From a virus, in the IMG/VR virus record IMGVR_UViG_3300045970_000794, positions 64,001 through 128,000 of that record: a stretch of 64,000 nt of DNA; one strand, written 5' to 3'. Below are positions 1 to 64,000 of this stretch, in pieces. Each line of letters begins with the position of its first letter. The first letter of the stretch is position 1. The translations under genes were made by a program, and so were the position numbers. The notes beneath the pieces are model-generated. The model made no database searches and was not told the origin of the DNA. It worked only from the letters and a program-made list of their open reading frames with translations.

Positions 1-257
1 GATTCACTAATTTTACGTGCAAAATATATCGCTTCAATGTTTGTTGATTGAATTACTTTTTTAGCTGAAAAATAGATTAAATAATCATCAATTTCTTTAA
101 TATCTGTTTCTTCTGGTAATATACTACCAATTAATTGTAAAATATTACCAACTCTTTTATGGTATGAACTTTCACCATTATCTAAGATGTTTAAGCCTAT
201 TCTAACAAGTTCATCGGCTAATCTATTTATTTTTTCATTCATAATTTTATCGTCCAT
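1..257 (-). CDS. Hypothetical protein, C-terminus cut by window edge
   Basis: An open frame starts at the ATG at 257 (MDDKIMNEKINRLADELV...) and runs off the window edge with no stop, giving 85 codons. It is rich in Ile, Glu and Lys and looks soluble and helical. I do not recognise a family. The start is supported by a perfect TTG-N20-TATCTTTG promoter about 26 nt upstream. There is no Shine-Dalgarno sequence; the start is preceded by TTAAAATT, as for most genes here. Confidence 0.75.
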   Translation of the reverse strand, partial: MDDKIMNEKINRLADELVRIGLNILDNGESSYHKRVGNILQLIGSILPEETDIKEIDDYLIYFSAKKVIQSTNIEAIYFARKISE

Positions 258-282
258 AATTTTAAATTTAAATTGTGAATGA

Positions 283-313
283 CAAAGATACAAAATTAAA
301 ACTAAAATTGCAA
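283..313 (-). promoter_or_regulatory. Bacteroidota-type promoter
   Basis: On the minus strand TTG (313-311) and TATCTTTG (290-283) are separated by exactly 20 bp, matching the Bacteroidota primary sigma consensus TTG / TAnnTTTG. It drives the gene starting at 257. Confidence 0.75.
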
Positions 314-323
314 TAAAAATTGC

Positions 324-349
324 AAAAAAAAATCCCACAATATGTGGGA
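324..349 (-). terminator. Intrinsic terminator closing tRNA cluster 1
   Basis: A perfect 7-bp hairpin (TCCCACA/TGTGGGA, 3-nt loop) is followed on the minus strand by nine T residues. It lies just after the last tRNA fragment of cluster 1. Confidence 0.85.
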
Positions 350-364
350 CCTTATATTTTATGT

Positions 365-402
365 AACCCTTGAGGGATTCGAACCCCCAAATCTCTTCGT
401 TT
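365..402 (-). tRNA. 3' half of an interrupted tRNA gene
   Basis: The minus strand reads GAAG, a 6-7 nt variable region, a perfect T-arm (GGGGG-TTCGAAT-CCCTC) and acceptor strand AAGGGTT, with no encoded CCA. No 5' half is adjacent; immediately upstream is the stop of an HNH gene. The matching 5' half (acceptor GGCCCTT, D-arm, start of an anticodon stem CTTC) lies at 1219-1251. The two acceptor strands pair over 7 positions and CTTC pairs with GAAG. I infer one tRNA split in its anticodon loop by about 820 nt. Confidence 0.65.
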
Positions 403-1069
403 ATATTATCTCATATTTTTTACACCATTTTCTAACAGCATTATCACTTACACCATATATTTTTCCAATACCAACAAATGAATTAGAAGCTAGTAACTCA
501 ATCAATTCTTTTTTATTTGGCCAAATCAATTTTCTATTTTCGAGCCTATCAAACCTAATGGTTCTTTTATCTATTTTATTTTTAGAATTATTAATATTAT
601 AAACTTTACTACCTTGACAATGAGTATCAAGTGTTGAGTTACAATTTGGGCACGCAAATCTTAAATTATTTAATCTATTATCATTATTAACACCATTTAT
701 ATGGTCCAGTATTAATACTAATTTATCACCCATCCATTCACCAATATTACCACATTTAAAACATTTATATTCTATTAAATTATCATCCATTATTCTTTTT
801 TTAACGCTACCTCTACCACAATGTGAATTATGACAAAATAATTTATCATAATCAAGTTTATTTAACTTACCTTCACTCTGTAATTTTTTAGTAATTTCTG
901 ATTTACTTAAAAAATGGTCAGTATTAATTGACCATTCGTTTAATTTTTTATTTAATAATCTATAAGAACTAGCTGATTCATTTCTATTAAATGCTAATAA
1001 AACTTGTCTTAATGTTTCTGAATTTAATACAATATCTTGTAAAATTTCTTTTTCATATTTTATTTTCAT
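401..1069 (-). CDS. HNH homing endonuclease
   Basis: A 222-aa protein with an HNH nuclease core around residues 115-150 (LDHINGVNNDNRLNNLRFAC, then PNC), framed by zinc-binding cysteine pairs (CHNSHC, CFKC). A C-terminal helix-turn-helix (GIGKIYGVSDNAVRKW) and an N-terminal HTH-like segment probably bind DNA. It lies between the two halves of a split tRNA, together with an atypical tRNA-Arg, so the tRNA is the likely insertion site. It is a free-standing mobile nuclease of the kind common in large phages. No group I intron core was recognised around it. Confidence 0.85.
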   Translation of the reverse strand: MKIKYEKEILQDIVLNSETLRQVLLAFNRNESASSYRLLNKKLNEWSINTDHFLSKSEITKKLQSEGKLNKLDYDKLFCHNSHCGRGSVKKRIMDDNLIEYKCFKCGNIGEWMGDKLVLILDHINGVNNDNRLNNLRFACPNCNSTLDTHCQGSKVYNINNSKNKIDKRTIRFDRLENRKLIWPNKKELIELLASNSFVGIGKIYGVSDNAVRKWCKKYEII

Positions 1070-1129
1070 AATCGAACCTTTATTATATAAATATTATGAT
1101 ATAATTAAAAGTTCGATTTATCATTTTGT

Positions 1130-1207
1130 ACGGATGGAGGGACTCGAACCCCCAGTTGCAACTCCATTACGATTACTGAGTTCGTAGCTCAGCTCGGTTA
1201 CATCCGC
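1130..1207 (-). tRNA. Atypical tRNA-Arg(ACG), no recognisable D-arm
   Basis: The ends pair as a 7-bp acceptor (GCGGATG/CATCCGT) and there is a normal T-arm (GGGGG-TTCGAGT-CCCTC). A perfect 5-bp anticodon stem CTGAG/CTCAG closes the canonical loop CTACGAA, anticodon ACG (Arg). However, only TAACCGAG separates the acceptor from the anticodon stem, so no D-arm fits. About 22 nt (TAATCGTAATGGAGTTG...) lie between the anticodon arm and the T-arm. The gene sits inside the segment that splits another tRNA. No CCA is encoded. Whether it is charged and decodes is unknown. Confidence 0.6.
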
Positions 1208-1218
1208 ATATAAATTAT

Positions 1219-1251
1219 GTGAAGTGCTGTATCCAATTTAGCTAAAGGGCC
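1219..1251 (-). tRNA. 5' half of the interrupted tRNA gene
   Basis: The minus strand reads acceptor GGCCCTT, TA, D-arm GCTAAATTGGATACAGC and A-CTTC, then departs from tRNA consensus. It pairs with the orphan 3' half at 365-402. Neither half shows a complete anticodon loop, so the identity cannot be read. Confidence 0.65.
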
Positions 1252-1274
1252 ATAATCTTGGTAATAATTTTGGT

Positions 1275-1345
1275 AGTCTTATTAGGACTCGAACCTAAAC
1301 GATGGAGGTAGAAGCTCCAGATGCTGTCCATTACATCATAAGACC
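1275..1345 (-). tRNA. tRNA-Arg(TCT)
   Basis: A conventional 71-nt tRNA: acceptor GGTCTTA/TAAGACT, D-arm with ATG..CAT stem, anticodon stem TGGAG/CTCCA with loop CTTCTAC (anticodon TCT) and a normal T-arm. It would read AGA, a common Arg codon in AT-rich genomes. No CCA encoded. Confidence 0.88.
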
Positions 1346-1352
1346 AAATAGT

Positions 1353-1431
1353 ACCCACAGAGGGATTCGAACCCCCATCTTCCACTCCAATTACGATTAG
1401 CTGCTTAGAAGGCAACCTCGGTTATGTAGGC
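1353..1431 (-). tRNA. Atypical tRNA-Arg(TCT), no recognisable D-arm
   Basis: Acceptor GCCTACA/TGTGGGT and T-arm GGGGG-TTCGAAT-CCCTC are clear. Anticodon stem GTTGC/GCAGC closes loop CTTCTAA (TCT). As in the Arg(ACG) gene at 1130, only an 8-nt linker starting TAACCGAG precedes the anticodon stem, and an extended stretch beginning TAATCGTAATTGGAGT follows it. It duplicates the anticodon of the normal tRNA next door at 1275-1345, so it may be a variant isoacceptor or a decaying copy. Confidence 0.6.
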
Positions 1432-1440
1432 ATTTGTTGA

Positions 1441-1518
1441 ACCGATGATGGGGGTCGAACCCATATTTACAACTCCATTACAGATAACAGTTTCGAAGAC
1501 TGAACTGGTTACATCGGC
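1441..1518 (-). tRNA. Atypical tRNA-Arg(TCG), no recognisable D-arm
   Basis: Acceptor GCCGATG/CATCGGT. The anticodon loop CTTCGAA (TCG, reads CGA) is closed by CAGT/ACTG. The T-arm has loop TTCGACC. A short TAACCA-type linker replaces the D-arm and the long post-anticodon segment TTATCTGTAATGGAGTTG resembles the other atypical genes. Third member of this group. Confidence 0.55.
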
Positions 1519-1526
1519 ATAATTGT

Positions 1527-1598
1527 AGTTCCAATGGGAGTCGAACCCATAACTAAGCCTTAGGAGGGCTTCATTTTAATCCATTAAACTATGGAACT
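1527..1598 (-). tRNA. tRNA-Arg(CCT)
   Basis: A 72-nt tRNA: acceptor AGTTCCA/TGGAACT, anticodon stem AAGCC/GGCTT, loop CTCCTAA (CCT, reads AGG), T-arm ATGGG-TTCGACT-CCCAT. D-arm present. No CCA encoded. Confidence 0.88.
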
Positions 1599-1604
1599 AT
1601 TTGT

Positions 1605-1673
1605 ACCGAGTATGGGAGTCGAACCCACTTGCACCACCCTTATGAGAGGCGGTTCTTACCACTAAGCCTCGGC
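1605..1673 (-). tRNA. tRNA with CAT anticodon (Met or Ile2)
   Basis: A 69-nt tRNA: acceptor GCCGAGG/ACTCGGT (last pair mismatched), short D-arm CTT-AGTGGT-AAG, anticodon stem CGCCT/GGGTG with loop CTCATAA, and a normal T-arm. CAT may be elongator Met or, if lysidine-modified, Ile for ATA. It lacks the three consecutive G-C pairs seen in the initiator tRNA at 12517. Confidence 0.8.
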
Positions 1674-1686
1674 TTCTTTATCTAGC

Positions 1687-1799
1687 TAAACAAGTGATGT
1701 GGATTAACCGATATTGCATCGGGAATTAACCTCGGTTGGTGACTATTACCTTTGGACAGTAACGTCTCCACATCAGCCATCGTCTTTTGAACTTGTTTA
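1687..1799 (-). ncRNA. Multi-branched structured RNA element between tRNAs
   Basis: This 113-nt spacer is closed by a perfect 9-bp inverted repeat (TAAACAAGT 1687-1695 / ACTTGTTTA 1791-1799). A perfect 7-bp helix GATGTGG/CCACATC (1696-1702/1768-1774) stacks on it. Inside are CCGAT/ATCGG, AACC/GGTT and TTAC/GTAA hairpins. It has no T-arm or D-arm, and its only overlapping frame is an artefact. By eye it resembles no RNA family I know. The flanking genes are minus-strand tRNAs, so it is probably transcribed with them. Confidence 0.5.
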
Positions 1800-1812
1800 A
1801 CTGCGTTTTTGC

Positions 1813-1897
1813 TCGTCCTGTAGGATTCGAACCTACGATTGGGATTTCTCCACGGCAGATTAACAGTCTGCTGCCATAACCACTCGGCCAAAGACGA
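1813..1897 (-). tRNA. Type II tRNA with GTT anticodon (Asn codon)
   Basis: An 85-nt tRNA: acceptor TCGTCTT/AGGACGA, D-arm, anticodon stem GCAGA/TCTGC with loop CTGTTAA (anticodon GTT) and T-arm GTAGG-TTCGAAT-CCTAC. It has a long variable arm with a GGA-GAAA-TCC hairpin. Long variable arms normally mark Ser, Leu or bacterial Tyr tRNAs, and the body resembles tRNA-Tyr, yet the anticodon reads Asn codons. Aminoacylation identity is therefore open. Confidence 0.8.
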
Positions 1898-1904
1898 ATA
1901 TTGC

Positions 1905-1976
1905 GGACAAGGAGGGGTTCGAACCCACGACCCTTTGCTTAACAGGCAAACGCTACTACCGCTGAGCTACATGTCC
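1905..1976 (-). tRNA. tRNA-Asn(GTT)
   Basis: A conventional 72-nt tRNA: acceptor GGACATG/CTTGTCC (one mismatch), D-arm TAGCTCAGCGGTAGTAGCG, anticodon stem TTTGC/GCAAA with loop CTGTTAA, and a normal T-arm. It shares its anticodon with the type II gene just upstream. Confidence 0.9.
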
Positions 1977-1986
1977 ATATTTTTGT

Positions 1987-2066
1987 ACTGATGGAGGGAT
2001 TCGAACCCCCGTTTTCAACTTACCGCTACGATTATCCAAGATATAAGCTTGGTTCGGTACATCAGC
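1987..2066 (-). tRNA. Atypical tRNA-Ile(TAT), no recognisable D-arm
   Basis: Acceptor GCTGATG/CATCAGT, T-arm GGGGG-TTCGAAT-CCCTC, anticodon stem CCAAG/CTTGG with loop CTTATAT (TAT, reads ATA). Only TACCGAA precedes the anticodon stem. In this copy TACCG can pair perfectly with CGGTA located after the anticodon arm, so the helix that should be a D-stem may enclose the anticodon arm. Fourth member of the atypical group. Confidence 0.55.
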
Positions 2067-2107
2067 ATATTTTGGTGCGTCTCTCAACACCTAACAACCC
2101 GCAGATT

Positions 2108-2155
2108 GGTTTGTGTAATAGAACTATTGCTTCTATTCTAAGTATGGGAGAAACC
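2108..2155. other. Mini cruciform element next to HNH gene
   Basis: GGTTT (2108-2112) and AAACC (2151-2155) enclose a perfect 7-bp hairpin AATAGAA-CTATTGC-TTCTATT. It is not a complete tRNA: no T-arm is visible. It may be a tRNA remnant, an RNA processing signal, or the recognition context of the adjacent HNH nuclease. Confidence 0.3.
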
Positions 2156-2159
2156 TGTT

Positions 2160-2744
2160 TCATTTTTTAAATCGTGTAGAAACATCAAGTAAATACTCTT
2201 CATGATGCAACTCTCTGTGGCAATTTGAACATACTAAAATGCACTTATCTAATTCTAATTTTATTTTATCCCAAGATAAAGTAGAATATTTTGATATTGT
2301 GAAATCTTTTACAGCTGTATCTTCATGGTGAAATTCTAACGCTCGGTTACATTTTGAATAACCACATATTTTACAACAACCACCCTTATATTCAATAGCT
2401 TTTTCTTTGATTTTTTGTCTATGCGATTTAACTCGAATATAATTATCAATTTTTTTCTCAACCTCAGTTAATTGGCGATTTTTATTATCACAATACTTTA
2501 AAATAGTACTTCTACTAACGTTAAAATTTATAGATGTCTCATCCAACGTATGTGTTCTATAAAAATTATTCATTTTCACTTTTTCATCATCAGTTAAATG
2601 AATTTTACCATCACCATCTAACCCACATCCTTTGCAGTGATAAGAAATTGTCGCACCAGCACAATTTAACTCAATTTTTATCTCATTATAGGTTTTACCT
2701 TCTAATCTTAATTTAATTATTTTATCTTTCAAAGTTGTCTTCAT
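2160..2744 (-). CDS. HNH homing endonuclease with HTH domains
   Basis: A 194-aa protein. The C-terminal HNH fold holds CCKICGYSKCNRALEFHHED, then ILVCSNCHRELHHEE, with two CxxC zinc pairs. The N-terminal half has two helix-turn-helix-like stretches (GKTYNEIKIELNCAGATIS; LDETSINFNVSRSTILKYC) that probably recognise DNA. It is a free-standing nuclease between tRNA-Ile(TAT) and tRNA-Ile(GAT). It ends in TGA, unlike most neighbours, which use TAA. Confidence 0.85.
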   Translation of the reverse strand: MKTTLKDKIIKLRLEGKTYNEIKIELNCAGATISYHCKGCGLDGDGKIHLTDDEKVKMNNFYRTHTLDETSINFNVSRSTILKYCDNKNRQLTEVEKKIDNYIRVKSHRQKIKEKAIEYKGGCCKICGYSKCNRALEFHHEDTAVKDFTISKYSTLSWDKIKLELDKCILVCSNCHRELHHEEYLLDVSTRFKK

Positions 2745-2812
2745 GTTATATCATCATATGATATAAATATAACGAACATTCGAAAAAATGTAAATACTTT
2801 TAAATTAATTGT

Positions 2813-2884
2813 CGGCTTACTTAGATTTGAACTAAGAATACCACCTTATCAGGGTGACGTGATAACCAATTTCACTATAAGCCG
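2813..2884 (-). tRNA. tRNA-Ile(GAT)
   Basis: A conventional 72-nt cloverleaf: acceptor CGGCTTA/TAAGCCG, D-arm GTGAAATTGGTTATCAC, anticodon stem TCACC/GGTGG, loop CTGATAA (GAT), T-arm CTTAG-TTCAAAT-CTAAG. No CCA encoded. Confidence 0.92.
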
Positions 2885-2888
2885 TTTT

Positions 2889-2951
2889 GCCTGTTCCCGT
2901 TTCCAGTTAGAGGACTTTGGCCAGAGTTTTATGGTGAGGAAACTCGTAGGC
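2889..2951 (-). ncRNA. Structured 63-nt spacer element
   Basis: Nested helices GCCT/AGGC (2889-2892/2948-2951) and GTTTCC/GGAAAC (2899-2904/2938-2943) enclose a loop containing TGGCCA. It sits between two complete tRNAs and has tRNA-like length but no T-arm. It could be a degenerate tRNA or a small structured RNA. I see no coding potential. Confidence 0.35.
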
Positions 2952-2965
2952 ATTTTAACCAAGTG

Positions 2966-3040
2966 GGTGCCATATGGGGTTCGAACCCATGACCCTCAGA
3001 ACCACAATCTGATACTCTAACCAGCTGAGCTAATGACACC
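2966..3040 (-). tRNA. tRNA-His(GTG)
   Basis: A conventional 75-nt tRNA: acceptor GGTGTCA/TGGCACC, D-arm TAGCTCAGCTGGTTAGAGTA, anticodon stem TCAGA/TCTGA, loop TTGTGGT (GTG), T-arm ATGGG-TTCGAAC-CCCAT. Bacterial histidylation needs a G at -1; the base before G1 on the minus strand is T, so G-1 would have to come from elsewhere or be dispensable. Confidence 0.88.
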
Positions 3041-3052
3041 ATTTAATTACAC

Positions 3053-3709
3053 TTATATTATTCGACCTTTCATCCATCCATTATTTAAATAATCTTTATA
3101 ATCTTCTTTTTTAATCTTCTTATTTATACCATTTTTTGTAACCCAGCAAGTACCATAAGATGGGTTTTTAATACCATCATATTTACCCTTCTTCACCTCA
3201 CTCATTTTATTTTTAGTATCTAGCGTGTGGTACTTATTGTTAAAATTAAAACCAATTCTAATTACAGTATCATATATCCCTTCAGAATGTAATTTTTTAA
3301 TTTTATCAGATATTTTTTTTCTATATTCAATATCAAATTCTTTATTTTGTTTTCGTTTTTCACTATTAGCTAATCCAGCACACTTAGAACGATGTCTTTG
3401 TTGCTCTTCACTTATATAACCACCTTCACCACCACCTTTTAAATTCATACAATTAATATCAGTAATCATTTCTGGGGTTATAGATTTTTTCTCTGCCTCA
3501 ATTAATAATTCCCTATTTTCAAAAAACTCTAATATCTCTTTAATATGACTATCTTTACCATATTTTCTTATTGAACGTCTTAACCGTTTACCAGAGCCCA
3601 TATAACCATCATCTATATTATTGGTACTATGCATTCCAATATAATATCTACCAGTAATTAAACATACTGTTTTGTAGATATAATGAATATTCGCTTTTTT
3701 TCTTGCCAT
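3053..3709 (-). CDS. GIY-YIG homing endonuclease
   Basis: A 218-aa protein beginning MARKKANIHYIYKTVCL. The GIY-YIG signature appears as HYIYKT...GRYYIGMHS near residues 8-25, followed by the conserved Arg/Lys helix (GSGKRLRRSIRKYGKDSH) and a glutamate in the catalytic position. The C-terminal part is basic and probably binds DNA. The upstream in-frame start at 3793 lies inside the tRNA-Ser gene, so the internal ATG at 3709 is preferred. It is a free-standing nuclease in the tRNA cluster. Confidence 0.85.
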   Translation of the reverse strand: MARKKANIHYIYKTVCLITGRYYIGMHSTNNIDDGYMGSGKRLRRSIRKYGKDSHIKEILEFFENRELLIEAEKKSITPEMITDINCMNLKGGGEGGYISEEQQRHRSKCAGLANSEKRKQNKEFDIEYRKKISDKIKKLHSEGIYDTVIRIGFNFNNKYHTLDTKNKMSEVKKGKYDGIKNPSYGTCWVTKNGINKKIKKEDYKDYLNNGWMKGRII

Positions 3710-3760
3710 ATATTTACATTTTAATATAAATATACGACAAAGTACAAAAAAGTCAAGGGC

Positions 3761-3842
3761 GGAAGATGAGGGAATCGAACCCCGTACAGTCACCCGTACC
3801 CCTAGGGTTCAAGCCTAGTTCGCCACCTTGGCGGTGCCTTCC
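3761..3842 (-). tRNA. tRNA-Ser(TGA), type II
   Basis: An 82-nt type II tRNA: acceptor GGAAGGC/ATCTTCC, D-stem CGCC/GGCG, anticodon stem CTAGG/CCTAG with loop CTTGAAC (TGA), and a long variable arm (GTAC...GTAC) as expected for Ser. T-loop TTCGATT. No CCA encoded. Confidence 0.85.
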
Positions 3843-3844
3843 AT

Positions 3845-4231
3845 TTATTTGATATCTAATCCAAGTGTTAGTAAATCATCTTTCCTTAAAACTATTAGTT
3901 TATATGGGAAATCTCGCCATTTAGCTTCATCCCTTTCATTTTCATATCCTTTAACTTCAACATATATGTCTTCTTTAACCAAAAAGAAATCTGGTATGTA
4001 ATAACATAATTTTTTATTATAATGATATGGAAATTTAATTTGATTACGCTTCCACTTAATTTTATTCTTATCGAGATATTTTACATATTCTAATTCCCAA
4101 GTACTATCCAATTCAACCCTACCAGCTGATTCGCTAATGTAAACACAACGTTTACTATTTTTATAAGTACCTTTATTCGCTTTAGCTTTAGGTTTAGCTT
4201 TAATAGCTGTTTTTTTCTTTTTCTTTATCAT
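3845..4231 (-). CDS. PD-(D/E)XK nuclease, homing-type
   Basis: A 128-aa basic protein. Residues 35-128 match the small PD-(D/E)XK nuclease fold: STWELEYVKYL, then KFPYHYNKKLCYYIPDFFLV with the catalytic Asp in IPDF, then YVEVKGYENERD with the E-x-K pair. A Lys-rich N-terminus may contact DNA. Related proteins in T4-like and other large phages are free-standing homing nucleases, and the setting inside a tRNA cluster fits. It follows tRNA-Ser by 3 nt. Confidence 0.75.
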   Translation of the reverse strand: MIKKKKKTAIKAKPKAKANKGTYKNSKRCVYISESAGRVELDSTWELEYVKYLDKNKIKWKRNQIKFPYHYNKKLCYYIPDFFLVKEDIYVEVKGYENERDEAKWRDFPYKLIVLRKDDLLTLGLDIK

Positions 4232-4269
4232 AAAACTTAGTTTATAATAAATATCTCAATTATAAGATT

Positions 4270-4349
4270 GGCGTATAGATTCGAACCTATGAACCCCAAA
4301 GGGTCACCTGTCTCCACGACAGGTTGCTTTAAACCACTCAACCAACGCC
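4270..4349 (-). tRNA. Type II tRNA, probably Ser-like; anticodon ambiguous (GGA or TGG)
   Basis: An 80-nt tRNA: 5' GGCGT pairs with ACGCC, the D-arm is Ser-like (GGTTGAGTGGTTTAAAGCAACC) and the variable arm is long (ACCC/GGGTT). The anticodon hairpin is ACCTGTC/GACAGGT around GTGGA, so the 7-nt loop reads CGTGGAG. That puts TGG in the anticodon slot with a non-canonical G33, or GGA (Ser) if the helix opens by a pair. The T-stem is weak (ATAG/CTAT). Confidence 0.6.
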
Positions 4350-4356
4350 TTCTGCA

Positions 4357-4443
4357 CATTCGTAGGGAGTCGAACCCTCATCTAATCTTACGACCCTTAA
4401 AGGACTGGGTTGGAGCCAGCTAGTCACGCCTCATGAGCGAATG
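4357..4443 (-). tRNA. tRNA with CCA anticodon (Trp), extended variable region
   Basis: An 87-nt gene: acceptor CATTCG/CGAATG, anticodon stem GCTGG/CCAGT with loop CTCCAAC (CCA), T-arm AGGG-TTCGACT-CCCT. After the anticodon arm come a CCTTTAAGG hairpin and GGTCGTAAGATTAGAT, giving an unusually long variable region with the recurrent GTC-GTAA-GAT mini-hairpin. Trp tRNAs are normally type I. Confidence 0.65.
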
Positions 4444-4450
4444 TATATTG

Positions 4451-4530
4451 CACGAGCGAGAGGACTCGAACCCCTACACCTTTCGGCACTGTTTTGGAGA
4501 CAGCTTATCTCACCAATGAATGCACTCGTG
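4451..4530 (-). tRNA. tRNA with CCA anticodon (Trp), GNRA variable arm
   Basis: Acceptor CACGAGT/GCTCGTG, D-arm present, anticodon stem GCTGT/ACAGT with loop CTCCAAA (CCA), T-arm with loop TTCGAGT. The variable region folds as GCC-GAAA-GGT, a GNRA-capped mini arm. A second CCA tRNA lies next to it at 4357-4443. Confidence 0.75.
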
Positions 4531-4575
4531 TTTATTACCAAGATGTCAATGAACTTTATTCACTTATTATTTTTG

Positions 4576-4649
4576 GGTGTTTGAGGATAATCGAAATCCC
4601 TCTTCCACTTTCACAGAGTGGTATGCTAACCGCTTACAACACAAACACC
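4576..4649 (-). tRNA. tRNA-His(GTG), second copy
   Basis: A 74-nt tRNA: acceptor GGTGTTT/AAACACC, anticodon stem CCACT/AGTGG with loop CTGTGAA (GTG). The T-arm is GGGAT-TTCGATT-ATCCT, with a T-A instead of the usual G-C closing pair. Its sequence differs strongly from the His tRNA at 2966. Confidence 0.82.
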
Positions 4650-4654
4650 ATATA

Positions 4655-4687
4655 AACAAAAAACCCCGACTTTTTATGGTCGGGGTT
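4655..4687 (-). terminator. Intrinsic terminator upstream of tRNA cluster 1
   Basis: A perfect 9-bp GC-rich hairpin AACCCCGAC/GTCGGGGTT is followed on the minus strand by TTTTTT. It lies between the strong promoter at 4863 and the first tRNA, so it either ends a short RNA or acts as a leaky attenuator for the cluster. Confidence 0.85.
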
Positions 4688-4856
4688 CGTTATCCTGTAT
4701 TATGATTATATTTTTACATACTATCCATTTAGGCATACCCTGACCGTCTCAATACGACTATTACGTCTCATCGAGTTAATCCAATTCATATGTATGCTAA
4801 TGTTTTTCATAATAAAATTTCTTTTACAATTAATAAATATGTGTTACTTTTAAATT
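4662..4856 (-). ncRNA. Candidate about 195-nt small RNA or leader
   Basis: This stretch is bounded by a perfect promoter (4863-4893) and a strong terminator (4655-4687), so a discrete transcript of about 195 nt is expected. It contains no convincing frame. A 6-bp helix GCATAC/GTATGC encloses GAC/GTC hairpins and two copies of GAGACG. It could be an independent regulatory RNA or an attenuator leader for the tRNA cluster. No family was recognised. Confidence 0.5.
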
Positions 4857-4862
4857 ATACTA

Positions 4863-4893
4863 CAAATTTACAAACTATTTTATTAAAAAGCAA
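4863..4893 (-). promoter_or_regulatory. Strong Bacteroidota-type promoter of tRNA cluster 1
   Basis: TTG (4893-4891), 20-bp spacer, TAAATTTG (4870-4863). About 40 bp including the spacer is near-identical to the promoter of tRNA cluster 2 at 13925 and similar to the Ro-gene promoter at 24326, which points to a repeated dedicated promoter cassette. Confidence 0.85.
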
Positions 4894-4942
4894 GTTTTTT
4901 GCAATTATTTTTCATTTATTTTTTAAGTTACTGATTATTAGG

Positions 4943-5494
4943 TTATTGTTTTTTATAAATTCCAACAAATTTACCCGCTTGGAAGAATTCAAACCCATTA
5001 GGTATATTCTTTTTAAAAAGGTAACTATATAAATCCATTCTTCGATTACTTGATGGGGTTTCACCTTTACGAGAATTATATGTTGGCTCAGCGAAAATCA
5101 TTTGAAGTGGTATATCAGCATCATTTAATTTACCAAGAGCACTAGCGATAATACTCTTAACTGTATTCATAATCATAATTACGTCACCTTTATTTGACGT
5201 ATCAGCGAATAAACCTTCATCTTCTCTAAAACTAACATCTAAATAAGCACCATTTTCATCATGATTTAAATTAAGTTTTTTAAGTAATTCCATAAGTAAA
5301 TCTATTGATACTATGTCATTAGCAATTATAACTTCAATCTTATATTCACCATGTTTTTCATTTGGTACTCTGAATTTGTATAAGAAATTAATTAAATTAC
5401 CACGAATTACATTAACTGTTTGTATGAACGGTAAACCATCACCTTCACCAAACTCTTTTAATAATGCTTCCCTTAATTTAAGTTGTATATTCAT
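4943..5494 (-). CDS. Hypothetical phage protein
   Basis: A 183-aa soluble mixed alpha/beta protein with no recognised motif, signal peptide or membrane segment. It starts MNIQLKLREALLKEFGEG and includes a basic tract (SRKGETPSSNRRMD). It lies 13 nt downstream of the CCA-adding enzyme gene and is probably co-transcribed with it. Function unknown. Confidence 0.75.
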   Translation of the reverse strand: MNIQLKLREALLKEFGEGDGLPFIQTVNVIRGNLINFLYKFRVPNEKHGEYKIEVIIANDIVSIDLLMELLKKLNLNHDENGAYLDVSFREDEGLFADTSNKGDVIMIMNTVKSIIASALGKLNDADIPLQMIFAEPTYNSRKGETPSSNRRMDLYSYLFKKNIPNGFEFFQAGKFVGIYKKQ

Positions 5495-5506
5495 AAAATA
5501 ATTTTA

Positions 5507-6670
5507 TTATAAATATCTGGTGAACTTATCAAATTCAGCATGTTCGATTGCTCTACCCATGTCTGGACCTGGTTTTATTCCTTTATCTAACATTTCATCA
5601 CCAGTAACTGATAATTTAAACTGAACAAACGCCTCAATCATTTTCATATCCAATGCATTTAATTCAGCAAATCTTATTAACTCATTAGGCTCGATTTTAG
5701 AGACTATCTCAGCTTTTTTGTATCTGAATACCAATTCTGGTTTAAAGTTAAGCATACGCAATAAAAAGACTATTTTAGATACCTCTATCCAACTATATGT
5801 TAAAGCGTTTAATGCCTTTTGAACTTCTTCTAGATTATTTTTAATTAATAGTCCAGCAATTAATACAATTGGGTCCTTTTCTTCAATAACACCAGCCATA
5901 TTAACATTTAATTTACCAAATATCCATTTAAGTAAATCATATTGTCTGTACATACCAAATAAATGAGTAATTGATTTTGCTGATTTAAATGATTTCAAAA
6001 ATTCATCCCTAATTCTCTCTGGTGAAATACCTTCCAAGCTAGAATCATTTCTTAATGCCATATCAGTAGCTTCATCAAGATTAGAACCAAATCTAGCTGC
6101 GAAACGAATCGCTCTCATGATTCTAAGTCTATCTTCACCAAATCTATCCATTGGCTTACCTACAGTTCTAACAACTCCATTTTCAATATCTTTACGCCCT
6201 TTAACCAAATCAACGATTTCACCAGTTTTAAGGTCATAGAATAACGCATTAATAGTTAAGTCACGTCTTTTCACATCTTTATTTATGTTTGTGAAATTAA
6301 CTCCATCTGGCCTACGCCCAGAACCAACATCACTACGAAAAGTTGCAATCTCAAATTCATCATTAGCAGTAAACACATTAACAACACCAAAAGCTTTACC
6401 AGTTTCTAATATATTAGTAACAAATGGTTGTCCTTTAAGTGTAGCAATAACTTGGTCTGGTGTAGCATCAGTAGCAAGGTCAAAATCTTTAGGTTCTTTT
6501 CCTAATAACGCATCCCTAACTGAACCACCAACTAGGTAAAGGTCAAATCCTTTACTAGCCATAGCGTTTCTAATTAAAATGATGTCATTAGGTACTTGGA
6601 TGTGTGTTTTCTTCCTTTGTCCTAATAACCTTTGTTTTATTCTATTAAATACTGATTCTATAATTTCCAT
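5507..6670 (-). CDS. cca: CCA-adding tRNA nucleotidyltransferase
   Basis: A 387-aa class II nucleotidyltransferase. The head domain has LVGGSVRDALLGKEPKDFDL with the catalytic DFD carboxylates (about residues 46-64). Next come the flexible loop and RRDLTINALFYD motif, and the nucleotide-template motif EDRLRIMRAIRFAARFG around residue 200. None of the readable tRNA genes here encode CCA, so this enzyme would complete and repair phage tRNA 3' ends. The start at 6670 lies just downstream of a perfect promoter; the longer frame to 6715 begins upstream of it. A poly(A) polymerase is the main alternative, but the tRNA context favours CCA addition. Confidence 0.9.
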   Translation of the reverse strand: MEIIESVFNRIKQRLLGQRKKTHIQVPNDIILIRNAMASKGFDLYLVGGSVRDALLGKEPKDFDLATDATPDQVIATLKGQPFVTNILETGKAFGVVNVFTANDEFEIATFRSDVGSGRRPDGVNFTNINKDVKRRDLTINALFYDLKTGEIVDLVKGRKDIENGVVRTVGKPMDRFGEDRLRIMRAIRFAARFGSNLDEATDMALRNDSSLEGISPERIRDEFLKSFKSAKSITHLFGMYRQYDLLKWIFGKLNVNMAGVIEEKDPIVLIAGLLIKNNLEEVQKALNALTYSWIEVSKIVFLLRMLNFKPELVFRYKKAEIVSKIEPNELIRFAELNALDMKMIEAFVQFKLSVTGDEMLDKGIKPGPDMGRAIEHAEFDKFTRYL

Positions 6671-6684
6671 GATATTTTTTTTTG

Positions 6685-6715
6685 CAAAGATACTAATTAT
6701 AATATAAATATCCAA
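6685..6715 (-). promoter_or_regulatory. Bacteroidota-type promoter of cca
   Basis: TTG (6715-6713), 20-bp spacer, TATCTTTG (6692-6685). The start codon follows about 15 nt later. The TTG overlaps the T-tract of the preceding terminator. Confidence 0.85.
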
Positions 6716-6744
6716 AAAAAATGGCGAGAAAATTTCCCCGCCAT
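6713..6744 (-). terminator. Intrinsic terminator
   Basis: Hairpin ATGGCG/CGCCAT followed on the minus strand by eight T residues. It ends the gene at 6749-7198 and directly abuts the cca promoter. Confidence 0.8.
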
Positions 6745-6748
6745 CATT

Positions 6749-7198
6749 TTAATGATAAAATAATCCTTTTTTCACTTTAAGTATTATTCTAGCCTCCTCT
6801 ATTTGAACTTTAAGTCGTTTATATTCGGCTCTAAGTTTAATGAGCTCTTGTTCTTGGTGACTTGGTTTGATTTTAATCGTCACACCAGTGATTACACCAA
6901 TTTTAATCATTACATGGAAGAATAAATTGATTGACCTAAGGCTTTTACGTTCTAATGAAATATAAATGCGTTTAGCCATTTTTTTCTTACCGTTTTTACT
7001 CATATTATTTAATATATCACTATTAATAGGGATTGATGCAAGGTTTGCGATATTTGATTCTTCACCATTAATCATTACTACATAGTTATTTTCTTTAATA
7101 ATATCAATAATATGATATAATGCATTATCAAATGCATTCATTAAGTCTTTAGTGTTTCTATAACCTAATACTTCTTTGTTTGTTACTATAGTTTCCAT
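6749..7198 (-). CDS. Hypothetical protein with C-terminal coiled coil
   Basis: A 149-aa protein beginning METIVTNKEVLGYRNTKD. The middle is basic (NGKKKMAKRIYISLERKS). Residues about 112-143 form an amphipathic coiled coil (QELIKLRAEYKRLKVQIEEA). No known domain was recognised. It is monocistronic: the downstream terminator is clear, but no TAnnTTTG promoter was found immediately upstream. Confidence 0.7.
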   Translation of the reverse strand: METIVTNKEVLGYRNTKDLMNAFDNALYHIIDIIKENNYVVMINGEESNIANLASIPINSDILNNMSKNGKKKMAKRIYISLERKSLRSINLFFHVMIKIGVITGVTIKIKPSHQEQELIKLRAEYKRLKVQIEEARIILKVKKGLFYH

Positions 7199-7336
7199 AA
7201 TTTAAATTTTTTATTTGTTTTTATTTTATTTTACCATGATTTTAACGTATCATGATTTGACGTTATTTTCCCGAGTTATAATATGGAAACTGTGGGACAT
7301 CTGATTTTAATCTATAAATCTTTCATAACTTTAATT

Positions 7337-7669
7337 TTAAATTATTTTATTATTGTATAATTTTAATGCTAATGGTAAACTGCTGCATAGTTTATCGGAA
7401 CCTTCACAAGGTTCTAAGGCAATAGCAGTTATCTCGTAACCAAGGTCTGGCTCGATGAATGTAGAATATTTAATGTTGCGATTTTCGGCTTTGGAAAGTA
7501 ATTCTTTGAGGTGTTCCTCATTACGTGCCGATAAATAAACGAGATATTTGGAATCTCGGTGCCAAATTTTGGCAACTTCTGAATGGTCATGCTGAAATTG
7601 AACGGCAGCGTGTCCCGCTTGAACTGCTTGATAGCTAGGTTCTAAATCGTCTCTGACAATTACATACAT
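7337..7669 (-). CDS. Peptidyl-tRNA hydrolase, PTH2-like
   Basis: A 110-aa protein. The N-terminus MYVIVRDDLEPSYQAVQAGHAA resembles the PTH2 pattern (V-R-x-D-L ... K/QxxAQxxHA). The rest matches the compact alpha/beta PTH2 layout (YLSARNEEHLKELLSKAE..., then EPDLGYEITAIALEP). PTH2 enzymes recycle peptidyl-tRNA released by stalled ribosomes. The usual PTH2 lysine is replaced, so catalysis is not certain. The company of cca, tRNAs, a release factor and tmRNA supports a translation-rescue role. Confidence 0.7.
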   Translation of the reverse strand: MYVIVRDDLEPSYQAVQAGHAAVQFQHDHSEVAKIWHRDSKYLVYLSARNEEHLKELLSKAENRNIKYSTFIEPDLGYEITAIALEPCEGSDKLCSSLPLALKLYNNKII

Positions 7670-7733
7670 TTTTCTGTTAATCTACGTCATAATTTTAATT
7701 TTTAAGTTAAACAATTTTATTTATAATTTTTGA

Positions 7734-7807
7734 GACTCTAGTTGGATTCGAACCCACGCTGACGGGTTTAGAAGCCGCCGCTTTAGACCAAGCTAAGCTA
7801 TAGAGCC
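7734..7807 (-). tRNA. tRNA with CTA anticodon (candidate amber suppressor)
   Basis: A 74-nt cloverleaf: acceptor GGCTCTA/TAGAGTC, D-stem GCTT/AAGC, T-arm GTGGG-TTCGAAT-CCAAC. With the normal single base after the D-stem, the anticodon stem is GCGGC/CCCGT (one C-C mismatch) and the loop TTCTAAA places CTA at 34-36, with U33 and A37. That reads TAG. A register shift giving TCT (Arg) would destroy the stem. The gene has its own perfect promoter. Its amino acid identity cannot be read from the sequence. Confidence 0.7.
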
Positions 7808-7820
7808 ATTTAATTTAATG

Positions 7821-7851
7821 CAAAGATAATACAAATAATTTAAATGTCCAA
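7821..7851 (-). promoter_or_regulatory. Bacteroidota-type promoter of the CTA tRNA
   Basis: TTG (7851-7849), 20-bp spacer, TATCTTTG (7828-7821), ending 13 nt before the tRNA 5' end. Confidence 0.85.
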
Positions 7852-7895
7852 ATATTTTTGCAGTTTTTTTAAAAAAAATCATAATAGTCTGATTA

Positions 7896-8081
7896 TTAAT
7901 TAATAAAAAACGCTAAAATAATATAAACAAATATTAATGTATAAAGTAAAGCAGCATTTAAAAACCTATTTAAGGTTCCATAAATGCCACTTGACTTATC
8001 ATCACCACCATTAAACAACTTAAAGTTAAAAAATTGATGTGGTTTTACTATTAATGATATTATCGATTTCAATACAAACAT
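7896..8081 (-). CDS. Small membrane protein
   Basis: A 61-aa protein with a hydrophobic N-terminal segment (MFVLKSIISLIV) and a clear C-terminal transmembrane helix (AALLYTLIFVYIILAFFIN). A polar loop with GGDDKSSG lies between. No family recognised; many phages carry such small inner-membrane proteins. The call rests mainly on composition and position. Confidence 0.5.
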   Translation of the reverse strand: MFVLKSIISLIVKPHQFFNFKLFNGGDDKSSGIYGTLNRFLNAALLYTLIFVYIILAFFIN

Positions 8082-8141
8082 TAAATTATTTTTTTATAAT
8101 AAATATCATCAAAATCAATAATATACAAAATAATTTATTAA

Positions 8142-8667
8142 CTACCTGTTTAAAATTTTACCAAAGCGAATTACTTTTTCTATGAATTCTTCCTCTGTAC
8201 CATTATTATCAATGATTACATCAGCACAAGATATGCCAATATTAAATGAATCAGCTGACTCTTGTTCTAATCTTTTAGATGCATCAACCCAAACAATTAA
8301 ATCAAATAACCCTTGTTTCATACATTCTTCAATTTCACCCCTATCTCTCATACCAACATAACAGTCGGCTAATTCAAGAATTCCTTTAGCTAATCTAGCT
8401 CGGTCATCTTTATTATAATCACAAATCACAAATCATATTATACCATTCAGCTCTATGATTTGACCTATCTTCGTAACATTCCTCAGATGTCTTATAATCA
8501 TACTTTTCACTTAATTCATCATAAATGAATATATCAGCAGCTGCTTGTGATGATGAGATAAACTTTAAACCAAAATTATCTCTTAAAATTTCAGCAAACG
8601 TATCTTTACCATGTCTGGCATTTCCAAGGACTAACAGCCTTGGGAACTTACTTTTTCTTGTCTTCAT
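8142..8667 (-). pseudogene. dNMP kinase-like gene, frameshifted by a 7-bp tandem duplication
   Basis: Two overlapping frames together make one P-loop kinase of about 170 aa. The first (8419-8667) has the Walker A motif LVLGNARHGKDTFAE, typical of phage deoxynucleoside monophosphate kinases (T4 gp1-like). The second (8142-8429) continues with DRARLAKGILELADCYVGMR and a C-terminal DVIIDNNGTEEEF. The break is at two tandem copies of TTTGTGA; deleting one gives continuous WYNMICDYNKDDRARL. The second frame ends in TAG. It is either a recent inactivating slippage, a phase-variable site, or a read error. Confidence 0.75.
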
Positions 8668-9424
8668 AAAAATCTATTTTAAATGTTTTTTTAATTAATT
8701 TATTGTTTTTAATTGCAAATACTATTGAACTTTGAGATACTCCTATGACTCTAGCAGCTTCAGCTCCAGATTCTAAAATAGTAATTTCATTTGTTATAAT
8801 GTTTTTAATCGTAACTTTTTTACTACGTAAACTAATTTGACCAATTTTAAAAGAGTTAGAATTAGATTTAAAATTTTTAGTAAAACGAGCCTCAACTAAC
8901 TCTTTAATATCGGAATTTTTTATTTCATCATGATAAAACCAAGCAATATTTTTAACTGTTTTACAATTACCAAGGCAACATTTTGGAATTACACTTCGAT
9001 GTGTTTTTAATTCTCTAGATGCATCTTCAGCACTATTAAATTCATAAACAATAACACCTTCTTTATTATAACCAATCACACTTTTAGCATTATTACCTTT
9101 CTTGAAACTAGTGTTGTTACCAAATGTACAACCATCACCACCTAATGTATTATTAACTAAATCAAATCCCCATAATTTCATTTGACTAATCCAATATTTT
9201 TCCCAAAAAACCCATTCATCTATCGGTACTACATCAATCACCCATAAAATTGGTTTTAACTCTTCATTTCTTAATGAATTAATCCAATTTCGTTTATGTG
9301 TTTGATGGTCTCTAGCTCTATTCAAATGAGCTTTATATCTTTGTGTTATATTATTCGCTTTACCAACATATCTTACATGACCAGTCCTAGGGTCAATAAG
9401 AACATAAATATTTGTCGTTTCCAT
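8648..9424 (-). CDS. GIY-YIG homing endonuclease with NUMOD-type DNA-binding region
   Basis: A 258-aa protein. The GIY-YIG domain lies near residues 5-95 (NIYVLIDPRTGHVRYVGKAN, then RYKAHLNRARDH and the catalytic-region EKYWISQMK). This is followed by NUMOD-like repeats (VIGYNKEGVIVYEFNSAEDA, then a C-terminal VTIKNIITNEITILESGAEA). Its 3' end overlaps the first 20 nt of the dNMP kinase gene. A remnant of the kinase N-terminus survives upstream at 9459-9533, so this gene inserted at the kinase P-loop. Confidence 0.85.
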   Translation of the reverse strand: METTNIYVLIDPRTGHVRYVGKANNITQRYKAHLNRARDHQTHKRNWINSLRNEELKPILWVIDVVPIDEWVFWEKYWISQMKLWGFDLVNNTLGGDGCTFGNNTSFKKGNNAKSVIGYNKEGVIVYEFNSAEDASRELKTHRSVIPKCCLGNCKTVKNIAWFYHDEIKNSDIKELVEARFTKNFKSNSNSFKIGQISLRSKKVTIKNIITNEITILESGAEAARVIGVSQSSIVFAIKNNKLIKKTFKIDFYEDKKK

Positions 9425-9458
9425 ATTAATACATTTCTATATAAATATGGTGAAATCT

Positions 9459-9533
9459 TTAAAAAGTTACAAGCCCATGTCTTCCCGAACCAATGATAAG
9501 TAATTTAGGGAATTGTTTCTTTTCATTAACCAT
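9459..9533 (-). pseudogene. Remnant N-terminus of the interrupted dNMP kinase
   Basis: A 24-codon frame reads MVNEKKQFPKLLIIGSGRHG then LVTF and stop. It aligns with the start of the downstream kinase (MKTRKSKFPRLLVLGNARHG then KDTF) but breaks inside the P-loop. It is the displaced 5' end left when the GIY-YIG cassette inserted. The downstream copy differs in sequence, so the cassette probably brought a replacement 5' end by co-conversion. Confidence 0.8.
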
Positions 9534-9555
9534 TTTAATAATATTTTATTTAATT

Positions 9556-9990
9556 TTATAATCCTTGACTGCAAATACCGTAATTATACTCCAAATGAAC
9601 AGTATTATCGTCATATTGAACAGCTTTAATGTATGGTGACTCATATCCATGGCTCCTAGAATCAAAATACTCGTAATGATGCATAATATCAGATTGAATT
9701 ATCACTTGTTTTCTATTCTTAGCTAATTTACCAGATTTGGTTAATATGATATTATCATAAATCAATTGGTTGATGTCAGTATCTAAATTCATGATTTTTT
9801 CAATAAATTCAGTTTTATATCGATTAAATTCAGCTTCATTTGAAGTGAATCCTTCATCACCACCGTATTCGTTAACATCTTGGGAGTGTTTGAAGTTTTC
9901 TTCATCCCATTCTAATTGATTAACTTTATTTACTAGGGCTTCAATATCATATATAATATCTAAACCATTAATTTTAATATTTTTTTCCAT
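9556..9990 (-). CDS. Hypothetical acidic protein
   Basis: A 144-aa protein beginning MEKNIKINGLDIIYDIEALV. It is acidic, predicted mostly helical in its first two thirds, ending HLEYNYGICSQGL. No domain recognised. It follows the next gene by 2 nt, so the pair is co-transcribed. Confidence 0.7.
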   Translation of the reverse strand: MEKNIKINGLDIIYDIEALVNKVNQLEWDEENFKHSQDVNEYGGDEGFTSNEAEFNRYKTEFIEKIMNLDTDINQLIYDNIILTKSGKLAKNRKQVIIQSDIMHHYEYFDSRSHGYESPYIKAVQYDDNTVHLEYNYGICSQGL

Positions 9991-9992
9991 AA

Positions 9993-10475
9993 TTACTTTA
10001 ATAATATTGTTATATACCCAATTGGTTCGGTACTATCATCTAAAACTTCAAAATTTGTAATTTCTTTAGTACTTTTAATTGAAAGTCTGGTTGGTATATA
10101 CCGATTAGAATCACATTCAAAACACCATTCAACTTCACAAGCAATTACTACTTCATGTACTTTACCACCAATTTTAAAGTAATCAATTGTTTCAGCACCA
10201 TCTTTATTTAATTTCTCATCACCAAACATATCATAATAACCACAAGTAAAGGCATGTGATTTTAATTGTGTAGTAATAAATTCTTCCACAGTATTAAAGA
10301 CTGGTTGAGGGCACATGACTTCTTTTGTGTTTTTATTAATTTCTTCGGCTTGCTTTTCAGCTTCTTTTTCAATACCATCAAAAATATCTAGAGTTTCAAT
10401 GAATTCATTAAATGGGCATTCAATTTTTTTATCATTGAATGCTTTTTCAATCACTTCAATACTGTATTTCTTCAT
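9993..10475 (-). CDS. Hypothetical protein
   Basis: A 160-aa protein beginning MKKYSIEVIEKAFNDKKIEC. The middle holds several cysteines (TCGYYDMFG; CEVEWCFECDS) that could bind metal. No family recognised. The ATG at 10475 is preferred because a TATATTTG box at 10493-10500 would place the transcription start between it and the upstream GTG at 10493. Confidence 0.7.
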   Translation of the reverse strand: MKKYSIEVIEKAFNDKKIECPFNEFIETLDIFDGIEKEAEKQAEEINKNTKEVMCPQPVFNTVEEFITTQLKSHAFTCGYYDMFGDEKLNKDGAETIDYFKIGGKVHEVVIACEVEWCFECDSNRYIPTRLSIKSTKEITNFEVLDDSTEPIGYITILLK

Positions 10476-10492
10476 AATAATTTCATTAGACA

Positions 10493-10523
10493 CAAATATA
10501 CTATAAAATTATGATAGATGCCA
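10493..10523 (-). promoter_or_regulatory. Weak Bacteroidota-type promoter
   Basis: TATATTTG at 10500-10493 matches the -7 consensus, but the -33 position reads TGG rather than TTG. Probable promoter for the pair 9993-10475 and 9556-9990. Confidence 0.45.
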
Positions 10524-10525
10524 TA

Positions 10526-11201
10526 TTATTTTAATAATTCTATCTTACCTTTTAAGATTTCTTTTAGACTCACTCTTTTACCAGTTATATGGTCAATAAC
10601 AGTATCATCTTTAACTCTATATGTTCTTCGTTTATCACCACGACACCCATTACCGATTTGTTCTCTTCTCTCATCAATTTCTTCTTCAATAACACCAGTT
10701 TGATAGAATTTATTAACCCGCTTAGTTAATTCACTTAATGCTTCTTCCCTATTTTTATGCTGGTCACGACCATCACGCACTACTTTAATACCAGTAGCAT
10801 AATGAGTCATTACAACGCATGAATCAGTAGTGTTGCGGTGCTGACCACCTTTACCACTACCTCTAATAGTTTCAATACGAATCTCAGATGGGTGTATTTC
10901 AACCATCTTATATTCATTTTTTTCTAAAATTGCTACAGTTATTGAACTTGTGTGAACTCTACCACGTTTTTCTGTTGGTGAAACTCTTTGCCATAAATGG
11001 GTGCCCGATTCTGAATTGAAAAAATCGGAGGCTTCTGGTGAGCTAAAGGCAGAAAACTATATTACTAGGTGTCTCACTTAATAATTCATATCTAAAATCG
11101 TTACGATTACACGCTTTCACGTATATTTTATATAACTCCCTAACTAATAATTTTGAATCTTCACCACCCTCGGCAGCTCTAATTTCAACTGTTGTTTTCA
11201 T
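10526..11201 (-). CDS. Short class I release factor with likely +1 frameshift at CTT TAG C
   Basis: Frame 1 (ATG 11201) reads [20 protein letters not shown]... to residue 52, then hits ...TGC CTT TAG CTC. Shifting +1 at CTT continues as [40 protein letters not shown] and the catalytic [14 protein letters not shown], giving 224 aa. The parts match the end of the PCRF domain, domain 2 (RF1-like PxT tripeptide as SPT) and domain 3 (GGQ) of RF1/RF2. The N-terminal helical domain is absent. The arrangement copies the prfB frameshift (CTT TGA C) but with TAG, the codon an RF1 would read. A simple inactivating indel is the alternative. The HNH gene overlaps its first codons. Confidence 0.8.
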
Positions 11202-11937
11202 AATATTTATTTTTATTTAAATTTCCAATATATTCTATACCGTTTATTATTCTTGTTGTAGCCCATAACGGACGTAAATTATTCAACGCATTTACAACAC
11301 TAGGCGGTGAATCAATTGGGAATGACGATATTGGTTTAATATGGTCAACATGCCATTCACCATGATTATCCCACGACATCCCTTCAGTAAATAGTGATTC
11401 AATATGATGTTTAAATTGGGTTGCAGAATACCCTAACAAGTCAATAGTATGACCTTCTTTAGACTTACCTAATCGTTTAAGTGTGAAGTATAATAAATCA
11501 CCCCAAATTTTACGATATGGGTGATTTTTCCTGTATTTTTGTCTATTTTCATCAATCTTACTTTTATTTAATTTTCGGTATTCTTTATCATAAGCTCGTT
11601 TCTTATCTCGATTTTCTTTAGCGTAAAGTCTATCTTTCTCTCTAACATCATCAACATTATCTAACCGATATTGTTTTTGATAATCATTTCGCTTATCCTT
11701 ATTAACTTCCCGATATTCTTTAAAATAAATATCTAACTTATCTTTATTCTTATCTCTATACTCACTGTCTTGTTTACGTTTAGAATCTAAATATGTTTCA
11801 GAATAAACAACAACATCGAAAATTTCTTCTCTCAATTTTTTTATTGTTAACCCATGTTTTTTCAAATGACTACTACTTAAATATAATAATTCGTTATCAC
11901 AAATAGGACAGACAATATAATCAACATTTTTTACCAT
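11185..11937 (-). CDS. HNH homing endonuclease
   Basis: A 250-aa protein. An N-terminal zinc finger (IVCPICDNELLYLSSSHLKKHG) resembles MucR/Ros-like fingers. It is followed by a Lys/Glu/Tyr-rich helical repeat (KEYRxxNKDK...), then a C-terminal HNH domain (TIDLLGYSATQFKHHIESLF, GEWHVDHIKPISSFP, LNNLRPLWATTR). Its 3' end overlaps the release-factor start by 17 nt. The insertion point next to that start might explain why the release factor lacks domain 1, though no remnant was seen upstream. Confidence 0.85.
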   Translation of the reverse strand: MVKNVDYIVCPICDNELLYLSSSHLKKHGLTIKKLREEIFDVVVYSETYLDSKRKQDSEYRDKNKDKLDIYFKEYREVNKDKRNDYQKQYRLDNVDDVREKDRLYAKENRDKKRAYDKEYRKLNKSKIDENRQKYRKNHPYRKIWGDLLYFTLKRLGKSKEGHTIDLLGYSATQFKHHIESLFTEGMSWDNHGEWHVDHIKPISSFPIDSPPSVVNALNNLRPLWATTRIINGIEYIGNLNKNKYYENNS

Positions 11938-11992
11938 AATTATAAATATAATGAAAAATTAAAAAACATCAATAGTAGCGAGTATTTATTTT

Positions 11993-12026
11993 AAAAATAA
12001 AAAAAAAGGAATCCGAAGATTCCTTT
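11993..12026 (-). terminator. Intrinsic terminator closing tRNA cluster 2
   Basis: Hairpin AAAGGAATC-TTCG-GATTCCTTT on the minus strand (a stable UUCG tetraloop) followed by a run of T residues. It lies downstream of the last tRNA-like gene of the cluster. Confidence 0.88.
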
Positions 12027-12098
12027 GTAAAATGGACAGGTTAGCTTTTTTTTTCTAATAAAGAGCGTTTTAATTGCTGAATGTAACCTTTACCTTGT

Positions 12099-12162
12099 AG
12101 AGGTGGATGGATATGAACCGCCAACCTGTCTTACGACCGCTCTGGACTTGAGCTACACCTCT
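12099..12162 (-). tRNA. tRNA-like RNA lacking an anticodon arm
   Basis: A 64-nt element: acceptor AGAGGTG/CACCTCT, D-arm GCTC-AAGTCCA-GAGC, and a T-arm-like GGCGG-TTCATAT-CCATC. Where the anticodon arm should be there is only GGTC-GTAA-GAC, a GNRA-capped mini-hairpin. It cannot decode in the usual way. It may be a deletion derivative or a tRNA mimic. Confidence 0.4.
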
Positions 12163-12176
12163 AATTGAATTGTTGG

Positions 12177-12287
12177 TGTGAAAACCTATTTCGTTCTGGT
12201 TTTTCTTTTACCCGTCATTACATCGGGACACAAATTACGTCCGTAATCGGAGACTATCCACGATTATGTTACCATAACCTTTTCACA
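12177..12287 (-). ncRNA. Multi-branched structured RNA element
   Basis: A perfect 8-bp helix TGTGAAAA/TTTTCACA (12177-12184/12280-12287) encloses five hairpins: AACC/GGTT, CCCG/CGGG, ATTACG/CGTAAT, AATCG/CGATT and GTTA/TAAC. The architecture resembles the element at 1687-1799 (outer helix, several short hairpins, between tRNAs). The next 60 nt also contain AACC/GGTT and CATC/GATG hairpins. Not coding; no family recognised. Confidence 0.5.
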
Positions 12288-12348
12288 ATTTTAACCTTGG
12301 CCTTCGGTTTCCATCGAGATTTAGATGTTTCGTAATCAACAATTTGTA

Positions 12349-12422
12349 GCGGGTCATGGGAGTCGAACCCAGTATCTCTGAGGTTATGAGCCTCGAATGA
12401 TTATTCCGTTTCACTCACCCGC
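12349..12422 (-). tRNA. tRNA with CAT anticodon (Met or Ile2)
   Basis: A 74-nt tRNA: acceptor GCGGGTG/GACCCGC, anticodon stem GAGG/CCTC with loop CTCATAA, T-arm CTGGG-TTCGACT-CCCAT. Not the initiator, which is at 12517. Confidence 0.82.
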
Positions 12423-12430
12423 AATATCGT

Positions 12431-12502
12431 GGGAAAGAAAGGAGTCGCACCTTAACTTGTATCAACCTCAGATTGTTACCAACCCTACTATACAACTTTC
12501 CC
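12431..12502 (-). tRNA. tRNA-like gene, anticodon uncertain (TGA possible)
   Basis: A 72-nt element with acceptor GGGAAAG/CTTTCCC and a T-arm-like AAGG-TGCGACT-CCTT whose loop starts TG instead of TT. The central hairpin CAA-TCTGAGG-TTG would give TGA (Ser) but with C33. The D-arm is irregular. It may be a degenerate tRNA. Confidence 0.45.
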
Positions 12503-12516
12503 AATTTTTTTTTTGT

Positions 12517-12586
12517 AGCGGGAGTAGGACTCGAACCTACGACCTACGGGTTATGAGCCCGCCGAGCTACCACTGCTCCACCCCGC
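12517..12586 (-). tRNA. Initiator tRNA-fMet(CAT)
   Basis: A 70-nt tRNA reading GCGGGGTGGAGCAGTGGTAG... with anticodon stem GCGGG/CCCGT and loop CTCATAA. The three G-C pairs at the base of the anticodon stem and the GAGCAG D-arm are hallmarks of bacterial initiator tRNA. T-arm GTAGG-TTCGAGT-CCTAC. No CCA encoded. A phage-supplied initiator tRNA fits the other translation genes here. Confidence 0.9.
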
Positions 12587-12621
12587 AATATATTTTTAGT
12601 TTAGCTATTTTCAAAAAAAGT

Positions 12622-12695
12622 GTTAAGACGGCTGGATTTGAACACAGCAACTCGGGATTTAGTCCACGCAAGATACTATTTCTATACATCTTAAC
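12622..12695 (-). tRNA. tRNA-like gene, probably Leu(TAA), irregular
   Basis: Acceptor GTTAAGA/TCTTAAC is perfect. The central hairpin GGA-CTAAA-TCC gives a 7-nt loop ACTAAAT, anticodon TAA, with C33 instead of U33. The T-arm (GCTG...TTCAAAT...CAGC) has an enlarged loop. D-arm weak. Possibly degenerate. Confidence 0.5.
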
Positions 12696-12727
12696 ACATA
12701 TATAAATATGCGCTAAATTGAAAAAGT

Positions 12728-12798
12728 ACTCGATAGGAGAATCGAACTCCTATTTAAAGCTTGAAAAGCTTCCGTCCTAACCGTTAGACGAATCGAGC
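12728..12798 (-). tRNA. tRNA-Glu(TTC)
   Basis: A conventional 71-nt tRNA: acceptor GCTCGAT/ATCGAGT, D-arm GTCTAACGGTTAGGAC, anticodon stem GAAGC/GCTTT with loop TTTTCAA (TTC), T-arm AGGAG-TTCGATT-CTCCT. Confidence 0.92.
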
Positions 12799-12959
12799 AT
12801 ATGACACAGGAAAACTTTGTTTTCAAATTTTCAGATTTTGATTTTTAAGTTTGCTGAATGTTTCCTTTAGTCACTTTGTAAACAGGCTAGTTACTTTAAC
12901 ACTACTGAATTTTAAATTTAGTTTGTTTTTAGTTTTGCTGAACCTAACCTTAATCCCGT

Positions 12960-13051
12960 GGCCCCCGCTGGATTTGAACCAGCACCTATCTTGCGATATG
13001 CTCTCGAATCATTTCTATAAATAGAAGTTATTCTCCTTGAGCTAGGTGACC
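12960..13051 (-). tRNA. Expanded tRNA-like RNA with GNRA hairpin
   Basis: A 92-nt element: acceptor GGTCACC/GGGGGCC (one mismatch) and a perfect T-arm GCTGG-TTCAAAT-CCAGC. GCTC and GAGC can pair as a D-stem, but they enclose about 35 nt containing a TTCTA-TTTA-TAGAA hairpin. This is followed by ATATC-GCAA-GATA just before the T-arm. No confident anticodon. It shares its layout with 13398-13494 and 13510-13612. Confidence 0.45.
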
Positions 13052-13054
13052 GTG

Positions 13055-13390
13055 ATTTTAGGGATTTTACTTATCTTACGATAGCTGTATCCATTACTGG
13101 TAACTTCATCCCTAAAATTGTGCTTCGAATTCAGTTTGACTGTAGTTCACTAGCTACCACTCATTTTATTGAGCTCACTATGAACAATTCGAAGTGTTTG
13201 TTTGTCTGGGAATCGGCACCCAGAATAGCCTACTATTCACATTTTTATTTTAACAACCCTAAGATGATTCCTTATCGGATAAGCTGGATTCTCAAATCCG
13301 ACAGTAAGGTTGCGTTAGCTAACCAATTATCATTACATTATTGCCGCTCACCATAACGGGTGAACCATAACTACATCTGCTAGACCAAAC
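13055..13390 (-). ncRNA. Large multi-hairpin noncoding RNA candidate
   Basis: About 335 nt without credible coding potential but dense in helices. There is an 11-bp perfect inverted repeat (13055-13065/13108-13118) enclosing TATC-GTAA-GATA, and a 9-bp repeat CTTCGAATT/AATTCGAAG (13123-13131/13186-13194) with nested GTTCA/TGAAC and CTCA/TGAG. Further hairpins are CTGGG/CCCAG (13206-13223), CTTATC/GATAAG and TCAC/GTGA. Its position in a phage tRNA cluster recalls large ornate RNAs such as GOLLD and ROOL, but I cannot assign it. Confidence 0.5.
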
Positions 13391-13397
13391 AATTTGT

Positions 13398-13494
13398 GCC
13401 CGATGGAGGACTCGCACGCTCCACTCTATCTTTCGATATACTCTAGTATCCATTATTATTATAATATGGTAGTACCACTTTAAGTTAATCGGGC
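13398..13494 (-). tRNA. Expanded tRNA-like RNA with GNRA hairpin
   Basis: A 97-nt element: perfect 7-bp acceptor GCCCGAT/ATCGGGC. The T-arm-like GGAG...CTCC has loop GTGCGAGT instead of TTCGAGT. The interior holds CCAT/ATGG and ATAC/GTAT hairpins and the recurrent ATATC-GAAA-GATA directly before the T-arm region. No confident anticodon. Confidence 0.45.
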
Positions 13495-13509
13495 TTATTC
13501 AATATTTGT

Positions 13510-13612
13510 GGAGTCCGCTGGAATTGAACCAGCACTGCAATTTCTTGGCGTGCTTGAATTAATAGATTAGCTAAAAGCTTCTCATGAGTATTCTCCCTTA
13601 CACTAGGACCCC
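13510..13612 (-). tRNA. Expanded tRNA-like RNA, possible Lys(TTT)
   Basis: A 103-nt element: acceptor GGGGTCC/GGACTCC, a good D-arm GTGT-AAGGGAGA-ATAC and a perfect T-arm GCTGG-TTCAATT-CCAGC. The segment AGC-TTTTA-GCT offers loop CTTTTAG (TTT, Lys), but the 5-bp anticodon stem is incomplete. About 35 extra nt precede the T-arm, including CACGCCAAGAAATTGCAGTG. Confidence 0.45.
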
Positions 13613-13918
13613 AGTTGTGACGGAATGATGATTTATAGATAATTTTACGTGCTACCTAGAAACACCAGTTTTTCACACAGACCACCCGTGAACCCCTTTA
13701 TAACGTAATCATGTTACCCACTTTTTTTAAATTCTCTCATCCGCATAGCCTTTCAGCATTTTTTCATCGGACAAATTAATTAGGAAAACTGGAAGAAAAA
13801 CCCGCCGTTCAAATCTAAATTTTTACGGTTTGCAGAAATCATTCCTTACACTTCTTCAAAGAACTAGTTCTTAAATTTATAAAAGTTTGTAACTTAAATA
13901 TATTTTTAGAACGAATTG
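13613..13918 (-). other. Noncoding transcribed leader of tRNA cluster 2
   Basis: About 300 nt between the cluster promoter and the first tRNA-like gene. No gene is seen. Local pairing includes TCCG/CGGA around an AAAGGCTATG loop, and ACCG/CGG(C)GGT around a TTTAGATTTGAA loop. It may be part of the structured RNA system of the cluster or a processed leader. Confidence 0.4.
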
Positions 13919-13924
13919 ACTTTG

Positions 13925-13955
13925 CAAATTTACAAACTATTTTATTAAAAAGCAA
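13925..13955 (-). promoter_or_regulatory. Strong Bacteroidota-type promoter of tRNA cluster 2
   Basis: TTG (13955-13953), 20-bp spacer, TAAATTTG (13932-13925). The surrounding about 40 bp is nearly identical to the tRNA cluster 1 promoter at 4863-4893. Confidence 0.87.
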
Positions 13956-13974
13956 GTTTTTTTGCAATTATTTT

Positions 13975-14244
13975 TTAATTATTTTTCTTTTCATTCATTT
14001 CCAATGGTTTAACCATGATAAAAATATGGTGTCTGAGTTGGATATGGTGAAAAACTCTATCCACAGAGTAATATGGTCCATTATAATTAAAATAAACTAT
14101 ATCACCTTCATTTGGTATTAATTTTGATTTAAACCTAACTTTCAACGTTTCATGATTACCATCTTTACCAGCAATCGCAAACGTAATGATTGGCTTCCAA
14201 CTCATCAACCAATGATATGTTATTACAACCCATTTAAATAGCAT
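13975..14244 (-). CDS. Hypothetical small protein
   Basis: An 89-aa protein beginning MLFKWVVITYHWLMSWKPII, mostly beta in character with NEGDIVYFNYNGPYYSVDRV. Its start overlaps the stop of the bS21 gene (TAATG), so translation is probably coupled. No family recognised; the internal Met at position 14 could be the real start. Confidence 0.65.
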   Translation of the reverse strand: MLFKWVVITYHWLMSWKPIITFAIAGKDGNHETLKVRFKSKLIPNEGDIVYFNYNGPYYSVDRVFHHIQLRHHIFIMVKPLEMNEKKNN

Positions 14245-14429
14245 TAATCTAGATTTTTTTTGGATTGAATGTAAATGGCTTTCTTTTTATTAAGCCTTTT
14301 CTTAACTGATGGTTTTTCGAAATAAACTAAACCCTTTAGTTTTTCAACTAATTTAGTTTTTTTAACCTTAACTTTGAATATTTTTAAGGCTTTATCTATA
14401 CCACCATCTTTTACTGGTATTATTAACAT
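14244..14429 (-). CDS. rpsU: Ribosomal protein bS21 homologue
   Basis: A 61-aa basic protein with the bS21 pattern: MLIIPVKDGGIDKALKIFKV, then KTKLVEKLKGLVYFEKPSVK, ending KRLNKKKAIYIQSKKNLD. It matches Bacteroidota bS21 in length, in FEKPS and in the AIYxQ tail. bS21 sits on the 30S platform near the 16S 3' end. In Bacteroidota it helps hide the anti-Shine-Dalgarno sequence, and phage copies are thought to replace the host protein on ribosomes. It is followed by an overlapping small gene and preceded by coaE. Confidence 0.92.
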   Translation of the reverse strand: MLIIPVKDGGIDKALKIFKVKVKKTKLVEKLKGLVYFEKPSVKKRLNKKKAIYIQSKKNLD

Positions 14430-14433
14430 ACGT

Positions 14434-15036
14434 TTATTTATTTAATTTACTCGTTATTTTTCGTAGTAATCTATCAGTTGAAGTGATTTGAGGAAGAACA
14501 TCAATCATATCACCACCATTAAATATGATGATATCAGATTTAGCCATTTTTTCATCATCACTCATCTGATTTGAGATTCTATCCATTATTTCAACCTCAC
14601 TTAATGTACCTCTAGTCACTGCCCGCTTAATTCTAAGTTCAAGTGGGCAATATACTGTAATAATAAAATCAAAATTAGACTCACCATTAGTTTCAAATAA
14701 TATTGCAGATTCACATAAAATATATGGTGATGTTTGTTCATTAACCCATTCTTCAAATTTTTGACGAAGAACTGGTAATATTATTAAATGTAATTCACTT
14801 AACTTTGATTTATCATTAAACATGATACTACTTATTTTTTTTACATTTATTTTATCAAATTCATCATAAATATCTTCACCAAAAAGTGCCTTAACTTTTA
14901 ATTTCACATCTAACACATCATAACAAGCCTTAGCCTCAATGTCTGTATTATATATTGGAATACCCAAATTATTGAATTTTCGGCAAACATATGATTTACC
15001 ACACCCAATACCGCCAGTAATTGCTACTTTTATCAT
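14434..15036 (-). CDS. coaE: Dephospho-CoA kinase
   Basis: A 200-aa protein of the expected CoaE length. The P-loop is VAITGGIGCGKSYVCRKFNN at residues 4-23. Family motifs follow: NTDIEAKACYDVLD (CoA-binding), LILPVLRQKFEEWVNEQ, LCESAILFETN (Walker B region) and VYCPLELRIKRAVTRG with lid residues. It phosphorylates dephospho-CoA in the last step of CoA synthesis. It overlaps or abuts its neighbours by a few nt, so it is in the M20 peptidase-bS21 operon. Its use to the phage is unclear. Confidence 0.9.
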   Translation of the reverse strand: MIKVAITGGIGCGKSYVCRKFNNLGIPIYNTDIEAKACYDVLDVKLKVKALFGEDIYDEFDKINVKKISSIMFNDKSKLSELHLIILPVLRQKFEEWVNEQTSPYILCESAILFETNGESNFDFIITVYCPLELRIKRAVTRGTLSEVEIMDRISNQMSDDEKMAKSDIIIFNGGDMIDVLPQITSTDRLLRKITSKLNK

Positions 15037-15038
15037 AA

Positions 15039-15878
15039 TTAATCAAATAAAATTTTACTAATAGGTTGAATAGCCTTTTTATGTTTAAATTTATACTTAT
15101 TATTCCCAAGTAATTGAATTATCTCAAGACCCAGATTGGAAGCTTTAACCGTATCCTCATAAACAACAAACTCAGTAGCACTATGCCAATCATAATATCC
15201 AGCAAACAAATTCATACAATTAAAATCAAAACTGCGTTTAATCGCAAATACATCGGTAAATGGGTCAGTATCTCGAATATTAGAAATACCATATCTTAAT
15301 AATATTGGGTCAACTAGTTTAAAGAACTCTCTATTAAATAGTTGCGTCCTATTTGAAACATATGATAACCAATCAGAACCTGGTGCATCAAATTCAATCG
15401 CATATCCAACACTATTGAATATATCAACATCAGCATTTCTGGAGCCAAGACAACCAATTTCTTCACCTTTAAAAAATGCACCAATAATATTATCAGTTTT
15501 ACTTATTATATCTAAACAAATTGCTATACCAGCTTTATCATCACCGCCAACACCAGTAATAGAATCTATACCTTGTTTTAATGGGTTCAGTGCCGTTAAA
15601 ATAGTTTTATTTTTATAAAATTTTTCATTGATTTTTAATTTTACATCTTTTTCAACCAGCTCACGATGCTCTTGAACGGTATCCATATGTGCAATCACAC
15701 ATGGGAAATACTCACCTTCACCAACTTTACCTTTTTTAAGATAAACATTACCATATGAATCAAGAATTACTGGTATAGAATTTTTAACTCCCCAAGAAAT
15801 TAAAAAATCAATCATCCGTTTTTCATAGTTATAAACGGTTGGAACTGCTAGTACTTCTTTCAATAATTCTATGTCCAT
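15039..15878 (-). CDS. M20-family zinc metallopeptidase (PepT-like)
   Basis: A 279-aa protein with the di-zinc ligands of M20 enzymes in order: AHMDTV, GVGGDDKAG, FFKGEEIGCLGS (catalytic Glu-Glu), EFDAPGS and a final WHSATE His. The start MDIELLKEVLAVPTVYNYEK is typical of the family. It is shorter than tripeptidase T, because the dimerisation domain is reduced. Probably a cytoplasmic peptidase or amidohydrolase. It is the first gene of an operon with coaE and rpsU and has a perfect promoter. Confidence 0.85.
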   Translation of the reverse strand: MDIELLKEVLAVPTVYNYEKRMIDFLISWGVKNSIPVILDSYGNVYLKKGKVGEGEYFPCVIAHMDTVQEHRELVEKDVKLKINEKFYKNKTILTALNPLKQGIDSITGVGGDDKAGIAICLDIISKTDNIIGAFFKGEEIGCLGSRNADVDIFNSVGYAIEFDAPGSDWLSYVSNRTQLFNREFFKLVDPILLRYGISNIRDTDPFTDVFAIKRSFDFNCMNLFAGYYDWHSATEFVVYEDTVKASNLGLEIIQLLGNNKYKFKHKKAIQPISKILFD

Positions 15879-15893
15879 AATTTAATTTTTATG

Positions 15894-15924
15894 CAAAGAT
15901 ATGTAAATTATATGTAAAAACCAA
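15894..15924 (-). promoter_or_regulatory. Bacteroidota-type promoter
   Basis: TTG (15924-15922), 20-bp spacer, TATCTTTG (15901-15894). Drives the M20 peptidase-coaE-rpsU operon. Confidence 0.87.
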
Positions 15925-15995
15925 ATATTAAAGTATTTATTTTAAAATAAAACTCATTATATTGAAATAATAACAATTATTAAAAAACATTAATT

Positions 15996-16145
15996 ATGTA
16001 TCTATTCGGATGTGGATGTGGTAAAAAGAGAGATAATGTAAGGACTAGACCACAGGTAACTAAACCTGTTCAAACCCCTACACCTCCACCAACTAATCCA
16101 CCTAAAACAAACCAATCAAACGGCTACCAAGGTCAAGGTAGTTAA
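15996..16145 (+). CDS. Small Cys/Pro-rich protein
   Basis: A 49-aa plus-strand protein beginning MYLFGCGCGKKRDNVRTRPQ, with a proline-threonine tract (PTPPPTNPPKTNQ) and a Gly/Gln tail. One of the few plus-strand genes, between two divergent or convergent minus-strand units. An intrinsic terminator follows 6 nt after its stop, which supports a real gene. The GCGCG motif could bind metal. Function unknown. Confidence 0.6.
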   Translation: MYLFGCGCGKKRDNVRTRPQVTKPVQTPTPPPTNPPKTNQSNGYQGQGS

Positions 16146-16151
16146 AATAAA

Positions 16152-16175
16152 AAGCCAGATTACTCTGGCTTTTTC
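16152..16175. terminator. Intrinsic terminator, plus strand, possibly bidirectional
   Basis: Hairpin AAGCCAGA-TTAC-TCTGGCTT followed by TTTT on the plus strand. An A-rich flank also gives T residues on the minus strand. It separates the small plus-strand gene from the convergent HNH gene. Confidence 0.85.
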
Positions 16176-16176
16176 G

Positions 16177-16755
16177 TCAATAATTAATTGAACATTTGCG
16201 GTCTTCCCAATAATCATGTATTATTTTACAAAAATCAAGCATTTCTTGATGAGTCATATTATTTTTAGTATGATTAGCACTTATACTAATAAATTGAATA
16301 TTTCCTTTAATGTACCCTTTTTTAGAATCAATTCTGTCTAATGAAGCGGTATTATTATAATTGCAACCACATTCATTTTTTCGATTGGATTTATGTTTTA
16401 ATTCAACACCAGTATAAACACATAAACCTTTTTGTGAAGTCCACTGAGTTAATAAATCATCTAGGGTTATTGTACATTCAATATTTTTTTCTTTTTGTCT
16501 AATTTTTATACGTCTTAGATATTCTCTAAATTTAGTATATTCATCACATTTAATAATCTTTAAATTTTCATTGTGTTGACCATAGAAATTTTTTAATACT
16601 TCATAATAGGTTGCACTACAATTTAAAGAACAAAAATTTTTCCTACCAATTTTATTATTGCGTCTAACTTCAGAACCATCTTTCATAAATTTAGACCCAC
16701 ATTTTTCACAAATAACTTCAATTTGTGGTCGTTGATATTTCTTTTTATTTTCCAT
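16177..16755 (-). CDS. HNH-type homing endonuclease
   Basis: A 192-aa protein beginning MENKKKYQRPQIEVICEKCG. The N-terminal zinc finger has CEKC and NFCSLNCS. The C-terminal domain contains LCVYTGVELKHKS, then ASLDRIDSKKGYIKGNIQFI and a final conserved NHTKNNMTHQEMLDF. This is a variant HNH layout often seen in phage homing nucleases. It lies just downstream of tmRNA in transcript orientation. The longer frame to 16803 has no support. Confidence 0.8.
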   Translation of the reverse strand: MENKKKYQRPQIEVICEKCGSKFMKDGSEVRRNNKIGRKNFCSLNCSATYYEVLKNFYGQHNENLKIIKCDEYTKFREYLRRIKIRQKEKNIECTITLDDLLTQWTSQKGLCVYTGVELKHKSNRKNECGCNYNNTASLDRIDSKKGYIKGNIQFISISANHTKNNMTHQEMLDFCKIIHDYWEDRKCSINY

Positions 16756-16802
16756 AATAATAAATATCCCCACAATATAAAAACGCCCAGCTCCACGTGT
16801 CA

Positions 16803-16830
16803 TAAAATAAAAAAAGTGCCATTGGCACTT
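16803..16830 (-). terminator. Intrinsic terminator of tmRNA
   Basis: Hairpin AAGTGCC-AAT-GGCACTT followed on the minus strand by TTTTTTTATTTT. It lies about 120 nt downstream of the mature tmRNA 3' end. Confidence 0.85.
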
Positions 16831-16950
16831 TTCATATTAATATAAACCAAAATGTTAGTTTATCATAAAAGTAATAGTTTGTTAGTATTTAGTCGAATTT
16901 ATTCAATTCGTGTAGTGCATACCACGTACAGGTAACTAACCTAATGCACC

Positions 16951-17364
16951 TGGAGTTGGAGGGTAATGAACCCTCGTCTTACGAGCTCTTCAATAATATT
17001 CTACATGCTTAGGATTAAGTTTTCTTACTTACCAAAAATATTTAGTTGATTTATGTCACGGTTCAACTACTAAAACCGAGTGTTAATTAGACACCGACAC
17101 TACGGTGCTTTTTTTGTCATTCTTACTCTACTTACACTAAACTAAGTAAAGACTCAGCTTAATGTCATTGAGCAATGACCCGTCTGGCTTCAGTTAGGCA
17201 GCCATCGCCTCTCCAGCAAAAACACCACATGTGGCGTTTGCAAGGAAGTTTTCGTCAACAGATAATTCGTTGCCAGTTACTATTTTGATAGGTTTTTAAG
17301 TGTTTCCATCTAACACTGCATGCTAATTATTTACGACTACACGTAATCTAATCATTTCAACCCC
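16951..17364 (-). ncRNA. ssrA: Transfer-messenger RNA (tmRNA)
   Basis: A 414-nt RNA. The 5' GGGGTTG pairs with the 3' CAACTCC acceptor strand; the 3' end has T-arm GAGGG-TTCATTA-CCCTC. GCATGC near the 5' end and GCATGT near the 3' end form helix P2. A tag frame runs from about 17274 to a TAA at 17194: GNELSVDENFLANATCGVFA then GEAMAA. The AMAA end is a Clp-type degron, and a Gly start is typical of Bacteroidota tags. The tag is longer than the common 10-15 residues. The exact resume codon (ACT or GGC) is uncertain. It sits beside clpP. Confidence 0.92.
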
Positions 17365-17369
17365 GTGTT

Positions 17370-17393
17370 CTGATAAATATAGCGATTTATCAG
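17370..17393 (-). promoter_or_regulatory. Perfect inverted repeat just upstream of tmRNA
   Basis: CTGATAAAT-6nt-ATTTATCAG immediately precedes the tmRNA 5' end. It may be an RNase III-type processing stem or an operator. It has no T-tract, so it is not a terminator. Confidence 0.45.
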
Positions 17394-17412
17394 AAAATGT
17401 AAAGAACGTTAA

Positions 17413-18078
17413 TTATATTTTCTTTTTTGAAACAACAATTTCATCAATGATACCATAATCCTTTGCCTCAACAGCTGTTAACCATTTATCTCTAGTTGCA
17501 TCAGCTTTAACTTCATCAGCAGTTTTACAACAAGCATCACCTAAAATACCGAAAAGAATATCATTGTATTTTTTAGTTTCAGACATTGTAATTTCCATAT
17601 CTTGAATATTACCAACAGCACCAGCAGATACTTGATGTAACATTACTTTACTATAACGTAAACTAGAACGTTTTCCTTTAGTACCTTTAGCCAATAAAAT
17701 TGAACCCATAGATGCGCACATACCAGTATTAACTGTTACTATATCACATTCAATTATATCCATAACATCAACAATTGAAAGTCCAGATTTAACACATCCA
17801 CCTGGTGTATCAATATGCATTCTAATGTCTCTCTTTTCTTGATTATCCATAAACATTAATTGAGCTTGAATAATACTAGCCATAATCTCATCAACAGGTC
17901 TGGCAATCCAAATAATTCTATCCATCATTAACCTAGAAAAAATATCCATTTGGGTTACCCTTAATTGTCTTTCTTCTAGAATATAAGGTGTCATGGAATT
18001 CTCATATCGATATAGATTCAACCCAGAAATACCAGCATGCTTAGTAGCATATTTTTTAAATTCATCGTGTTCACTCAT
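17413..18078 (-). CDS. clpP: ClpP serine protease subunit
   Basis: A 221-aa protein of ClpP length and fold. Catalytic triad in context: Ser in TGMCASMGSILLAKG, His in SKVMLHQVSAGAVG, Asp in ATRDKWLTAVEAKDYGIIDE. The substrate-groove motif HIDTPGGCVKSG precedes the Ser. ClpP barrels degrade proteins delivered by ClpX or ClpA. No unfoldase gene is seen here, so the host's would be used. The neighbouring tmRNA supplies a Clp-type tag, suggesting a paired rescue-and-degrade module; ClpP may alternatively act in virion maturation. Confidence 0.92.
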   Translation of the reverse strand: MSEHDEFKKYATKHAGISGLNLYRYENSMTPYILEERQLRVTQMDIFSRLMMDRIIWIARPVDEIMASIIQAQLMFMDNQEKRDIRMHIDTPGGCVKSGLSIVDVMDIIECDIVTVNTGMCASMGSILLAKGTKGKRSSLRYSKVMLHQVSAGAVGNIQDMEITMSETKKYNDILFGILGDACCKTADEVKADATRDKWLTAVEAKDYGIIDEIVVSKKKI

Positions 18079-18090
18079 ATTTTTTTTAAT

Positions 18091-18350
18091 TTAAGTTGTG
18101 TGTATAAATAATGGTGTATTATCACCGAACCAAGCTGAAAGTGTATTAAATTCGAAATATTCTACAGCTTCTTCATATTCCATTCCTTTTTCAACTAATA
18201 TGTTAATGTATTTATCATAATCATATGTAACCACAGCATTAACACCATTCCAACCCTATAAGCTATACCAATAATAGCTTCCTCGTATTCATCATATAAA
18301 ATAGCTTCTTCATTATGTTCAGCTACTTGTTCACGTGTCCATTCACCCAT
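18091..18350 (-). pseudogene. Frameshifted small conserved phage protein
   Basis: From ATG 18350 the frame reads MGEWTREQVAEHNEEAILYD then EYEEAIIGIAY. At TATAGGGTTGG it needs a -1 shift to continue as GWNGVNAVVTYDYDKYINIL ... EEAVEYFEFNTLSAWFGDNT, ending at 18091. The joined 85-aa product looks like a small protein found in many phages. Unshifted, it stops after 51 residues in unrelated sequence. A lost G in the GGG run is the simplest reading; no canonical slippery heptamer is present. Confidence 0.7.
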
Positions 18351-18352
18351 TA

Positions 18353-18835
18353 CTAGAATACTTCACTATCATTAGAATCATTAACTTTCAAATCTGGTTC
18401 AGAATCTGGGTCAATTTCACCATCTTTTTTCTTTTTCTCGTGTTCAAACAACGTTTTAATTGTTTCATGCACTCTTTCACAGATTGGGAAAGTATATTTG
18501 TTGATTACACCAGTGTAAACGCACATATCTGGTTTCTCAATTGTGATTTTACCACTTTCAAGACTGCAATGTATACCAGCAATTAATGTTTCAGCAACAA
18601 TAAGTTTTTGCTGTTCTTCTAATTTATCAAAGATAACTTCATTAATTACAATGACAATATCAATACTTGTCATATGGGTAACTAAATCATTAGCTTTAAT
18701 AGGTTTACCAATTTCTTTTAATGAATTATTGGCCAAAATTTTAATACTAATTTTACTTTCACCTAAACTAGATGCTTTTATTACTTGATTGAAGATTTCT
18801 TCATTCTCATGCTCAATTTCATTATATGTTGCCAT
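18353..18835 (-). CDS. Hypothetical protein, possibly a degenerate phage metallopeptidase
   Basis: A 160-aa protein. The segment IVIVINEVIFDKLEEQQKLI, then VAETLIAGIHCSLESGKITI and EKPDM, resembles the layout of small phage metallopeptidase-like proteins (strand, EEQ, helix with HExxH, beta hairpin). The helix lacks the HExxH ligands, so it would be inactive. The acidic C-terminus is low-complexity. It ends in TAG. The family suggestion is tentative. Confidence 0.6.
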   Translation of the reverse strand: MATYNEIEHENEEIFNQVIKASSLGESKISIKILANNSLKEIGKPIKANDLVTHMTSIDIVIVINEVIFDKLEEQQKLIVAETLIAGIHCSLESGKITIEKPDMCVYTGVINKYTFPICERVHETIKTLFEHEKKKKDGEIDPDSEPDLKVNDSNDSEVF

Positions 18836-18866
18836 AAAAATAATTTAATTTAATATTATTGTTTGG

Positions 18867-18897
18867 CAAAAATACTATATTTATTTCCCTTTGTCCA
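18867..18897 (-). promoter_or_regulatory. Weak Bacteroidota-type promoter
   Basis: TATTTTTG at 18874-18867 matches the -7 consensus with correct spacing to the gene at 18835. The -33 position reads TGG rather than TTG. Confidence 0.5.
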
Positions 18898-19912
18898 CTA
18901 ATTTCTTCATTTTTTTTAAAATTTCTTTATATTCACTTGAAATATTCTTCGGAACTTCTATACTAGTAACCACATACAAGTCACCTCTACCTTGATTACC
19001 TCTAATATTTAATCCTTTACCTTGTAATCTAAATTGTCTATCAATATCAGTACCCTCTGGTATGTTAATTTTAACAATCGAGCCATCAATGGTTGGAACT
19101 TCAATATCAGAACCCAAAACTAATTCATAATATTTAGCTTTATACTTATAAATTAAGTTATTTTCACTCCTAATGAAGATATCATGAGGTAATTCTTCAA
19201 TTAAAATGTGTAAATCACCAGGTTTATCACCTTTTCTAATTTCACTTCCCCCACCATTAGAAACAAATGTATCACCATTAATTAAACCACACGGTAAATC
19301 AAACTCAAACTCAACTTCATTCATTAACGTACCAGACCCACCACATTTTTCACATGGTTTTAGTATAATTTCACCCTCACCACCACAACTTCTACATACA
19401 AAACTTTGATGTATAATACCCATTGCCGATTGTTGAACTATTGTTTCCATACCACTTCCATTACACACTGTACATGACTTAAAATCACCGCCAGTTCCAT
19501 GACATGAATCACACTTAATTAACCTATTATATTTAATAGTCTTATGTGTACCATTGTGAATATCCTCTAGTGTTAGACTAACTTTAACTCTAAGCGTTTG
19601 TCCAACCCTAATATTACGTTGTTGACGATTTCTACCCATGAATTGATTAATAATATTATGAATATCAACGTTTGATGCGTTATTTTGATGTCCTCTTACG
19701 GAACCAGTAGTATCAAACATTTGTTTCTTTTCTGGGTCAGATAGAACTGAATATGCATCAGAAATCTCTTTGAATTTTTCTTCAGCTTCTTTATTATCTA
19801 GATTTTTATCTGGATGATATTGAAAAGCCTTTTTCCTGTAAGATTTTTTAATTTCTTCGTCAGTTGCATTTCTTTCAACACCTAAAATAGCATAATAATC
19901 TTTATTTTCCAT
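18881..19912 (-). CDS. dnaJ: DnaJ (Hsp40) co-chaperone
   Basis: A 343-aa type I Hsp40. The J-domain (residues 4-70) has [20 protein letters not shown] and the HPD motif (YHPDKN). The Gly/Phe linker is short and Asn/Gln/Arg-rich ([12 protein letters not shown]). The zinc domain has all four CxxCxGxG-type motifs ([32 protein letters not shown]), then two C-terminal beta domains. No phage DnaK or GrpE is seen, so it would steer host DnaK. It overlaps the HAD gene by 11 nt in one operon. Confidence 0.93.
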
Positions 19913-20387
19913 TTATTTGTAGTTTAAGTTCTTTAATAATTTTTTCTTTAATACCAGTTTGTTTAATACCTTGCATCCATTTCGGACAACATACGAAATA
20001 CTCTAATTGGAACATTAATAAATCATCAACAGCTACCCACGCTAAAATTTCATCTTTATTGCGTTCTAAATAGAGTGTTATTTCTTCAATTCTACCACCT
20101 TCTAAATTAGTTGGCGTATATCCACCAGAATTTGGTGTAATATCAATAACTGGTGCTTTTATATTGTAATGTGCGAACATTTCTCGTAGATTATTAATAC
20201 TAAATTGATTCCTCCAATCTGAACTAATAACTATTTCATATGGTATCTCATCATATAAAGCATTTAATACATCACAACATTTTTTATCGAGTGGTGGGCA
20301 TAGACCCCATTTGGTTAGTTTTGATTTACACCAACCAACAGAAATAACACCATCAATATCAAGAAATATAACAACTCTTTTTTTCAT
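19902..20387 (-). CDS. HAD-superfamily phosphatase-like protein
   Basis: A 161-aa protein with HAD motif [15 protein letters not shown] (DxD), motif [11 protein letters not shown] and motif [12 protein letters not shown]. It resembles the HAD domain found in RNA-repair and nucleotide-phosphatase proteins of phages. The substrate is unknown. A 3'-phosphatase in RNA repair would suit this RNA-rich phage, but that is inference. Own perfect promoter; first gene before dnaJ. Confidence 0.8.
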
Positions 20388-20391
20388 TTTG

Positions 20392-20422
20392 CAAATATAA
20401 TACTTTTTTATTTATTTTCCAA
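20392..20422 (-). promoter_or_regulatory. Bacteroidota-type promoter
   Basis: TTG (20422-20420), 20-bp spacer, TATATTTG (20399-20392). It begins only about 5 nt before the ATG at 20387, so the transcript is nearly leaderless. Confidence 0.85.
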
Positions 20423-20444
20423 AAAAAATGTATATTATTATCAC

Positions 20445-21107
20445 ATGTATCGAATTATTTTAGCTAAAAACAAAAAACATAAAAAAATACTGTTCAAATC
20501 TAGGGATAAAGATTTGACTTATGATGAATTTAATGCATTAATTGAAGAGAATGTTGTATTATTCCCAAAAAAATTCGTTAACTATAATACTATCACCCCA
20601 GTCCAATATGAAATATTAATAATAAAAAGACGTAAAGATGGTGATATTAATAGAATGGTTAGAAATGATTTGGGGCAACTTGTTGAAGAAACAACAACAT
20701 CCGCAAAATGGATTATAATAGATAAACACCCATATTACATGGAAGAAACATTCTGGGTGTGGGGTTTTAACCATAGGTCAGACCGTTTCGATGCAAAACG
20801 AATTGTTCAAGAAATCTTATTAAAGAACATTCGTAAAAAACATATGGTAAAGCAAGTTGTAATTGTCTATAATAAGCTAATTATACAGTCAGATTCAGAC
20901 GATTTTAATCTAATCATATGCAAGTGTCAAAATGATGCTGTTCGTCTTCACAACGCTTTAAAACAAGCCGTATCAAAATCCAGAATAAAAAACATAATTT
21001 TCTTTGGATTAGCTAAGCCAAAACAAATTAGTGATATGTATGAAATCATTATGGAACATACTGGTTGGGACCGAATGCAAGTTAGAAGATTAAGTACAAG
21101 GCATTAA
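20445..21107 (+). CDS. Hypothetical conserved-looking phage protein
   Basis: A 220-aa plus-strand protein beginning MYRIILAKNKKHKKILFKSR, divergent from the HAD/dnaJ operon. It has a WIIIDKHPYYMEETFWVWGF segment and an ordered C-terminal half (VVIVYNKLIIQSDSDDFNLI). The fold looks alpha/beta. No family recognised. It ends 4 nt inside the convergent gene at 21104. Confidence 0.8.
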   Translation: MYRIILAKNKKHKKILFKSRDKDLTYDEFNALIEENVVLFPKKFVNYNTITPVQYEILIIKRRKDGDINRMVRNDLGQLVEETTTSAKWIIIDKHPYYMEETFWVWGFNHRSDRFDAKRIVQEILLKNIRKKHMVKQVVIVYNKLIIQSDSDDFNLIICKCQNDAVRLHNALKQAVSKSRIKNIIFFGLAKPKQISDMYEIIMEHTGWDRMQVRRLSTRH

Positions 21108-21634
21108 GGACCTGGTGTTATAATTTCATCATCCTCAGCTTCATTCAAATCTACTTGACCAACATCAAAATTTTTAGCAATTTCATTAATTACATCATTA
21201 ATTTTACTCATATCAGCTGGCTTAATTTGAATTGGATTAATGCATTCAATTCTTTCTTTATCATCAGTTGGTAGGAAGAATGCCATCATATTTGCTTTAC
21301 GAGCTGCAATTACATCATTCACTGATTGAGCGTAAGGTGCCATTATTTTCGGATTCATCATTAATTCTCGGTCCAAATAAAATACTAGTATTAATGGGTG
21401 TGACTCACTTGCAGTGTACTCTGATTCTTCATCTTTTTGTTTAATATATTCATCAAATGAAACATATTCATATTTTTCTAATGGGATATCGTATTTCCTC
21501 ATTAATTCAGATTCTTTATCTAATTTACCATTTTTATCCTTAACAAATTCATGACACTCAATTGAATTATCATTATCATCTTTTAAATAAACTAGATAAA
21601 CGTCATCCCCAGTGCATTTTGTAACTACTTTCAT
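21104..21634 (-). CDS. Hypothetical acidic protein
   Basis: A 176-aa protein beginning MKVVTKCTGDDVYLVYLKDD. It is strongly acidic, with a central segment SHPLILVFYLDRELMMNPKI and a C-terminal tail NEAEDDEIITPGP. No domain recognised. Its stop overlaps the stop of the convergent plus-strand gene. Confidence 0.72.
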   Translation of the reverse strand: MKVVTKCTGDDVYLVYLKDDNDNSIECHEFVKDKNGKLDKESELMRKYDIPLEKYEYVSFDEYIKQKDEESEYTASESHPLILVFYLDRELMMNPKIMAPYAQSVNDVIAARKANMMAFFLPTDDKERIECINPIQIKPADMSKINDVINEIAKNFDVGQVDLNEAEDDEIITPGP

Positions 21635-21639
21635 ACTAT

Positions 21640-21914
21640 AATTTTAATGTATTATTATTATAGCGTAATAATATTTAAAATTTTTGAATTAGTAAAGGAT
21701 ATTAAAAAAAAATGGCCACAATCGTTAGATTATGACCAATTTTTAACTTGAGACAGAATGGGGGAGTCGTTTACTTCAAGATTCCGATTAGAAGGTTTTT
21801 TTTGTTTCACACGTTTATAGTGCTCGGTAGAATAATATCTAAAACTACCAACGGATTACAGTTATTAACATTTTCATATTTTTACCGTTGCCGCAATCAT
21901 TCTTTACTCAAAGT
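21640..21914 (-). ncRNA. Noncoding region beside the Ro gene; Y-RNA candidate
   Basis: About 275 nt with no convincing gene. On the minus strand CAACGG/CCGTTG closes a large loop, followed by a GGTAG/CTACC hairpin and a CTTC/GAAG hairpin. The region lies directly downstream of the Ro60-like gene. Bacterial Ro genes are often accompanied by Y RNAs encoded alongside, so a Y-like RNA is plausible. I could not identify the conserved Y-RNA Ro-binding sequence or a full tRNA-like module by eye. Confidence 0.35.
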
Positions 21915-22988
21915 TTATCCTAGATTGATATTTGCATATCTTTCTGACTTAACAACATCCATCATCATTGCATATGGAGTGAAATCTTTACCAGCTAATA
22001 ATGATTTCAAAATCGATGGTGAAAATCCACTTACGAGGCAAGTACCTTTTTTATCAAATTGTACTGGGAAATTGTCGTTTCTAGCGTGCAAGTTCCAATA
22101 TACAATTTTAGGTAATACGTAACCAGCATCTGCATACATTCTTTCAACCATTGCTTGCGCAGTATCTGAACGTATAGTAGCACTATTGAATTCCATATCT
22201 GAGAAAATAATCAACATAGTTGGCATTTCATCAGCTGGTACATTGTGCTTAACCGCTTGATTTAAAACCATACGGTACATAGCTTCAATATCAGTACTCA
22301 TTTCCCAATGAGCACGTTTCAATTGACTATATCTATCGCTCAAAGAACCCTTCAAGTACTGTAACTCTGGTCTTGAACTGAAAGTAACGAAAGCGTCCTT
22401 GAACATACCAACATTTCTTTCACTGATGTAAAGACCAAGTGAGATACATACGTCCATACATGTAAGTGTTCCACCACCAGCTGGGCAAGTCATTGAACCT
22501 GATACATCACAAACTGGTAACAATCTTTCCTTATTACCTTCAAGAAAATTAGGTAAAGCATTCCACTGTGCGTCAGCACCGTTAGAATTACCGTTATTAA
22601 GATTTTTGATGATATCGTATGGGTATACGGCACCAGCATTAATCTTAGTTTCACCTTTCTTCAATGAATCTAAGTATTTTGTGAATCTTTCGTAATCTCT
22701 CTTACCGAAAGCTTTCATATAGCCAGAGATAGCCTTTGATGGAAGTTTGCTATATTCAATAGCATCCCAATCTTTAGAACACATTTTTTGTTCAACAGTA
22801 TTTGACATTCTAACCAATAACTGTCTGTATTCTTTTGGAGACAAACCTAAGTATTTTCTCAACATAGTTGCTTGTAATTTCTTAGTTCTATCACCAACAT
22901 GTGGTCTTGGCATCCACTTAGCAACCAAACTCCCCGTCATTATTTTTAACGATAATAAACTTTTTAATTCTTCTTTTTTCGTTTTCAT
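21915..22988 (-). CDS. Ro60/TROVE-like protein, C-terminal half with vWA domain
   Basis: A 357-aa protein. The N-terminal part continues the HEAT-like RNA-binding region (KWMPRPHVGDRTKKLQATML, YLGLSPKEYRQLLVRM). The C-terminal vWA domain carries an intact MIDAS: LPVCDVSGSMTCPAGG, then AFVTFSS and IIFSDMEFNSAT. Its N-terminal partner is at 23787-24284 and an antisense GIY-YIG gene separates them. Ro proteins bind misfolded RNAs and Y RNAs and work with nucleases in RNA quality control. Whether the halves reassemble is unknown. Confidence 0.85.
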   Translation of the reverse strand: MKTKKEELKSLLSLKIMTGSLVAKWMPRPHVGDRTKKLQATMLRKYLGLSPKEYRQLLVRMSNTVEQKMCSKDWDAIEYSKLPSKAISGYMKAFGKRDYERFTKYLDSLKKGETKINAGAVYPYDIIKNLNNGNSNGADAQWNALPNFLEGNKERLLPVCDVSGSMTCPAGGGTLTCMDVCISLGLYISERNVGMFKDAFVTFSSRPELQYLKGSLSDRYSQLKRAHWEMSTDIEAMYRMVLNQAVKHNVPADEMPTMLIIFSDMEFNSATIRSDTAQAMVERMYADAGYVLPKIVYWNLHARNDNFPVQFDKKGTCLVSGFSPSILKSLLAGKDFTPYAMMMDVVKSERYANINLG

Positions 22989-23080
22989 ATATTTTCATGT
23001 TAAATTGTTCGATAATTATTTATCTTTTTCAAATATTAACTATATTTATTATTAGGCATCCACTTAAAACTTTTATATTT

Positions 23081-23809
23081 ATGGAAACAATACCTTATAC
23101 TTACAAATTGATTTTTAAACCTACTGGTCAATACTATTATGGTGTTAGATACGCTAAAGGTTGTAATCCAACTGATTTATGGGACAAATATTTCACATCT
23201 TCTAAACACATCCATAAACTTATTAAAGAATATGGATTAAACTCTTTTATTATTAAGATTACTAAAACATTTAACGATAAAAATGACGCTATTACTCATG
23301 AATTAAATGTATTAACTAGAGCTAATGCTCACAAAAATGGTAAATTTATTAATAAAACAATTTGTAAAGCACCGCCATCACATGATGGATTGATAATAAT
23401 TCACCACATTGAATTAGATTTTGAAACCTTTCACAGTCCTAATTTACCAATTCCCATTGGGTGGATAAAAGGTACTAATGATAAACACAAAATAACCCAA
23501 TCTAATATTCGTAAAGGTAAACCAGCTCATAATAAAAATAAAAAATGTAAATTAACTGGTCCTTGTACCAAAGAAAGAAAAATAGCTATTAGTGAATCAA
23601 GAAAGCTAACACCAAAAATAACATGTGAATACTGTGGTAAACAATGTGATGGTGGTAATTTTAAAAGATTTCACGGAGATAACTGTAAATCGAACCCTAA
23701 TATTGACCAACAAAAAATCAAAGAACGTTCTGAGATAACTAAAAAATCTTATTTAACTCAAATAAATAAAGGTAATTTTAATAAGTTTAAAGGGAAAATT
23801 CGTGAATAA
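23081..23809 (+). CDS. GIY-YIG homing endonuclease inserted antisense in the Ro gene
   Basis: A 242-aa protein beginning METIPYTYKLIFKPTGQYYY with the GIY-YIG strand (YTYKLIF...QYYYGVRYA), a conserved Lys-Tyr-Gly helix (KLIKEYGLNSF) and a catalytic Glu in HELNVL. A NUMOD3-like basic helix (SNIRKGKPAHNKNKK) and a zinc finger (CEYCGKQCDGGNFKRFHGDN C) follow. It runs opposite to the Ro fragments and its 3' end overlaps the Ro N-terminal frame by 23 nt. The ATG at 23081 is chosen over 22997, which adds a hydrophobic stretch atypical of the family. Confidence 0.85.
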   Translation: METIPYTYKLIFKPTGQYYYGVRYAKGCNPTDLWDKYFTSSKHIHKLIKEYGLNSFIIKITKTFNDKNDAITHELNVLTRANAHKNGKFINKTICKAPPSHDGLIIIHHIELDFETFHSPNLPIPIGWIKGTNDKHKITQSNIRKGKPAHNKNKKCKLTGPCTKERKIAISESRKLTPKITCEYCGKQCDGGNFKRFHGDNCKSNPNIDQQKIKERSEITKKSYLTQINKGNFNKFKGKIRE

Positions 23810-24284
23810 GTCTTTCGCATTCTTCTTCAGATAATGTATCTATTTTAGAAAGAATTTCTTGCGCTTTTTGGTTTGACTTCAAACCTTCAGCAATAACTGC
23901 TAATGCATCATTTTGTAATGCAGTACCAACGAAAACCAAAAGGTCATCCCATCTACCATATTCTGAAATATGTACTAAATTTGCTTTGATAATATCTTTG
24001 TGCTTTTCAGCAAGATATGAACAGATTTCTCTGAAAATTCTTCTTTCACCAGCACCACCACGAACGTCACGTGCCCAGAATGCTAATCTAAGAGCAGTAA
24101 GTTTGTCTTCAGCAAATGCTTGGCTAAATGCGGCAATAATACGATTTTTATCTTGAGTTCTCATTGCACCTATTTGGAAAAATAGGTTTACGCATGAATT
24201 AAGTGAACTTGAATTGGTAACCATACCGTTTTCAGTAAAGGTATCTTCTGTCTGCATAGCAGATACTAATGAATTTTTTCTCAT
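23787..24284 (-). CDS. Ro60/TROVE-like protein, N-terminal fragment
   Basis: A 165-aa protein beginning MRKNSLVSAMQTEDTFTENG. It contains TROVE-type helical repeats: INS-like NSCVNLFFQIGAMR, ALRLAFWARDVRGGAGERRI and LVHISEYGRWDDLLVF, typical of TROVE/DUF2828 proteins. It stops just where the antisense GIY-YIG gene begins; the remainder is at 21915-22988. A strong dedicated promoter lies upstream. Confidence 0.82.
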   Translation of the reverse strand: MRKNSLVSAMQTEDTFTENGMVTNSSSLNSCVNLFFQIGAMRTQDKNRIIAAFSQAFAEDKLTALRLAFWARDVRGGAGERRIFREICSYLAEKHKDIIKANLVHISEYGRWDDLLVFVGTALQNDALAVIAEGLKSNQKAQEILSKIDTLSEEECERLIHEFSL

Positions 24285-24325
24285 CGTGTTAAAGTTTTAA
24301 AAATTGTATTATTATTTCGGGACTG

Positions 24326-24356
24326 CAAAATTATAAACTATTTTATTAAAAGTCAA
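24326..24356 (-). promoter_or_regulatory. Strong Bacteroidota-type promoter of the Ro gene
   Basis: TTG (24356-24354), 20-bp spacer, TAATTTTG (24333-24326). The spacer shares CTTTTAATAAAATAGTTT with both tRNA-cluster promoters, linking Ro and tRNA expression. Confidence 0.85.
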
Positions 24357-24421
24357 GCTTTTTTTAATTCATTTTTAAATTATTTTCTAAGTTACTGAAT
24401 TTCACTGTTTTTCATAATATA

Positions 24422-24595
24422 TTATTTTGATAATGCATTAATAATCCATTTTTTCATATCTTCTTTTGAATACGCACATACCCCATCTGGAACTATTAGT
24501 TTTTCAATTAAAAGTTGAAAAGCAAAATCAGTATCAGTTTCAGTTGGATTATAAAGCTTTTCGCTGATTAATTCAGCAATTTTTTCGATTTCCAT
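24422..24595 (-). CDS. Small hypothetical protein
   Basis: A 57-aa protein: MEIEKIAELISEKLYNPTET, then DTDFAFQLLIEKLIVPDGVC, ending SKEDMKKWIINALSK. Helical, acidic. Its start overlaps the end of the next upstream gene by 28 nt. No family recognised. Confidence 0.6.
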   Translation of the reverse strand: MEIEKIAELISEKLYNPTETDTDFAFQLLIEKLIVPDGVCAYSKEDMKKWIINALSK

Positions 24596-24813
24596 TTTAT
24601 ATTAATTAATAATGATTCCCTGGTGTACAACTTTGCATCACATTTATCGTAATCAGCATATTTTTCCCAACCACTTCCTTTTCGTTTTGTTAAATTTTCA
24701 ACGTAATTATCAATGTTAACAGACCCAATGGAACAAGTTGTAATGTCTTGACTAATCAATAGTTTACCATTCTTATAAAGTCTTATTAAATAATTACTTC
24801 CAGATGGATTCAT
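24568..24813 (-). CDS. Small hypothetical protein
   Basis: An 81-aa protein beginning MNPSGSNYLIRLYKNGKLLI, mixed beta/alpha, ending in a basic tail (WKSKKLLN). No domain recognised. It is part of a run of overlapping small genes typical of phage accessory regions. Confidence 0.6.
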   Translation of the reverse strand: MNPSGSNYLIRLYKNGKLLISQDITTCSIGSVNIDNYVENLTKRKGSGWEKYADYDKCDAKLYTRESLLINIKWKSKKLLN

Positions 24814-24826
24814 AATATTAAATTTA

Positions 24827-24976
24827 TTATTGTTTAATTACATGTTTTTCTTTCATTTTATCAACAAATTCGATGATATCATCGGCAATTTCTTCACGTT
24901 TACCATGCTCTAGTCTACCTAAAACATCTAATAGTTCATCAATCGATTGCTTTGCAGTAACATAATCTACATCCAT
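24827..24976 (-). CDS. Small hypothetical helical protein
   Basis: A 49-aa protein: MDVDYVTAKQSIDELLDVLG then RLEHGKREEIADDIIEFVDK. Two amphipathic helices. It overlaps the start of its downstream and the stop of its upstream neighbours. No family recognised. Confidence 0.6.
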   Translation of the reverse strand: MDVDYVTAKQSIDELLDVLGRLEHGKREEIADDIIEFVDKMKEKHVIKQ

Positions 24977-25161
24977 TCCCATATTACTTCTTTTTTTTTA
25001 TAATGGTCATTAAATCTTTTCTTATCTTCTTCTGATAATCCCTCACCCTTCCAATCTAAGATACCGAGGTTTTCATCAATATCCCATTGTTGTCTAGGTG
25101 ATAATTTAAAATAGTTTGAAGGTCTTCTAAACGATTGTTCAAACATTTCTCTTTCGTTCAT
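24967..25161 (-). CDS. Small hypothetical protein
   Basis: A 64-aa protein, MNEREMFEQSFRRPSNYFKL ..., rich in Trp, Asp and Lys (WDIDENLGILDWKGEGLSEE). It looks like one of the small charged proteins common in phage accessory regions. No function assigned. Confidence 0.6.
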   Translation of the reverse strand: MNEREMFEQSFRRPSNYFKLSPRQQWDIDENLGILDWKGEGLSEEDKKRFNDHYKKKEVIWEWM

Positions 25162-25214
25162 GATATAACTTTTTTTCGTTTTTTACTGAATAATAACTTA
25201 ATATGTCGCCAAAT

Positions 25215-25418
25215 TTAATGTCCACACCCACAATCAAACGTTGCTTTCATTTCATCGAGGAAATAAGAATTTGTTTTACTTAATTGGCCAGCAATCGGGC
25301 TTTGAAACTCCATACCATCTTCCAATAGTTGAATAACATCTAATTCTGTTATCCCTAATGCATCGGCTAATTGTATTATCGCATCTTCAGCTTTCGCTAG
25401 TTGAAATTCATTTATCAT
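25215..25418 (-). CDS. Small hypothetical protein
   Basis: A 67-aa protein, MINEFQLAKAEDAIIQLADA ..., with a helical N-terminus resembling a small HTH-like bundle (LADALGITELDVIQLLEDG) and a C-terminal CGCGH that could bind a metal. Function unknown. Confidence 0.6.
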   Translation of the reverse strand: MINEFQLAKAEDAIIQLADALGITELDVIQLLEDGMEFQSPIAGQLSKTNSYFLDEMKATFDCGCGH

Positions 25419-25420
25419 AA

Positions 25421-25675
25421 TTAATTACATTTTTTAAAACCACCACCACACACTCGGCAGTTACCATAATCATGAATATCTACTTCATGTTTATACCAAT
25501 GGCACTTTGGTGTTTCATTAACAGTTACTTTATGTCTAAGCTTATGCTGAGATACTTTCCAGTTAGCATACATTTCAGCAGCTTCTTGAAAAAATACAGC
25601 TCTATGGCCAGTAACTAAGGTCTTACCCAACCCATACTTTGCAGCAATCTCAGCTTTACAGTCATTATAAGTCAT
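25421..25675 (-). CDS. Small hypothetical protein with C-terminal zinc-like motif
   Basis: An 84-aa protein beginning MTYNDCKAEIAAKYGLGKTL. The C-terminus has Cys/His spacing (PKCHWYKHEVDIHDYGNCRV, CGGGFKKC) suggesting a zinc site. The ATG at 25675 is chosen because it follows the lipoprotein stop by 5 nt; longer frames overlap that gene. Confidence 0.62.
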   Translation of the reverse strand: MTYNDCKAEIAAKYGLGKTLVTGHRAVFFQEAAEMYANWKVSQHKLRHKVTVNETPKCHWYKHEVDIHDYGNCRVCGGGFKKCN

Positions 25676-25679
25676 TTTA

Positions 25680-26189
25680 TTATATTTTATGTAACCAAAC
25701 ATAAAGCTTGGTATTTGATGCATAAATATCTGTAGCTATTCCAGCAATAACAACACCATCGGAAATGAAAGTATCACCAACTTTTATTGAGTAGCTACTT
25801 ATACCTATTGATGTGAAATTATTTAATGTTAATGTTGAATATGGTCCACCTAAAATATCAGCTAAAGAGTATTGTCTATTATGAAATACACCATATTGTA
25901 CGGTGTGAATTTCATATACATTATTAGAGATAAATTCTAGAGTATCACCAGAATTATGTGGTGTATTATTAAGGATTATTTGTGAAAAACCATCAACAAT
26001 CCATTTAGTCCCAATTAATGGGTTAGTATTTGTGTTAATTGGAACGGTACCACTGTCAGTATATTCATCATACCAATTAGTTGCTGGTATAGTATCAGTA
26101 GGTGGGTTTGGTCTTGTGTTTTGTTGTTTCTCACAAGAGGTAAATGCTAGACTTAAACAAACAATCACTAAAAACATTAAATTTTTCAT
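25680..26189 (-). CDS. Phage lipoprotein
   Basis: A 169-aa protein with a type II signal peptide: MKNLMFLVIVCLSLAFTSC, lipobox FTSC, then EKQQN. After a Pro/Thr linker comes a beta-rich domain (GTKWIVDGFSQIILNNTPHN, YSLADILGGPYSTLTLNN). It would be anchored in the host envelope during infection. Superinfection exclusion or surface remodelling is plausible, but no family was recognised. It has its own perfect promoter. Confidence 0.78.
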   Translation of the reverse strand: MKNLMFLVIVCLSLAFTSCEKQQNTRPNPPTDTIPATNWYDEYTDSGTVPINTNTNPLIGTKWIVDGFSQIILNNTPHNSGDTLEFISNNVYEIHTVQYGVFHNRQYSLADILGGPYSTLTLNNFTSIGISSYSIKVGDTFISDGVVIAGIATDIYASNTKLYVWLHKI

Positions 26190-26214
26190 AATAGTATAGT
26201 TTTAAATTATAATG

Positions 26215-26245
26215 CAAATTTACAACAAATATTTTTAATAACCAA
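26215..26245 (-). promoter_or_regulatory. Bacteroidota-type promoter of the lipoprotein
   Basis: TTG (26245-26243), 20-bp spacer, TAAATTTG (26222-26215), about 26 nt before the lipoprotein start. Confidence 0.87.
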
Positions 26246-26249
26246 ATTA

Positions 26250-26441
26250 TTATTCATTATTTTGATAAAAATCTTTTAATTTATCATCAATTATAATATT
26301 ATTGATTGTGTACCTATACATTCTATTACTATAACAGAAATTACAGCTACCATGATTTCTGCAATTTTGGTCGAAGGCTTTTGATTTATGATATTGTTTA
26401 CGCCAATCTTTACGATTTGGGTAGTCGGTGTCGAATGCCAT
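26250..26441 (-). CDS. Small conserved phage protein
   Basis: A 63-aa protein, MAFDTDYPNRKDWRKQYHKS KAFDQNCRNHGSCNFCYSNR. The TDYPNRKDWRK and CRNHGSCxxC patterns recur in small proteins of many tailed phages from memory; their function is unknown. Two Cys and a His could form a metal site. Confidence 0.7.
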   Translation of the reverse strand: MAFDTDYPNRKDWRKQYHKSKAFDQNCRNHGSCNFCYSNRMYRYTINNIIIDDKLKDFYQNNE

Positions 26442-26452
26442 ATTCTTAGTAT

Positions 26453-27034
26453 TTAAATAAAATTTCTAATATATAATGTTCTGTGATATGGTGTAGCACC
26501 ATATTCTTTTAATCCTTGTGCATGTATTTTGGAATGATACCCAGCATTTGTGTTCCATCCATAATTTGGATAAATCTCATGCAACTTCTTCATATAATCA
26601 TCCCTCTGAACCTTCGCAATAATTGATGCTGCTGCTATTGATAGATATGTCCCATCACCTTTTTCGACACATGTGTGAGGTATATCTTCATATTGATTGA
26701 AGACATTACCATCCACTAAAATATGCTCTGGTACGATGCTTAAATCATCCAAGCATTTATGCATTGTAATAAACGTAGCCTCGTTAATATTGGTCCTATT
26801 AATTAATTTAACGGACCCAGCTTGTACTGAATATGCTAATGCATGTTTATAAATTATTTCAGCGGCAAATCTACGTTGTTTATCAGTTAATTTCTTCGAA
26901 TCATTAATCAACTCAGATTTAAAATCAGCTGGTAATATTACCGCTGCGGTAACAACTGGTCCAGCGAATGAACCACGTCCAACTTCGTCTAGTCCGACTT
27001 CAATACAATTTGATTTATGAAATGATTTCAACAT
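26453..27034 (-). CDS. rnhB: Ribonuclease HII
   Basis: A 193-aa protein with the RNase HII signature GLDEVGRGSFAGPVVTAAVI (catalytic D and E), then INDSKKLTDKQRR, HILVDGN (third Asp), SIAAASIIAKVQRDDYMKKL and PNYGWNTNAGYHSKIHAQGL. It cleaves RNA in RNA-DNA hybrids, including primers and misincorporated ribonucleotides. The ATG at 27034 follows a perfect promoter; the longer frame to 27052 would start inside it. Confidence 0.93.
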   Translation of the reverse strand: MLKSFHKSNCIEVGLDEVGRGSFAGPVVTAAVILPADFKSELINDSKKLTDKQRRFAAEIIYKHALAYSVQAGSVKLINRTNINEATFITMHKCLDDLSIVPEHILVDGNVFNQYEDIPHTCVEKGDGTYLSIAAASIIAKVQRDDYMKKLHEIYPNYGWNTNAGYHSKIHAQGLKEYGATPYHRTLYIRNFI

Positions 27035-27049
27035 AATTTTTATTTTTTG

Positions 27050-27080
27050 CAAAGGTAATAAAAATATTTTAATCTACCAA
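27050..27080 (-). promoter_or_regulatory. Bacteroidota-type promoter of rnhB
   Basis: TTG (27080-27078), 20-bp spacer, TACCTTTG (27057-27050). Fixes the rnhB start at 27034. Confidence 0.87.
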
Positions 27081-27083
27081 ATA

Positions 27084-27320
27084 TTATTCAACATTTTTTT
27101 CAATATCAATTCTAAATTGAACTCCACACACCTCAATCTCAATGACATCACTAGGTTCAAATTTTTCTTCTTTAGTTGTTCTATAGAATAAATCCTCATT
27201 CAATTTAAAATGCTGTTTTTCTGGTAAAGTATATACCATAACTAAATTTTCGATTGGAATCTTACCATTTTCGATAATTCCTTGTGCAATTTCCACTATT
27301 TTACTATATGAAAGTACCAT
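27084..27320 (-). CDS. Small hypothetical protein
   Basis: A 78-aa protein, MVLSYSKIVEIAQGIIENGK ..., ending in a beta hairpin VIEIEVCGVQFRIDIEKNVE. It abuts the next gene by 1 nt. No family recognised. Confidence 0.62.
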   Translation of the reverse strand: MVLSYSKIVEIAQGIIENGKIPIENLVMVYTLPEKQHFKLNEDLFYRTTKEEKFEPSDVIEIEVCGVQFRIDIEKNVE

Positions 27321-27321
27321 A

Positions 27322-27552
27322 TTAAAACCTTGTAAATATTTTAATTATTATTTTTTTAAAAGCGTTACCAAATCTAATATACCATGGTTTCCTATAGAAA
27401 GTTACTTGATATGGATTTTCTTTAATTGTTTTACCTAAACCACCATTAATTTCACCAATAAAGGTTCGTTTGGCCAATTTTGTTTTATAATCTAAAGACT
27501 TTTTATCGTATAAAGTCTTAGTGATTTCATTTTCAATTTCTTTATCGTACAT
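27322..27552 (-). CDS. Small basic hypothetical protein
   Basis: A 76-aa protein with an acidic N-terminus (MYDKEIENEITKTLYDKKSL) and a basic C-terminus (RFGNAFKKIIIKIFTRF) that could form an amphipathic membrane or nucleic-acid helix. Co-transcribed with the Nudix gene. Function unknown. Confidence 0.6.
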   Translation of the reverse strand: MYDKEIENEITKTLYDKKSLDYKTKLAKRTFIGEINGGLGKTIKENPYQVTFYRKPWYIRFGNAFKKIIIKIFTRF

Positions 27553-27556
27553 AAAA

Positions 27557-27940
27557 CTACATTAAATTAAATATTTTTTTACCCATTCTTGGATATAATG
27601 GTGTTGGTAAATCATTTTTATCAAACCAACCCCACGCTAAGTTTTCATAATTCAAAGTTGGTTCAAATTCAGTATCAGTAAATCCAATGAAATAATAAAA
27701 ATCCAAATCATTAGATTTTTCAGTGTATGCGTAATGATATTCGATTATATTTGGGTCAATACTAATTTCCTCACCAACTTCACGTTTTAATCCATCCAAT
27801 GGGCGTTCACCATTATCAATCTCACCACTAAGCATAGCCCAAGTCATTGGGTATTTACCAAGGTCAGCTCTTTTCATTAAAAAACAGTTACCAGTGGTCC
27901 TAGCTACAATTAGCACACCAGCCGCTTTACGTTTCTCCAT
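27557..27940 (-). CDS. Nudix hydrolase
   Basis: A 127-aa protein. The Nudix box is complete: SGEIDNGERPLDGLKREVGE EIS (G-x5-E-x7-REVGEE), residues about 39-61. The MutT-like N-terminus is KAAGVLIVARTTGNCFLMKR. These enzymes hydrolyse nucleoside diphosphate derivatives; in phages the targets include dNTPs, ADP-ribose and RNA 5' ends. The specific substrate cannot be read here. The ATG at 27940 (MEKRK) is preferred. Confidence 0.88.
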   Translation of the reverse strand: MEKRKAAGVLIVARTTGNCFLMKRADLGKYPMTWAMLSGEIDNGERPLDGLKREVGEEISIDPNIIEYHYAYTEKSNDLDFYYFIGFTDTEFEPTLNYENLAWGWFDKNDLPTPLYPRMGKKIFNLM

Positions 27941-28008
27941 AATTCTTTTTATTATAAATATTGACTTATTTAACAAATATACTTAAATTAAATGAAAATT
28001 TCAAGGAT

Positions 28009-28350
28009 ATGAAAGAATTAGTTTTATTTAGCGGAGTCGTTTATGGTATATCAAACATTGTTGTTTATAGTACAATGTTCACATGGTTACGAAATTTCTT
28101 TATGTATATTAGCCCGAAAATATTGGGTAAATTATTTACCTGTATGATGTGCTTCCCTACATGGTGTGGATTTCTACTATCATTCACATTACACATGTAT
28201 GGTCACGCCAATTTAACACCAATGGGAGTATGGGGAATCACAACTCCATGGTTGGCTATATTTCTAGATGGTTGTTTAGCATCTGGAACAACTTGGGGCA
28301 TCAATACAATTCTCGAGTATTTTGAATACAATACCCCTTCAGTTGATTAA
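28009..28350 (+). CDS. Small membrane protein with CxxC-x-x-W motif
   Basis: A 113-aa plus-strand protein beginning MKELVLFSGVVYGISNIVVY, with three or four hydrophobic segments and a cytosolic FTCMMCFPTWCGFLLSFTLH motif. The layout resembles DUF1360-type membrane proteins of phages. The start at 28009 is chosen because AAGGAT lies just upstream, one of very few Shine-Dalgarno-like sequences here. It is convergent with a decayed gene at 28347. Confidence 0.68.
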   Translation: MKELVLFSGVVYGISNIVVYSTMFTWLRNFFMYISPKILGKLFTCMMCFPTWCGFLLSFTLHMYGHANLTPMGVWGITTPWLAIFLDGCLASGTTWGINTILEYFEYNTPSVD

Positions 28351-28754
28351 TGTTTAAGTACTGCGATATTTCTAGCTTTGGTTCGTTTACACAAATTACA
28401 AGTTAAACAAGAACCTGGCATACGAATTTATCGAATTCTTCACCAATTTTGTTGATGACGTAGAAGTTGTTTGATACCATAAATCCAGAACCATTAACCA
28501 CTAGGTTATCCGATATGTTTTCGTAGTTTAAATCTTTTCTTGCGGTGTATGTGTACACTACAACAGTACCGTACAACGAAACTTGCGTAAACTTACGCAA
28601 TCACGTTTTCTTGCTTCATAACAGCTTTTAGCATGCTGGCAAAAGTTTAGTTTTTCAGATGGGCAATCTAAGGCCGCATTCATGTTGAAAATTGCTGTAT
28701 CATTCCCAACTTTACTATTTCCGAAACTAAGTAAATCTTTTAATTTTTCACTCA
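28347..28754 (-). pseudogene. Decayed DUF7227-like phage gene
   Basis: Three fragments in different frames recall one family. The N-terminal piece from ATG 28754 is MSEKLKDLLSFGNSKVGNDT, then FNMNAALDCPSEKLNFCQHA. A middle-to-C-terminal piece in a second frame (28403-28600) reads VVYTYTARKDLNYENISDNL, VVNGSGFMVSNNFYV. A third frame ends MPGSCLTCNLCKRTKARNIA. Homologues as I recall them have a longer central domain, so an internal deletion and a second frameshift are inferred. The gene is probably dead. Confidence 0.65.
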
Positions 28755-28819
28755 TAAGTATAACATTTATAGTTATAAATATCCTGTAAAATAAAAAACC
28801 ACTCATTGAGTAGTTTCAT

Positions 28820-29464
28820 TTATAATCCTTTTCTATCCATGCATTTGGGGCAAGCTTCGTTCTCACCGCAATTACAATCTCCTTCAGTCATTTCAGAAGG
28901 GAGCTCATGAACTTCAAGCTCTACCTTACCATTTTTAGGTGGTAATTCAATTTCATTTAAACCTGGTTTTTTAGGTCTATTTTTGATTGGTGCTCTATCT
29001 TGTTCAATTTTATTCGTATCATTCGATTGTAGTGGTTCAGATTTTACTGGTTGGGTAATTCCTAAATCAACACTAAAATCTTCGCTCATTAAGTCTGGTA
29101 CTAAGTTTTCTTTACCTAATACAAATTTCAATGTTTTAAGTTTTTCTAATGGATTTTCTCTAAAAACTATTTGAAGTTCTTTCACCTTAACTTTAAGTAA
29201 CTCTTGTTTAACCTCACGTTCGATGTTAATGTTAATAATACCTTCAACATAATCCAAAAGTTCATCAAACCCAACACCTTCTTTTTCAGTATAAAATAAA
29301 TAGTAATTTGGGTCCTTTTCACTTACTTCCTTGAAAACTGTTTTTGAATCTGGTATATTCCAACCTTCTTTAAAAACAACATCAACAACTGGAACTCCTT
29401 GTATAAAACGAATACCAGCAACATAAGGTTGAAGGTCATTTAATCTCTTTTGAATTTGTGACAT
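28820..29464 (-). CDS. Hypothetical protein with C-terminal Cys motif
   Basis: A 214-aa protein beginning MSQIQKRLNDLQPYVAGIRF. A folded N-terminal half is followed by a Pro/Lys-rich linker and a C-terminal CNCGENEACPKC that could bind zinc. No family recognised; it may be a virion or assembly accessory protein. Confidence 0.7.
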   Translation of the reverse strand: MSQIQKRLNDLQPYVAGIRFIQGVPVVDVVFKEGWNIPDSKTVFKEVSEKDPNYYLFYTEKEGVGFDELLDYVEGIININIEREVKQELLKVKVKELQIVFRENPLEKLKTLKFVLGKENLVPDLMSEDFSVDLGITQPVKSEPLQSNDTNKIEQDRAPIKNRPKKPGLNEIELPPKNGKVELEVHELPSEMTEGDCNCGENEACPKCMDRKGL

Positions 29465-29487
29465 TTTTCTATAATAAAACTATTTAG

Positions 29488-29685
29488 TTATAATTTAATT
29501 CCTGTGAATACACAAGTTAATATGTATGCGATGGAAGCACCTAGAAATAATAAATTAATCGGTTTCATAGTATAGCGTTCACGGCTAATCCATGATTGTA
29601 CCAAAAAATACCCAGTTCTTATAACATGCATTGACGTTAAAAAGAATATAAAGAATAATATTTTATCTATTGCTTCCATCACCAT
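29488..29685 (-). CDS. Small two-helix membrane protein
   Basis: A 65-aa protein with two predicted transmembrane helices (ILFFIFFLTSMHVIRTGYFL and INLLFLGASIAYILTCVFTG) joined by a basic loop. Function unknown; the size fits holin-like or superinfection proteins, but nothing specific supports that. Confidence 0.62.
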   Translation of the reverse strand: MVMEAIDKILFFIFFLTSMHVIRTGYFLVQSWISRERYTMKPINLLFLGASIAYILTCVFTGIKL

Positions 29686-29690
29686 TTAAA

Positions 29691-29867
29691 TTACATATTG
29701 TTTTTTCTGTCAGAAACTTCAGCTCTCATTTCTTGAGCTACTTTCTTAATATCCTGTAATCCTTTTCTAATTCTTACAGCTGCGGCTTTAACGTCTTTGT
29801 TATAAAATTTGTTTACATCATTGTCTAATGATTCGATTAAGCCTTTTAATTCAGTATACTTTTCCAT
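29691..29867 (-). CDS. Hc1/histone H1-like DNA-binding protein
   Basis: A 58-aa protein: MEKYTELKGLIESLDNDVNK FYNKDVKAAAVRIRKGLQDI, ending KKVAQEMRAEVSDRKNNM. The pattern (MEKY, LE-DxxKFYNK, KAAxxRxRKGxQxxK, RxEVxxxK) matches the Bacteroidota Hc1 histone-like family, which binds DNA and may affect compaction. It is short enough to be easily missed. A phage copy could help organise phage or host DNA. It also supports a Bacteroidota host. Confidence 0.82.
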   Translation of the reverse strand: MEKYTELKGLIESLDNDVNKFYNKDVKAAAVRIRKGLQDIKKVAQEMRAEVSDRKNNM

Positions 29868-29880
29868 GTTCTTTTTTTAT

Positions 29881-30105
29881 TTAGGAAATGTTATTTTGTT
29901 CAGATTTTGGTTCGACATTTGTGTACGATAACCACATGGATGCCATCTGATTATAATTAACCAATTTAGATAATTGTGATTTAATGAGTGTAACTTTAGT
30001 GTGAACATCAATCGTTGCGTCATTGATTATACGCTCTAATTCATCCTCAGCTTTCAGTCTATCAGCCAATAAATCAGCATTAACTATTTGAATTAATCTA
30101 TCCAT
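29881..30105 (-). CDS. Small helical hypothetical protein
   Basis: A 74-aa protein, MDRLIQIVNADLLADRLKAE ..., predicted entirely helical. It lies 13 nt from the Hc1-like gene and is probably co-transcribed with it. Function unknown. Confidence 0.62.
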   Translation of the reverse strand: MDRLIQIVNADLLADRLKAEDELERIINDATIDVHTKVTLIKSQLSKLVNYNQMASMWLSYTNVEPKSEQNNIS

Positions 30106-30157
30106 AGCACCAATTTAATAAATTTTTAAAGAAAATCAATAGTAAACCTAACTTTTT

Positions 30158-30634
30158 TTACATTTTTTCCAATGATTTGGAAAATAATGTGTAAATTTCA
30201 ATCAACATGTCAATATCTGAGCGTGTTTTAACCACATTGCTATTAAATAAATAACTCCATAATTTAGTTAAATTTGGTCTTAATGTTGGAAATCCATCTT
30301 TATTTTGTACAGAATAAAAGGTTTCTATGAAGAAATCTAAAAAATAATTATACAATTCATTGGTTGAATTGAAGTGAATATTCTCAGATTTGAAATTATT
30401 TACATTCTTACCCCAAGCCCATTCAAAATGTTTTATCCTAAATTCTTCATCAGTAACATCATCACCTAAATAGGTGTCAAATACTATTGCAACCAATGAT
30501 TGAATAAAATCATGGTATAATAAACATCTCTCATATGAGATGTTGCATGAGGAATATAACGATGTTATCATCTCAGGTGTTAATGGTGTTTTAATATATT
30601 CCAAAAACTTATTAGCATTGTGTATATGATTCAT
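30158..30634 (-). CDS. Hypothetical helical protein
   Basis: A 158-aa protein beginning MNHIHNANKFLEYIKTPLTP, rich in Phe, Tyr and Trp (HFEWAWGKNVNNF, NELYNYFLDFFIETFYSVQN). It looks like a compact helical domain. No family recognised. Confidence 0.7.
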   Translation of the reverse strand: MNHIHNANKFLEYIKTPLTPEMITSLYSSCNISYERCLLYHDFIQSLVAIVFDTYLGDDVTDEEFRIKHFEWAWGKNVNNFKSENIHFNSTNELYNYFLDFFIETFYSVQNKDGFPTLRPNLTKLWSYLFNSNVVKTRSDIDMLIEIYTLFSKSLEKM

Positions 30635-30663
30635 AATTGTAATATACTAAATAATTTTTATAA

Positions 30664-31281
30664 TTAAAGAGTATTGTTAGACTCAATAATCATTATGGCA
30701 TTATAATGCGCTATTGCTATCTTTTCTCTACCTTCATCAGACATAAGCAATTCACAATCTGGTGTTAATGTATCCATAAAGAAATTTTCGGTTAATATTG
30801 CTGGCATTGATGTGTTTCTTAAAATTGCGAAATCACTATCCCAATCTGGTTCCCCATCACTCCAATCACCTCTGGCTTTCATAGTTGGGAATTGTTTAAC
30901 CATTTCTTGATGAAATATAGTTGCTAATTTATCTGATTTGCTTTGACCTTTATATGTATGAACTTCGAAACCAGTACCACCGCCAGCATTAGCGTGAATT
31001 GAAACTAAAACCGTTTGTTTATTATGACCTAGATTAATATTATTAGCTCTGATTACTCTCTGTGCTAATGATATATCCGATTCTTCTGATACTAATATGA
31101 AATTTTGAATATTTGCTTCAGTTAACATATTAGATAATCGTTTTACGATGTCTCTGTTGAATTCACCTTCAAATAATTGTCTCCCATCTGGCCATACTGG
31201 TGAACATTTACCGTTTGTTTGATAAACCCCATTTATCATCCCTCCATGGCCATTATCTAAGATATATTTGTATTTACTCAT
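30664..31281 (-). CDS. N-acetylmuramoyl-L-alanine amidase (Amidase_3), endolysin
   Basis: A 205-aa protein with Amidase_3 zinc ligands: His in ILDNGHGG, Glu in FEGEFNRD, His in VSIHANAGGG, and catalytic Glu in LTENFFMD. No signal peptide or cell-wall-binding domain, as for many phage endolysins. It cuts the stem peptide from peptidoglycan at lysis. Spanin-like genes and a second amidase are within 8 kb. Confidence 0.9.
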   Translation of the reverse strand: MSKYKYILDNGHGGMINGVYQTNGKCSPVWPDGRQLFEGEFNRDIVKRLSNMLTEANIQNFILVSEESDISLAQRVIRANNINLGHNKQTVLVSIHANAGGGTGFEVHTYKGQSKSDKLATIFHQEMVKQFPTMKARGDWSDGEPDWDSDFAILRNTSMPAILTENFFMDTLTPDCELLMSDEGREKIAIAHYNAIMIIESNNTL

Positions 31282-31300
31282 TTAATTTATTTAATTAATT

Positions 31301-31325
31301 AAAAAAAAACCCCAATGAAGGGGCT
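31301..31325 (-). terminator. Intrinsic terminator
   Basis: Hairpin AGCCCC-TTCATT-GGGGTT followed on the minus strand by nine T residues. Ends the transcript of the gene at 31350-32513. Confidence 0.87.
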
Positions 31326-31349
31326 TTTAATTTATTTTCAATATGTTAA

Positions 31350-32513
31350 TTACTTTTTGTCATCACAACCTTCTTCAACGTCAGTTCCTTCTTCGATATC
31401 AGTAACTTCTTCATCTGGTTCAACTTCTTCACCCATTACTGGTTTAACTTCTTTTCCGAATGCGTTTTTTGGACCTTTTGGAGTTTCAGCTTCACCACCA
31501 ACTTTAGGGGCTACAGTCATTTTAGCTTCTTCAGCGATAACTTTCATCTTTTCAGTAATATCTTTGAATCTAGCATCTTCGATTAATCTATCTTTACCTT
31601 TAACAGTTCCTAAGGTGTTTTCAGATTTATAACCCATAAGGTGTTTAATCTTAGCCATATCTTCAGCGATAAATTGCTTGTTTGATTCTTGCAATACAAC
31701 AGCTTTTCCTTCAGTTAATGAACCTTCCCATCTAACTTTGTAAGTTTCATTTCCATCAGTCATTTCGAATGTTTTATCATCTACTTTGTAATGCTCTGGA
31801 ATTACATTCAAGGCATTATTAATACCATTAAATGGTGTTTTAAATCTTAATCTTTTCATTTTATTTTCGATTATATTTGTATTATTATTATCAACACTTT
31901 CAGTTGTTGCATCTTTTTTCTTAGTTGTGAATGGTGTTGTTGCACCTTTTTCAGCACCTTTTTTAGCTAGGGCTGTTTGTTGGTGTGTAATACCAGCGGC
32001 CTTACCATTACTGCCAGAACCAATTGTTGCTTCTTGACTTGTATCTTTAACACGGTCAATTTTAGTTTTAACTAAATCTTTACCGTAATCATCTTTTGAT
32101 GCACCCCATGTAGATTCAGTATTACCATTATCTTTACCAGTATAAACTTTATTACCCATTGTTGAATCACCCTCGATAGATTTTTTAGCTCTATCTTTGA
32201 ATTTTTCTGGAACTTCAAGCATATCATATGTTAAATCAGCATTGTCTTCACTCATTTCGATTTCATCATGATATTTTTTAGTACCATCTTTATCTTCAAC
32301 ATTGGTTTTAGGTGGTTTGATTGCGTCTTTAACCTCAGTAGTAGAAGCTTTGTCGTAATCTTTCATGGTTTTTTCAACTTCTTTAGAAGCATCATCATTA
32401 ATTTTTTTATCTTGAGATTTAATTGAATTAGCCATTGTAATAGCTGGATGTCCTTTTGACTCCGCTTCGTTCACCTTAATCTTCAAGTATTTTTTAACCA
32501 AATCTTCGTACAT
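31350..32513 (-). CDS. Hydrophilic low-complexity protein, probable virion-associated
   Basis: A 387-aa, Lys/Asp/Glu/Thr-rich protein beginning MYEDLVKKYLKIKVNEAESK. The first 200 residues look disordered. A short folded segment near 215-300 (MKRLRFKTPFNGINNALNVI, YKVRWEGSLTEGKAVVLQES) is followed by an acidic tail (DEEVTDIEEGTDVEEGCDD). Similar motifs (HPxxG, ESxxFIAEDMAKIKHLMGY) suggest a structural or internal virion protein. Assignment is inference. Confidence 0.7.
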   Translation of the reverse strand: MYEDLVKKYLKIKVNEAESKGHPAITMANSIKSQDKKINDDASKEVEKTMKDYDKASTTEVKDAIKPPKTNVEDKDGTKKYHDEIEMSEDNADLTYDMLEVPEKFKDRAKKSIEGDSTMGNKVYTGKDNGNTESTWGASKDDYGKDLVKTKIDRVKDTSQEATIGSGSNGKAAGITHQQTALAKKGAEKGATTPFTTKKKDATTESVDNNNTNIIENKMKRLRFKTPFNGINNALNVIPEHYKVDDKTFEMTDGNETYKVRWEGSLTEGKAVVLQESNKQFIAEDMAKIKHLMGYKSENTLGTVKGKDRLIEDARFKDITEKMKVIAEEAKMTVAPKVGGEAETPKGPKNAFGKEVKPVMGEEVEPDEEVTDIEEGTDVEEGCDDKK

Positions 32514-32518
32514 AGTTT

Positions 32519-32674
32519 TTATTTTAAATACATGTCATTTCTCGTTAATTGTAACCCTAAACCAAAGATTTTAGCTTTTAACTTAGCTATTACTTTTTCA
32601 TCTGGAACTTCTTTCTTGTATTCATCTTCAAGCTCCTTTTGCAAATCTTTCAACTTTTCGGTTACGACTGTCAT
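32519..32674 (-). CDS. Small coiled-coil protein
   Basis: A 51-aa protein: MTVVTEKLKDLQKELEDEYK KEVPDEKVIAKLKAKIFGLG, ending LQLTRNDMYLK. Helical and charged. Its stop lies 5 nt before the start of the next gene, so the two are co-translated. Function unknown. Confidence 0.6.
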   Translation of the reverse strand: MTVVTEKLKDLQKELEDEYKKEVPDEKVIAKLKAKIFGLGLQLTRNDMYLK

Positions 32675-32716
32675 AAATATAAATATCTGTTAAATTAAAT
32701 AAATTATTAATATTTG

Positions 32717-35290
32717 TTATATTTTACCACTTTCTACAACTTCATCTATCTTTTCAATGATGAATTGAGATACTTTGGAAATAATTTCCATATTTTTCTG
32801 AATTCTTTCTTTATTAGCTTTCCATAATGCTAAATAAGTCGCATGTTGTGTCGTTGGTAATCCATAATGTTTCAATACTACATAAGATACGCTTTCAGCT
32901 TGTAATTCCTGTAATGCTGAGGTTTGATAATTACCATTATCAATATGAAAAATAGATTTTTCTTTCCAATGCATTAATTCATGACCAAGTTCATGTACCA
33001 TAGTTGATAATTTACCAATACCAGTCATATCTGATGATATATTAATCTTATCACCAGCACTATAACCCTTTTCTTTACCTTTTGACGAATCAACTGTTAC
33101 ATCCACACCCATATATCTTGCAACTTCAGTTACAGCATCAAATAATTTATCAGCGGTTTCTGATGGTGTATTATCACCCCACCATTGTGGTTCATCTGGA
33201 ATATCACCCCTTTCATCAATTGCTTTTGTATCTGACACATCAAATACTCTTGCTGGTACAAATCTAATCTGACTATCTTGATTTTGTCCTAAAACATCCA
33301 ATTGATTGTCAGTTTCATCATCCGATAATGCAGTATTAGGTTTATTAGATTTCTGTGGGCGAAGTATACTAATAGATGTCGCACCTTTTTGTACTTGTCT
33401 ATGTACTTTTTGCCATGTATTATAGCCAGCAACCTTAGTTGCATCTGGTTTTTGTATGTAAATAAGTATTCTATTGTAAAAACTATATTGATGGAATTTT
33501 GAGAAGAATGTTAAATATCTTCTAATTTCAGCTGATAATGCCACCTCATCAGTTGCATTAGCTAAATCTGAAATATATTGTTCTAATTTACCTTTTAGAA
33601 AATCTTTATTTTCAGTACCAGAAGCTTCAACAGCATCTTCAATATCTTCCAATGAATTAATGATATACTCAGCTTTATTAACCAATGATAATGTTCTTTT
33701 AGCGATTTCCAATTTATCAGCTGGAATCACCCATGCTTTACCATTCCAATTAAATCCATTTTGTTTTAAAACATTTTTATTTCTGAATGTTTCATTACTA
33801 GCATCTTTACCCTCTAAATCGGATAAAACAATCAACATATTGTTTGGTTTATCGTGTTGTAGTTTTAATGATTCATCTAATGATGGAGAAATCATTGAGT
33901 TTCTACTTTTTTTTTGTTTAACTACATTATCAACAGCACCAACACTACAACCACCTTCTTGTGCTTTAGTATTGTTATTTAATTTAGTACAATTATCAAG
34001 TTCAACAAACCCACCATTAGGGTAAGCTGTATCGGTTTGATTACTTTCTAATATTTTACCACCTGGTATCATCGGTTTTTTACCATGTACCGAACTATTT
34101 TTATCTTTAGCCCAAATCTTAGGTTGAACGAATGAACCACCAACACTACCAGTTGTTGTATTTTCATCAACTTCTTCAGATTCTTCAATCTCTAATGTTT
34201 CATCCAATTCTTTAATTTTAGCTTCTAATGCTTCTTGTATTTTTCTACTTATAACACCCATAGGTGCTACAAAAGAACCGCCAACACCACCAGCAGTTGT
34301 ATTTTCATTTTGTTGAATGTGTAATATCTCAGCTAATTTATCACTTGGGAATGTTCTACTTAATTCAGCAGCCAATTCAGAATCAATCTTAATAATATCA
34401 TCACCATTTCCAAATCCCTCAAGACCTTGGCCTTTAGTTAAATCGTTAAAATGATAATTAACATAACCATTAATCACATTACCATCAATTTCTACTGAAT
34501 CATAATCATATTCGAAATCTGGTTGACCATCTTCATCATTACCAATATAATCCATTGGTACTTCAGCGAATTCCATAAAATCTTTTGGGTCAATGCCAGA
34601 GTAATAAAATACAAAAAATTCACCACCACTATTCTTCATGATGGCAATCTCATTATTCATATATAATGTATTGTAATTAGATTCAGAAACTTGTGTAGGT
34701 GTAGTTGTTCTGGTTGTTTGATTACCAGGTTCTTGGTCTAATGAATGTGATGGGTCTGGTGTAAAATTACCAGCTTCAACTAATTTCATTTCACTTAGCT
34801 CTTGAGCTAAATGTTTGATATTTCGTTTAATATTTTTAGAGTTAACATTAATTTTACCATCTTCATTATTTATAATATCAAAATCGATTAAACGATTCAT
34901 CAATTCTTCACGTTTTAACCCTAGTTTTGTTATGATTGGACTTGTTTTACTAATTTGCTCACCATTAACTAAACCAGATAATACCTTTTTAATTTCCTCA
35001 CCAACTTCTCTTAACGTAAATCCCTCTTCACTTTCAGTAATTTTAGTTGCTGGTGTGAATGATTTAGTTGTTTTCTCATTTTCTTTTGGTGTTTGTGGTT
35101 TATAATCAGTACCCATAACTGGATGCTCACCTAAATCAGTATCTTCAGTAAAATTAATTTTTTCCTTCATACCACTATTAGCAGCACTTTGTTGGAACTG
35201 TGCTTTTAAATTATGGGTTGCTTTGCTTTCTTCAATATGTTCAACAACCTTTGATAATTGTTCTTGTGTTAATTTAACTTTTTTTCCCAT
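32717..35290 (-). CDS. Large ArdC-like protein with zinc metallopeptidase domain
   Basis: An 857-aa protein. Residues about 1-460 are low-complexity with repeated GSFVxP motifs (TTAGGVGGSFVAPMGV, TTGSVGGSFVQPKIW). Then comes an ArdC-type N-terminal domain (YLTFFSKFHQYSFYNRILIY, GYNTWQKVHRQVQKGATSIS) and a C-terminal metallopeptidase with STMVHELGHELMHWKE and downstream QAESVSYVV. ArdC proteins are antirestriction factors carried by mobile elements. The size and disordered leader suggest a virion-packaged, injected version, but that is inference. Confidence 0.82.
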   Translation of the reverse strand: MGKKVKLTQEQLSKVVEHIEESKATHNLKAQFQQSAANSGMKEKINFTEDTDLGEHPVMGTDYKPQTPKENEKTTKSFTPATKITESEEGFTLREVGEEIKKVLSGLVNGEQISKTSPIITKLGLKREELMNRLIDFDIINNEDGKINVNSKNIKRNIKHLAQELSEMKLVEAGNFTPDPSHSLDQEPGNQTTRTTTPTQVSESNYNTLYMNNEIAIMKNSGGEFFVFYYSGIDPKDFMEFAEVPMDYIGNDEDGQPDFEYDYDSVEIDGNVINGYVNYHFNDLTKGQGLEGFGNGDDIIKIDSELAAELSRTFPSDKLAEILHIQQNENTTAGGVGGSFVAPMGVISRKIQEALEAKIKELDETLEIEESEEVDENTTTGSVGGSFVQPKIWAKDKNSSVHGKKPMIPGGKILESNQTDTAYPNGGFVELDNCTKLNNNTKAQEGGCSVGAVDNVVKQKKSRNSMISPSLDESLKLQHDKPNNMLIVLSDLEGKDASNETFRNKNVLKQNGFNWNGKAWVIPADKLEIAKRTLSLVNKAEYIINSLEDIEDAVEASGTENKDFLKGKLEQYISDLANATDEVALSAEIRRYLTFFSKFHQYSFYNRILIYIQKPDATKVAGYNTWQKVHRQVQKGATSISILRPQKSNKPNTALSDDETDNQLDVLGQNQDSQIRFVPARVFDVSDTKAIDERGDIPDEPQWWGDNTPSETADKLFDAVTEVARYMGVDVTVDSSKGKEKGYSAGDKINISSDMTGIGKLSTMVHELGHELMHWKEKSIFHIDNGNYQTSALQELQAESVSYVVLKHYGLPTTQHATYLALWKANKERIQKNMEIISKVSQFIIEKIDEVVESGKI

Positions 35291-35292
35291 AA

Positions 35293-35550
35293 TTATGCTG
35301 ATTTATTTGACAATGATGACTTCCAGAAATTACGTTTAGTCCATAAAGTCTTATATAATTGAGTTATTACATTACCAGCAATATCAACAATTTTATCTTC
35401 CAATTCTTTATTGGATTTAAGATGTTGTTTAACGATGGCCGTAACTTTATCCTTCAAATCGTTAGAATTAAGAACGGTTTTAACCTCTTGTTTAACATCG
35501 TCTCTGGTTAACTCTTCGTGTAATCTTGTTTTAATGAAATTATTCTCCAT
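35293..35550 (-). CDS. Small helical hypothetical protein
   Basis: An 85-aa protein beginning MENNFIKTRLHEELTRDDVK, helical with a basic C-terminus (TLWTKRNFWKSSLSNKSA). It ends 3 nt before the start of the ArdC-like gene's frame and is probably co-transcribed. The ATG at 35550 is preferred over the upstream 35583 start. Function unknown. Confidence 0.62.
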   Translation of the reverse strand: MENNFIKTRLHEELTRDDVKQEVKTVLNSNDLKDKVTAIVKQHLKSNKELEDKIVDIAGNVITQLYKTLWTKRNFWKSSLSNKSA

Positions 35551-35595
35551 AATTTTGTTTTTATATAAATATATCAATGTCATGGTAACTTAAAT

Positions 35596-35617
35596 GAAAA
35601 AAGCTCATAATGAGCTT
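35596..35617 (-). terminator. Probable intrinsic terminator
   Basis: Hairpin AAGCTCA-TTA-TGAGCTT followed on the minus strand by TTTT. Overlaps the stop of the gene at 35617-35790. Moderate strength. Confidence 0.65.
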
Positions 35618-35790
35618 TAATCTTGAAAGTATCTTGGTGGGATTTTACTAGCCGCATATAATCTAGTTCGAAAATAGTCTATACATTCGATTGGTATTAA
35701 TTTCTTTTTAAAATCTTCAATACTACTGAAACCTTTAATTATTAAACTACCCATTTCAGCCTTTGAGAATAACTCTAATTGCTCTTTCAT
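35617..35790 (-). CDS. Small hypothetical protein
   Basis: A 57-aa protein: MKEQLELFSKAEMGSLIIKG FSSIEDFKKKLIPIECIDYF, ending KIPPRYFQD. Its start ATG shares bases with the stop of the upstream gene. No family recognised. Confidence 0.62.
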   Translation of the reverse strand: MKEQLELFSKAEMGSLIIKGFSSIEDFKKKLIPIECIDYFRTRLYAASKIPPRYFQD

Positions 35791-36587
35791 TAAAATTTGA
35801 ATATTGAGAACGTTATACCTAAACCAACCTGTAAATTAAACTTCAAATCAGAACCAACGCCAACTCCAATATACGGACCAACACCCCATTTTTTGTTTTT
35901 AGTGAATTTTTTCATCACTGGATGATTTTTAGGGTCAATAATAGCACCTTCTAAATCACTTATAGTTAGGTTAGGATAATCGCTTCTGGCGAATATTTCA
36001 ATATTACCATCTTTTTCACGTAACCCTGTGATTAAATTAAATTTAATATCATCTTTAAATAAACTAGTATTTAGCGGAGTTATTTTATACTCAACCTTTT
36101 CAACACCATTAACAATTGTTTTTATTGTATCTTGTTTAAATCTACTTTCACCAGCAATTGACCTAGAATTCTTCGCATTGAAGGTCGTATCATAATCCCA
36201 TTTTAATCCATAAACACCATTACTATATTGAATTAATTTATTCTCAATGTATATCGTATCTCTAAGCTTAATATGTGCTAAAATACTCATTAATTCACTA
36301 ACTTTACCTTTTTCTTTCTTTAATTCATCAGCTAAATTTTTACTTAATTTATCTAAATCACCTTTTTCGGTAATTAATACATTAATTGATGATTCTAGTT
36401 GACCATTTTTTGTTTTACCAACTCTAACACTATCAGTCAACGCCTTTGTATTTTGTTCTGACATTGAAAGTCTAGTATCAAGATTTTGTATTCTAGTCCA
36501 ACCAATATAGCCAATGATAACCAACAATAATATTACTATGATTAAAACATTGCGCTGTACTTTAATATTTAAAGTTTTATCTTCCAT
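35790..36587 (-). CDS. Membrane-anchored coiled-coil protein with C-terminal beta domain (spanin-like)
   Basis: A 265-aa protein: cytoplasmic tip, a TM helix (VLIIVILLLVIIGYIGWTRI), a long periplasmic coiled coil (residues about 40-105) and a C-terminal beta domain ending VGVGSDLKFNLQVGLGITFS IFKF. The last Phe and alternating pattern recall an outer-membrane-targeted strand. An inner-membrane anchor plus coiled coil plus outer-membrane-directed end suggests a spanin-like role in lysis. No close family was recognised. Confidence 0.65.
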   Translation of the reverse strand: MEDKTLNIKVQRNVLIIVILLLVIIGYIGWTRIQNLDTRLSMSEQNTKALTDSVRVGKTKNGQLESSINVLITEKGDLDKLSKNLADELKKEKGKVSELMSILAHIKLRDTIYIENKLIQYSNGVYGLKWDYDTTFNAKNSRSIAGESRFKQDTIKTIVNGVEKVEYKITPLNTSLFKDDIKFNLITGLREKDGNIEIFARSDYPNLTISDLEGAIIDPKNHPVMKKFTKNKKWGVGPYIGVGVGSDLKFNLQVGLGITFSIFKF

Positions 36588-36593
36588 TTTTTG

Positions 36594-37139
36594 TTACTCC
36601 TTATACCTATATTCTGTATGTAATTTTACTGACCACTCTTTTGACCAATTTTTATAAAATCCGTAAAGCTTATTCATTGTTGTAATAGTATTATCATCAA
36701 TTTTAAGACTTTGAACGGTAATATTTAAACCATCTGAATCTTTTAATGACATAACCCATTCCAAACCACCTAAATCTTGGAAAACACCGCTAAATACAGC
36801 ATTTTGCTCTTTACGATAAATTTTAAATCCATTAAATTGAACTTTAGGGCTCACGGAATCCATAAACGCTTTTTCTATGTTCTTCATTTCATCTGGACTT
36901 AAATCTTCTGCTTCAGAAGGTTCTTGGTCAACGTTGGTTACGCCATTAGTTGACGATTCCATTCCACCAGATACTTCTTCAGATTCAGTGATTAATTTAA
37001 CACCATTTCTCATTGTGTTAAGCATTTTCTTAGTTATGTCATGTTCTTCAACTAATACTGGTTTCTCAGGTGAACCATTTCTCATTGTGTCAAGCATTTT
37101 CTTTGTCATATCATGCTCTTGTTCATATAATTTATTCAT
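36594..37139 (-). CDS. Hypothetical protein with N-terminal internal repeat
   Basis: A 181-aa protein. Two near-identical N-terminal repeats (EHDMTKKMLDTMRNG and EHDITKKMLNTMRNG) precede an acidic linker. A folded C-terminal domain follows (FNGFKIYRKEQNAVFSGVFQ, WVMSLKDSDGLNITVQSL). Flanked by envelope-directed genes. Virion association is possible but not shown. Confidence 0.68.
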   Translation of the reverse strand: MNKLYEQEHDMTKKMLDTMRNGSPEKPVLVEEHDITKKMLNTMRNGVKLITESEEVSGGMESSTNGVTNVDQEPSEAEDLSPDEMKNIEKAFMDSVSPKVQFNGFKIYRKEQNAVFSGVFQDLGGLEWVMSLKDSDGLNITVQSLKIDDNTITTMNKLYGFYKNWSKEWSVKLHTEYRYKE

Positions 37140-37755
37140 ACTTAAAATTTTTTAATTCTAAATTATTTTTAAATTCAATAAAATCGAACGCTGGGCTTAA
37201 ATCGGTGAATTCCTTAGAGAAATTACTTCTAAAAACAACACCACCATAATCTAATATTGAATCAACTTTAGTATTATGCCCAACAGTCTTTAAATAAATA
37301 TCATATTTCTCACATAGATACCTAATTAAATTAATTAATGAATTCATTTGCACTTCAGAATATGGGGTCCAATATTTTTGACTCCTCCATTTTCGTTCAA
37401 TTACATCATCAGATTCGAATTTATTACCATATATTGTAGTGTATGTATTATCAAGTTCATTTTTTTCTAACCAACCTTCATTAACTAAAACAATTGATAT
37501 AATCGTCTCATTAACACCTTTAATATTCATAAATTCAGAGAAATATTTTGGGTCAAAATGTTGATAGATTTTACCATCAACATCAATCGTAAAATTAGTA
37601 GTACCTTTAAATTTACCATTTAATCTAGTAATCCAACCATTATAATGATTCATATTAGAATTGAATGAATGACCAATCACTATCTGATTTTTTTTAGTCT
37701 CAATTTTATGGTAATTATCTTCATTTAGTTTATATAATTCAGAATCTATGTTCAT
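37132..37755 (-). CDS. Amidase_2-type (PGRP-like) peptidoglycan amidase
   Basis: A 207-aa protein beginning MNIDSELYKLNEDNYHKIET. It shows the Amidase_2 layout: QIVIGHS (first His), TTNFTIDVDGKIYQHFDPKY, IISIVLVNEGWL and LKTVGHNTKVDS (last His). It probably cuts the N-acetylmuramoyl-L-alanine bond. The start at 37755 follows the upstream TAG by 1 nt. A second amidase (30664) exists, so one may be virion-borne. Confidence 0.72.
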   Translation of the reverse strand: MNIDSELYKLNEDNYHKIETKKNQIVIGHSFNSNMNHYNGWITRLNGKFKGTTNFTIDVDGKIYQHFDPKYFSEFMNIKGVNETIISIVLVNEGWLEKNELDNTYTTIYGNKFESDDVIERKWRSQKYWTPYSEVQMNSLINLIRYLCEKYDIYLKTVGHNTKVDSILDYGGVVFRSNFSKEFTDLSPAFDFIEFKNNLELKNFKYE

Positions 37756-37756
37756 A

Positions 37757-38734
37757 CTAAACATCCCCTCTCTTATAATAAATTTCATTAGGATTTAAAT
37801 TCTTAATTATTTTATTACGACCTATTCGACCAATACTCATTATACTCGCATTCTTATCACTTGTACGATGATTTATCACCTCAGGTGGTGTTTCGATATC
37901 TTCAGACACAATCGTCTCTGTAATCGCTTCTAAATTCGTTTCAGCTTCTGGTTCATTAACAATGGTAATATCTTCTTTGATTGGCTCCATTTGTTTATAC
38001 TCAACCTCGGTAATCTCTGGTTTAATATTATATGAATTAGAACCAACTGGTATTACAAATGTTCGTTTAACTTCATTACTTTTATCAGTATGACCTAATA
38101 TCCTAGCATCTTCCATTAATTGTTCTATATTTGATGGTAAATAAAAATCCTTTTCAATTTTTTCTGGGTTATACTCCATATTAACGATACCAGTAACTGG
38201 GTCAACTAAAGGTTTAGTAATATCATTAGCTGGATATGGTATTGGGTCGGTTGTTTCTTTTTTAGGTTCTTCATCCCTATCATTGAATGATATTAATAAA
38301 TGTAAAAATGATAATGAAATAACTGGTATTAATCCACCAGCAAATAATGCTAACCATCTTTTATGTGCTAATAAATCACCAGATGTTGCCATTCCAATTG
38401 AATCGAATAGTGGATTCACTAAGTCAACCCAAGCTAAAAACACTTTATTCGTAATATCAATATATTGGAATGAAAAAAATACATTACCGATAAACTGAAT
38501 TAAGGTTACTATTAGAAATGGTAAATAAACCCATTTATTCATTTTGGCTGTTATACCAGCTAATGCACTTAATGCCGCAATTTCAACCCCAACTGATAGA
38601 TATGTAGCCCATGACATTGGATTAGTCATTCCATACCAAGTAATAACGTGCGCTATTGATACACCAGCGGCGAATAATATTGGAATTATGTAGGATAATC
38701 TAATTATTGTTTTATAATTTCTTTTGAACCACAT
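37757..38734 (-). CDS. Membrane protein with large cytoplasmic acidic tail
   Basis: A 325-aa protein. Four or so TM helices lie in residues 10-160 (IIRLSYIIPILFAAGVSIAH, YLSVGVEIAALSALAGITA, YLPFLIVTLIQFIGNVFFSF, LFAGGLIPVISLSFLHLLIS). A Pro/Glu-rich hydrophilic tail follows, ending in a conserved-looking NASIMSIGRIGRNKIIKNLN. Phages of Bacteroidota often carry such proteins; role unknown. It ends in TAG. Confidence 0.72.
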   Translation of the reverse strand: MWFKRNYKTIIRLSYIIPILFAAGVSIAHVITWYGMTNPMSWATYLSVGVEIAALSALAGITAKMNKWVYLPFLIVTLIQFIGNVFFSFQYIDITNKVFLAWVDLVNPLFDSIGMATSGDLLAHKRWLALFAGGLIPVISLSFLHLLISFNDRDEEPKKETTDPIPYPANDITKPLVDPVTGIVNMEYNPEKIEKDFYLPSNIEQLMEDARILGHTDKSNEVKRTFVIPVGSNSYNIKPEITEVEYKQMEPIKEDITIVNEPEAETNLEAITETIVSEDIETPPEVINHRTSDKNASIMSIGRIGRNKIIKNLNPNEIYYKRGDV

Positions 38735-38753
38735 AATATTTAATTTAAAAACC

Positions 38754-38776
38754 AAAGCCCCTATTATCGGGGCTTT
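38754..38776. terminator. Intrinsic terminator, both strands
   Basis: Perfect 8-bp hairpin AAAGCCCC/GGGGCTTT with T-rich sequence on both sides. It ends the spanin-like pair transcript on the minus strand. Confidence 0.85.
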
Positions 38777-38784
38777 TTATTTAG

Positions 38785-38964
38785 TTATTTTTTCACTTCG
38801 ATTTTCTTTGTCGTGTCAGCAATAGTTTTACTGGTGTCACAAATAGTTGTATCCTTAACTACACAAGAATCAACACAACTCTTTTTATCTTTAACACCAC
38901 CGTTGTTGCATGATACGATGAATAAACTAGTTAACATCGCAGCAAAAATTAATACATTTCTCAT
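38785..38964 (-). CDS. Small lipoprotein, o-spanin-like
   Basis: A 59-aa protein with a lipoprotein signal: MRNVLIFAAMLTSLFIVSC, followed by NNGG. The mature part is short, polar and Cys/Thr/Lys-rich (KKSCVDSCVVKDTTICDTSK). It directly follows a small inner-membrane coiled-coil protein. That pairing is the hallmark of two-component spanins that fuse inner and outer membranes at lysis. Confidence 0.68.
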   Translation of the reverse strand: MRNVLIFAAMLTSLFIVSCNNGGVKDKKSCVDSCVVKDTTICDTSKTIADTTKKIEVKK

Positions 38965-38982
38965 CTACTTTTACTTTTTAAT

Positions 38983-39327
38983 TTAATTATTATTATTTTT
39001 ATTATTCTTATTCTTGAGTTTAGTCTCAATTAACTTTAATCTATTAGTCAACTCTTCGGAAGTTATTTTATTATTCACAATTGCGAAGACTAACATATTG
39101 TATTCTTTAAGCATTTCATTATTCATTAAAATAATATCGCTCTTATTTGGTGCATTTAAATGACTTGCTATTATTAAACTATCAATAGTGGCATGTTCAT
39201 TTTTACTTATTTCATTAGCCTCTTTTAGTTTCTGACCGCTTGAGCATGTCTTGAAAAAGCTTACCAAACTTAGGGATAATATGATAATTAAACCATATTT
39301 GTTTACAAATTCAATTAATTTATTCAT
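38983..39327 (-). CDS. Small membrane coiled-coil protein, i-spanin-like
   Basis: A 114-aa protein with one N-terminal TM helix (YGLIIILSLSLVSFFKTC) and a long charged periplasmic coiled coil ending in an Asn/Lys tract. Immediately upstream of a small lipoprotein gene in transcript order, it fits the i-spanin partner. Sequence-level spanin similarity is weak, so the call rests on topology and context. Confidence 0.65.
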   Translation of the reverse strand: MNKLIEFVNKYGLIIILSLSLVSFFKTCSSGQKLKEANEISKNEHATIDSLIIASHLNAPNKSDIILMNNEMLKEYNMLVFAIVNNKITSEELTNRLKLIETKLKNKNNKNNNN

Positions 39328-39387
39328 AATTCAATATTTTAAATGTTTTTAGTTTCATAATAAATATACTTAACTTGATAAATGAGA

Positions 39388-40227
39388 TTACAATAACTCA
39401 AATATGTTTCTAATATGATGTCTAAGTTTCCTTATCGCCTTTTCTTTTATTTGACGAACTCGTTCCTTAGTTAACTCATATATATCACCTATAGCCTCTA
39501 AAGTCATAGCTTCAAAGTCTGGATTTAACCCAAAATAAAGTTCAATAATTTCTCTTTCCCTTTGACTTAAATGACTTAACGCATTTGTTAATTCTTTTGT
39601 AATTAAAGAATTGTTGGATTCTAGTTCATCTGGGCTTTTGGCTGAATTATCACACAATAAATCACATAATTCATCACCATCTTCATTTATTTCAATATTT
39701 AACGAAGTGCATGATGGATATGTCATATTGGTGTACTCAACCTGTAAATCAGAACCAACTTCAGATATAATCTCACCATCAACAGGCATTCGGCCATTAT
39801 CCATTTCGAATTTAGCTAATAATTTACGTACTTGTGATAATTTATTAATAATATTGGTTGGTAACCTTATAGTTCTAGAGTTTTCATTTAATCCTTGTAA
39901 AATACATTGTTTAATCCACCATACCGCATATGAAATGAATCTAAAACCACGTGATGGGTCAAACTTCATTGCTGCTTTAATTAAGCCTTCATTACCATCG
40001 TTAATTAAATCAGGTAATTCAACGCCATGTCCTTGATATTCTTTTGCAATTGATACTACAAATAATAGGTTAGCTGAAACTAATTCTTCAATCGCTTTTT
40101 CATCACCTTTTTGAATTCTAAGCGCAATTTCAATTTCTTGTTCTGGGGTTAGTAAGTTGGAGCCGTTAATGTCTTTGAAATACCTATTAATACAGGTATC
40201 TGTTGTGTCAATAAATTTTTTAACCAT
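39388..40227 (-). CDS. RpoD-like sigma factor
   Basis: A 279-aa sigma70-family protein. Region 1.2/2.1: LLTPEQEIEIALRIQKGDEK. Region 2: ANLLFVVSIAKEYQGHGVEL, GNEGLIKAAMKFDPSRGFRF, SYAVWWIKQCI. Region 3 is shortened, with an acidic insert (INEDGDELCDLLCDN). Region 4.2: LEAIGDIYELTKERVRQIKE KAIRKLRHHI. It probably redirects host RNA polymerase to phage middle or late genes. The upstream region has a TACTTTTG box but no TTG. Confidence 0.93.
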   Translation of the reverse strand: MVKKFIDTTDTCINRYFKDINGSNLLTPEQEIEIALRIQKGDEKAIEELVSANLLFVVSIAKEYQGHGVELPDLINDGNEGLIKAAMKFDPSRGFRFISYAVWWIKQCILQGLNENSRTIRLPTNIINKLSQVRKLLAKFEMDNGRMPVDGEIISEVGSDLQVEYTNMTYPSCTSLNIEINEDGDELCDLLCDNSAKSPDELESNNSLITKELTNALSHLSQREREIIELYFGLNPDFEAMTLEAIGDIYELTKERVRQIKEKAIRKLRHHIRNIFELL

Positions 40228-40318
40228 CTATTCATTTCTTTACGTTTTAAATTATTGTATTCGTTTAAATCTAATAATAAATACGCAAAAGTAAATAGTA
40301 TGTTGCTAGGTTTCTTAA

Positions 40319-40855
40319 TTATTTTTTATAATTAGATACTTTTTTTAATAGTTTTCTATCATAGTCAGTTAAGTTCTCAATACCCTTATCTATGATTTCA
40401 TCAACAATTTTATTACGCTGGTCAATTGATAGATTATCTAAATTAATGGAATTTAAATCACTTTTCTTATTTTTAATGATTTTAGTCTGAGTTGAGCCAC
40501 TGATTACTGGTTCTGGTATTCTACTAATAGAACCATTAATATCAGATAATAATTTACCAGTTAATGTATTCAAACTTTGGAACCCACTAATATCACCAAA
40601 TAAGTGTTCATGAATTGCTTTATTTGTTAGATTAACACCATAATTATCTTGACCCATTTCAAATAATATGAATGACCGATTATTTAATGTGAAAAATTCT
40701 TTCAACTCCAAGGTCGTTGCTATCGTGGAAAATGTTGCAATAACAATCCCTTTAGCATCAACATAACGCACAGCGGTTTCGGATATCTTACCGATTTCAT
40801 CCTTAACACCTTCAACTCGCCCAAGTACTACTAGGCAATAATTTTTAAATTCCAT
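40319..40855 (-). CDS. Hypothetical protein
   Basis: A 178-aa protein. The N-terminal half is alpha/beta (NYCLVVLGRVEGVKDEIGKI, FSTIATTLELKEFFTLNNRS). A Ser/Thr/Lys linker leads to a C-terminal helical tail (LSIDQRNKIVDEIIDKGIEN). It resembles small T4-like regulatory proteins only in size. Function unknown. Confidence 0.7.
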   Translation of the reverse strand: MEFKNYCLVVLGRVEGVKDEIGKISETAVRYVDAKGIVIATFSTIATTLELKEFFTLNNRSFILFEMGQDNYGVNLTNKAIHEHLFGDISGFQSLNTLTGKLLSDINGSISRIPEPVISGSTQTKIIKNKKSDLNSINLDNLSIDQRNKIVDEIIDKGIENLTDYDRKLLKKVSNYKK

Positions 40856-40906
40856 AATTTAAAATTTAATTTATACAAATATACTTTAACTATTATAAAT
40901 AATCAA

Positions 40907-41567
40907 CTATTTGGTTGAAATTATTGAAATATTATTAGTTTTCTTAATAGTGACAATATTATCTCTTTTTTCATCCCTATTAATTTTACTACATAATGGC
41001 TGTAAATTACTATAATAACTTAATTTTAATATTTCTTCTTCAGTTTTGGCTGAAGATAATGGTATAATGTGGTCAATATCCCAACCATAACCATATTCAC
41101 CATTATATTTACCGTAATTAACCCAATTCATCCATGACTCAAATTTTGATTCTAAATGTAGTTTAAATTCTTCAATAGTACAACCAAGTATTTCAAATGT
41201 TTTTGATTTTTTAATTATATTTCGTTTCTTTAAAATCATTCTATATTTCTTCGCAAATTAGTGGTTAATTTAAATAATGGGTCAACTTCTCTACGTTTTT
41301 TATATCGTTCATTATTTTTACGTTGTTTTACCTCTTTATTCTCTTTAAAATATTCTTTACTATATTCTTTAATTTTCACCTTATTTTCACCTTATTTTCA
41401 ATATAATAAGTTTTTAAATATTCTTTTCGCTTCTCAAATCTTTCTTTTTTTAATCTTTCTTTTTCTTCATCAGTAATTGGAGTCTTTCTAAATTTATCAT
41501 AATATTTTCTAGCTTCTATTTTTCTAGCAGCTTTCTTTTCATCATCAGTAAAATATTTTTTCTTCAT
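40907..41567 (-). pseudogene. Broken HNH homing endonuclease fused to a duplicated gp46 gene end
   Basis: The N-terminal piece (41376-41567) has MKKKYFTDDEKKAARKIEAR and ends prematurely. It breaks at an 11-bp tandem duplication (AAAATAAGGTG twice); removing one copy continues ENKVKIKEYSKEYFKENKEV. A second indel near 41240 precedes the HNH part (40907-41239: GWDIDHIIPLSSAKTEEEIL, SYYSNLQPLCSKINRDEKRD). The last residues, DNIVTIKKTNNISIISTK, copy the C-terminus of the adjacent gp46-like protein (NNIVTIKKVNNISTISVS), a scar of insertion at the gp46 3' end. Confidence 0.78.
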
Positions 41568-41628
41568 ATCTTTATTTTATAATAAAAAAATACATATGAA
41601 GAAAAATGTAAAGTCTTTAACAATTTTT

Positions 41629-43986
41629 TTATGACACACTAATAGTTGATATGTTATTAACTTTTTTAATAGTAACAATGTTATTTGACCAATCTTTTAC
41701 TACATCATTGTGTGTTATAAGTATTATAGTATCGTACCAATCTAATATTTTATCGAACAAAGCTTTCATACTATCTAAATTTTCAACAGCTACTGGTCCA
41801 AATATTTCATCAAATTGTAAGAAGTTTGGCTTTGGTAAATATGATACTCGACCAAGTACCGTTCTTAATGCTATTGCTGATGCAAATCGTTCTAAACCAC
41901 TAGCAGATTTTAATTTCTTTTCAATCCCATCAAGAATCATTAGAAATTCAACATCATTCTTATCATTAAGATATAATTCAATATCAAAATTACATACATC
42001 ATCTAATAATCTATGTAATTCAGCATTAATTATTGGTATAACTGAACGAAGTACTAATTTACTAATACCACGCTTACCAACCATATCAATATATATCTTG
42101 AAAATCTTTTCAATTTGGTCTTCCTTTTTAATTTTAACAATAATAGCTTCTTTTTTAGTAATATCGTTAGTATCAGTTTGAATATCGGTTTCGGTTAACT
42201 GAATGCTTTTAATTAAGCCATCACGTTTAAATTCTAATGTTTGAATTTCTGTTTGAACAATAGCTATTTCCATATCCCATTTTTTATTCATTTCAATAGC
42301 ATCATTATTCAAATTATATTGCTTCAATTGGGTTCGTTTACTCTTTATCTTATTTCTTAAACTATCCATTTCAACTAATAATTTATCACGTTCCAATTCC
42401 AGTGAATTACGTTCAGTCACCAATTTCTTTGTATCGGAAAATTCAAGTAATTCTTTTTCAATATTAATTAAACGAAGATTATAAACCTTATTTTTTTCCA
42501 CTAATGAATCAATAGTGCTGTTGTGTTCTAATATTATAGCACTATTATCAACACCTTCCAATGGGCGATTACAAGTAGGACAAATTTCACCATTCTTTAA
42601 ATCTTCAATTAAATTAGTTAATCTATTAATTTCACTATCGTTTTTTGTTTTAGCTATTGATATTGTTTTATCTTCAGTAGTTGTAGCTTGATACAAATCC
42701 TCATCAAATTCAATATCACCTATTTCAGTTAAACGCACTTTAATTAATTCAACACGAGCATTGGCAGCTAAACCTTTAGTAGTATACTCACTAATATCAC
42801 TTTCAATAGTATCTGGATTCGTTTTTAATATTTCATCATCGATGTTATATTTTTTACCGATTAAATCTTCTTTTTTATTAACACTTTTAATAATTTCACC
42901 TTTAACTTCAAGTAACCCATCATTTAAACTAGTTAATAATTCACCATTCGATACAATATCCTCCAAATGCTCAGTAATCTCAGTCTCTAATTGGATGATG
43001 TCATATTGATTAGAAGTCATTTTTTTAGCAAACTCATTATACAATTCCCTAGCTTTACTTTCTTTCATTTCAATAGGTTCTAATCCAATGAACCTAGTTA
43101 ATAACTTACCACGTTCAGTTGGTTTAGTATCAATTAAATCTTCCAAATTTTTAGAATTAGCTGAAATAATAATTTCAAAATCAGCCTCACTACCAATAGT
43201 ATCTTTTATCTTAGCTAACGTTTCACTGGATTCCTCACCCTTCAAATCTTTTTCACTACCATCGGCCATTAATTGATAATATTCAACACTACCTTTAACT
43301 GTATAACTACCTTCTTTTGTTGCTCTCCTAGTAAGCTTACGTTCGATAATAAATTCTTCATCTTCAATATCAATACCACCTCTAACTAATACTTCATCAC
43401 TGTCAGAATATGAATTAAATATTTCTTCATTTCTATCATTTTTACTAGTGGTTCCGAATAATAGATATCTTACCGCTTCCATTGAGAATGTAGTTTTACC
43501 ACCTTGGTTTTTAGGTTCGGATATTACTAGAGTTATTCCCTTTAGTCGACTAAAATATACTGGTTCATTATTACCAAAACATAGGAAATTATTAATTTTT
43601 AACCATTTCAAATTCCATTTACGTTGTCTGGTTGAGAATTCTTCAATTTTAAGTGCTGAATTAACCTTATCATCCAAAGCAATTAACCTATCAAAGTCAA
43701 CTACCTTTTTCTCACGCTCCAACCATTCTTTGAAGAGTTTACGTTGGTAATTAATATCCATTATATTATCAATTCCAGCTTGACACATATCAATAGTGTT
43801 ACCGTTTTCATCAATCTTAAATGGTCTAAATATTACATTAACATTTTTTCTATTAACCCCATATTTTTTACTAAAATGTGAACGAATCCTATTTTTAGCT
43901 TCTCTAGTGTAGTTTTCAGTGGTATCATCCCAGTATACTTTTATTTTAGCATTGGATGGTACATACATTGTATCGTTATTCCCCAT
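41629..43986 (-). CDS. gp46/SbcC/Rad50-like recombination ATPase
   Basis: A 785-aa SMC-like protein. An extra N-terminal region of about 120 residues precedes the ATPase head LKWLKINNFLCFGNNEPVYF. Walker A is variant (EPKNQGGKTTFSMEAVRYLL). Long coiled coils flank a zinc hook (EICPTCNRPL). Signature SASGLERFASAIALR and Walker B FLQFDEIFGP are in the C-terminal head. With the Mre11-like gene 0.5 kb downstream it forms the phage recombination nuclease. The 3' end was the site of an HNH insertion. Confidence 0.92.
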   Translation of the reverse strand: MGNNDTMYVPSNAKIKVYWDDTTENYTREAKNRIRSHFSKKYGVNRKNVNVIFRPFKIDENGNTIDMCQAGIDNIMDINYQRKLFKEWLEREKKVVDFDRLIALDDKVNSALKIEEFSTRQRKWNLKWLKINNFLCFGNNEPVYFSRLKGITLVISEPKNQGGKTTFSMEAVRYLLFGTTSKNDRNEEIFNSYSDSDEVLVRGGIDIEDEEFIIERKLTRRATKEGSYTVKGSVEYYQLMADGSEKDLKGEESSETLAKIKDTIGSEADFEIIISANSKNLEDLIDTKPTERGKLLTRFIGLEPIEMKESKARELYNEFAKKMTSNQYDIIQLETEITEHLEDIVSNGELLTSLNDGLLEVKGEIIKSVNKKEDLIGKKYNIDDEILKTNPDTIESDISEYTTKGLAANARVELIKVRLTEIGDIEFDEDLYQATTTEDKTISIAKTKNDSEINRLTNLIEDLKNGEICPTCNRPLEGVDNSAIILEHNSTIDSLVEKNKVYNLRLINIEKELLEFSDTKKLVTERNSLELERDKLLVEMDSLRNKIKSKRTQLKQYNLNNDAIEMNKKWDMEIAIVQTEIQTLEFKRDGLIKSIQLTETDIQTDTNDITKKEAIIVKIKKEDQIEKIFKIYIDMVGKRGISKLVLRSVIPIINAELHRLLDDVCNFDIELYLNDKNDVEFLMILDGIEKKLKSASGLERFASAIALRTVLGRVSYLPKPNFLQFDEIFGPVAVENLDSMKALFDKILDWYDTIILITHNDVVKDWSNNIVTIKKVNNISTISVS

Positions 43987-44272
43987 ATAAATCTATATCA
44001 TTAGGTTTTTTATTATTTTCAATCTTAATTTCTACTATAGGTATAATTTCTTCTACCTTTAATTCTTCTATAGGTTCCTCCATAGGTTCCTCTATTGGTT
44101 CTATTACCTCTTCTGGTATAGGTATAGTAATGTTTGGTGTATTACCATATTTTTCAATGGCAAATGCAGTCCTTATAAGCTTATATATGAAATTTTCAAC
44201 GTTTTCAATATCATTTAACTTACAATACTCACTAATTTCATCATATACATTACTCTTTATCTCCATTTTCAT
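43976..44272 (-). CDS. Hypothetical protein with acidic repeat tail
   Basis: A 98-aa protein. A short helical N-terminus (YDEISEYCKLNDIENVENFI) is followed by a degenerate repeat (EEVIEPIEEPMEEPIEEL). It lies between gp47-like and gp46-like genes and overlaps the latter by 11 nt, so it may be a small partner of the recombination complex. Function unknown. Confidence 0.68.
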   Translation of the reverse strand: MKMEIKSNVYDEISEYCKLNDIENVENFIYKLIRTAFAIEKYGNTPNITIPIPEEVIEPIEEPMEEPIEELKVEEIIPIVEIKIENNKKPNDIDLYGE

Positions 44273-44504
44273 CTTTTTTAGCTACATCACCTTGAATTGT
44301 TTCAACTTCTTCATCAGTTTGATGTAAAAATATCATTTCTTTATGTTCTTCATCAACATGTAATGCAACTATTGACTTATCAAGTCTATAATAAAACTCT
44401 TTTTCTTTATCAACCATACCATATTCACCATTTGCAATAGTAAATTCATCAAATTCTAGTGGTAATGTATTTAAAAATCCTTTTAATTCTTTAATTTTAA
44501 GCAT
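44250..44504 (-). CDS. Small hypothetical protein
   Basis: An 84-aa protein beginning MLKIKELKGFLNTLPLEFDE, with a beta-rich core (YYRLDKSIVALHVDEEHKEM) and an acidic tail. It overlaps the next gene by 23 nt in the recombination operon. Similar small genes lie beside gp46/gp47 in T4-like phages; no function assigned. Confidence 0.66.
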   Translation of the reverse strand: MLKIKELKGFLNTLPLEFDEFTIANGEYGMVDKEKEFYYRLDKSIVALHVDEEHKEMIFLHQTDEEVETIQGDVAKKDENGDKE

Positions 44505-44512
44505 AAAACAAT

Positions 44513-45331
44513 TTATTTATTAGTTAATTCTTCGGAACCAGTTTCTAAATCTTCCAAAGATGTTATTTTAAATTGGTAAAAACCATAATCATTGATTAAA
44601 TCACGTGTAATATATGTTTTTTCTTTAATATCCCATATTAAATAACCATGACCAGTAATAGTTTCACCGAAATCTTGTTGTATTAACGATGATGGAAACG
44701 CCATTACAGTACCAAATTCATTAGTAAAGTGCTGTCTTTTGTGAATATCACCTAATAATACTATATCACAACCCTCAAAATAGTCTGGATGTGCACCACT
44801 ATCAACAAATTCATACCCTAATGAGGTTTTTGAACCTATAATAGGTGCATGGAATAGTCCTATAACTGTTTTATCTGGGTGTTCTTTCTTTATAGTAAGG
44901 ATATTATCTGGGGGTAGGTTATCATTAAAGATTGAATATACAGCCCATATAACATTATCATCTTCATAACACTCACTTTCTTTATAATAACGTATGTTTT
45001 CATGACTCATTAATTCTATAATAGGTGTTAATGAATCCATACGGTCTTTATTGTCAGCTAGCATATCATGATTACCAGCAATAATTATAACAGGGCAAAT
45101 AGCTGCACACTGTTTAAGGAACCACGCAACTAGCATGGTTAATTCATTAGAAATAGTTATTTTTTGATGAACAATATCACCAGCAATTACGATTCTAAGC
45201 TCATCAGATGAGTATTCGGTACTTAATTCATTAATCTCATCAATAAATTGATTGAGAACGACTAGATATTCATCATGTCGTTTATATGTTCTGAAATGTA
45301 TATCAGAAATATGTATTATTTTTTTAATCAT
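44513..45331 (-). CDS. gp47/SbcD/Mre11-like nuclease
   Basis: A 272-aa calcineurin-like phosphoesterase with all metal motifs: IIHISDIHFR, IVIAGDIVHQ, IIAGNHDML, IGLFHAPII and VLLGDIHKRQ. It partners the Rad50-like protein in resecting DNA ends for recombination-dependent replication. The ATG at 45331 (MIKKIIHISD) is preferred; the longer frame uses TTG. Confidence 0.93.
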   Translation of the reverse strand: MIKKIIHISDIHFRTYKRHDEYLVVLNQFIDEINELSTEYSSDELRIVIAGDIVHQKITISNELTMLVAWFLKQCAAICPVIIIAGNHDMLADNKDRMDSLTPIIELMSHENIRYYKESECYEDDNVIWAVYSIFNDNLPPDNILTIKKEHPDKTVIGLFHAPIIGSKTSLGYEFVDSGAHPDYFEGCDIVLLGDIHKRQHFTNEFGTVMAFPSSLIQQDFGETITGHGYLIWDIKEKTYITRDLINDYGFYQFKITSLEDLETGSEELTNK

Positions 45332-45332
45332 A

Positions 45333-46097
45333 TTAAGCAACTTGATTTAATTTTGTGTTATATTCGTGAAGCTTTAATAATTTTTTAGCTTCATTTTTTA
45401 GATACATTATAGGAATTTTTTCAAACTTTAACGTTACTTTATTAAAGTGTGCCACCCATAATTGTCTACATTTTTTACCTGTTTCCATTTCATACATCAA
45501 AGCGTATACACTCAATTGTATTGAATATACACTGTATTGGCAATCTTGCATGTGTTCAAATGGTGGTAGTAACCATGTTCTATAAGGTGAATAGAAATTA
45601 AATACTTTATTTGTTTTCCAATCACCAATATCAAATAATTCATCGTCTATATCAATTAATAAATCAGTCATACCAGCTAATTTATACTCAGCTGAGAACA
45701 TAATTCTTTCTGGGAATAATTCACGACCTTCATCCAACCCTAACTCTTCATAAGCCGCAATAACAGAAGCTTCGAAATCATTTTTAGGGAAATAGAATTT
45801 ATTAGCCATTAAGTAATCTTCAACTATTTCATGAACCATTGAACCGTACATGTTTGCTTCATCATTCTCACGTTGCCACTCATCCAATATATCATACTTA
45901 GACATCCCAACATATTTAGGATTCTTTTTAGAGTTAGATTGTTTAGTGATTGCTTCGGCAATATCCTCAGCTGCAAACGGTGGTTCAATCAAACTAATTA
46001 CTTTTGTAACTGAAGTGAATTTTTCACCAGATTTCTTATGAATATAAACGTGTTCAATTGGTTCTAAATATACTGGTCCATTATGCTTTCGAGCCAT
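45333..46097 (-). CDS. RecB/Cas4-like PD-(D/E)XK nuclease
   Basis: A 254-aa protein with the RecB-family nuclease pattern: GSMVHEIVEDYL (His), EYKLAGMTDLLIDIDDE (Asp), IGDWKTNK (D-x-K) and QYSVYSIQLSVYALMYEMET (Q-x-x-x-Y). It probably acts on DNA ends in recombination or degradation of host DNA. It adjoins gp47 by 1 nt and overlaps the next gene by 17 nt, within the replication/recombination operon. Confidence 0.87.
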   Translation of the reverse strand: MARKHNGPVYLEPIEHVYIHKKSGEKFTSVTKVISLIEPPFAAEDIAEAITKQSNSKKNPKYVGMSKYDILDEWQRENDEANMYGSMVHEIVEDYLMANKFYFPKNDFEASVIAAYEELGLDEGRELFPERIMFSAEYKLAGMTDLLIDIDDELFDIGDWKTNKVFNFYSPYRTWLLPPFEHMQDCQYSVYSIQLSVYALMYEMETGKKCRQLWVAHFNKVTLKFEKIPIMYLKNEAKKLLKLHEYNTKLNQVA

Positions 46098-46398
46098 TTT
46101 TTCCTTCTTTCGCTATCTTCATTATTTCATTTATCCACTCACGCTCTTTCTCTTCAAGTTCACGCATGTCTTTAAACTTTTTATTTTTTTCGTATTTAAA
46201 TTTTTGATATTTAAATGAATGTTCTTCTATCTCAAGCTTATTATTAAATTTAATTTCTTCATCGGTAAATCCCAATATATGTGTCGATTTGACATTACTC
46301 TCTTCAACCGATTTAGATGATTTCTTAAATTTACTAACTATGTATTTATAAAGTCCCATACTTGTTTTTAATATACTATTTTTTATTGAAATATACAT
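46081..46398 (-). CDS. Hypothetical charged protein
   Basis: A 105-aa protein beginning MYISIKNSILKTSMGLYKYI, with a basic amphipathic start and a charged helical end (RELEEKEREWINEIMKIAKE). The ATG at 46398 is chosen over the TTG at 46407. It is embedded between primase and nuclease genes. Function unknown. Confidence 0.65.
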   Translation of the reverse strand: MYISIKNSILKTSMGLYKYIVSKFKKSSKSVEESNVKSTHILGFTDEEIKFNNKLEIEEHSFKYQKFKYEKNKKFKDMRELEEKEREWINEIMKIAKEGKNGSKA

Positions 46399-46403
46399 AG
46401 AAA

Positions 46404-47375
46404 TCAATATATTTCTTCACAATCTGGAATGCGCTCAGCATTCTTTAATGTTAATAATACCCCGTTATTACCCAATAATTCATGTATTTTAGCAATATCA
46501 TATTCCTCTGGAATAGTTAATACTGCCCTTACCCTATTGTGTAATTTAAAAATATTATTTAGTTTGAAATATAAACGTTTTATGTTTTTCAGTGCGTCAC
46601 CATCCAATACAATCACAATTAAACCACTTGATTTATTTATGATTTCATCCATTAATAAATAATTAAAATCTAAAAATTTACCTAATAATGGTACTGAATT
46701 AGGTACAACTACATGGTCAAATGGGCCTTCTACTAAATAAATCGTAGCGTCCCAATTCAATTTATATTCATTGAATATGATAGTTGTTTTATCGGTATCT
46801 GGGTTCAGATATTTTGGCTTAATACCATTTTTATAAGCTCTACCAGCAAAGTAATTTACCCTACCATTGGCATCGTATGAAGGAATAATTATTCTACCAA
46901 CATATTTACCACTAGAGCAATATCCTAGATTGAATTTCTCAATGATATCAACCCCAATATTACGTGTTTTTAAATAACTTATAGCTTTTTTATACTCTGG
47001 GTGATTTGATTTGATTAGTAATGATTGGAATTCTTTAGGTAATTCACTAACAATTTCATCACTAGTGGTTTTAAATTCAATATCGAAATTTAATTCTTTA
47101 GCTATTAAAGTAAAATCACCAATATCTTCCTTGGAACCGTGATTCTTTATTAAATGGTAAATGCCACCACTCATGTGGTTTGTTTCATAACAAGACCAAC
47201 ATTTATAAACTCCTTTATAATAATTTATTTCTAAATTTCCTTTACCATCACCGTCAGACAGTCCTTTCTCAGCTGAACATGCGGGGCAGTCAAATGCTAT
47301 TTGGCCTTTCGAATGATTATGTTTTCGAGAGGGTCCTAAGAAATTTGTTAATATATTTATGAGTTCATCATGCAT
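46404..47375 (-). CDS. DnaG-type DNA primase
   Basis: A 323-aa protein. The N-terminal zinc domain (FDCPACSAEKG, YKCWSCYETN) and the catalytic core with toprim motifs (IYLVEGPFDHVVV, IVIVLDGDALKN) are clear. The C-terminal helicase-binding region is absent or reduced, as in T4 gp61-like primases. It makes RNA primers for lagging-strand synthesis. The perfect promoter lies so close to the ATG that the mRNA is nearly leaderless. Confidence 0.9.
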   Translation of the reverse strand: MHDELINILTNFLGPSRKHNHSKGQIAFDCPACSAEKGLSDGDGKGNLEINYYKGVYKCWSCYETNHMSGGIYHLIKNHGSKEDIGDFTLIAKELNFDIEFKTTSDEIVSELPKEFQSLLIKSNHPEYKKAISYLKTRNIGVDIIEKFNLGYCSSGKYVGRIIIPSYDANGRVNYFAGRAYKNGIKPKYLNPDTDKTTIIFNEYKLNWDATIYLVEGPFDHVVVPNSVPLLGKFLDFNYLLMDEIINKSSGLIVIVLDGDALKNIKRLYFKLNNIFKLHNRVRAVLTIPEEYDIAKIHELLGNNGVLLTLKNAERIPDCEEIY

Positions 47376-47379
47376 CTAA

Positions 47380-47410
47380 CAAAGATACAATAAATTATTC
47401 AATTTTGCAA
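47380..47410 (-). promoter_or_regulatory. Bacteroidota-type promoter of the primase operon
   Basis: TTG (47410-47408), 20-bp spacer, TATCTTTG (47387-47380). The predicted start of transcription is at or within a few nt of the primase ATG. Confidence 0.85.
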
Positions 47411-47415
47411 CTAAT

Positions 47416-48063
47416 TTATGACCAAGCCCCAGTTTTTCTCATTTGACCTAGTACCGAAGAAAAAGCATCGCTCATATCAAAGTTTTCTTTCTTTAAAATT
47501 CCATTTTTATCGTATAACCAACTAACTTTTGGTTCTAGATTAGAAACTTTTTTCCAAATAATTTCTTTTTTATCAATATCAAAATCATACGCACCGAAAA
47601 GAACTGGCTTTTTGTTTTTAATCTCCTTTTCACTATATGGTTGCCCTTTTTTATCAAACTTTCTAACAGCGATTAAATCTGGAAATGCATAGGCTCTAGA
47701 ATCATATGAACTAATGAATTCTGGAACAACACCCAATGTTTCATAAATTGCTTTACTAATCATACCATTAAATCTTAGTAATGTTGCAACAGTATTCACA
47801 TTATTTGACCTAAGCAATGGTTCTTCAATTATAACCTTAGTGATATTCATCCCAACGTATTTATTGATGAACTCAGTCTGGAATATTTGCGCTTTCCTAA
47901 ATAATTCCTCCATTTTATTGTCGGTTGTTGGTTTAACTTTCGGACTTACCGCAGTTAATAAATTCAACTTACCATTGGTTCCTAAATCTTCAAATAATGC
48001 ACAACCAATTGTTTTAGTACTAATATCTAATCCAATAATGAATTTACCAGTTTCTTTACTCAT
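47416..48063 (-). CDS. RuvC-like Holliday junction resolvase
   Basis: A 215-aa RNase H-fold protein: FIIGLDISTKTIGCALFE (first Asp), TKVIIEEPLLRS (Glu), and the C-terminal acidic pair FDMSDAFSSVLG. It is larger than bacterial RuvC, with a basic insert (RKFDKKGQPYSEKEIKNKKP). It likely resolves branched DNA before packaging, in line with the neighbouring recombination genes. Confidence 0.85.
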   Translation of the reverse strand: MSKETGKFIIGLDISTKTIGCALFEDLGTNGKLNLLTAVSPKVKPTTDNKMEELFRKAQIFQTEFINKYVGMNITKVIIEEPLLRSNNVNTVATLLRFNGMISKAIYETLGVVPEFISSYDSRAYAFPDLIAVRKFDKKGQPYSEKEIKNKKPVLFGAYDFDIDKKEIIWKKVSNLEPKVSWLYDKNGILKKENFDMSDAFSSVLGQMRKTGAWS

Positions 48064-48138
48064 AATTTTAATGTTTAAAACTTATTATTTTAACCTAATA
48101 TAGTGATTTAACTTAAAACATAAATAGTATAAATGAAA

Positions 48139-48160
48139 AATGACGTATTTCTACGTCATT
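48139..48160 (-). terminator. Intrinsic terminator of the tail gene operon
   Basis: Perfect 9-bp hairpin AATGACGTA/TACGTCATT with 4-nt loop, followed on the minus strand by TTTTTCAT. Confidence 0.82.
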
Positions 48161-48186
48161 CAATCACTAATATTAAATAATATTTA

Positions 48187-49389
48187 CTATATTACAATTT
48201 TAACCGTCAATGCCATGAATGAACTTGATGGTATTTCAATTTGTTGATTTGGTTTAGCAATCGCTATTAAATTATCGGAAACATCATATAAACCAACTTC
48301 ACTAACTCTAGGTGTATCACCAGTCACCCATGTTGGATTACTTGACCTAGCAAATTCACCTCTATCTGAAATACATGTAATGTCTTGGAATATTCTTGTC
48401 ACAACACTATCAAACGTTACAGTTGTTGCACTTGAATTAGTAGTTAAACTAAAATTATTAACAATTGTTGGTTCAGTAATTACAATAATACCTTTATCTA
48501 AATAAACAATACCGCATGCAGTATCAGCAGTTTTACTTAAAGTAAGTATATTTGTGTAATTAAAAGACTCTTTACCATTCACACTAAATGGTTTATAAGT
48601 ATTCCAACCAGTTGACCAGCTTTTTGATGCATTACCATTTGGTTTTCTAATCGAATCCGAGAATAAAAATGCAATGTTATTACCAATAACAGCTGTTTCA
48701 TTTGATGATTCACGATATATCGCATCTAATTGAGCTGGTGAATAAATTCCACCCCTAAATGTTGCATATAGATTAAATGTTGCCGCTGTTGTGGTAATAT
48801 CAACTTTAACTGTTTTACCATCAATCAATTCACCGTATGTTGAACCAGTTAATGCTATCACTAATATCGTATCTTGGCTTATTCCACTAATAGCAGTATT
48901 AGAAAATCCATTACTATTGGTTGTAATTGCTGAGAAGTATGATTTATCTGTTTCACTAATAGGTAAACCAAAACTAAAATATAAATTACCCATCATATCA
49001 GTATAATCAGTCCTATTAACTAAATTATGAGTTAAATTTGACCCAGATATTGTAGAAATACCTAAGCTTTCAGTCATTACTGATACAGTACCAGAATTAG
49101 GAGTAACTAATTTATATGGATTATCTGAATTTAATGCATACTTCAATTTACTTCTTAATGTAATATTACCAAATGTACTAGTTGTCGCACCAGAATCTGG
49201 TCCAATATCACCACCAGTCGCTGGTATATTACCAGTTGTTAGTGGATATTGAGTGTTATAATTGGCATCTGAATCACCAAGAGCAAATTTACTAATAATG
49301 CCAATACTATTAGTTAGAATTGATTGTCTTCCATATGGCGTTAATTTAGCCACTAAGGTTAAGGTGTTAGCTGATGATATATATCCCAT
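48187..49389 (-). CDS. Tail/baseplate structural protein, collar-fibre type
   Basis: A 400-aa protein. The N-terminus (LTLVAKLTPYGRQSILTNSI, KFALGDSDANY) and C-terminus (RVSEVGLYDVSDNLIAIAKP) match the architecture of phage tail-collar-fibre proteins (LTxxGxxxIxxA ... GDG ... REVGLFDxxGxLIAIA). The middle is Ser/Thr/Asn-rich beta. It is paralogous to the next gene at both ends. Probably part of the baseplate or tail-fibre attachment. Confidence 0.75.
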   Translation of the reverse strand: MGYISSANTLTLVAKLTPYGRQSILTNSIGIISKFALGDSDANYNTQYPLTTGNIPATGGDIGPDSGATTSTFGNITLRSKLKYALNSDNPYKLVTPNSGTVSVMTESLGISTISGSNLTHNLVNRTDYTDMMGNLYFSFGLPISETDKSYFSAITTNSNGFSNTAISGISQDTILVIALTGSTYGELIDGKTVKVDITTTAATFNLYATFRGGIYSPAQLDAIYRESSNETAVIGNNIAFLFSDSIRKPNGNASKSWSTGWNTYKPFSVNGKESFNYTNILTLSKTADTACGIVYLDKGIIVITEPTIVNNFSLTTNSSATTVTFDSVVTRIFQDITCISDRGEFARSSNPTWVTGDTPRVSEVGLYDVSDNLIAIAKPNQQIEIPSSSFMALTVKIVI

Positions 49390-49391
49390 AA

Positions 49392-51551
49392 TTAAAAGTC
49401 CATACTAGCCTCAATCATTATTGTTTGTCCCGCAACCAACGCAACTGGTTGACTTAATTTACCAATCATAACTAAATTTTTGTTACTATCATAAATAGCC
49501 AATTCAGATACTCTTAAATTAGGCGGGTTTGTATTAATATCAGTACTTCTAGTACTGTTTGTTGTATCACTAAAATAATTATAATCCAATGTAATTTTAA
49601 ATATTGTTTTATATATTGTAGCACCGATTTGTGTGTTTATATTACCGTAGAAAAATCTTTCATCACCGAATTGTAAATATTCTGGATTTGATTGTGGAGC
49701 CAATGATAAATCGCTTATCATTGAGAATAACGTACCACCACTAGCCACTGTATTTGATAAAATAAATCCATTTGCAGTCGGATTTTGATTATCTAATGCG
49801 AATGCACCACCAGTATAACTAGTAGGATTAATAGTCGCATTTAAAGTTTCTGTTATAGCTGTAGTTGTATAATTAATAGCTGACCAAGCATCTGGGTCTG
49901 GTCTAGTATTATTATCATCAACAATTTGATAAACCAAATTAAATGCATTTGCATAAAATCCTCTACCATCATAACCAGCATCTTCTACTTTTCTCATATA
50001 TGGTAATAAATTGATATCTTCAATCCTAAATTGAATATCTTTTGAAGCATTAGTAGAATTTAGAATTTTAGCATATTTTTGACAAGGTAACGATGTTGTA
50101 AATCCAGTTGTACCAGTATTAGCTAGTTGATATGTGACGTACATTACCTTATTTTGCTCTAAAATACCAGTACCAGTACTAGATGATTGTAGATTTAACG
50201 CTAATGATGGTAATGTCCAGTTTCTATTTGATTTATATGACATTGCTGAAGCTAATTCTTCATCATGTATTGTGATAATTTTTAATTGTGGGTAAACACG
50301 TCCAACCGAAATTGTAGTTCTACCAGTTACATATGTTGGACTCTCAATTAAATCATAATATTCAATATTCGATGTCCCTACATATTGTGAGCTACCACTA
50401 GTTGTAAATTCCATACCCATAGTTAATCCACTATTACCAGTACCACTATTATTATCTCTTCTATGATACATAATATCTGGGATAGTAACAGTTAATCGCT
50501 TATCATTTGCAATATCAATATGGAAAAATTCACCATAGAAATTAGAAATTGTGTAATTTGTGTAATGTAGTACTGATAAAACTTTTTGACCATTATCTAA
50601 ACCACTCAACCCTTGACATACAGATGTTACGGCCGTTGATGATATTCCAGTACCTTCTAAATCAAATCCAAAATATGGATTCATTTGACCTAAATATGTA
50701 TAAGAACCAAATCTTTGATATCCTTCATAAGTAGATGATGTTCCAGTAATACCAGCTGGAGTTTCAGCATAAATATTATTCATATTCCAAACAGGTACGT
50801 CTTCAATTGAGACATCACAACTAGAATCGAATGCTAATGTACCAGTATCCCAATAATATGTTTGACTTGGCATTCCGAATGCATCTTTTACTTCACCTTG
50901 TGGGTAAATAATATATTGGATATCAACAGCTGTTGCGGCACTAAGATTAGGTAATGCTCTATCGACAACTATTTCAGTTGTAGAGGCGGTTGACTGTATT
51001 TTATAGAATAAATGAGGTGTAGCTTCATTATTTGTGTTTAATGTCAAAGCACCTTTAGTTTGAGTTGTTAACTTTAATAATAAAATATCACCAATGGTTA
51101 ACGATGCGGCACTTAATGCTAATGTAGTCCCACCAGTTAATTTATCAGTGCTTATTATACCAGTGTCAACAACATATGATGAACCAGTTAATGTTTGAAT
51201 ATTAGCAGTAGTACCACTAAAAAATCCTCGTTCAGTTGCCGCATTATTAACAATAACTTTAACTGTTTTAATAACAGCTGGTGTGATGTCATTAAAATAA
51301 CTATTTGAGCTATTAACTAGATAAGACTTTAATTCTGGTTGCCTATCTTTTGGTCTTAAAATCTCACTAGTTACACTTAATGCAATAACTAATGGATTAG
51401 CTTCAACGATAGCCTCTCTATCATAATTAATCTCAGAATCACCAGCAGCCCAAAATGAAAAATTTAATTGACCTTTAGCCAATTGCATCCTACCAACATC
51501 TGTTAATTTTAATGAAACAAAAGGGTCTACACATTTAATAATATATGACAT
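49392..51551 (-). CDS. Tail/baseplate structural protein, paralogue of neighbour
   Basis: A 719-aa beta-rich protein. The ends match the 400-aa neighbour: LTDVGRMQLAKGQLNFSFWA AGDSEINYD at the start and RVSELAIYDSNKNLVMIGKL at the end. The central region is longer and Ser/Thr/Gly/Tyr-rich. The pair likely arose by duplication and may form one complex. No enzymatic motif seen. Confidence 0.75.
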   Translation of the reverse strand: MSYIIKCVDPFVSLKLTDVGRMQLAKGQLNFSFWAAGDSEINYDREAIVEANPLVIALSVTSEILRPKDRQPELKSYLVNSSNSYFNDITPAVIKTVKVIVNNAATERGFFSGTTANIQTLTGSSYVVDTGIISTDKLTGGTTLALSAASLTIGDILLLKLTTQTKGALTLNTNNEATPHLFYKIQSTASTTEIVVDRALPNLSAATAVDIQYIIYPQGEVKDAFGMPSQTYYWDTGTLAFDSSCDVSIEDVPVWNMNNIYAETPAGITGTSSTYEGYQRFGSYTYLGQMNPYFGFDLEGTGISSTAVTSVCQGLSGLDNGQKVLSVLHYTNYTISNFYGEFFHIDIANDKRLTVTIPDIMYHRRDNNSGTGNSGLTMGMEFTTSGSSQYVGTSNIEYYDLIESPTYVTGRTTISVGRVYPQLKIITIHDEELASAMSYKSNRNWTLPSLALNLQSSSTGTGILEQNKVMYVTYQLANTGTTGFTTSLPCQKYAKILNSTNASKDIQFRIEDINLLPYMRKVEDAGYDGRGFYANAFNLVYQIVDDNNTRPDPDAWSAINYTTTAITETLNATINPTSYTGGAFALDNQNPTANGFILSNTVASGGTLFSMISDLSLAPQSNPEYLQFGDERFFYGNINTQIGATIYKTIFKITLDYNYFSDTTNSTRSTDINTNPPNLRVSELAIYDSNKNLVMIGKLSQPVALVAGQTIMIEASMDF

Positions 51552-51563
51552 ATTTTTATATTT

Positions 51564-52436
51564 TTATATTTTTATTAGTTTATTATAAATACTTTCTTTA
51601 TGTGAAATTCGTAATAATTTTATTTTATTATTAAAACAATAATCTGTTTTAATTTTATCTTTGTTTTGTTGGTCAATTAACCCATTAACCCCACCCCACC
51701 TATCTATTATTTCAAAATGTTGTCTACCATCATATTCAATACATGTATTATATTCTGGAAGATAAAAATCAAATGGTAATGGCTTAATATCTTTACAATC
51801 ATCAAATTTATGTTGTGGAATGAACTTGATATTATTTTTAGTTAAATAATCTCTAATAATTTTTTCACCTTTAGATTCTTTACATTTAGGACACCCACAT
51901 CCTTTTAAATGACTATTGGGTGTCTGTTCAAATTCACCATGAATTGAGCAAATTATTTTTATTTGTTTAAAAACACTAATATAATTAACTAATGAATAAT
52001 CATATTTTTCACCATGAATAGTTTTAGCTTTTTCAATAAATTCATCAGTCGTTTTATATTTACCAACGCATTTAGGGCACCCACATCCTTTTAAATGACT
52101 ATTGGGTATTTGTTCAAATTCACCATGAATTGGGCAAATTATTTTTATTTTAATTTTATTATTTTTATAATTAACTAATGAATAATCATATTTTTCACCA
52201 TGAATAGTTTTAGCTTTTTCAATAAATTCATCGGTTGCAACATAATTACGACTACATTTATAACAATTAATACCTTTCAAATGACTATTTGGTATTTGTT
52301 CAAATTCACCATGAATTGGGCAAATTATTTTTATTTTAATTTTAGAACCGACATAATTGACTAATGAATAATCATATTTTTCACCATGAATAGTTTTAGC
52401 TTTTTCAATAAATTCACCAATAGTTTGTTTTTCCAT
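51564..52436 (-). CDS. Homing-type endonuclease with three tandem DUF723-like repeats
   Basis: A 290-aa protein. Three near-identical repeats of about 55 residues (EFIEKAKTIHGEKYDYSLVN Y, IKIICPIHGEFEQIPNSHLK G, CxKC) precede a PD-(D/E)XK/VSR-like nuclease domain (PFDFYLPEYNTCIEYDGRQH FE, then DKIKTDYCFNNKIKLLRISH). Such proteins are free-standing nucleases in large phages. It sits between two tail genes. The repeats are also nearly identical as DNA, implying recent amplification. Confidence 0.83.
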   Translation of the reverse strand: MEKQTIGEFIEKAKTIHGEKYDYSLVNYVGSKIKIKIICPIHGEFEQIPNSHLKGINCYKCSRNYVATDEFIEKAKTIHGEKYDYSLVNYKNNKIKIKIICPIHGEFEQIPNSHLKGCGCPKCVGKYKTTDEFIEKAKTIHGEKYDYSLVNYISVFKQIKIICSIHGEFEQTPNSHLKGCGCPKCKESKGEKIIRDYLTKNNIKFIPQHKFDDCKDIKPLPFDFYLPEYNTCIEYDGRQHFEIIDRWGGVNGLIDQQNKDKIKTDYCFNNKIKLLRISHKESIYNKLIKI

Positions 52437-52490
52437 ATCAATAAATATCTACAATTTAGATAAAAGTTAAATTATCTCCACATTTTTCAT

Positions 52491-54338
52491 TTAATATGAA
52501 TTTATTGCATTACTCATAATTGTTATTGGAATAATTTCACTATAAGCTTCACTAGCGATAATATCACCAGTTAAATTTTCATAATTTTTAACATTTTTAA
52601 CTCTATAATATAAATCAGTACCAGCAACACCACTAATTGATATAGTACTACTATAAACTGATACACCAGCAATATATTCTGTTGTTGATGACGCTACTAG
52701 TGTTGTAAAAGTATTTCCAGTACTCACTTCTAATGTAAATTCACCATTAGCTAATTGTGGCTTTATCGCTACTTCCCAAGTTACTGTTAAGTTATTACTA
52801 TAAAGATTGTCAACAACATTTGTTTTTGGTAAATAATATAAATTAATTACATCAGTAACAATTATAGTTCCTTCAAGAATAAATCTTTTAGGGTTACTAA
52901 TTGATTGGTAATAATCAATATTTGGAGCTAAAATAACTCCATTTAATGTTATTATCACTTGATTATTAGTTCGTGGGGTTAATGATGTGTAAACTTCATT
53001 TTTACCAGTGGTTGTATTATAATAAACACTATTAGTTCCTTCACTACCAGTAGCACCGCTAGCAATTGGATTACGAATAATTATCAAATCATTATGTGTT
53101 GGTGCTGTTATATCACCAATTGAACCGATAATTGTAACAACATCAGTTTTTTTAACAGCATATGAGAACGTAATTGTATTACTACTAATTGAATAATCAA
53201 AATTTTTGGCTAAAACCAATCCATTCAATGCTATTATTGGTGAATCAATAAAATTAATATTATACGATAAATTGGTTTGGTCATCATATGATGGAAATAG
53301 TGTTATACCGTATAATCTACTACCAGCATTGTCAATTAAAGTACCTAAAAATGTTGGTGTCATTGCCGATGTTAAACCGATGAAATAATAATCTAATTCT
53401 TCATTATACAATGAATATAAGTTACCGTTAGAATATTGTGATGTATCGTATCTTTCACCCAATCTACCTAATATATCAGTACAATAATTACATATAAAAT
53501 TACCTTTTATTAAATAATCACCATCTAAATTTAATGTGGTTGATGATATCGTCATTGTAATGGAACTAGTTACACTAACGGCTGAATATGCATAGTCATC
53601 GCTAATATAAATCGCTGGTTTTTCGAATCCATTCAATTTAGGGTTATATTTGAAAATACTATATTTGAAAATCGTATCACTACTAGATTGAACATCGAAA
53701 GAATCCATATTACCTGTGAAAACTATTGATAAATCAACTGATGATTTTGTCGTTCCGAAAAAATAAACACCAGAGCTACCACTAGTCATATATGGGTAGT
53801 TTAATGAACATGCCGTTGTGCAAACACCACAAGTACCTGTAGTACAACCAGAATCATAATTAGCATCAACACATAATTCAAAATCAATAGAATTAATACC
53901 ATATGGTTTTGGTAAACTAATAATAGATGTGCCACTCAATGAATATGGGTACCCTAAACTAACCAATGATGATAATACCGATGTATTATAATTACTTTGT
54001 GTAAATGTATTAGCTGAAGATATACTAGTTAATATTTCACCACTATAAGCTAAATCATTGTTAGAATAAACTAAATTATTCCAAGTTAATCCACAAAAAC
54101 ATGTTGATAATGAATAAGCACTAAAACAAGTTGCTGATAATGTTGATTCCATAGCGGTATAACTAGTACCACTTAAATTACATGTTTCAATTGAAAATGG
54201 AATTTTAGTTGCACCAGAAATGTAGAATTCTGGAGCTGTGTAAATGCAAAAATCAGAGCTAGTATTAACATTATTTATAGCTTTGTTTCTAACATTACTT
54301 GATTGTGTTTCAGTATATATTGGTAATTGCTTTCTCAT
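52491..54338 (-). CDS. Cys-containing tail structural protein
   Basis: A 615-aa beta-rich protein beginning MRKQLPIYTETQSSNVRNKA. It has a cysteine cluster near residues 165-180 (SGCTTGTCGVCTTACSL) and a CNYC later. Repeated beta units (VIITLNGVILAPNIDYYQSI; PIIALNGLVLAKNFDYSISS) resemble the short LNG-x-DY modules of phage tail proteins. The C-terminus has a fibronectin-like stretch (LTVTWEVAIKPQLANGEFTL). Likely tail fibre or baseplate component. Confidence 0.72.
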   Translation of the reverse strand: MRKQLPIYTETQSSNVRNKAINNVNTSSDFCIYTAPEFYISGATKIPFSIETCNLSGTSYTAMESTLSATCFSAYSLSTCFCGLTWNNLVYSNNDLAYSGEILTSISSANTFTQSNYNTSVLSSLVSLGYPYSLSGTSIISLPKPYGINSIDFELCVDANYDSGCTTGTCGVCTTACSLNYPYMTSGSSGVYFFGTTKSSVDLSIVFTGNMDSFDVQSSSDTIFKYSIFKYNPKLNGFEKPAIYISDDYAYSAVSVTSSITMTISSTTLNLDGDYLIKGNFICNYCTDILGRLGERYDTSQYSNGNLYSLYNEELDYYFIGLTSAMTPTFLGTLIDNAGSRLYGITLFPSYDDQTNLSYNINFIDSPIIALNGLVLAKNFDYSISSNTITFSYAVKKTDVVTIIGSIGDITAPTHNDLIIIRNPIASGATGSEGTNSVYYNTTTGKNEVYTSLTPRTNNQVIITLNGVILAPNIDYYQSISNPKRFILEGTIIVTDVINLYYLPKTNVVDNLYSNNLTVTWEVAIKPQLANGEFTLEVSTGNTFTTLVASSTTEYIAGVSVYSSTISISGVAGTDLYYRVKNVKNYENLTGDIIASEAYSEIIPITIMSNAINSY

Positions 54339-54344
54339 TATCTA

Positions 54345-54629
54345 TTATGCATATGAAATTGTTAATTCTGTATATTTTGATTTTGCATTATAACCATTTA
54401 ATGATAATACTGGGTGATTACCATCATCTGGGATTCTATAAGCATCTAAACCATCAATAAATAACTCAGTTACAGATTTTGCAAATAGAAAATTTTGAAG
54501 TATAGCTTTTAACCCTTGAACTTCGATATAATCTTCTAAGTCCAACTCAGATAAAATTCCCATAATTTTAATCGTACCTTGGTAGTCATAAATTACTTCA
54601 CCTTGTATTTCTTTAATTAATATTGGCAT
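54345..54629 (-). CDS. Small structural-region hypothetical protein
   Basis: A 94-aa protein beginning MPILIKEIQGEVIYDYQGTI, beta/alpha, with no signal. It lies between two very large tail proteins and ends 7 nt before one of them. It may be a small adaptor or chaperone for their assembly. No family recognised. Confidence 0.68.
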   Translation of the reverse strand: MPILIKEIQGEVIYDYQGTIKIMGILSELDLEDYIEVQGLKAILQNFLFAKSVTELFIDGLDAYRIPDDGNHPVLSLNGYNAKSKYTELTISYA

Positions 54630-54679
54630 ACCTATAAATAGTTTATTATTTAAAATTTATTTTATTCTTGTACCAGTTG

Positions 54680-57600
54680 CTATGACACCAATTGAATTGG
54701 TTTAGTTTTGACTGGTAATGCATTGCTTGGTATTGTTTCACTAACGATAATCATATCCTTATTAACTACAGAATCAGATGGATTTACACCAGATTTCATA
54801 ATTGTAACAGTACCATAAAATTCGGACCCATCATCAACTTGTTTAATATAAACACCACTACAGGTATCAGCTTGTACTTCAGTTACAATACAATTAGCTG
54901 TAAAACTTTGTACTTCACCATATTCAACATCAACATTATAATCATATGACATTCGTTCAGAACAATTAGTACAATTAGATGATGCTGTTATAATTATTTC
55001 ATCAAGTAATGCATTTACTTCATTATAAGCTGAGATATATTCATTTAATAAGTCGGTAACATCCTCATAATTTAAATAAGCATTTATTAATAATGTTATA
55101 TAATCACTAAAATTAGTATTAGCAATCACAGCAAGGGGTCTCAATTTACGTACTTTCACAGTACAATCACGTGATAATGTTCTTAACGTTACATTATACC
55201 AAGTATTAATCAAACATGATAAATAAGTATTTCTAACATTCATATAATAAGCAAAAAAATCATTAATATCATCACAGGATGTATAACCATTTGTCATAAT
55301 ATCAACGAATGTTTCATGTGCTAATGTAAAACTAGCTAAATATCTATCACAATCAGTTGGTCCTTCTGGTAAACAATAAAATAATGTACTTCGTTTGTAT
55401 TTAAACTTTGGTTGGTCAAACATAGTATTTCTATAAACATATGTTGAACCCCATATTGTTGTTGCTGGAACGACTTGTTCAATAATATCAACCCAATATG
55501 TACCAATTAAATCTACAAATCTAGTTAACATACAATAATTGTATGACCTACTATCCGCTGTACATCCAACTGATGATGGATTATTGTAACTATCGTAAAT
55601 ATACCTTAATGTTGGATATGCACTTAATACTTTTCTACTCTTAACATCAATCAATTCAGTTTGTATTACCGAAATAAATTCTTGCGTATTAGTAATACTA
55701 GACATATCAGTATCTAATAAATCGCCAATCGTTGAATGTGTACACCCACTAGGTTCATATGTGTAAATTAATTTACTTAAATTAATGCAACTTAATATTC
55801 CATCCTCATATGGTGTATTGGTTAATCTAAAATATAAATAATCGTAATTAGTATCACCAGTTAAACTAGATAATAGTACTGTATAACTAGTAAGTCCAGT
55901 CGTATTAGTGTTAACAATCAACACTGGTGTTGATGCAGTACCAATTTGAACATTAAGTTCTGTTTGTGAATCACCAGACCAAGTTCCTAAATTAAAACTA
56001 AGTAAATAATCACTACCAGCAGTTATTCCAGTTATTTGTTGATACATGTATTCACTATTACCAGATGATGTCATGTGAACCGTATTAGTTGGGGCCCACC
56101 AAAAATCTGGTTGTGAACCTAAATTATAAAATGAGCTTGTCCATCCACTTAATTCTAGTGTTATCGCATCATATTCAAAAAAATCATAATTATTTACTAC
56201 TTGAGCAATAATTGTATGTGTTAATGATTCTGGTGTGTAATTACTACAAATTTGATTTGATAAAATACAATCATTATTTTGTAAAAAATCAAATACATTA
56301 CATTCAATTGCTGATGCCGAATCTAAATTAATATCAACTTCTTTTGTATTAACAATTAATTTAGAGTGATTAGTACTATAATTAGTATCTCTTAAAGTTA
56401 GATTATACTCTCTAATATGTGGTGATGCATCATACACCCAAGATTTTTTATTATCGATTTCACGATTTAATTCAAAACCTGGTGATGTATTAACAACAAT
56501 ATCAGCTTTTTCAACCTTAGTACAGACTTTATTTATTTTAATATTATCTAATAACAAAGAAAAATCGCATGTACATCCATTAATTTGGATTCCTAGTTTA
56601 ATTCTTTGGTTTTCAATTAAACTTAATATATCTGGTTGGCTTATTACGTATGAATAATGAACCCAACTAGAATTAAATGTATCACCACTAATAATCCCGC
56701 AGTTTTCACCTAAACCGTCCATTACACAATTAATTGTTGAAGTGCAATCACCAGTAAATAAAAATCCAGTATTTGTATTATTAGTAAAATAAGTAACAAA
56801 ATCAGGTGTTATCTCAAAAAATCTTTTAGAATAAACAGTTTCTAACCTTGTCGGATTTTGATAATATATCGGCGGTGTACTAGTTACCCCAGTAATAACT
56901 TCAAGAGTCGTATCTAATGTAATATTATTTAATACTGATATAACATCACAACCATATACGGTTGTTAGTGGTATACATGTAGTCAAAGTATTAATTAAAT
57001 TAGTTAAACTAGTGTTAACTAAAGCTATTTGTGCTTGATATGTATAAACATCAATTTTAACATTAGGGTTTGGTGGTGATATTAAATTAATCATTTCAAT
57101 TAATACATTTACATCAGCAATTGCTATATTTAATGCACCTTGAATTAATTTAATACATTCATCACTAAGACCAGTGGTTGAATAGGTAGAATTAAATGAG
57201 TTTAACCATGAATTCCAACAATTGATGAATGCTGTGTAATTATTTGAATAACCAGTGTATACATTATCCAAATTTTGACTTAAATTAGTCGCTTTACCTG
57301 TTTGTGTAGTGCCGCTATCATAAATATTACTCAATTCAGCATACATCTCGAGATATTGACCTTGTGAGATGGCCAATGCACTTAATAGTGTTCTGCAATT
57401 CATTAACTCTGATGCTAAAATGTTTGATGATGTTTCTGTTTTAGCACATTCCATTAATGTATCACAATCAAATAGGATAATATAATCAAAACTAACTTCT
57501 AAATAACATGTTTCATTTGAATCAACATCAAATAAAGCACCATCATTCTCTTCTGGTGATAAAATTAATTTATATTGTCCGTTTAAATCACATGCTGAAC

Positions 57601-57895
57601 CCCAACGGCATTGATTTGTTGTTGCATCCCAAGTGATATTTAAATTAGTATTAGATGGAAGTGGTAATAAACCAGAAGCATAAGCATTACAGCACTCAGC
57701 AACTAATCTAGTACCAGGTGATATTGGTGTATTACCGTATTGTCCAGTTGGTAATTCACTAGCAGTTAACCCATAAATAGTACCATTGGTATTTAATATA
57801 ATACCAAGAAATGGATTACCATTGGCACTACCATCATCAGTACAAAAATGATAGTCATAATTAGGGTTATTAGTATCTGGATTTAATATTTTCAT
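54680..57895 (-). CDS. Giant cysteine-rich tail structural protein
   Basis: A 1071-aa protein beginning MKILNPDTNNPNYDYHFCTD, with about 35 cysteines spread along its length, unusual for a cytoplasmically assembled phage protein. The N-terminal module has AECCNAYASG...ITWDATTNQCRWG. A jelly-roll-like region follows near the middle (LELSGWTSSFYNLGSQPDFW ... SDYLLSFNLGTW). Other parts are helical. Start 57895 (ATG) is preferred to TTG 57901. Likely baseplate or fibre; function unknown. Confidence 0.75.
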   Translation of the reverse strand: MKILNPDTNNPNYDYHFCTDDGSANGNPFLGIILNTNGTIYGLTASELPTGQYGNTPISPGTRLVAECCNAYASGLLPLPSNTNLNITWDATTNQCRWGSACDLNGQYKLILSPEENDGALFDVDSNETCYLEVSFDYIILFDCDTLMECAKTETSSNILASELMNCRTLLSALAISQGQYLEMYAELSNIYDSGTTQTGKATNLSQNLDNVYTGYSNNYTAFINCWNSWLNSFNSTYSTTGLSDECIKLIQGALNIAIADVNVLIEMINLISPPNPNVKIDVYTYQAQIALVNTSLTNLINTLTTCIPLTTVYGCDVISVLNNITLDTTLEVITGVTSTPPIYYQNPTRLETVYSKRFFEITPDFVTYFTNNTNTGFLFTGDCTSTINCVMDGLGENCGIISGDTFNSSWVHYSYVISQPDILSLIENQRIKLGIQINGCTCDFSLLLDNIKINKVCTKVEKADIVVNTSPGFELNREIDNKKSWVYDASPHIREYNLTLRDTNYSTNHSKLIVNTKEVDINLDSASAIECNVFDFLQNNDCILSNQICSNYTPESLTHTIIAQVVNNYDFFEYDAITLELSGWTSSFYNLGSQPDFWWAPTNTVHMTSSGNSEYMYQQITGITAGSDYLLSFNLGTWSGDSQTELNVQIGTASTPVLIVNTNTTGLTSYTVLLSSLTGDTNYDYLYFRLTNTPYEDGILSCINLSKLIYTYEPSGCTHSTIGDLLDTDMSSITNTQEFISVIQTELIDVKSRKVLSAYPTLRYIYDSYNNPSSVGCTADSRSYNYCMLTRFVDLIGTYWVDIIEQVVPATTIWGSTYVYRNTMFDQPKFKYKRSTLFYCLPEGPTDCDRYLASFTLAHETFVDIMTNGYTSCDDINDFFAYYMNVRNTYLSCLINTWYNVTLRTLSRDCTVKVRKLRPLAVIANTNFSDYITLLINAYLNYEDVTDLLNEYISAYNEVNALLDEIIITASSNCTNCSERMSYDYNVDVEYGEVQSFTANCIVTEVQADTCSGVYIKQVDDGSEFYGTVTIMKSGVNPSDSVVNKDMIIVSETIPSNALPVKTKPIQLVS

Positions 57896-57906
57896 TGTCA
57901 ATTATT

Positions 57907-60660
57907 TTAAATTATAGCCGCATTACGAGGATTGTGAGTTATTTTAACATTACCACATACATTAACTTTTAATTGGTTATCATATGGGTCAGTCGTGGTA
58001 AATACACTACCACCCAATGCTATACAACATTCAAGTGGTATATTATCCATATTATACGTTTCATTAATTGTATCTGGATTGAATATGTAAAAATTATGAA
58101 TAAAATCATAAGTATACGTTAGTTTTCCACATGGACCACTTGGTGGTATAGTGATTTGACATACATTACCAGTTTCAAGTGATACGACAACACCTCCATG
58201 TATTCTACAACATTCAGCTCCATTAACACCAGTCACTTGAGCTAATGATGTTATTGATGTGATATCATTACCATTAATATTAAAATGAAGGATACCATTA
58301 GCATCAACGGTGATATGGTCTTTTAAATCTTCACAATTGATAACTTGTGGCTCTGCAATTGTATTTGGGGAGCATTTGAAATCAATTTTCAATGCATCAT
58401 CACTAGTTGCCAATACACAACCACATTCAGTTAATTTATCAACTGCAAACGGACTATCAATTATTGATGTTGATACTGTAATACACGTGCTAGTATTATT
58501 ATTACCATCAACAACTTCAGTATAAATTGGTGTATTAGTAGGGTCAGCTAAATCATTAAATGTCCCACTATTGTAATTAACAAATATGTTAGTAGTACCA
58601 GTAGTGATAATTTCATTAAGTATTGTTGTAGCTGTAAAATCTGGTATTAGATTTGTAAAATTAGAAATATACGCATAACCTCTATCATATGGGCCAACGT
58701 GTGGGTTATTACCGTGTAAAATATCAACAATAGCATTAGCACCACCAGTTTCTCTATACCATAAACCACCTTTTTGGAAATACATACTACTAGTATTCCT
58801 CAATGTTTTAGGGTAACCGAATTGGTCTAACCACATTTGATTTAATATGGTTGCATCTTCTGGTAATATGTTATTTGTGGTCATCAAATCTCTGAATTTT
58901 AAAACTTGAGTCATTGATGATGGATTGTATTCATATAAATTACTACTAAATGTACTTACGGTTAAATTAACCCCAGATAATGCTGCTGTCGATAAGAATG
59001 AATTAATATTAAGTCCAACTATTGGAATATAATGATATTCAACAGATTCTTCCCATGTCATTTTAAATACGTAAGTTCCATCTAAATCAAAATTAGTTAA
59101 ACCTTCAGCATTTAAAATCCTCAAGAATAAATCAATATTTATTGGTTTTTCAGCATTATAAACGTATTCATTAAATGTTATTAAACCATTTGGCGTTCCA
59201 ATTATTTTGAACAAAAATTCAATAGTTTTTCTAGTACCCTTAGATTTCCAAATCCATGGACTATTAATGATTAATCGTCTCCAAAACTCCATTTCAGACT
59301 CAATAGGTGTTAATCCAACGGTTTGACCCGAATATGTACTAGTGTTAGCTGTTAAATATGAAGCTAAAATATCATTATCAACAATTGATTGTGCTAATTC
59401 CCAGCCAAGGGTATTCGCCACAAGCTTTATAATGCCATCTGGTGCATTATCTTTCTTATCATAAGAAAAACTATGTGCGAATGATAAGCCATCGGTAAAA
59501 CGCTTTATTTCGTCAAATTCACGACCATATATTTTAAGTGTCTTAGCGATTTTTTGGTCATCATTACCAGTTGTTGATGTTTCATTAGAACCATTATCAA
59601 TTGATACAGTATCAAATGTAGTAATTGATTCACTAACGAAGAACCTACTAACTAAATTAGTTTCAACAGCATCAGAGCCATCAGCAATGTCAAGTAATGT
59701 TTCAACGTAATCCAAATAATATGTTGTATCATAATCTAAATTGTAACCATCTTGTGTTGGCCATGTGGCTGTTTTAATTTGACTTAAAACAACACCAGTA
59801 TCAGACTTAGATTTAAAACTAAACGTAATTGTATATTGTGGTATTACCAATCTATTCAATAATTGACTCTTGAAATCATCTAATGAGTTAAAGAATTCTT
59901 CTCGTTTCAATTTATTTGGTAGTATATGGTAGTTATCACCATAAGTACCAGTACTAATTGCACTTGGGAATGGATTACCATTAACTTTTAAATAAACATA
60001 ATAATCTGATAGACCACTATAACTCAATATTTCACATTCCAATGTCTCACCAGAAACTGAATAATCAATATAATTTTCAGTGAAGTTACGTAAATCGAAT
60101 AAATCAGTATGTAATGGTGTGATAAATCCACTATTAGTATAATTTATATCAAATTTATTTACAATATTGTTTATTGGAATTTTAAATGTTGAGAAATTAT
60201 TAAGTGTATCATATGCATAATCTTGTACTGTATTACCAGTATATCCTTGATAATATCTATAAACGTATAATGATGCTGGCCATTCGGTTAATGTTTCCTC
60301 TAATGCTACTCTAATGAACTCTCTAAATGAACCAAAGAAAGCATAATTAGTTAATTTTGTTTTATCTAAATTAAGTTTTAATTCTGTAGTACTAGGTAAT
60401 ATAGAGATTGATTGATTTGTAGTTACATTTAAATCATTTAAACTATAAAAACTAGAAAACATTCTAGTATTGAATAGTTTAGAAATTCTAGGGTCAACAT
60501 TTTCTGTAATCGTAAAATTACCGATAGTAAATAGAGCATCGCCACCTCCCTCGGTGAATTGCTGACCCACTAATGAGTCGCTAAAATTACGATATTCTAT
60601 TCCTCCATCGTAGAATACTCTTTGAGCGTATCCAACTACTTTAACTCTACCAGTTCCCAT
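57907..60660 (-). CDS. Baseplate wedge-like structural protein
   Basis: A 917-aa protein. The region around residues 390-500 (GREFDEIKRFTDGLSFAHSF, EFWRRLIINSPWIWKSKGTR KTIEFLFKIIGTPNG) resembles the P2 gpI-type baseplate wedge motif (W-x-K-G-T-x-x-x-I-x-x-x-L-x-x-x-G). The C-terminus has two ECC-type modules (GAECCRIHGGVVVSLETGNV; LECCIALGGSVFTTTDPYDN) like that in the next gene. Probably a central baseplate component. Confidence 0.78.
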   Translation of the reverse strand: MGTGRVKVVGYAQRVFYDGGIEYRNFSDSLVGQQFTEGGGDALFTIGNFTITENVDPRISKLFNTRMFSSFYSLNDLNVTTNQSISILPSTTELKLNLDKTKLTNYAFFGSFREFIRVALEETLTEWPASLYVYRYYQGYTGNTVQDYAYDTLNNFSTFKIPINNIVNKFDINYTNSGFITPLHTDLFDLRNFTENYIDYSVSGETLECEILSYSGLSDYYVYLKVNGNPFPSAISTGTYGDNYHILPNKLKREEFFNSLDDFKSQLLNRLVIPQYTITFSFKSKSDTGVVLSQIKTATWPTQDGYNLDYDTTYYLDYVETLLDIADGSDAVETNLVSRFFVSESITTFDTVSIDNGSNETSTTGNDDQKIAKTLKIYGREFDEIKRFTDGLSFAHSFSYDKKDNAPDGIIKLVANTLGWELAQSIVDNDILASYLTANTSTYSGQTVGLTPIESEMEFWRRLIINSPWIWKSKGTRKTIEFLFKIIGTPNGLITFNEYVYNAEKPINIDLFLRILNAEGLTNFDLDGTYVFKMTWEESVEYHYIPIVGLNINSFLSTAALSGVNLTVSTFSSNLYEYNPSSMTQVLKFRDLMTTNNILPEDATILNQMWLDQFGYPKTLRNTSSMYFQKGGLWYRETGGANAIVDILHGNNPHVGPYDRGYAYISNFTNLIPDFTATTILNEIITTGTTNIFVNYNSGTFNDLADPTNTPIYTEVVDGNNNTSTCITVSTSIIDSPFAVDKLTECGCVLATSDDALKIDFKCSPNTIAEPQVINCEDLKDHITVDANGILHFNINGNDITSITSLAQVTGVNGAECCRIHGGVVVSLETGNVCQITIPPSGPCGKLTYTYDFIHNFYIFNPDTINETYNMDNIPLECCIALGGSVFTTTDPYDNQLKVNVCGNVKITHNPRNAAII

Positions 60661-60665
60661 ATTAA

Positions 60666-61571
60666 TTATACATTAGTAATATCATTAAATTGTTTAGTGA
60701 AATCAATAGAAGTTCTTTCTTCTCTAACCTCAAACAATGGTTTACCATTGAATTGTTCTTTGATTTCATATAAATTGTATTGTTTATAGATTTGACCTTC
60801 GAAATTGTAAATAGTGTAAACACCATCTTCAAGTGATTTGGTTTGATTAGCTAATAACGCATATGCTAATGTTTCAATATCATGGTCAACTAATTCAATT
60901 TCCAACATTATTGGATTGAAGAATGTATTAGTGATAATTACACTCTGACCAGCGGTTCCAATATATGGGGTCGCATTTGGTCTTACACTTGGTGATGATG
61001 ATGGTGAAACAGTACAAAACGTTAAAGTTCCATTATCATTAAATGAATATCTAGTACTAGAAATATTAGTATTTGATTGGTCGGCATTCACAGCCTCAAC
61101 TTTATTATTAGAAGTTACAATTCTAAAAAAATTATTAATTTTAACATCATCTGAATTAGCTGTTGAAAGATATTCAATACGATACCCAATTAATCCATTA
61201 TTAATAAATCGATTAACAAATTTCTGGTCAATTGTATTAATATCAAATACAATACCTTTATTATCTGGTAAATTACTTAATACACCACAATCAACAATAG
61301 TAGTTCTGATTTCAATCGGTTTTATTATTATGGTATAAATTCCTTTAAGGTTGAAATTAGCTGTTGGCAATTTCAATGTATATAAACCGCCAAATAATTC
61401 AACACTTGTATTATTTGGATTAGTAGTTTTAACTAATAAATCCTCACCATTGTATTTAGTTAGAACATTATCACCACTTTGACTTCTACTTGGTGTGAAG
61501 TGAACAAATATTTCAGCATCACTTGGTTGAATGTCGGCGGGTCTTACTGTCCCGTATGCGCCAGTTGCCAT
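60666..61571 (-). CDS. Tail/baseplate structural protein
   Basis: A 301-aa beta-rich protein beginning MATGAYGTVRPADIQPSDAE, with IFVHFTPSRSQSGDN and a C-terminal helical stretch (GQIYKQYNLYEIKEQFNGKP). It lies 5 nt downstream of the next structural gene. No family recognised; by position it is a baseplate or tail-tube component. Confidence 0.72.
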   Translation of the reverse strand: MATGAYGTVRPADIQPSDAEIFVHFTPSRSQSGDNVLTKYNGEDLLVKTTNPNNTSVELFGGLYTLKLPTANFNLKGIYTIIIKPIEIRTTIVDCGVLSNLPDNKGIVFDINTIDQKFVNRFINNGLIGYRIEYLSTANSDDVKINNFFRIVTSNNKVEAVNADQSNTNISSTRYSFNDNGTLTFCTVSPSSSPSVRPNATPYIGTAGQSVIITNTFFNPIMLEIELVDHDIETLAYALLANQTKSLEDGVYTIYNFEGQIYKQYNLYEIKEQFNGKPLFEVREERTSIDFTKQFNDITNV

Positions 61572-61574
61572 ATT

Positions 61575-62519
61575 TTATAAATTATTTTTTACTACGTTAT
61601 AATATCCATTACCATATCGAACTAAATGTTCAACACTTTCAATTTCTGATAATCTTAGATGATTTTCAAGCGCACTCGTCACACCTCTATCTATAAATAC
61701 ATCAGTTTGAACTTCTGGTGAAGAAACTATTCCTAAATATATTTCTTCTTTTACAACCGCTGATAGTGTTGTATTACCTGAGTTCCAACCCTCACCAATA
61801 TATGAAATTGTTGTATTAACTTCTTCTGGCACATCAAAATCTAAACTATTCCTTAAATTAATTAAATTAGGGAAATAATTAATTATTTTATTATCACCGC
61901 TTAATGGATATGTTGTGTATTTAAACCCAGTTGTTTGATTTGGGGTTCCTATATTAGCATCAAAATTTGCTTTATTCACATATGTAATTGCAGATTGTGA
62001 TGGATTAATAGGGTTTTGTGGATGTGTAATTCTATTTCGACCATCAACTAAAATCCCCAAATAATTATTATAAACTTCAATATTAACATCAAAATTTTGA
62101 ATGTATTTATTAAGCCTATTATATGTATTGTATGCACCTAACTTAGAATCGGTAAATCCAGTTACTCGATACCCATAATTATAATAATGATTTGCTAATC
62201 TACCATCAACTCTTAAATCATCGTTAAAATTTGGTACAGTATAGCTAACACTAGTGCCATACATGAATGGAAATGTAAGTCCACTCATAGTTAAATTCTG
62301 TACTAAGTTATTATTCAAATTTGGTGAACCACCTATCGAAGCTGGAACAGCCCATGGCTCATCAACATATGGCATATCAGTAAAAATACCTAAATCATCA
62401 ATATTTTGAGTTAAAAACACATTTAAATGTATAGTCGAAGCAGTAATAGTCCCATAACTAATGTCTGGACTATGACTTTTAAGTGTTTCTAATAATATTT
62501 TTCGTTTAATTACTTCCAT
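61575..62519 (-). CDS. Tail/baseplate structural protein
   Basis: A 314-aa protein beginning MEVIKRKILLETLKSHSPDI, rich in Asn, Tyr and Thr. Includes LTQNIDDLGIFTDMPYVDEP near the start and VQTDVFIDRGVTSALENHLR LSEIES near the end, a pattern of large-phage baseplate proteins. Its start overlaps the stop of the upstream gene by 1 nt, so translation is coupled. Confidence 0.72.
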   Translation of the reverse strand: MEVIKRKILLETLKSHSPDISYGTITASTIHLNVFLTQNIDDLGIFTDMPYVDEPWAVPASIGGSPNLNNNLVQNLTMSGLTFPFMYGTSVSYTVPNFNDDLRVDGRLANHYYNYGYRVTGFTDSKLGAYNTYNRLNKYIQNFDVNIEVYNNYLGILVDGRNRITHPQNPINPSQSAITYVNKANFDANIGTPNQTTGFKYTTYPLSGDNKIINYFPNLINLRNSLDFDVPEEVNTTISYIGEGWNSGNTTLSAVVKEEIYLGIVSSPEVQTDVFIDRGVTSALENHLRLSEIESVEHLVRYGNGYYNVVKNNL

Positions 62520-63331
62520 TAGATTACGTTTGATTCATATAATTTAACTGTTACTTCATCTGGTGTGCTATAATCAACATTAGTTGAATATGTCTCATCA
62601 ATTGCATAATAATATCCGTCTGAATCCCTTTTTAGTAAATATTTAGTATGTAGATATTGTACTAAATCACCTAATATTATTGGACCTACCTTAGTAACTA
62701 ATTTGGTTGATTTCCCATCCTTTGCATTATTAAATTCAGCCTTCATATATAAAACTTTTGGTAATAATGGGTCTATATCGATATCATCTTTGTAATGATA
62801 AAGGTAAAACCCTTCAGCATACCCAGCTGGGTTCTTAATTGGGTTTGAGTATACAAATTTAACTGGTAAATTAAGTAAATTAGCGTAAGGGTCTTTTATA
62901 TTAACAAATAAATCCTGTACTGCAATCAAATTTTGGTCAGTTGGTATATCATTATCAAAAAATCTAAGCCTTAAAAAAGTATTTGATAGATTATTATTCC
63001 TAAATTTTAAATCATCATTAATAAATGAGTTATTAGTTGTTATATCACTAAATGTTGATATGTTAGTTGGTGTTGTTGCAGTAAAAACTAAACCATAATT
63101 AACAAATTTTAATAAATTCTGACTAGTTACACCAGAATATATTGGTAAAAACCTAACCCGTTCATTATCTACTGGTACATTTATTACATTTTTAACTTCT
63201 TTTTCAACAAAATTAGTCTTAATTAGCTCAGATTGGTCCACAGGAATGTAATCCATACTAATTGGAATGTTAATTGTTGTTGCAGTAACACCACTGAACT
63301 CAGAAAAATTTATTTTATACCTAGCAACCAT
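62519..63331 (-). CDS. Tail/baseplate structural protein
   Basis: A 270-aa protein beginning MVARYKINFSEFSGVTATTI, beta-rich with YAEGFYLYHYKDDIDIDPLL PKVLYMKAEFNNAKDGKST. It is coupled to both neighbours by overlapping ends. No named family; probably baseplate. Confidence 0.72.
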   Translation of the reverse strand: MVARYKINFSEFSGVTATTINIPISMDYIPVDQSELIKTNFVEKEVKNVINVPVDNERVRFLPIYSGVTSQNLLKFVNYGLVFTATTPTNISTFSDITTNNSFINDDLKFRNNNLSNTFLRLRFFDNDIPTDQNLIAVQDLFVNIKDPYANLLNLPVKFVYSNPIKNPAGYAEGFYLYHYKDDIDIDPLLPKVLYMKAEFNNAKDGKSTKLVTKVGPIILGDLVQYLHTKYLLKRDSDGYYYAIDETYSTNVDYSTPDEVTVKLYESNVI

Positions 63332-64000
63332 TTGTTATTATATTATAGTTATAATTATCATCAAAAAATTTATCACCATATGGGTCTCGAGGAAATGTTG
63401 AATAATATAATCCATATTTACCGTATGGGTCTTGTCTTCTGAGTGATAAAATGTAATTTTTGTATATATAATGTGCACCGTTTAAAAATGGGTAATCAAC
63501 TAATTCACCATTAATTAAATATTGCTGACCAATATCCATGAAATCACGCCATACGAATCTGCCATCAGTAAATTCAGCGTAATCTGGTATATTAAACGTT
63601 CTTGCAACCTTCACAATTTCATTACCAATCATTTGTTCAGTCATACCAGTATTACCATATTCAACATAATTGGACCAACTTCTTAATTGAATCTTATAAT
63701 GTGGTTTATAATAGTAACCCTCTTGTCTTTGACCCATTGATATCGTTGAAGTAGTATAACCAGTCACATTAGTAAATGTAACACTTGAATTCATTGGTAT
63801 TGGTATATCTGAATTATAAGCTGGCTCACCCCATCCATTTAACGTTGAATATGTAATCGATGGTAAATAATCAATAACAGATATTGTAACTTGATTATTT
63901 GTTAAAACTCTATTATAAAGATTAAATCTATGATGAACTTCACCCAATACATTTTCAATGAAAGATTCTCGATTATATTCGACTACATCACCATAAAATA
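63321..64000 (-). CDS. Tail/baseplate structural protein, N-terminus cut by window edge
   Basis: The frame is open to position 64000, reading FYGDVVEYNRESFIENVLGE VHHRFNLYNRVL at the cut end, so the true start lies beyond the window. At least 225 aa are visible. It contains YYKPHYKIQLRSWSNYVEYG and ends in an aromatic, Pro/Asp-rich segment (SLRRQDPYGKYGLYYSTFPR). It overlaps the next gene by 11 nt. Confidence 0.75.
   Translation of the reverse strand, partial: FYGDVVEYNRESFIENVLGEVHHRFNLYNRVLTNNQVTISVIDYLPSITYSTLNGWGEPAYNSDIPIPMNSSVTFTNVTGYTTSTISMGQRQEGYYYKPHYKIQLRSWSNYVEYGNTGMTEQMIGNEIVKVARTFNIPDYAEFTDGRFVWRDFMDIGQQYLINGELVDYPFLNGAHYIYKNYILSLRRQDPYGKYGLYYSTFPRDPYGDKFFDDNYNYNIITNGC

Follow-up and report, generated by a model that had tools for sequence, protein, structure and literature searches.

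Can a release factor gene whose reading frame is closed by a TAG after 52 codons still give rise to a complete release factor? The question is raised by the single gene for an RF-1-domain protein in a virus record of 362,102 bases, of which bases 64001-128000 were analysed here (64,000 nucleotides; hereafter, the window). The first-pass annotation of this gene had proposed a programmed +1 frameshift at CTT TAG C. Here, we find that the shift site is conserved and, beyond what had been proposed, that the gene belongs to a large family, that its product lacks domain 1, and that many relatives have an in-frame stop in place of the shift. We consider it very likely that three things hold jointly, i.e., that the product is a class I release factor reduced to domains 2-4, that a programmed +1 shift is needed to make it, and that the internal stop serves as a readout of termination capacity.

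The layout of the gene is summarized in Table 1. In the 0 frame, 52 residues ending in IVFCL are encoded before translation halts at TGC CTT TAG C. When CTTT is read as one Leu codon, a single open frame of 224 amino acids results, which extends to the terminal TAA. Because the +1 frame itself contains a TAG shortly upstream, the frame switch must fall within 14 nt, TTTTCTGCCTTTAG. The arrangement is of the prfB type in that CTT lies directly 5' of an in-frame stop and the protein is continued in the +1 frame; it departs from prfB in that the stop is TAG rather than TGA and the product resembles RF1 rather than RF2. Most comparisons indicate purifying selection on both segments. The dN/dS of the +1 segment is 0.10-0.31 against the four shift relatives with unsaturated synonymous sites, these sites being saturated for several other pairs, while the short N-terminal part reaches ~0.55 in one pair.

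Table 1. Features of the release factor locus and its surroundings (window coordinates, except for the last row)
Feature	Position	Strand	Basis or remark
Release factor gene	11201-10526	minus	ATG at 11201, TAA 10528-10526; sequence read directly
0-frame segment, 52 codons plus internal TAG (11045-11043)	11043..11201	minus	PCRF match to segment alone 7.4e-8
Slippery CTT; stop TAG; weak-context C (+4)	11048-11046; 11045-11043; 11042	minus	Sequence read directly
Recoding zone TTTTCTGCCTTTAGC	11042..11056	minus	Bounded by +1-frame TAG at 11059-11057
+1-frame segment, 172 codons from AGC, then TAA (10528-10526)	10526..11044	minus	Translation, dN/dS
Stop-recognition tripeptide position, Ser-Pro-Thr (family mostly PPT)	10973..10981	minus	Shifted translation
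Catalytic Gly-Gly-Gln motif	10841..10849	minus	Invariant in family alignment
GIY-YIG/NUMOD homing-endonuclease-like gene, near release factor gene	8648-9424	minus	
tRNA, anticodon CTA (amber-suppressor type; ARAGORN 'Pyl')	7732..7807	minus	Rfam RF00005, 51 bits
Peptidyl-tRNA hydrolase PTH2	7337..7669	minus	PF01981, 3.3e-10; neighbour common to 6 relatives
Poly(A) polymerase/CCA-adding enzyme head domain protein (translation/RNA context)	5507..6715	minus	PF01743, 3.4e-36
CTA tRNA in relatives	L291 5512; L292 6487; L293 7589; L298 6213; L300 7136; L302 5503; L305 7659; L306 5341 and 7815		

Several lines of evidence identify the shifted product as an RF1-like class I release factor, as the first-pass annotation had it. 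First, it matches both PF03462 (PCRF, 1.3e-19) and PF00472 (RF-1, 1e-23) and contains the GGQ motif. Second, it aligns along its whole length with the RF1 sequences of crystal and cryo-EM structures (4.5e-39), the homology covering domains 2-4; it starts at domain 2, and RF1 domain 1 is absent. Third, among profiles of curated families, RF1 gives the best score (193 bits), followed by RF2 (123) and PrfH (87), all of them under the cut-offs of these families: the RF1 (prfA) equivalogs require 423 bits (TIGR00019, 182.9 obtained) and 400 bits (NF001859, 193.5 obtained), and membership in PrfH was rejected at 87 bits against a cut-off of 166.65 (TIGR03072). Fourth, Q71, T76, the HTS motif and the Q-R-V-x-P-T-E region are RF1-like, and these surroundings of the tripeptide suggest that the window product may read UAA and UAG. 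Across the family, the recognition loop is variable (PPT, PPN, SPT, PPG and loop deletions), and this degeneracy means that codon specificity cannot be assumed. In L003, L109, L162 and L167, the loop is ~4 residues shorter, and codon specificity is probably altered or lost.

Comparison with known factors sets the family apart. It shares domains 2-4, GGQ and the surroundings of the recognition loop with RF1; however, the mini release factor has 224 rather than ~360 residues, carries SPT, PPT or PPN in the loop, and is recoded, while prfA is not (PMC12421855). Like PrfH (RFH), the partner of RtcB, it lacks domain 1, occurs sporadically and is linked to RNA repair, and some of its genes lie near an RNA ligase or a PNK-phosphatase-ligase, recalling PrfH with RtcB (PMC1586002, PMC6514570); a frameshift in PrfH was not found in PMC1586002. 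With ArfB/YaeJ and other GGQ rescue factors it has the GGQ domain in common, but it retains domain 2/4 and the stop-recognition loop.

To gather relatives, viral contigs were scanned with profiles, as were prokaryotic genomes, each species being represented by one; a viral scan with a single-sequence query returned no relatives, and an alignment query was needed to find them. The result is a set of 207 different short-type genes from phages, metagenome-assembled genomes and bacterial genomes, with genes taken as different unless identical over 330 nt; many of those counted come from metagenomic contigs, and some are closely related to each other. An internal stop is present early in the gene in 189 of the 207, absent from 16 and unclear in two; L221 and L231 show an apparent +2 relation. 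A +1 shift is required in 106 relatives, and CTT immediately precedes the stop in every one of them, as it does in 90 of 90 genes in an unbiased first pass, where whichever in-frame stop came first was taken, and in all 77 of the genes left by clustering at 70% identity. The stop at these 106 sites is TGA in 80, TAG in 23 and TAA in three. Nearly all of the 98 shift sites that lie early in the gene occupy one position, aligned to a Trp of RF1, and 89 of the 98 have an SD-like 4-mer at a distance of 4-13 nt 5' of the stop, compared to 1 of 61 genes with an early in-frame stop. The remaining eight, in the window gene and in seven relatives on other contigs, lie ~16 codons further on and lack an SD; the relatives (L047, L295, L298, L299, L300, L305 and L313) have TGY CTT TAG C at the very alignment column of the window site.

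Because the same column is used in seven relatives and CTT precedes the stop in 106 of 106 genes, CTT TAG C in the window gene is, as judged from the sequences, neither chance nor error. Programmed recoding of this gene is thus almost certain, an assessment that overlaps with those given below for sensing and for self-regulation. The proposal of a +1 shift is supported, and its refuting condition, an intact frame without a stop in close homologues, did not arise: at the window column, these homologues have retained one of the two, the shift or a stop in frame. The absence of an SD stimulator, likewise part of the first-pass annotation, extends to the whole window clade (0 of 8 sites), and RNA folding near the window site is not notable beyond shuffled sequences (z −0.3 to −0.4). 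SD starts are found for 5 of 266 genes in the window genome, matching the proposed type of host with little SD use; such sparse use is as expected for a Bacteroidota phage and points to a Bacteroidota host.

The device resembles that of prfB (RF2; CTT TGA C preceded by an SD) in the slippery CTT, the in-frame stop, the +1 direction, the release factor product and the early position. Most members also share the SD 3 nt before CTT, whereas the window clade does not. The differences are that the product is RF1-like and without domain 1, that the stops include TAG and TAA, that the window site lies inside domain 2, and that many relatives have in-frame stops, with both types present in L299. A 485-kb metagenomic phage in GenBank (LR745208.1, L003) carries a canonical GGAGGGGTCTTTGACC shift site (CTT TGA C) that is unannotated; among the phage-record matches inspected, no isolate phage had a frameshifted copy. 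A related 362-kb phage (L030) has a second partial release factor gene (7676-7957; the GGQ half, behind a TAA) ~3 kb from the first.

In 83 relatives, the internal stops, one or two per gene, are in frame; they are mostly TGA (in 81 relatives) and in a few cases TAG, with GGC TGA ACT as the context at the early site and ATC TGA CTA at the late site. Double stops occur in L299 (in-frame TGA plus CTT TAG C) and in L032 and L034 (TGA, then TAG), and alphaproteobacterial in-frame cases were found in Jiella (L236), a Rhodospirillales metagenome-assembled genome (L238) and Rhodovibrio (L245). The genes with in-frame stops would be expressed by readthrough. Within the window clade, TGA CTA AGC GGA of L293 aligns over TGC/TGT CTT (T)AGC GGT of the shift members; thus, few base changes convert an in-frame stop into a shift site and vice versa. 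The base after a stop (+4) affects the strength of termination, as is known from E. coli. T occupies this position at 2 of 206 internal stops, as opposed to 95 of 206 terminal stops of the same genes (Fisher 6e-32), which places the internal stops in weak-termination contexts; at the +1 sites, part of this bias could reflect the encoded residue, although GAT and GAC both specify Asp. On a quick maximum-likelihood tree from which the trait columns had been removed, we count at least 17 changes of stop identity among the +1 sites, at least 20 of recoding mode and three of site position, and at least six gains or losses of CTT TAG are forced by starred branches alone; given modest support and one long-branch warning, these counts are indications. 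They hint that the conserved feature of the family is a stop rather than one particular stop.

The surroundings of the gene are rich in functions related to tRNA and RNA. Of 12 close relatives in the window clade, 8 have a CTA tRNA in the vicinity of the release factor gene (Table 1), often together with PTH2; in the window, this tRNA is present although TAG ends genes normally. Phage tmRNA genes are predicted near the release factor gene in L295 (1756-2129) and L306 (1426-1780). T4-type RNA ligases and PTH2 recur close to phage copies. RNA ligase-like neighbours were recognized by eye, with no Pfam match, in L113, L118, L149, L156, L163 and L173, and PF09511-type RNA ligases neighbour the gene in L060, L065, L073, L190, L199 and L242; RNA ligase genes thus recur, adjacent to the gene or close by, in separate lineages. 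In Novimethylophilus, a gene for a PNK-phosphatase-RNA ligase fusion lies directly upstream of the mini release factor gene. No RtcB match was found among the neighbours scanned with Pfam, which cover a subset of relatives. Isolate genomes with a copy are those of Nannocystis, Minicystis, Jiella, Rhodovibrio and Novimethylophilus, and the CTT TGA version is found in isolates of Nannocystis (L224, L226, L228, L230 and L235) and in Minicystis rosea (L205). All five bacterial genomes searched, L205 and L228 among them, also contain full-length open genes of the prfA and prfB types.

The DNA shows the recoding site and that it is conserved, the family of the product and the lack of domain 1; from these, we infer how efficiency of the shift, sensing, codon specificity and feedback might be connected. 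In the proposed mechanism, the ribosome would pause at the point where peptidyl-tRNA-Leu occupies CUU and the A site contains UAG C, a weakly terminating sequence. Should release factor fail to arrive in time, the tRNA-Leu would slip from CUU to UUU and reading would resume at AGC, yielding the full factor; if release factor is plentiful, fast termination would release the 52-residue stub. In this way, the built-in stop would report termination capacity, and the mini-factor would be produced under shortage. In the window clade, host RF1 and the phage CTA tRNA may compete at the UAG, joined by the product itself if the latter has RF1-like specificity. We lean towards a sensor that responds to release factors as the function of the stop. 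The use of TGA in most relatives favours a general sensor of termination capacity over an RF1 loop, and, together with the variable loop, suggests that the factor answers a shortage of any release factor or that its codon specificity is relaxed. Points against this explanation are that the late site has no known stimulator, that 16 relatives have no internal stop, that TGA prevails at the shift sites and that stop identity does not strictly follow the tripeptide.

The first-pass annotation had gone further and suggested that the RF1-like product acts at the UAG of its own gene and so switches its synthesis off. Competition of the product at this codon would indeed close a feedback loop, and for the window clade, which has TAG, we regard strict self-regulation as a serious contender, if a somewhat doubtful one. 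The best match to the RF1 profile and the RF1-like recognition region speak for it, as does the association of SPT with TAG or TAA (4 of 5 genes, p = 0.012, kinship ignored). The idea that the tripeptide strictly dictates stop identity was rejected, the coupling being weak (PPN/PPG, p = 0.39). An RF1-type factor should not read TGA. As 80 of the 106 sites are TGA, self-regulation is not general in the family; moreover, the recognition loop is degenerate, the window tripeptide is SPT where the family mostly has PPT, and stop identity turns over. The RF1 loop is thus plausible in the window clade but not established.

The turnover of stop identity and the exchange of shift and in-frame stop in 20 mode changes would also fit a throttle, in which a stop with inefficient slippage or readthrough fixes a low, constant level of a factor that would be toxic in large amounts and does not respond to release factor supply. 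Overexpressed release factors do harm cells, RF2 strongly and RF1 modestly (PMC12421855). However, a weak start site would be a simpler way to low expression, and a sensor of termination rate would call for such a gate, a stop in a weak +4 context with a stimulator of the prfB type; the precedent of prfB is regulatory. We consider a mere throttle unlikely and retain the sensor of termination capacity as the preferred explanation.

The remaining alternatives concern whether the gene is recoded at all. An ATG-initiated frame (10526-10906) could encode a separate ArfB-like protein of 126 amino acids with the GGQ domain only, preceded by a short peptide; yet the +1 frame is conserved over ~45 residues before this ATG at 10906, the N-terminal part is conserved in its own frame, and all +1 relatives keep the same type of junction, making two genes very improbable. 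A code in which TAG, or TGA in relatives, is sense would accord with the nearby CTA-anticodon tRNA and the in-frame TGA of so many relatives; we give it even less credence, as TAG read as sense leaves the window frame unrestored. Genome-wide reassignment in the window genome was rejected, since ORFs ended by TAG or TGA do not run on and TAG terminates genes in the usual way (for 42 ORFs, the in-frame extension has a median of 5 codons), and so was a code change in the GGC/GGT TGA group (189 TGA-ended neighbour ORFs, median extension 11 codons vs 9 for TAA). In the other in-frame group (20 genes), the pooled TGA extension is longer, with a median of 24 vs 8, an excess that comes for the most part from GC-rich loci; TGA-ended ORFs are nearly lacking at a few AT-rich loci, and numbers per locus are small; a local code change at individual loci of this group is possible. 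Finally, an error in base calling or assembly, or a pseudogene in decay, suggested by a one-base frame change in one metagenome-derived genome, has a negligible chance of being correct, as the same site recurs on seven other contigs, CTT-stop is found in 106 genes including isolate genomes, the gene has no further lesion and is under purifying selection, and this possibility is already refuted for the family.

To our knowledge, autoregulatory frameshifting has hitherto been regarded as a property of RF2 only. The first-pass annotation knew of no RF1 precedent, in agreement with a survey of 8,164 prfB motifs in which TAG is absent and prfA is without a programmed shift (PMC12421855). Every CUU-stop entry of RECODE is prfB (PMC10885494), and frameshift clusters described elsewhere include release factor 2 (prfB) with RF1/prfA unmentioned (PMC3711429). 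A survey of huge phages mentions RF1 and RF2, but not frameshifting (PMC7162821), and our search for literature on phage release factors and frameshifting, which covered few subscription papers and no preprints, found nothing.

The family described here is RF1-like and uses a prfB-like device with TAG, TGA and TAA, which it swaps for in-frame stops at the same positions. We see an even chance that it represents an undescribed family of release factors without domain 1, in huge phages and some bacteria, gated by internal stops that sense the capacity to terminate at any of the three stop codons; frameshifting and readthrough would interchange at the same sites, double gates could sense RF2 and RF1, and in the window clade the CTA tRNA and PTH2 may be part of a phage takeover of termination. 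Annotations probably list many such recoded genes wrongly, as pseudogenes or as truncated. With its natural replicates, some of them in isolate genomes, the family lends itself to the question of what is sensed by a stop in a release factor gene. Altogether, these findings suggest that giant phages monitor and adjust translation termination.
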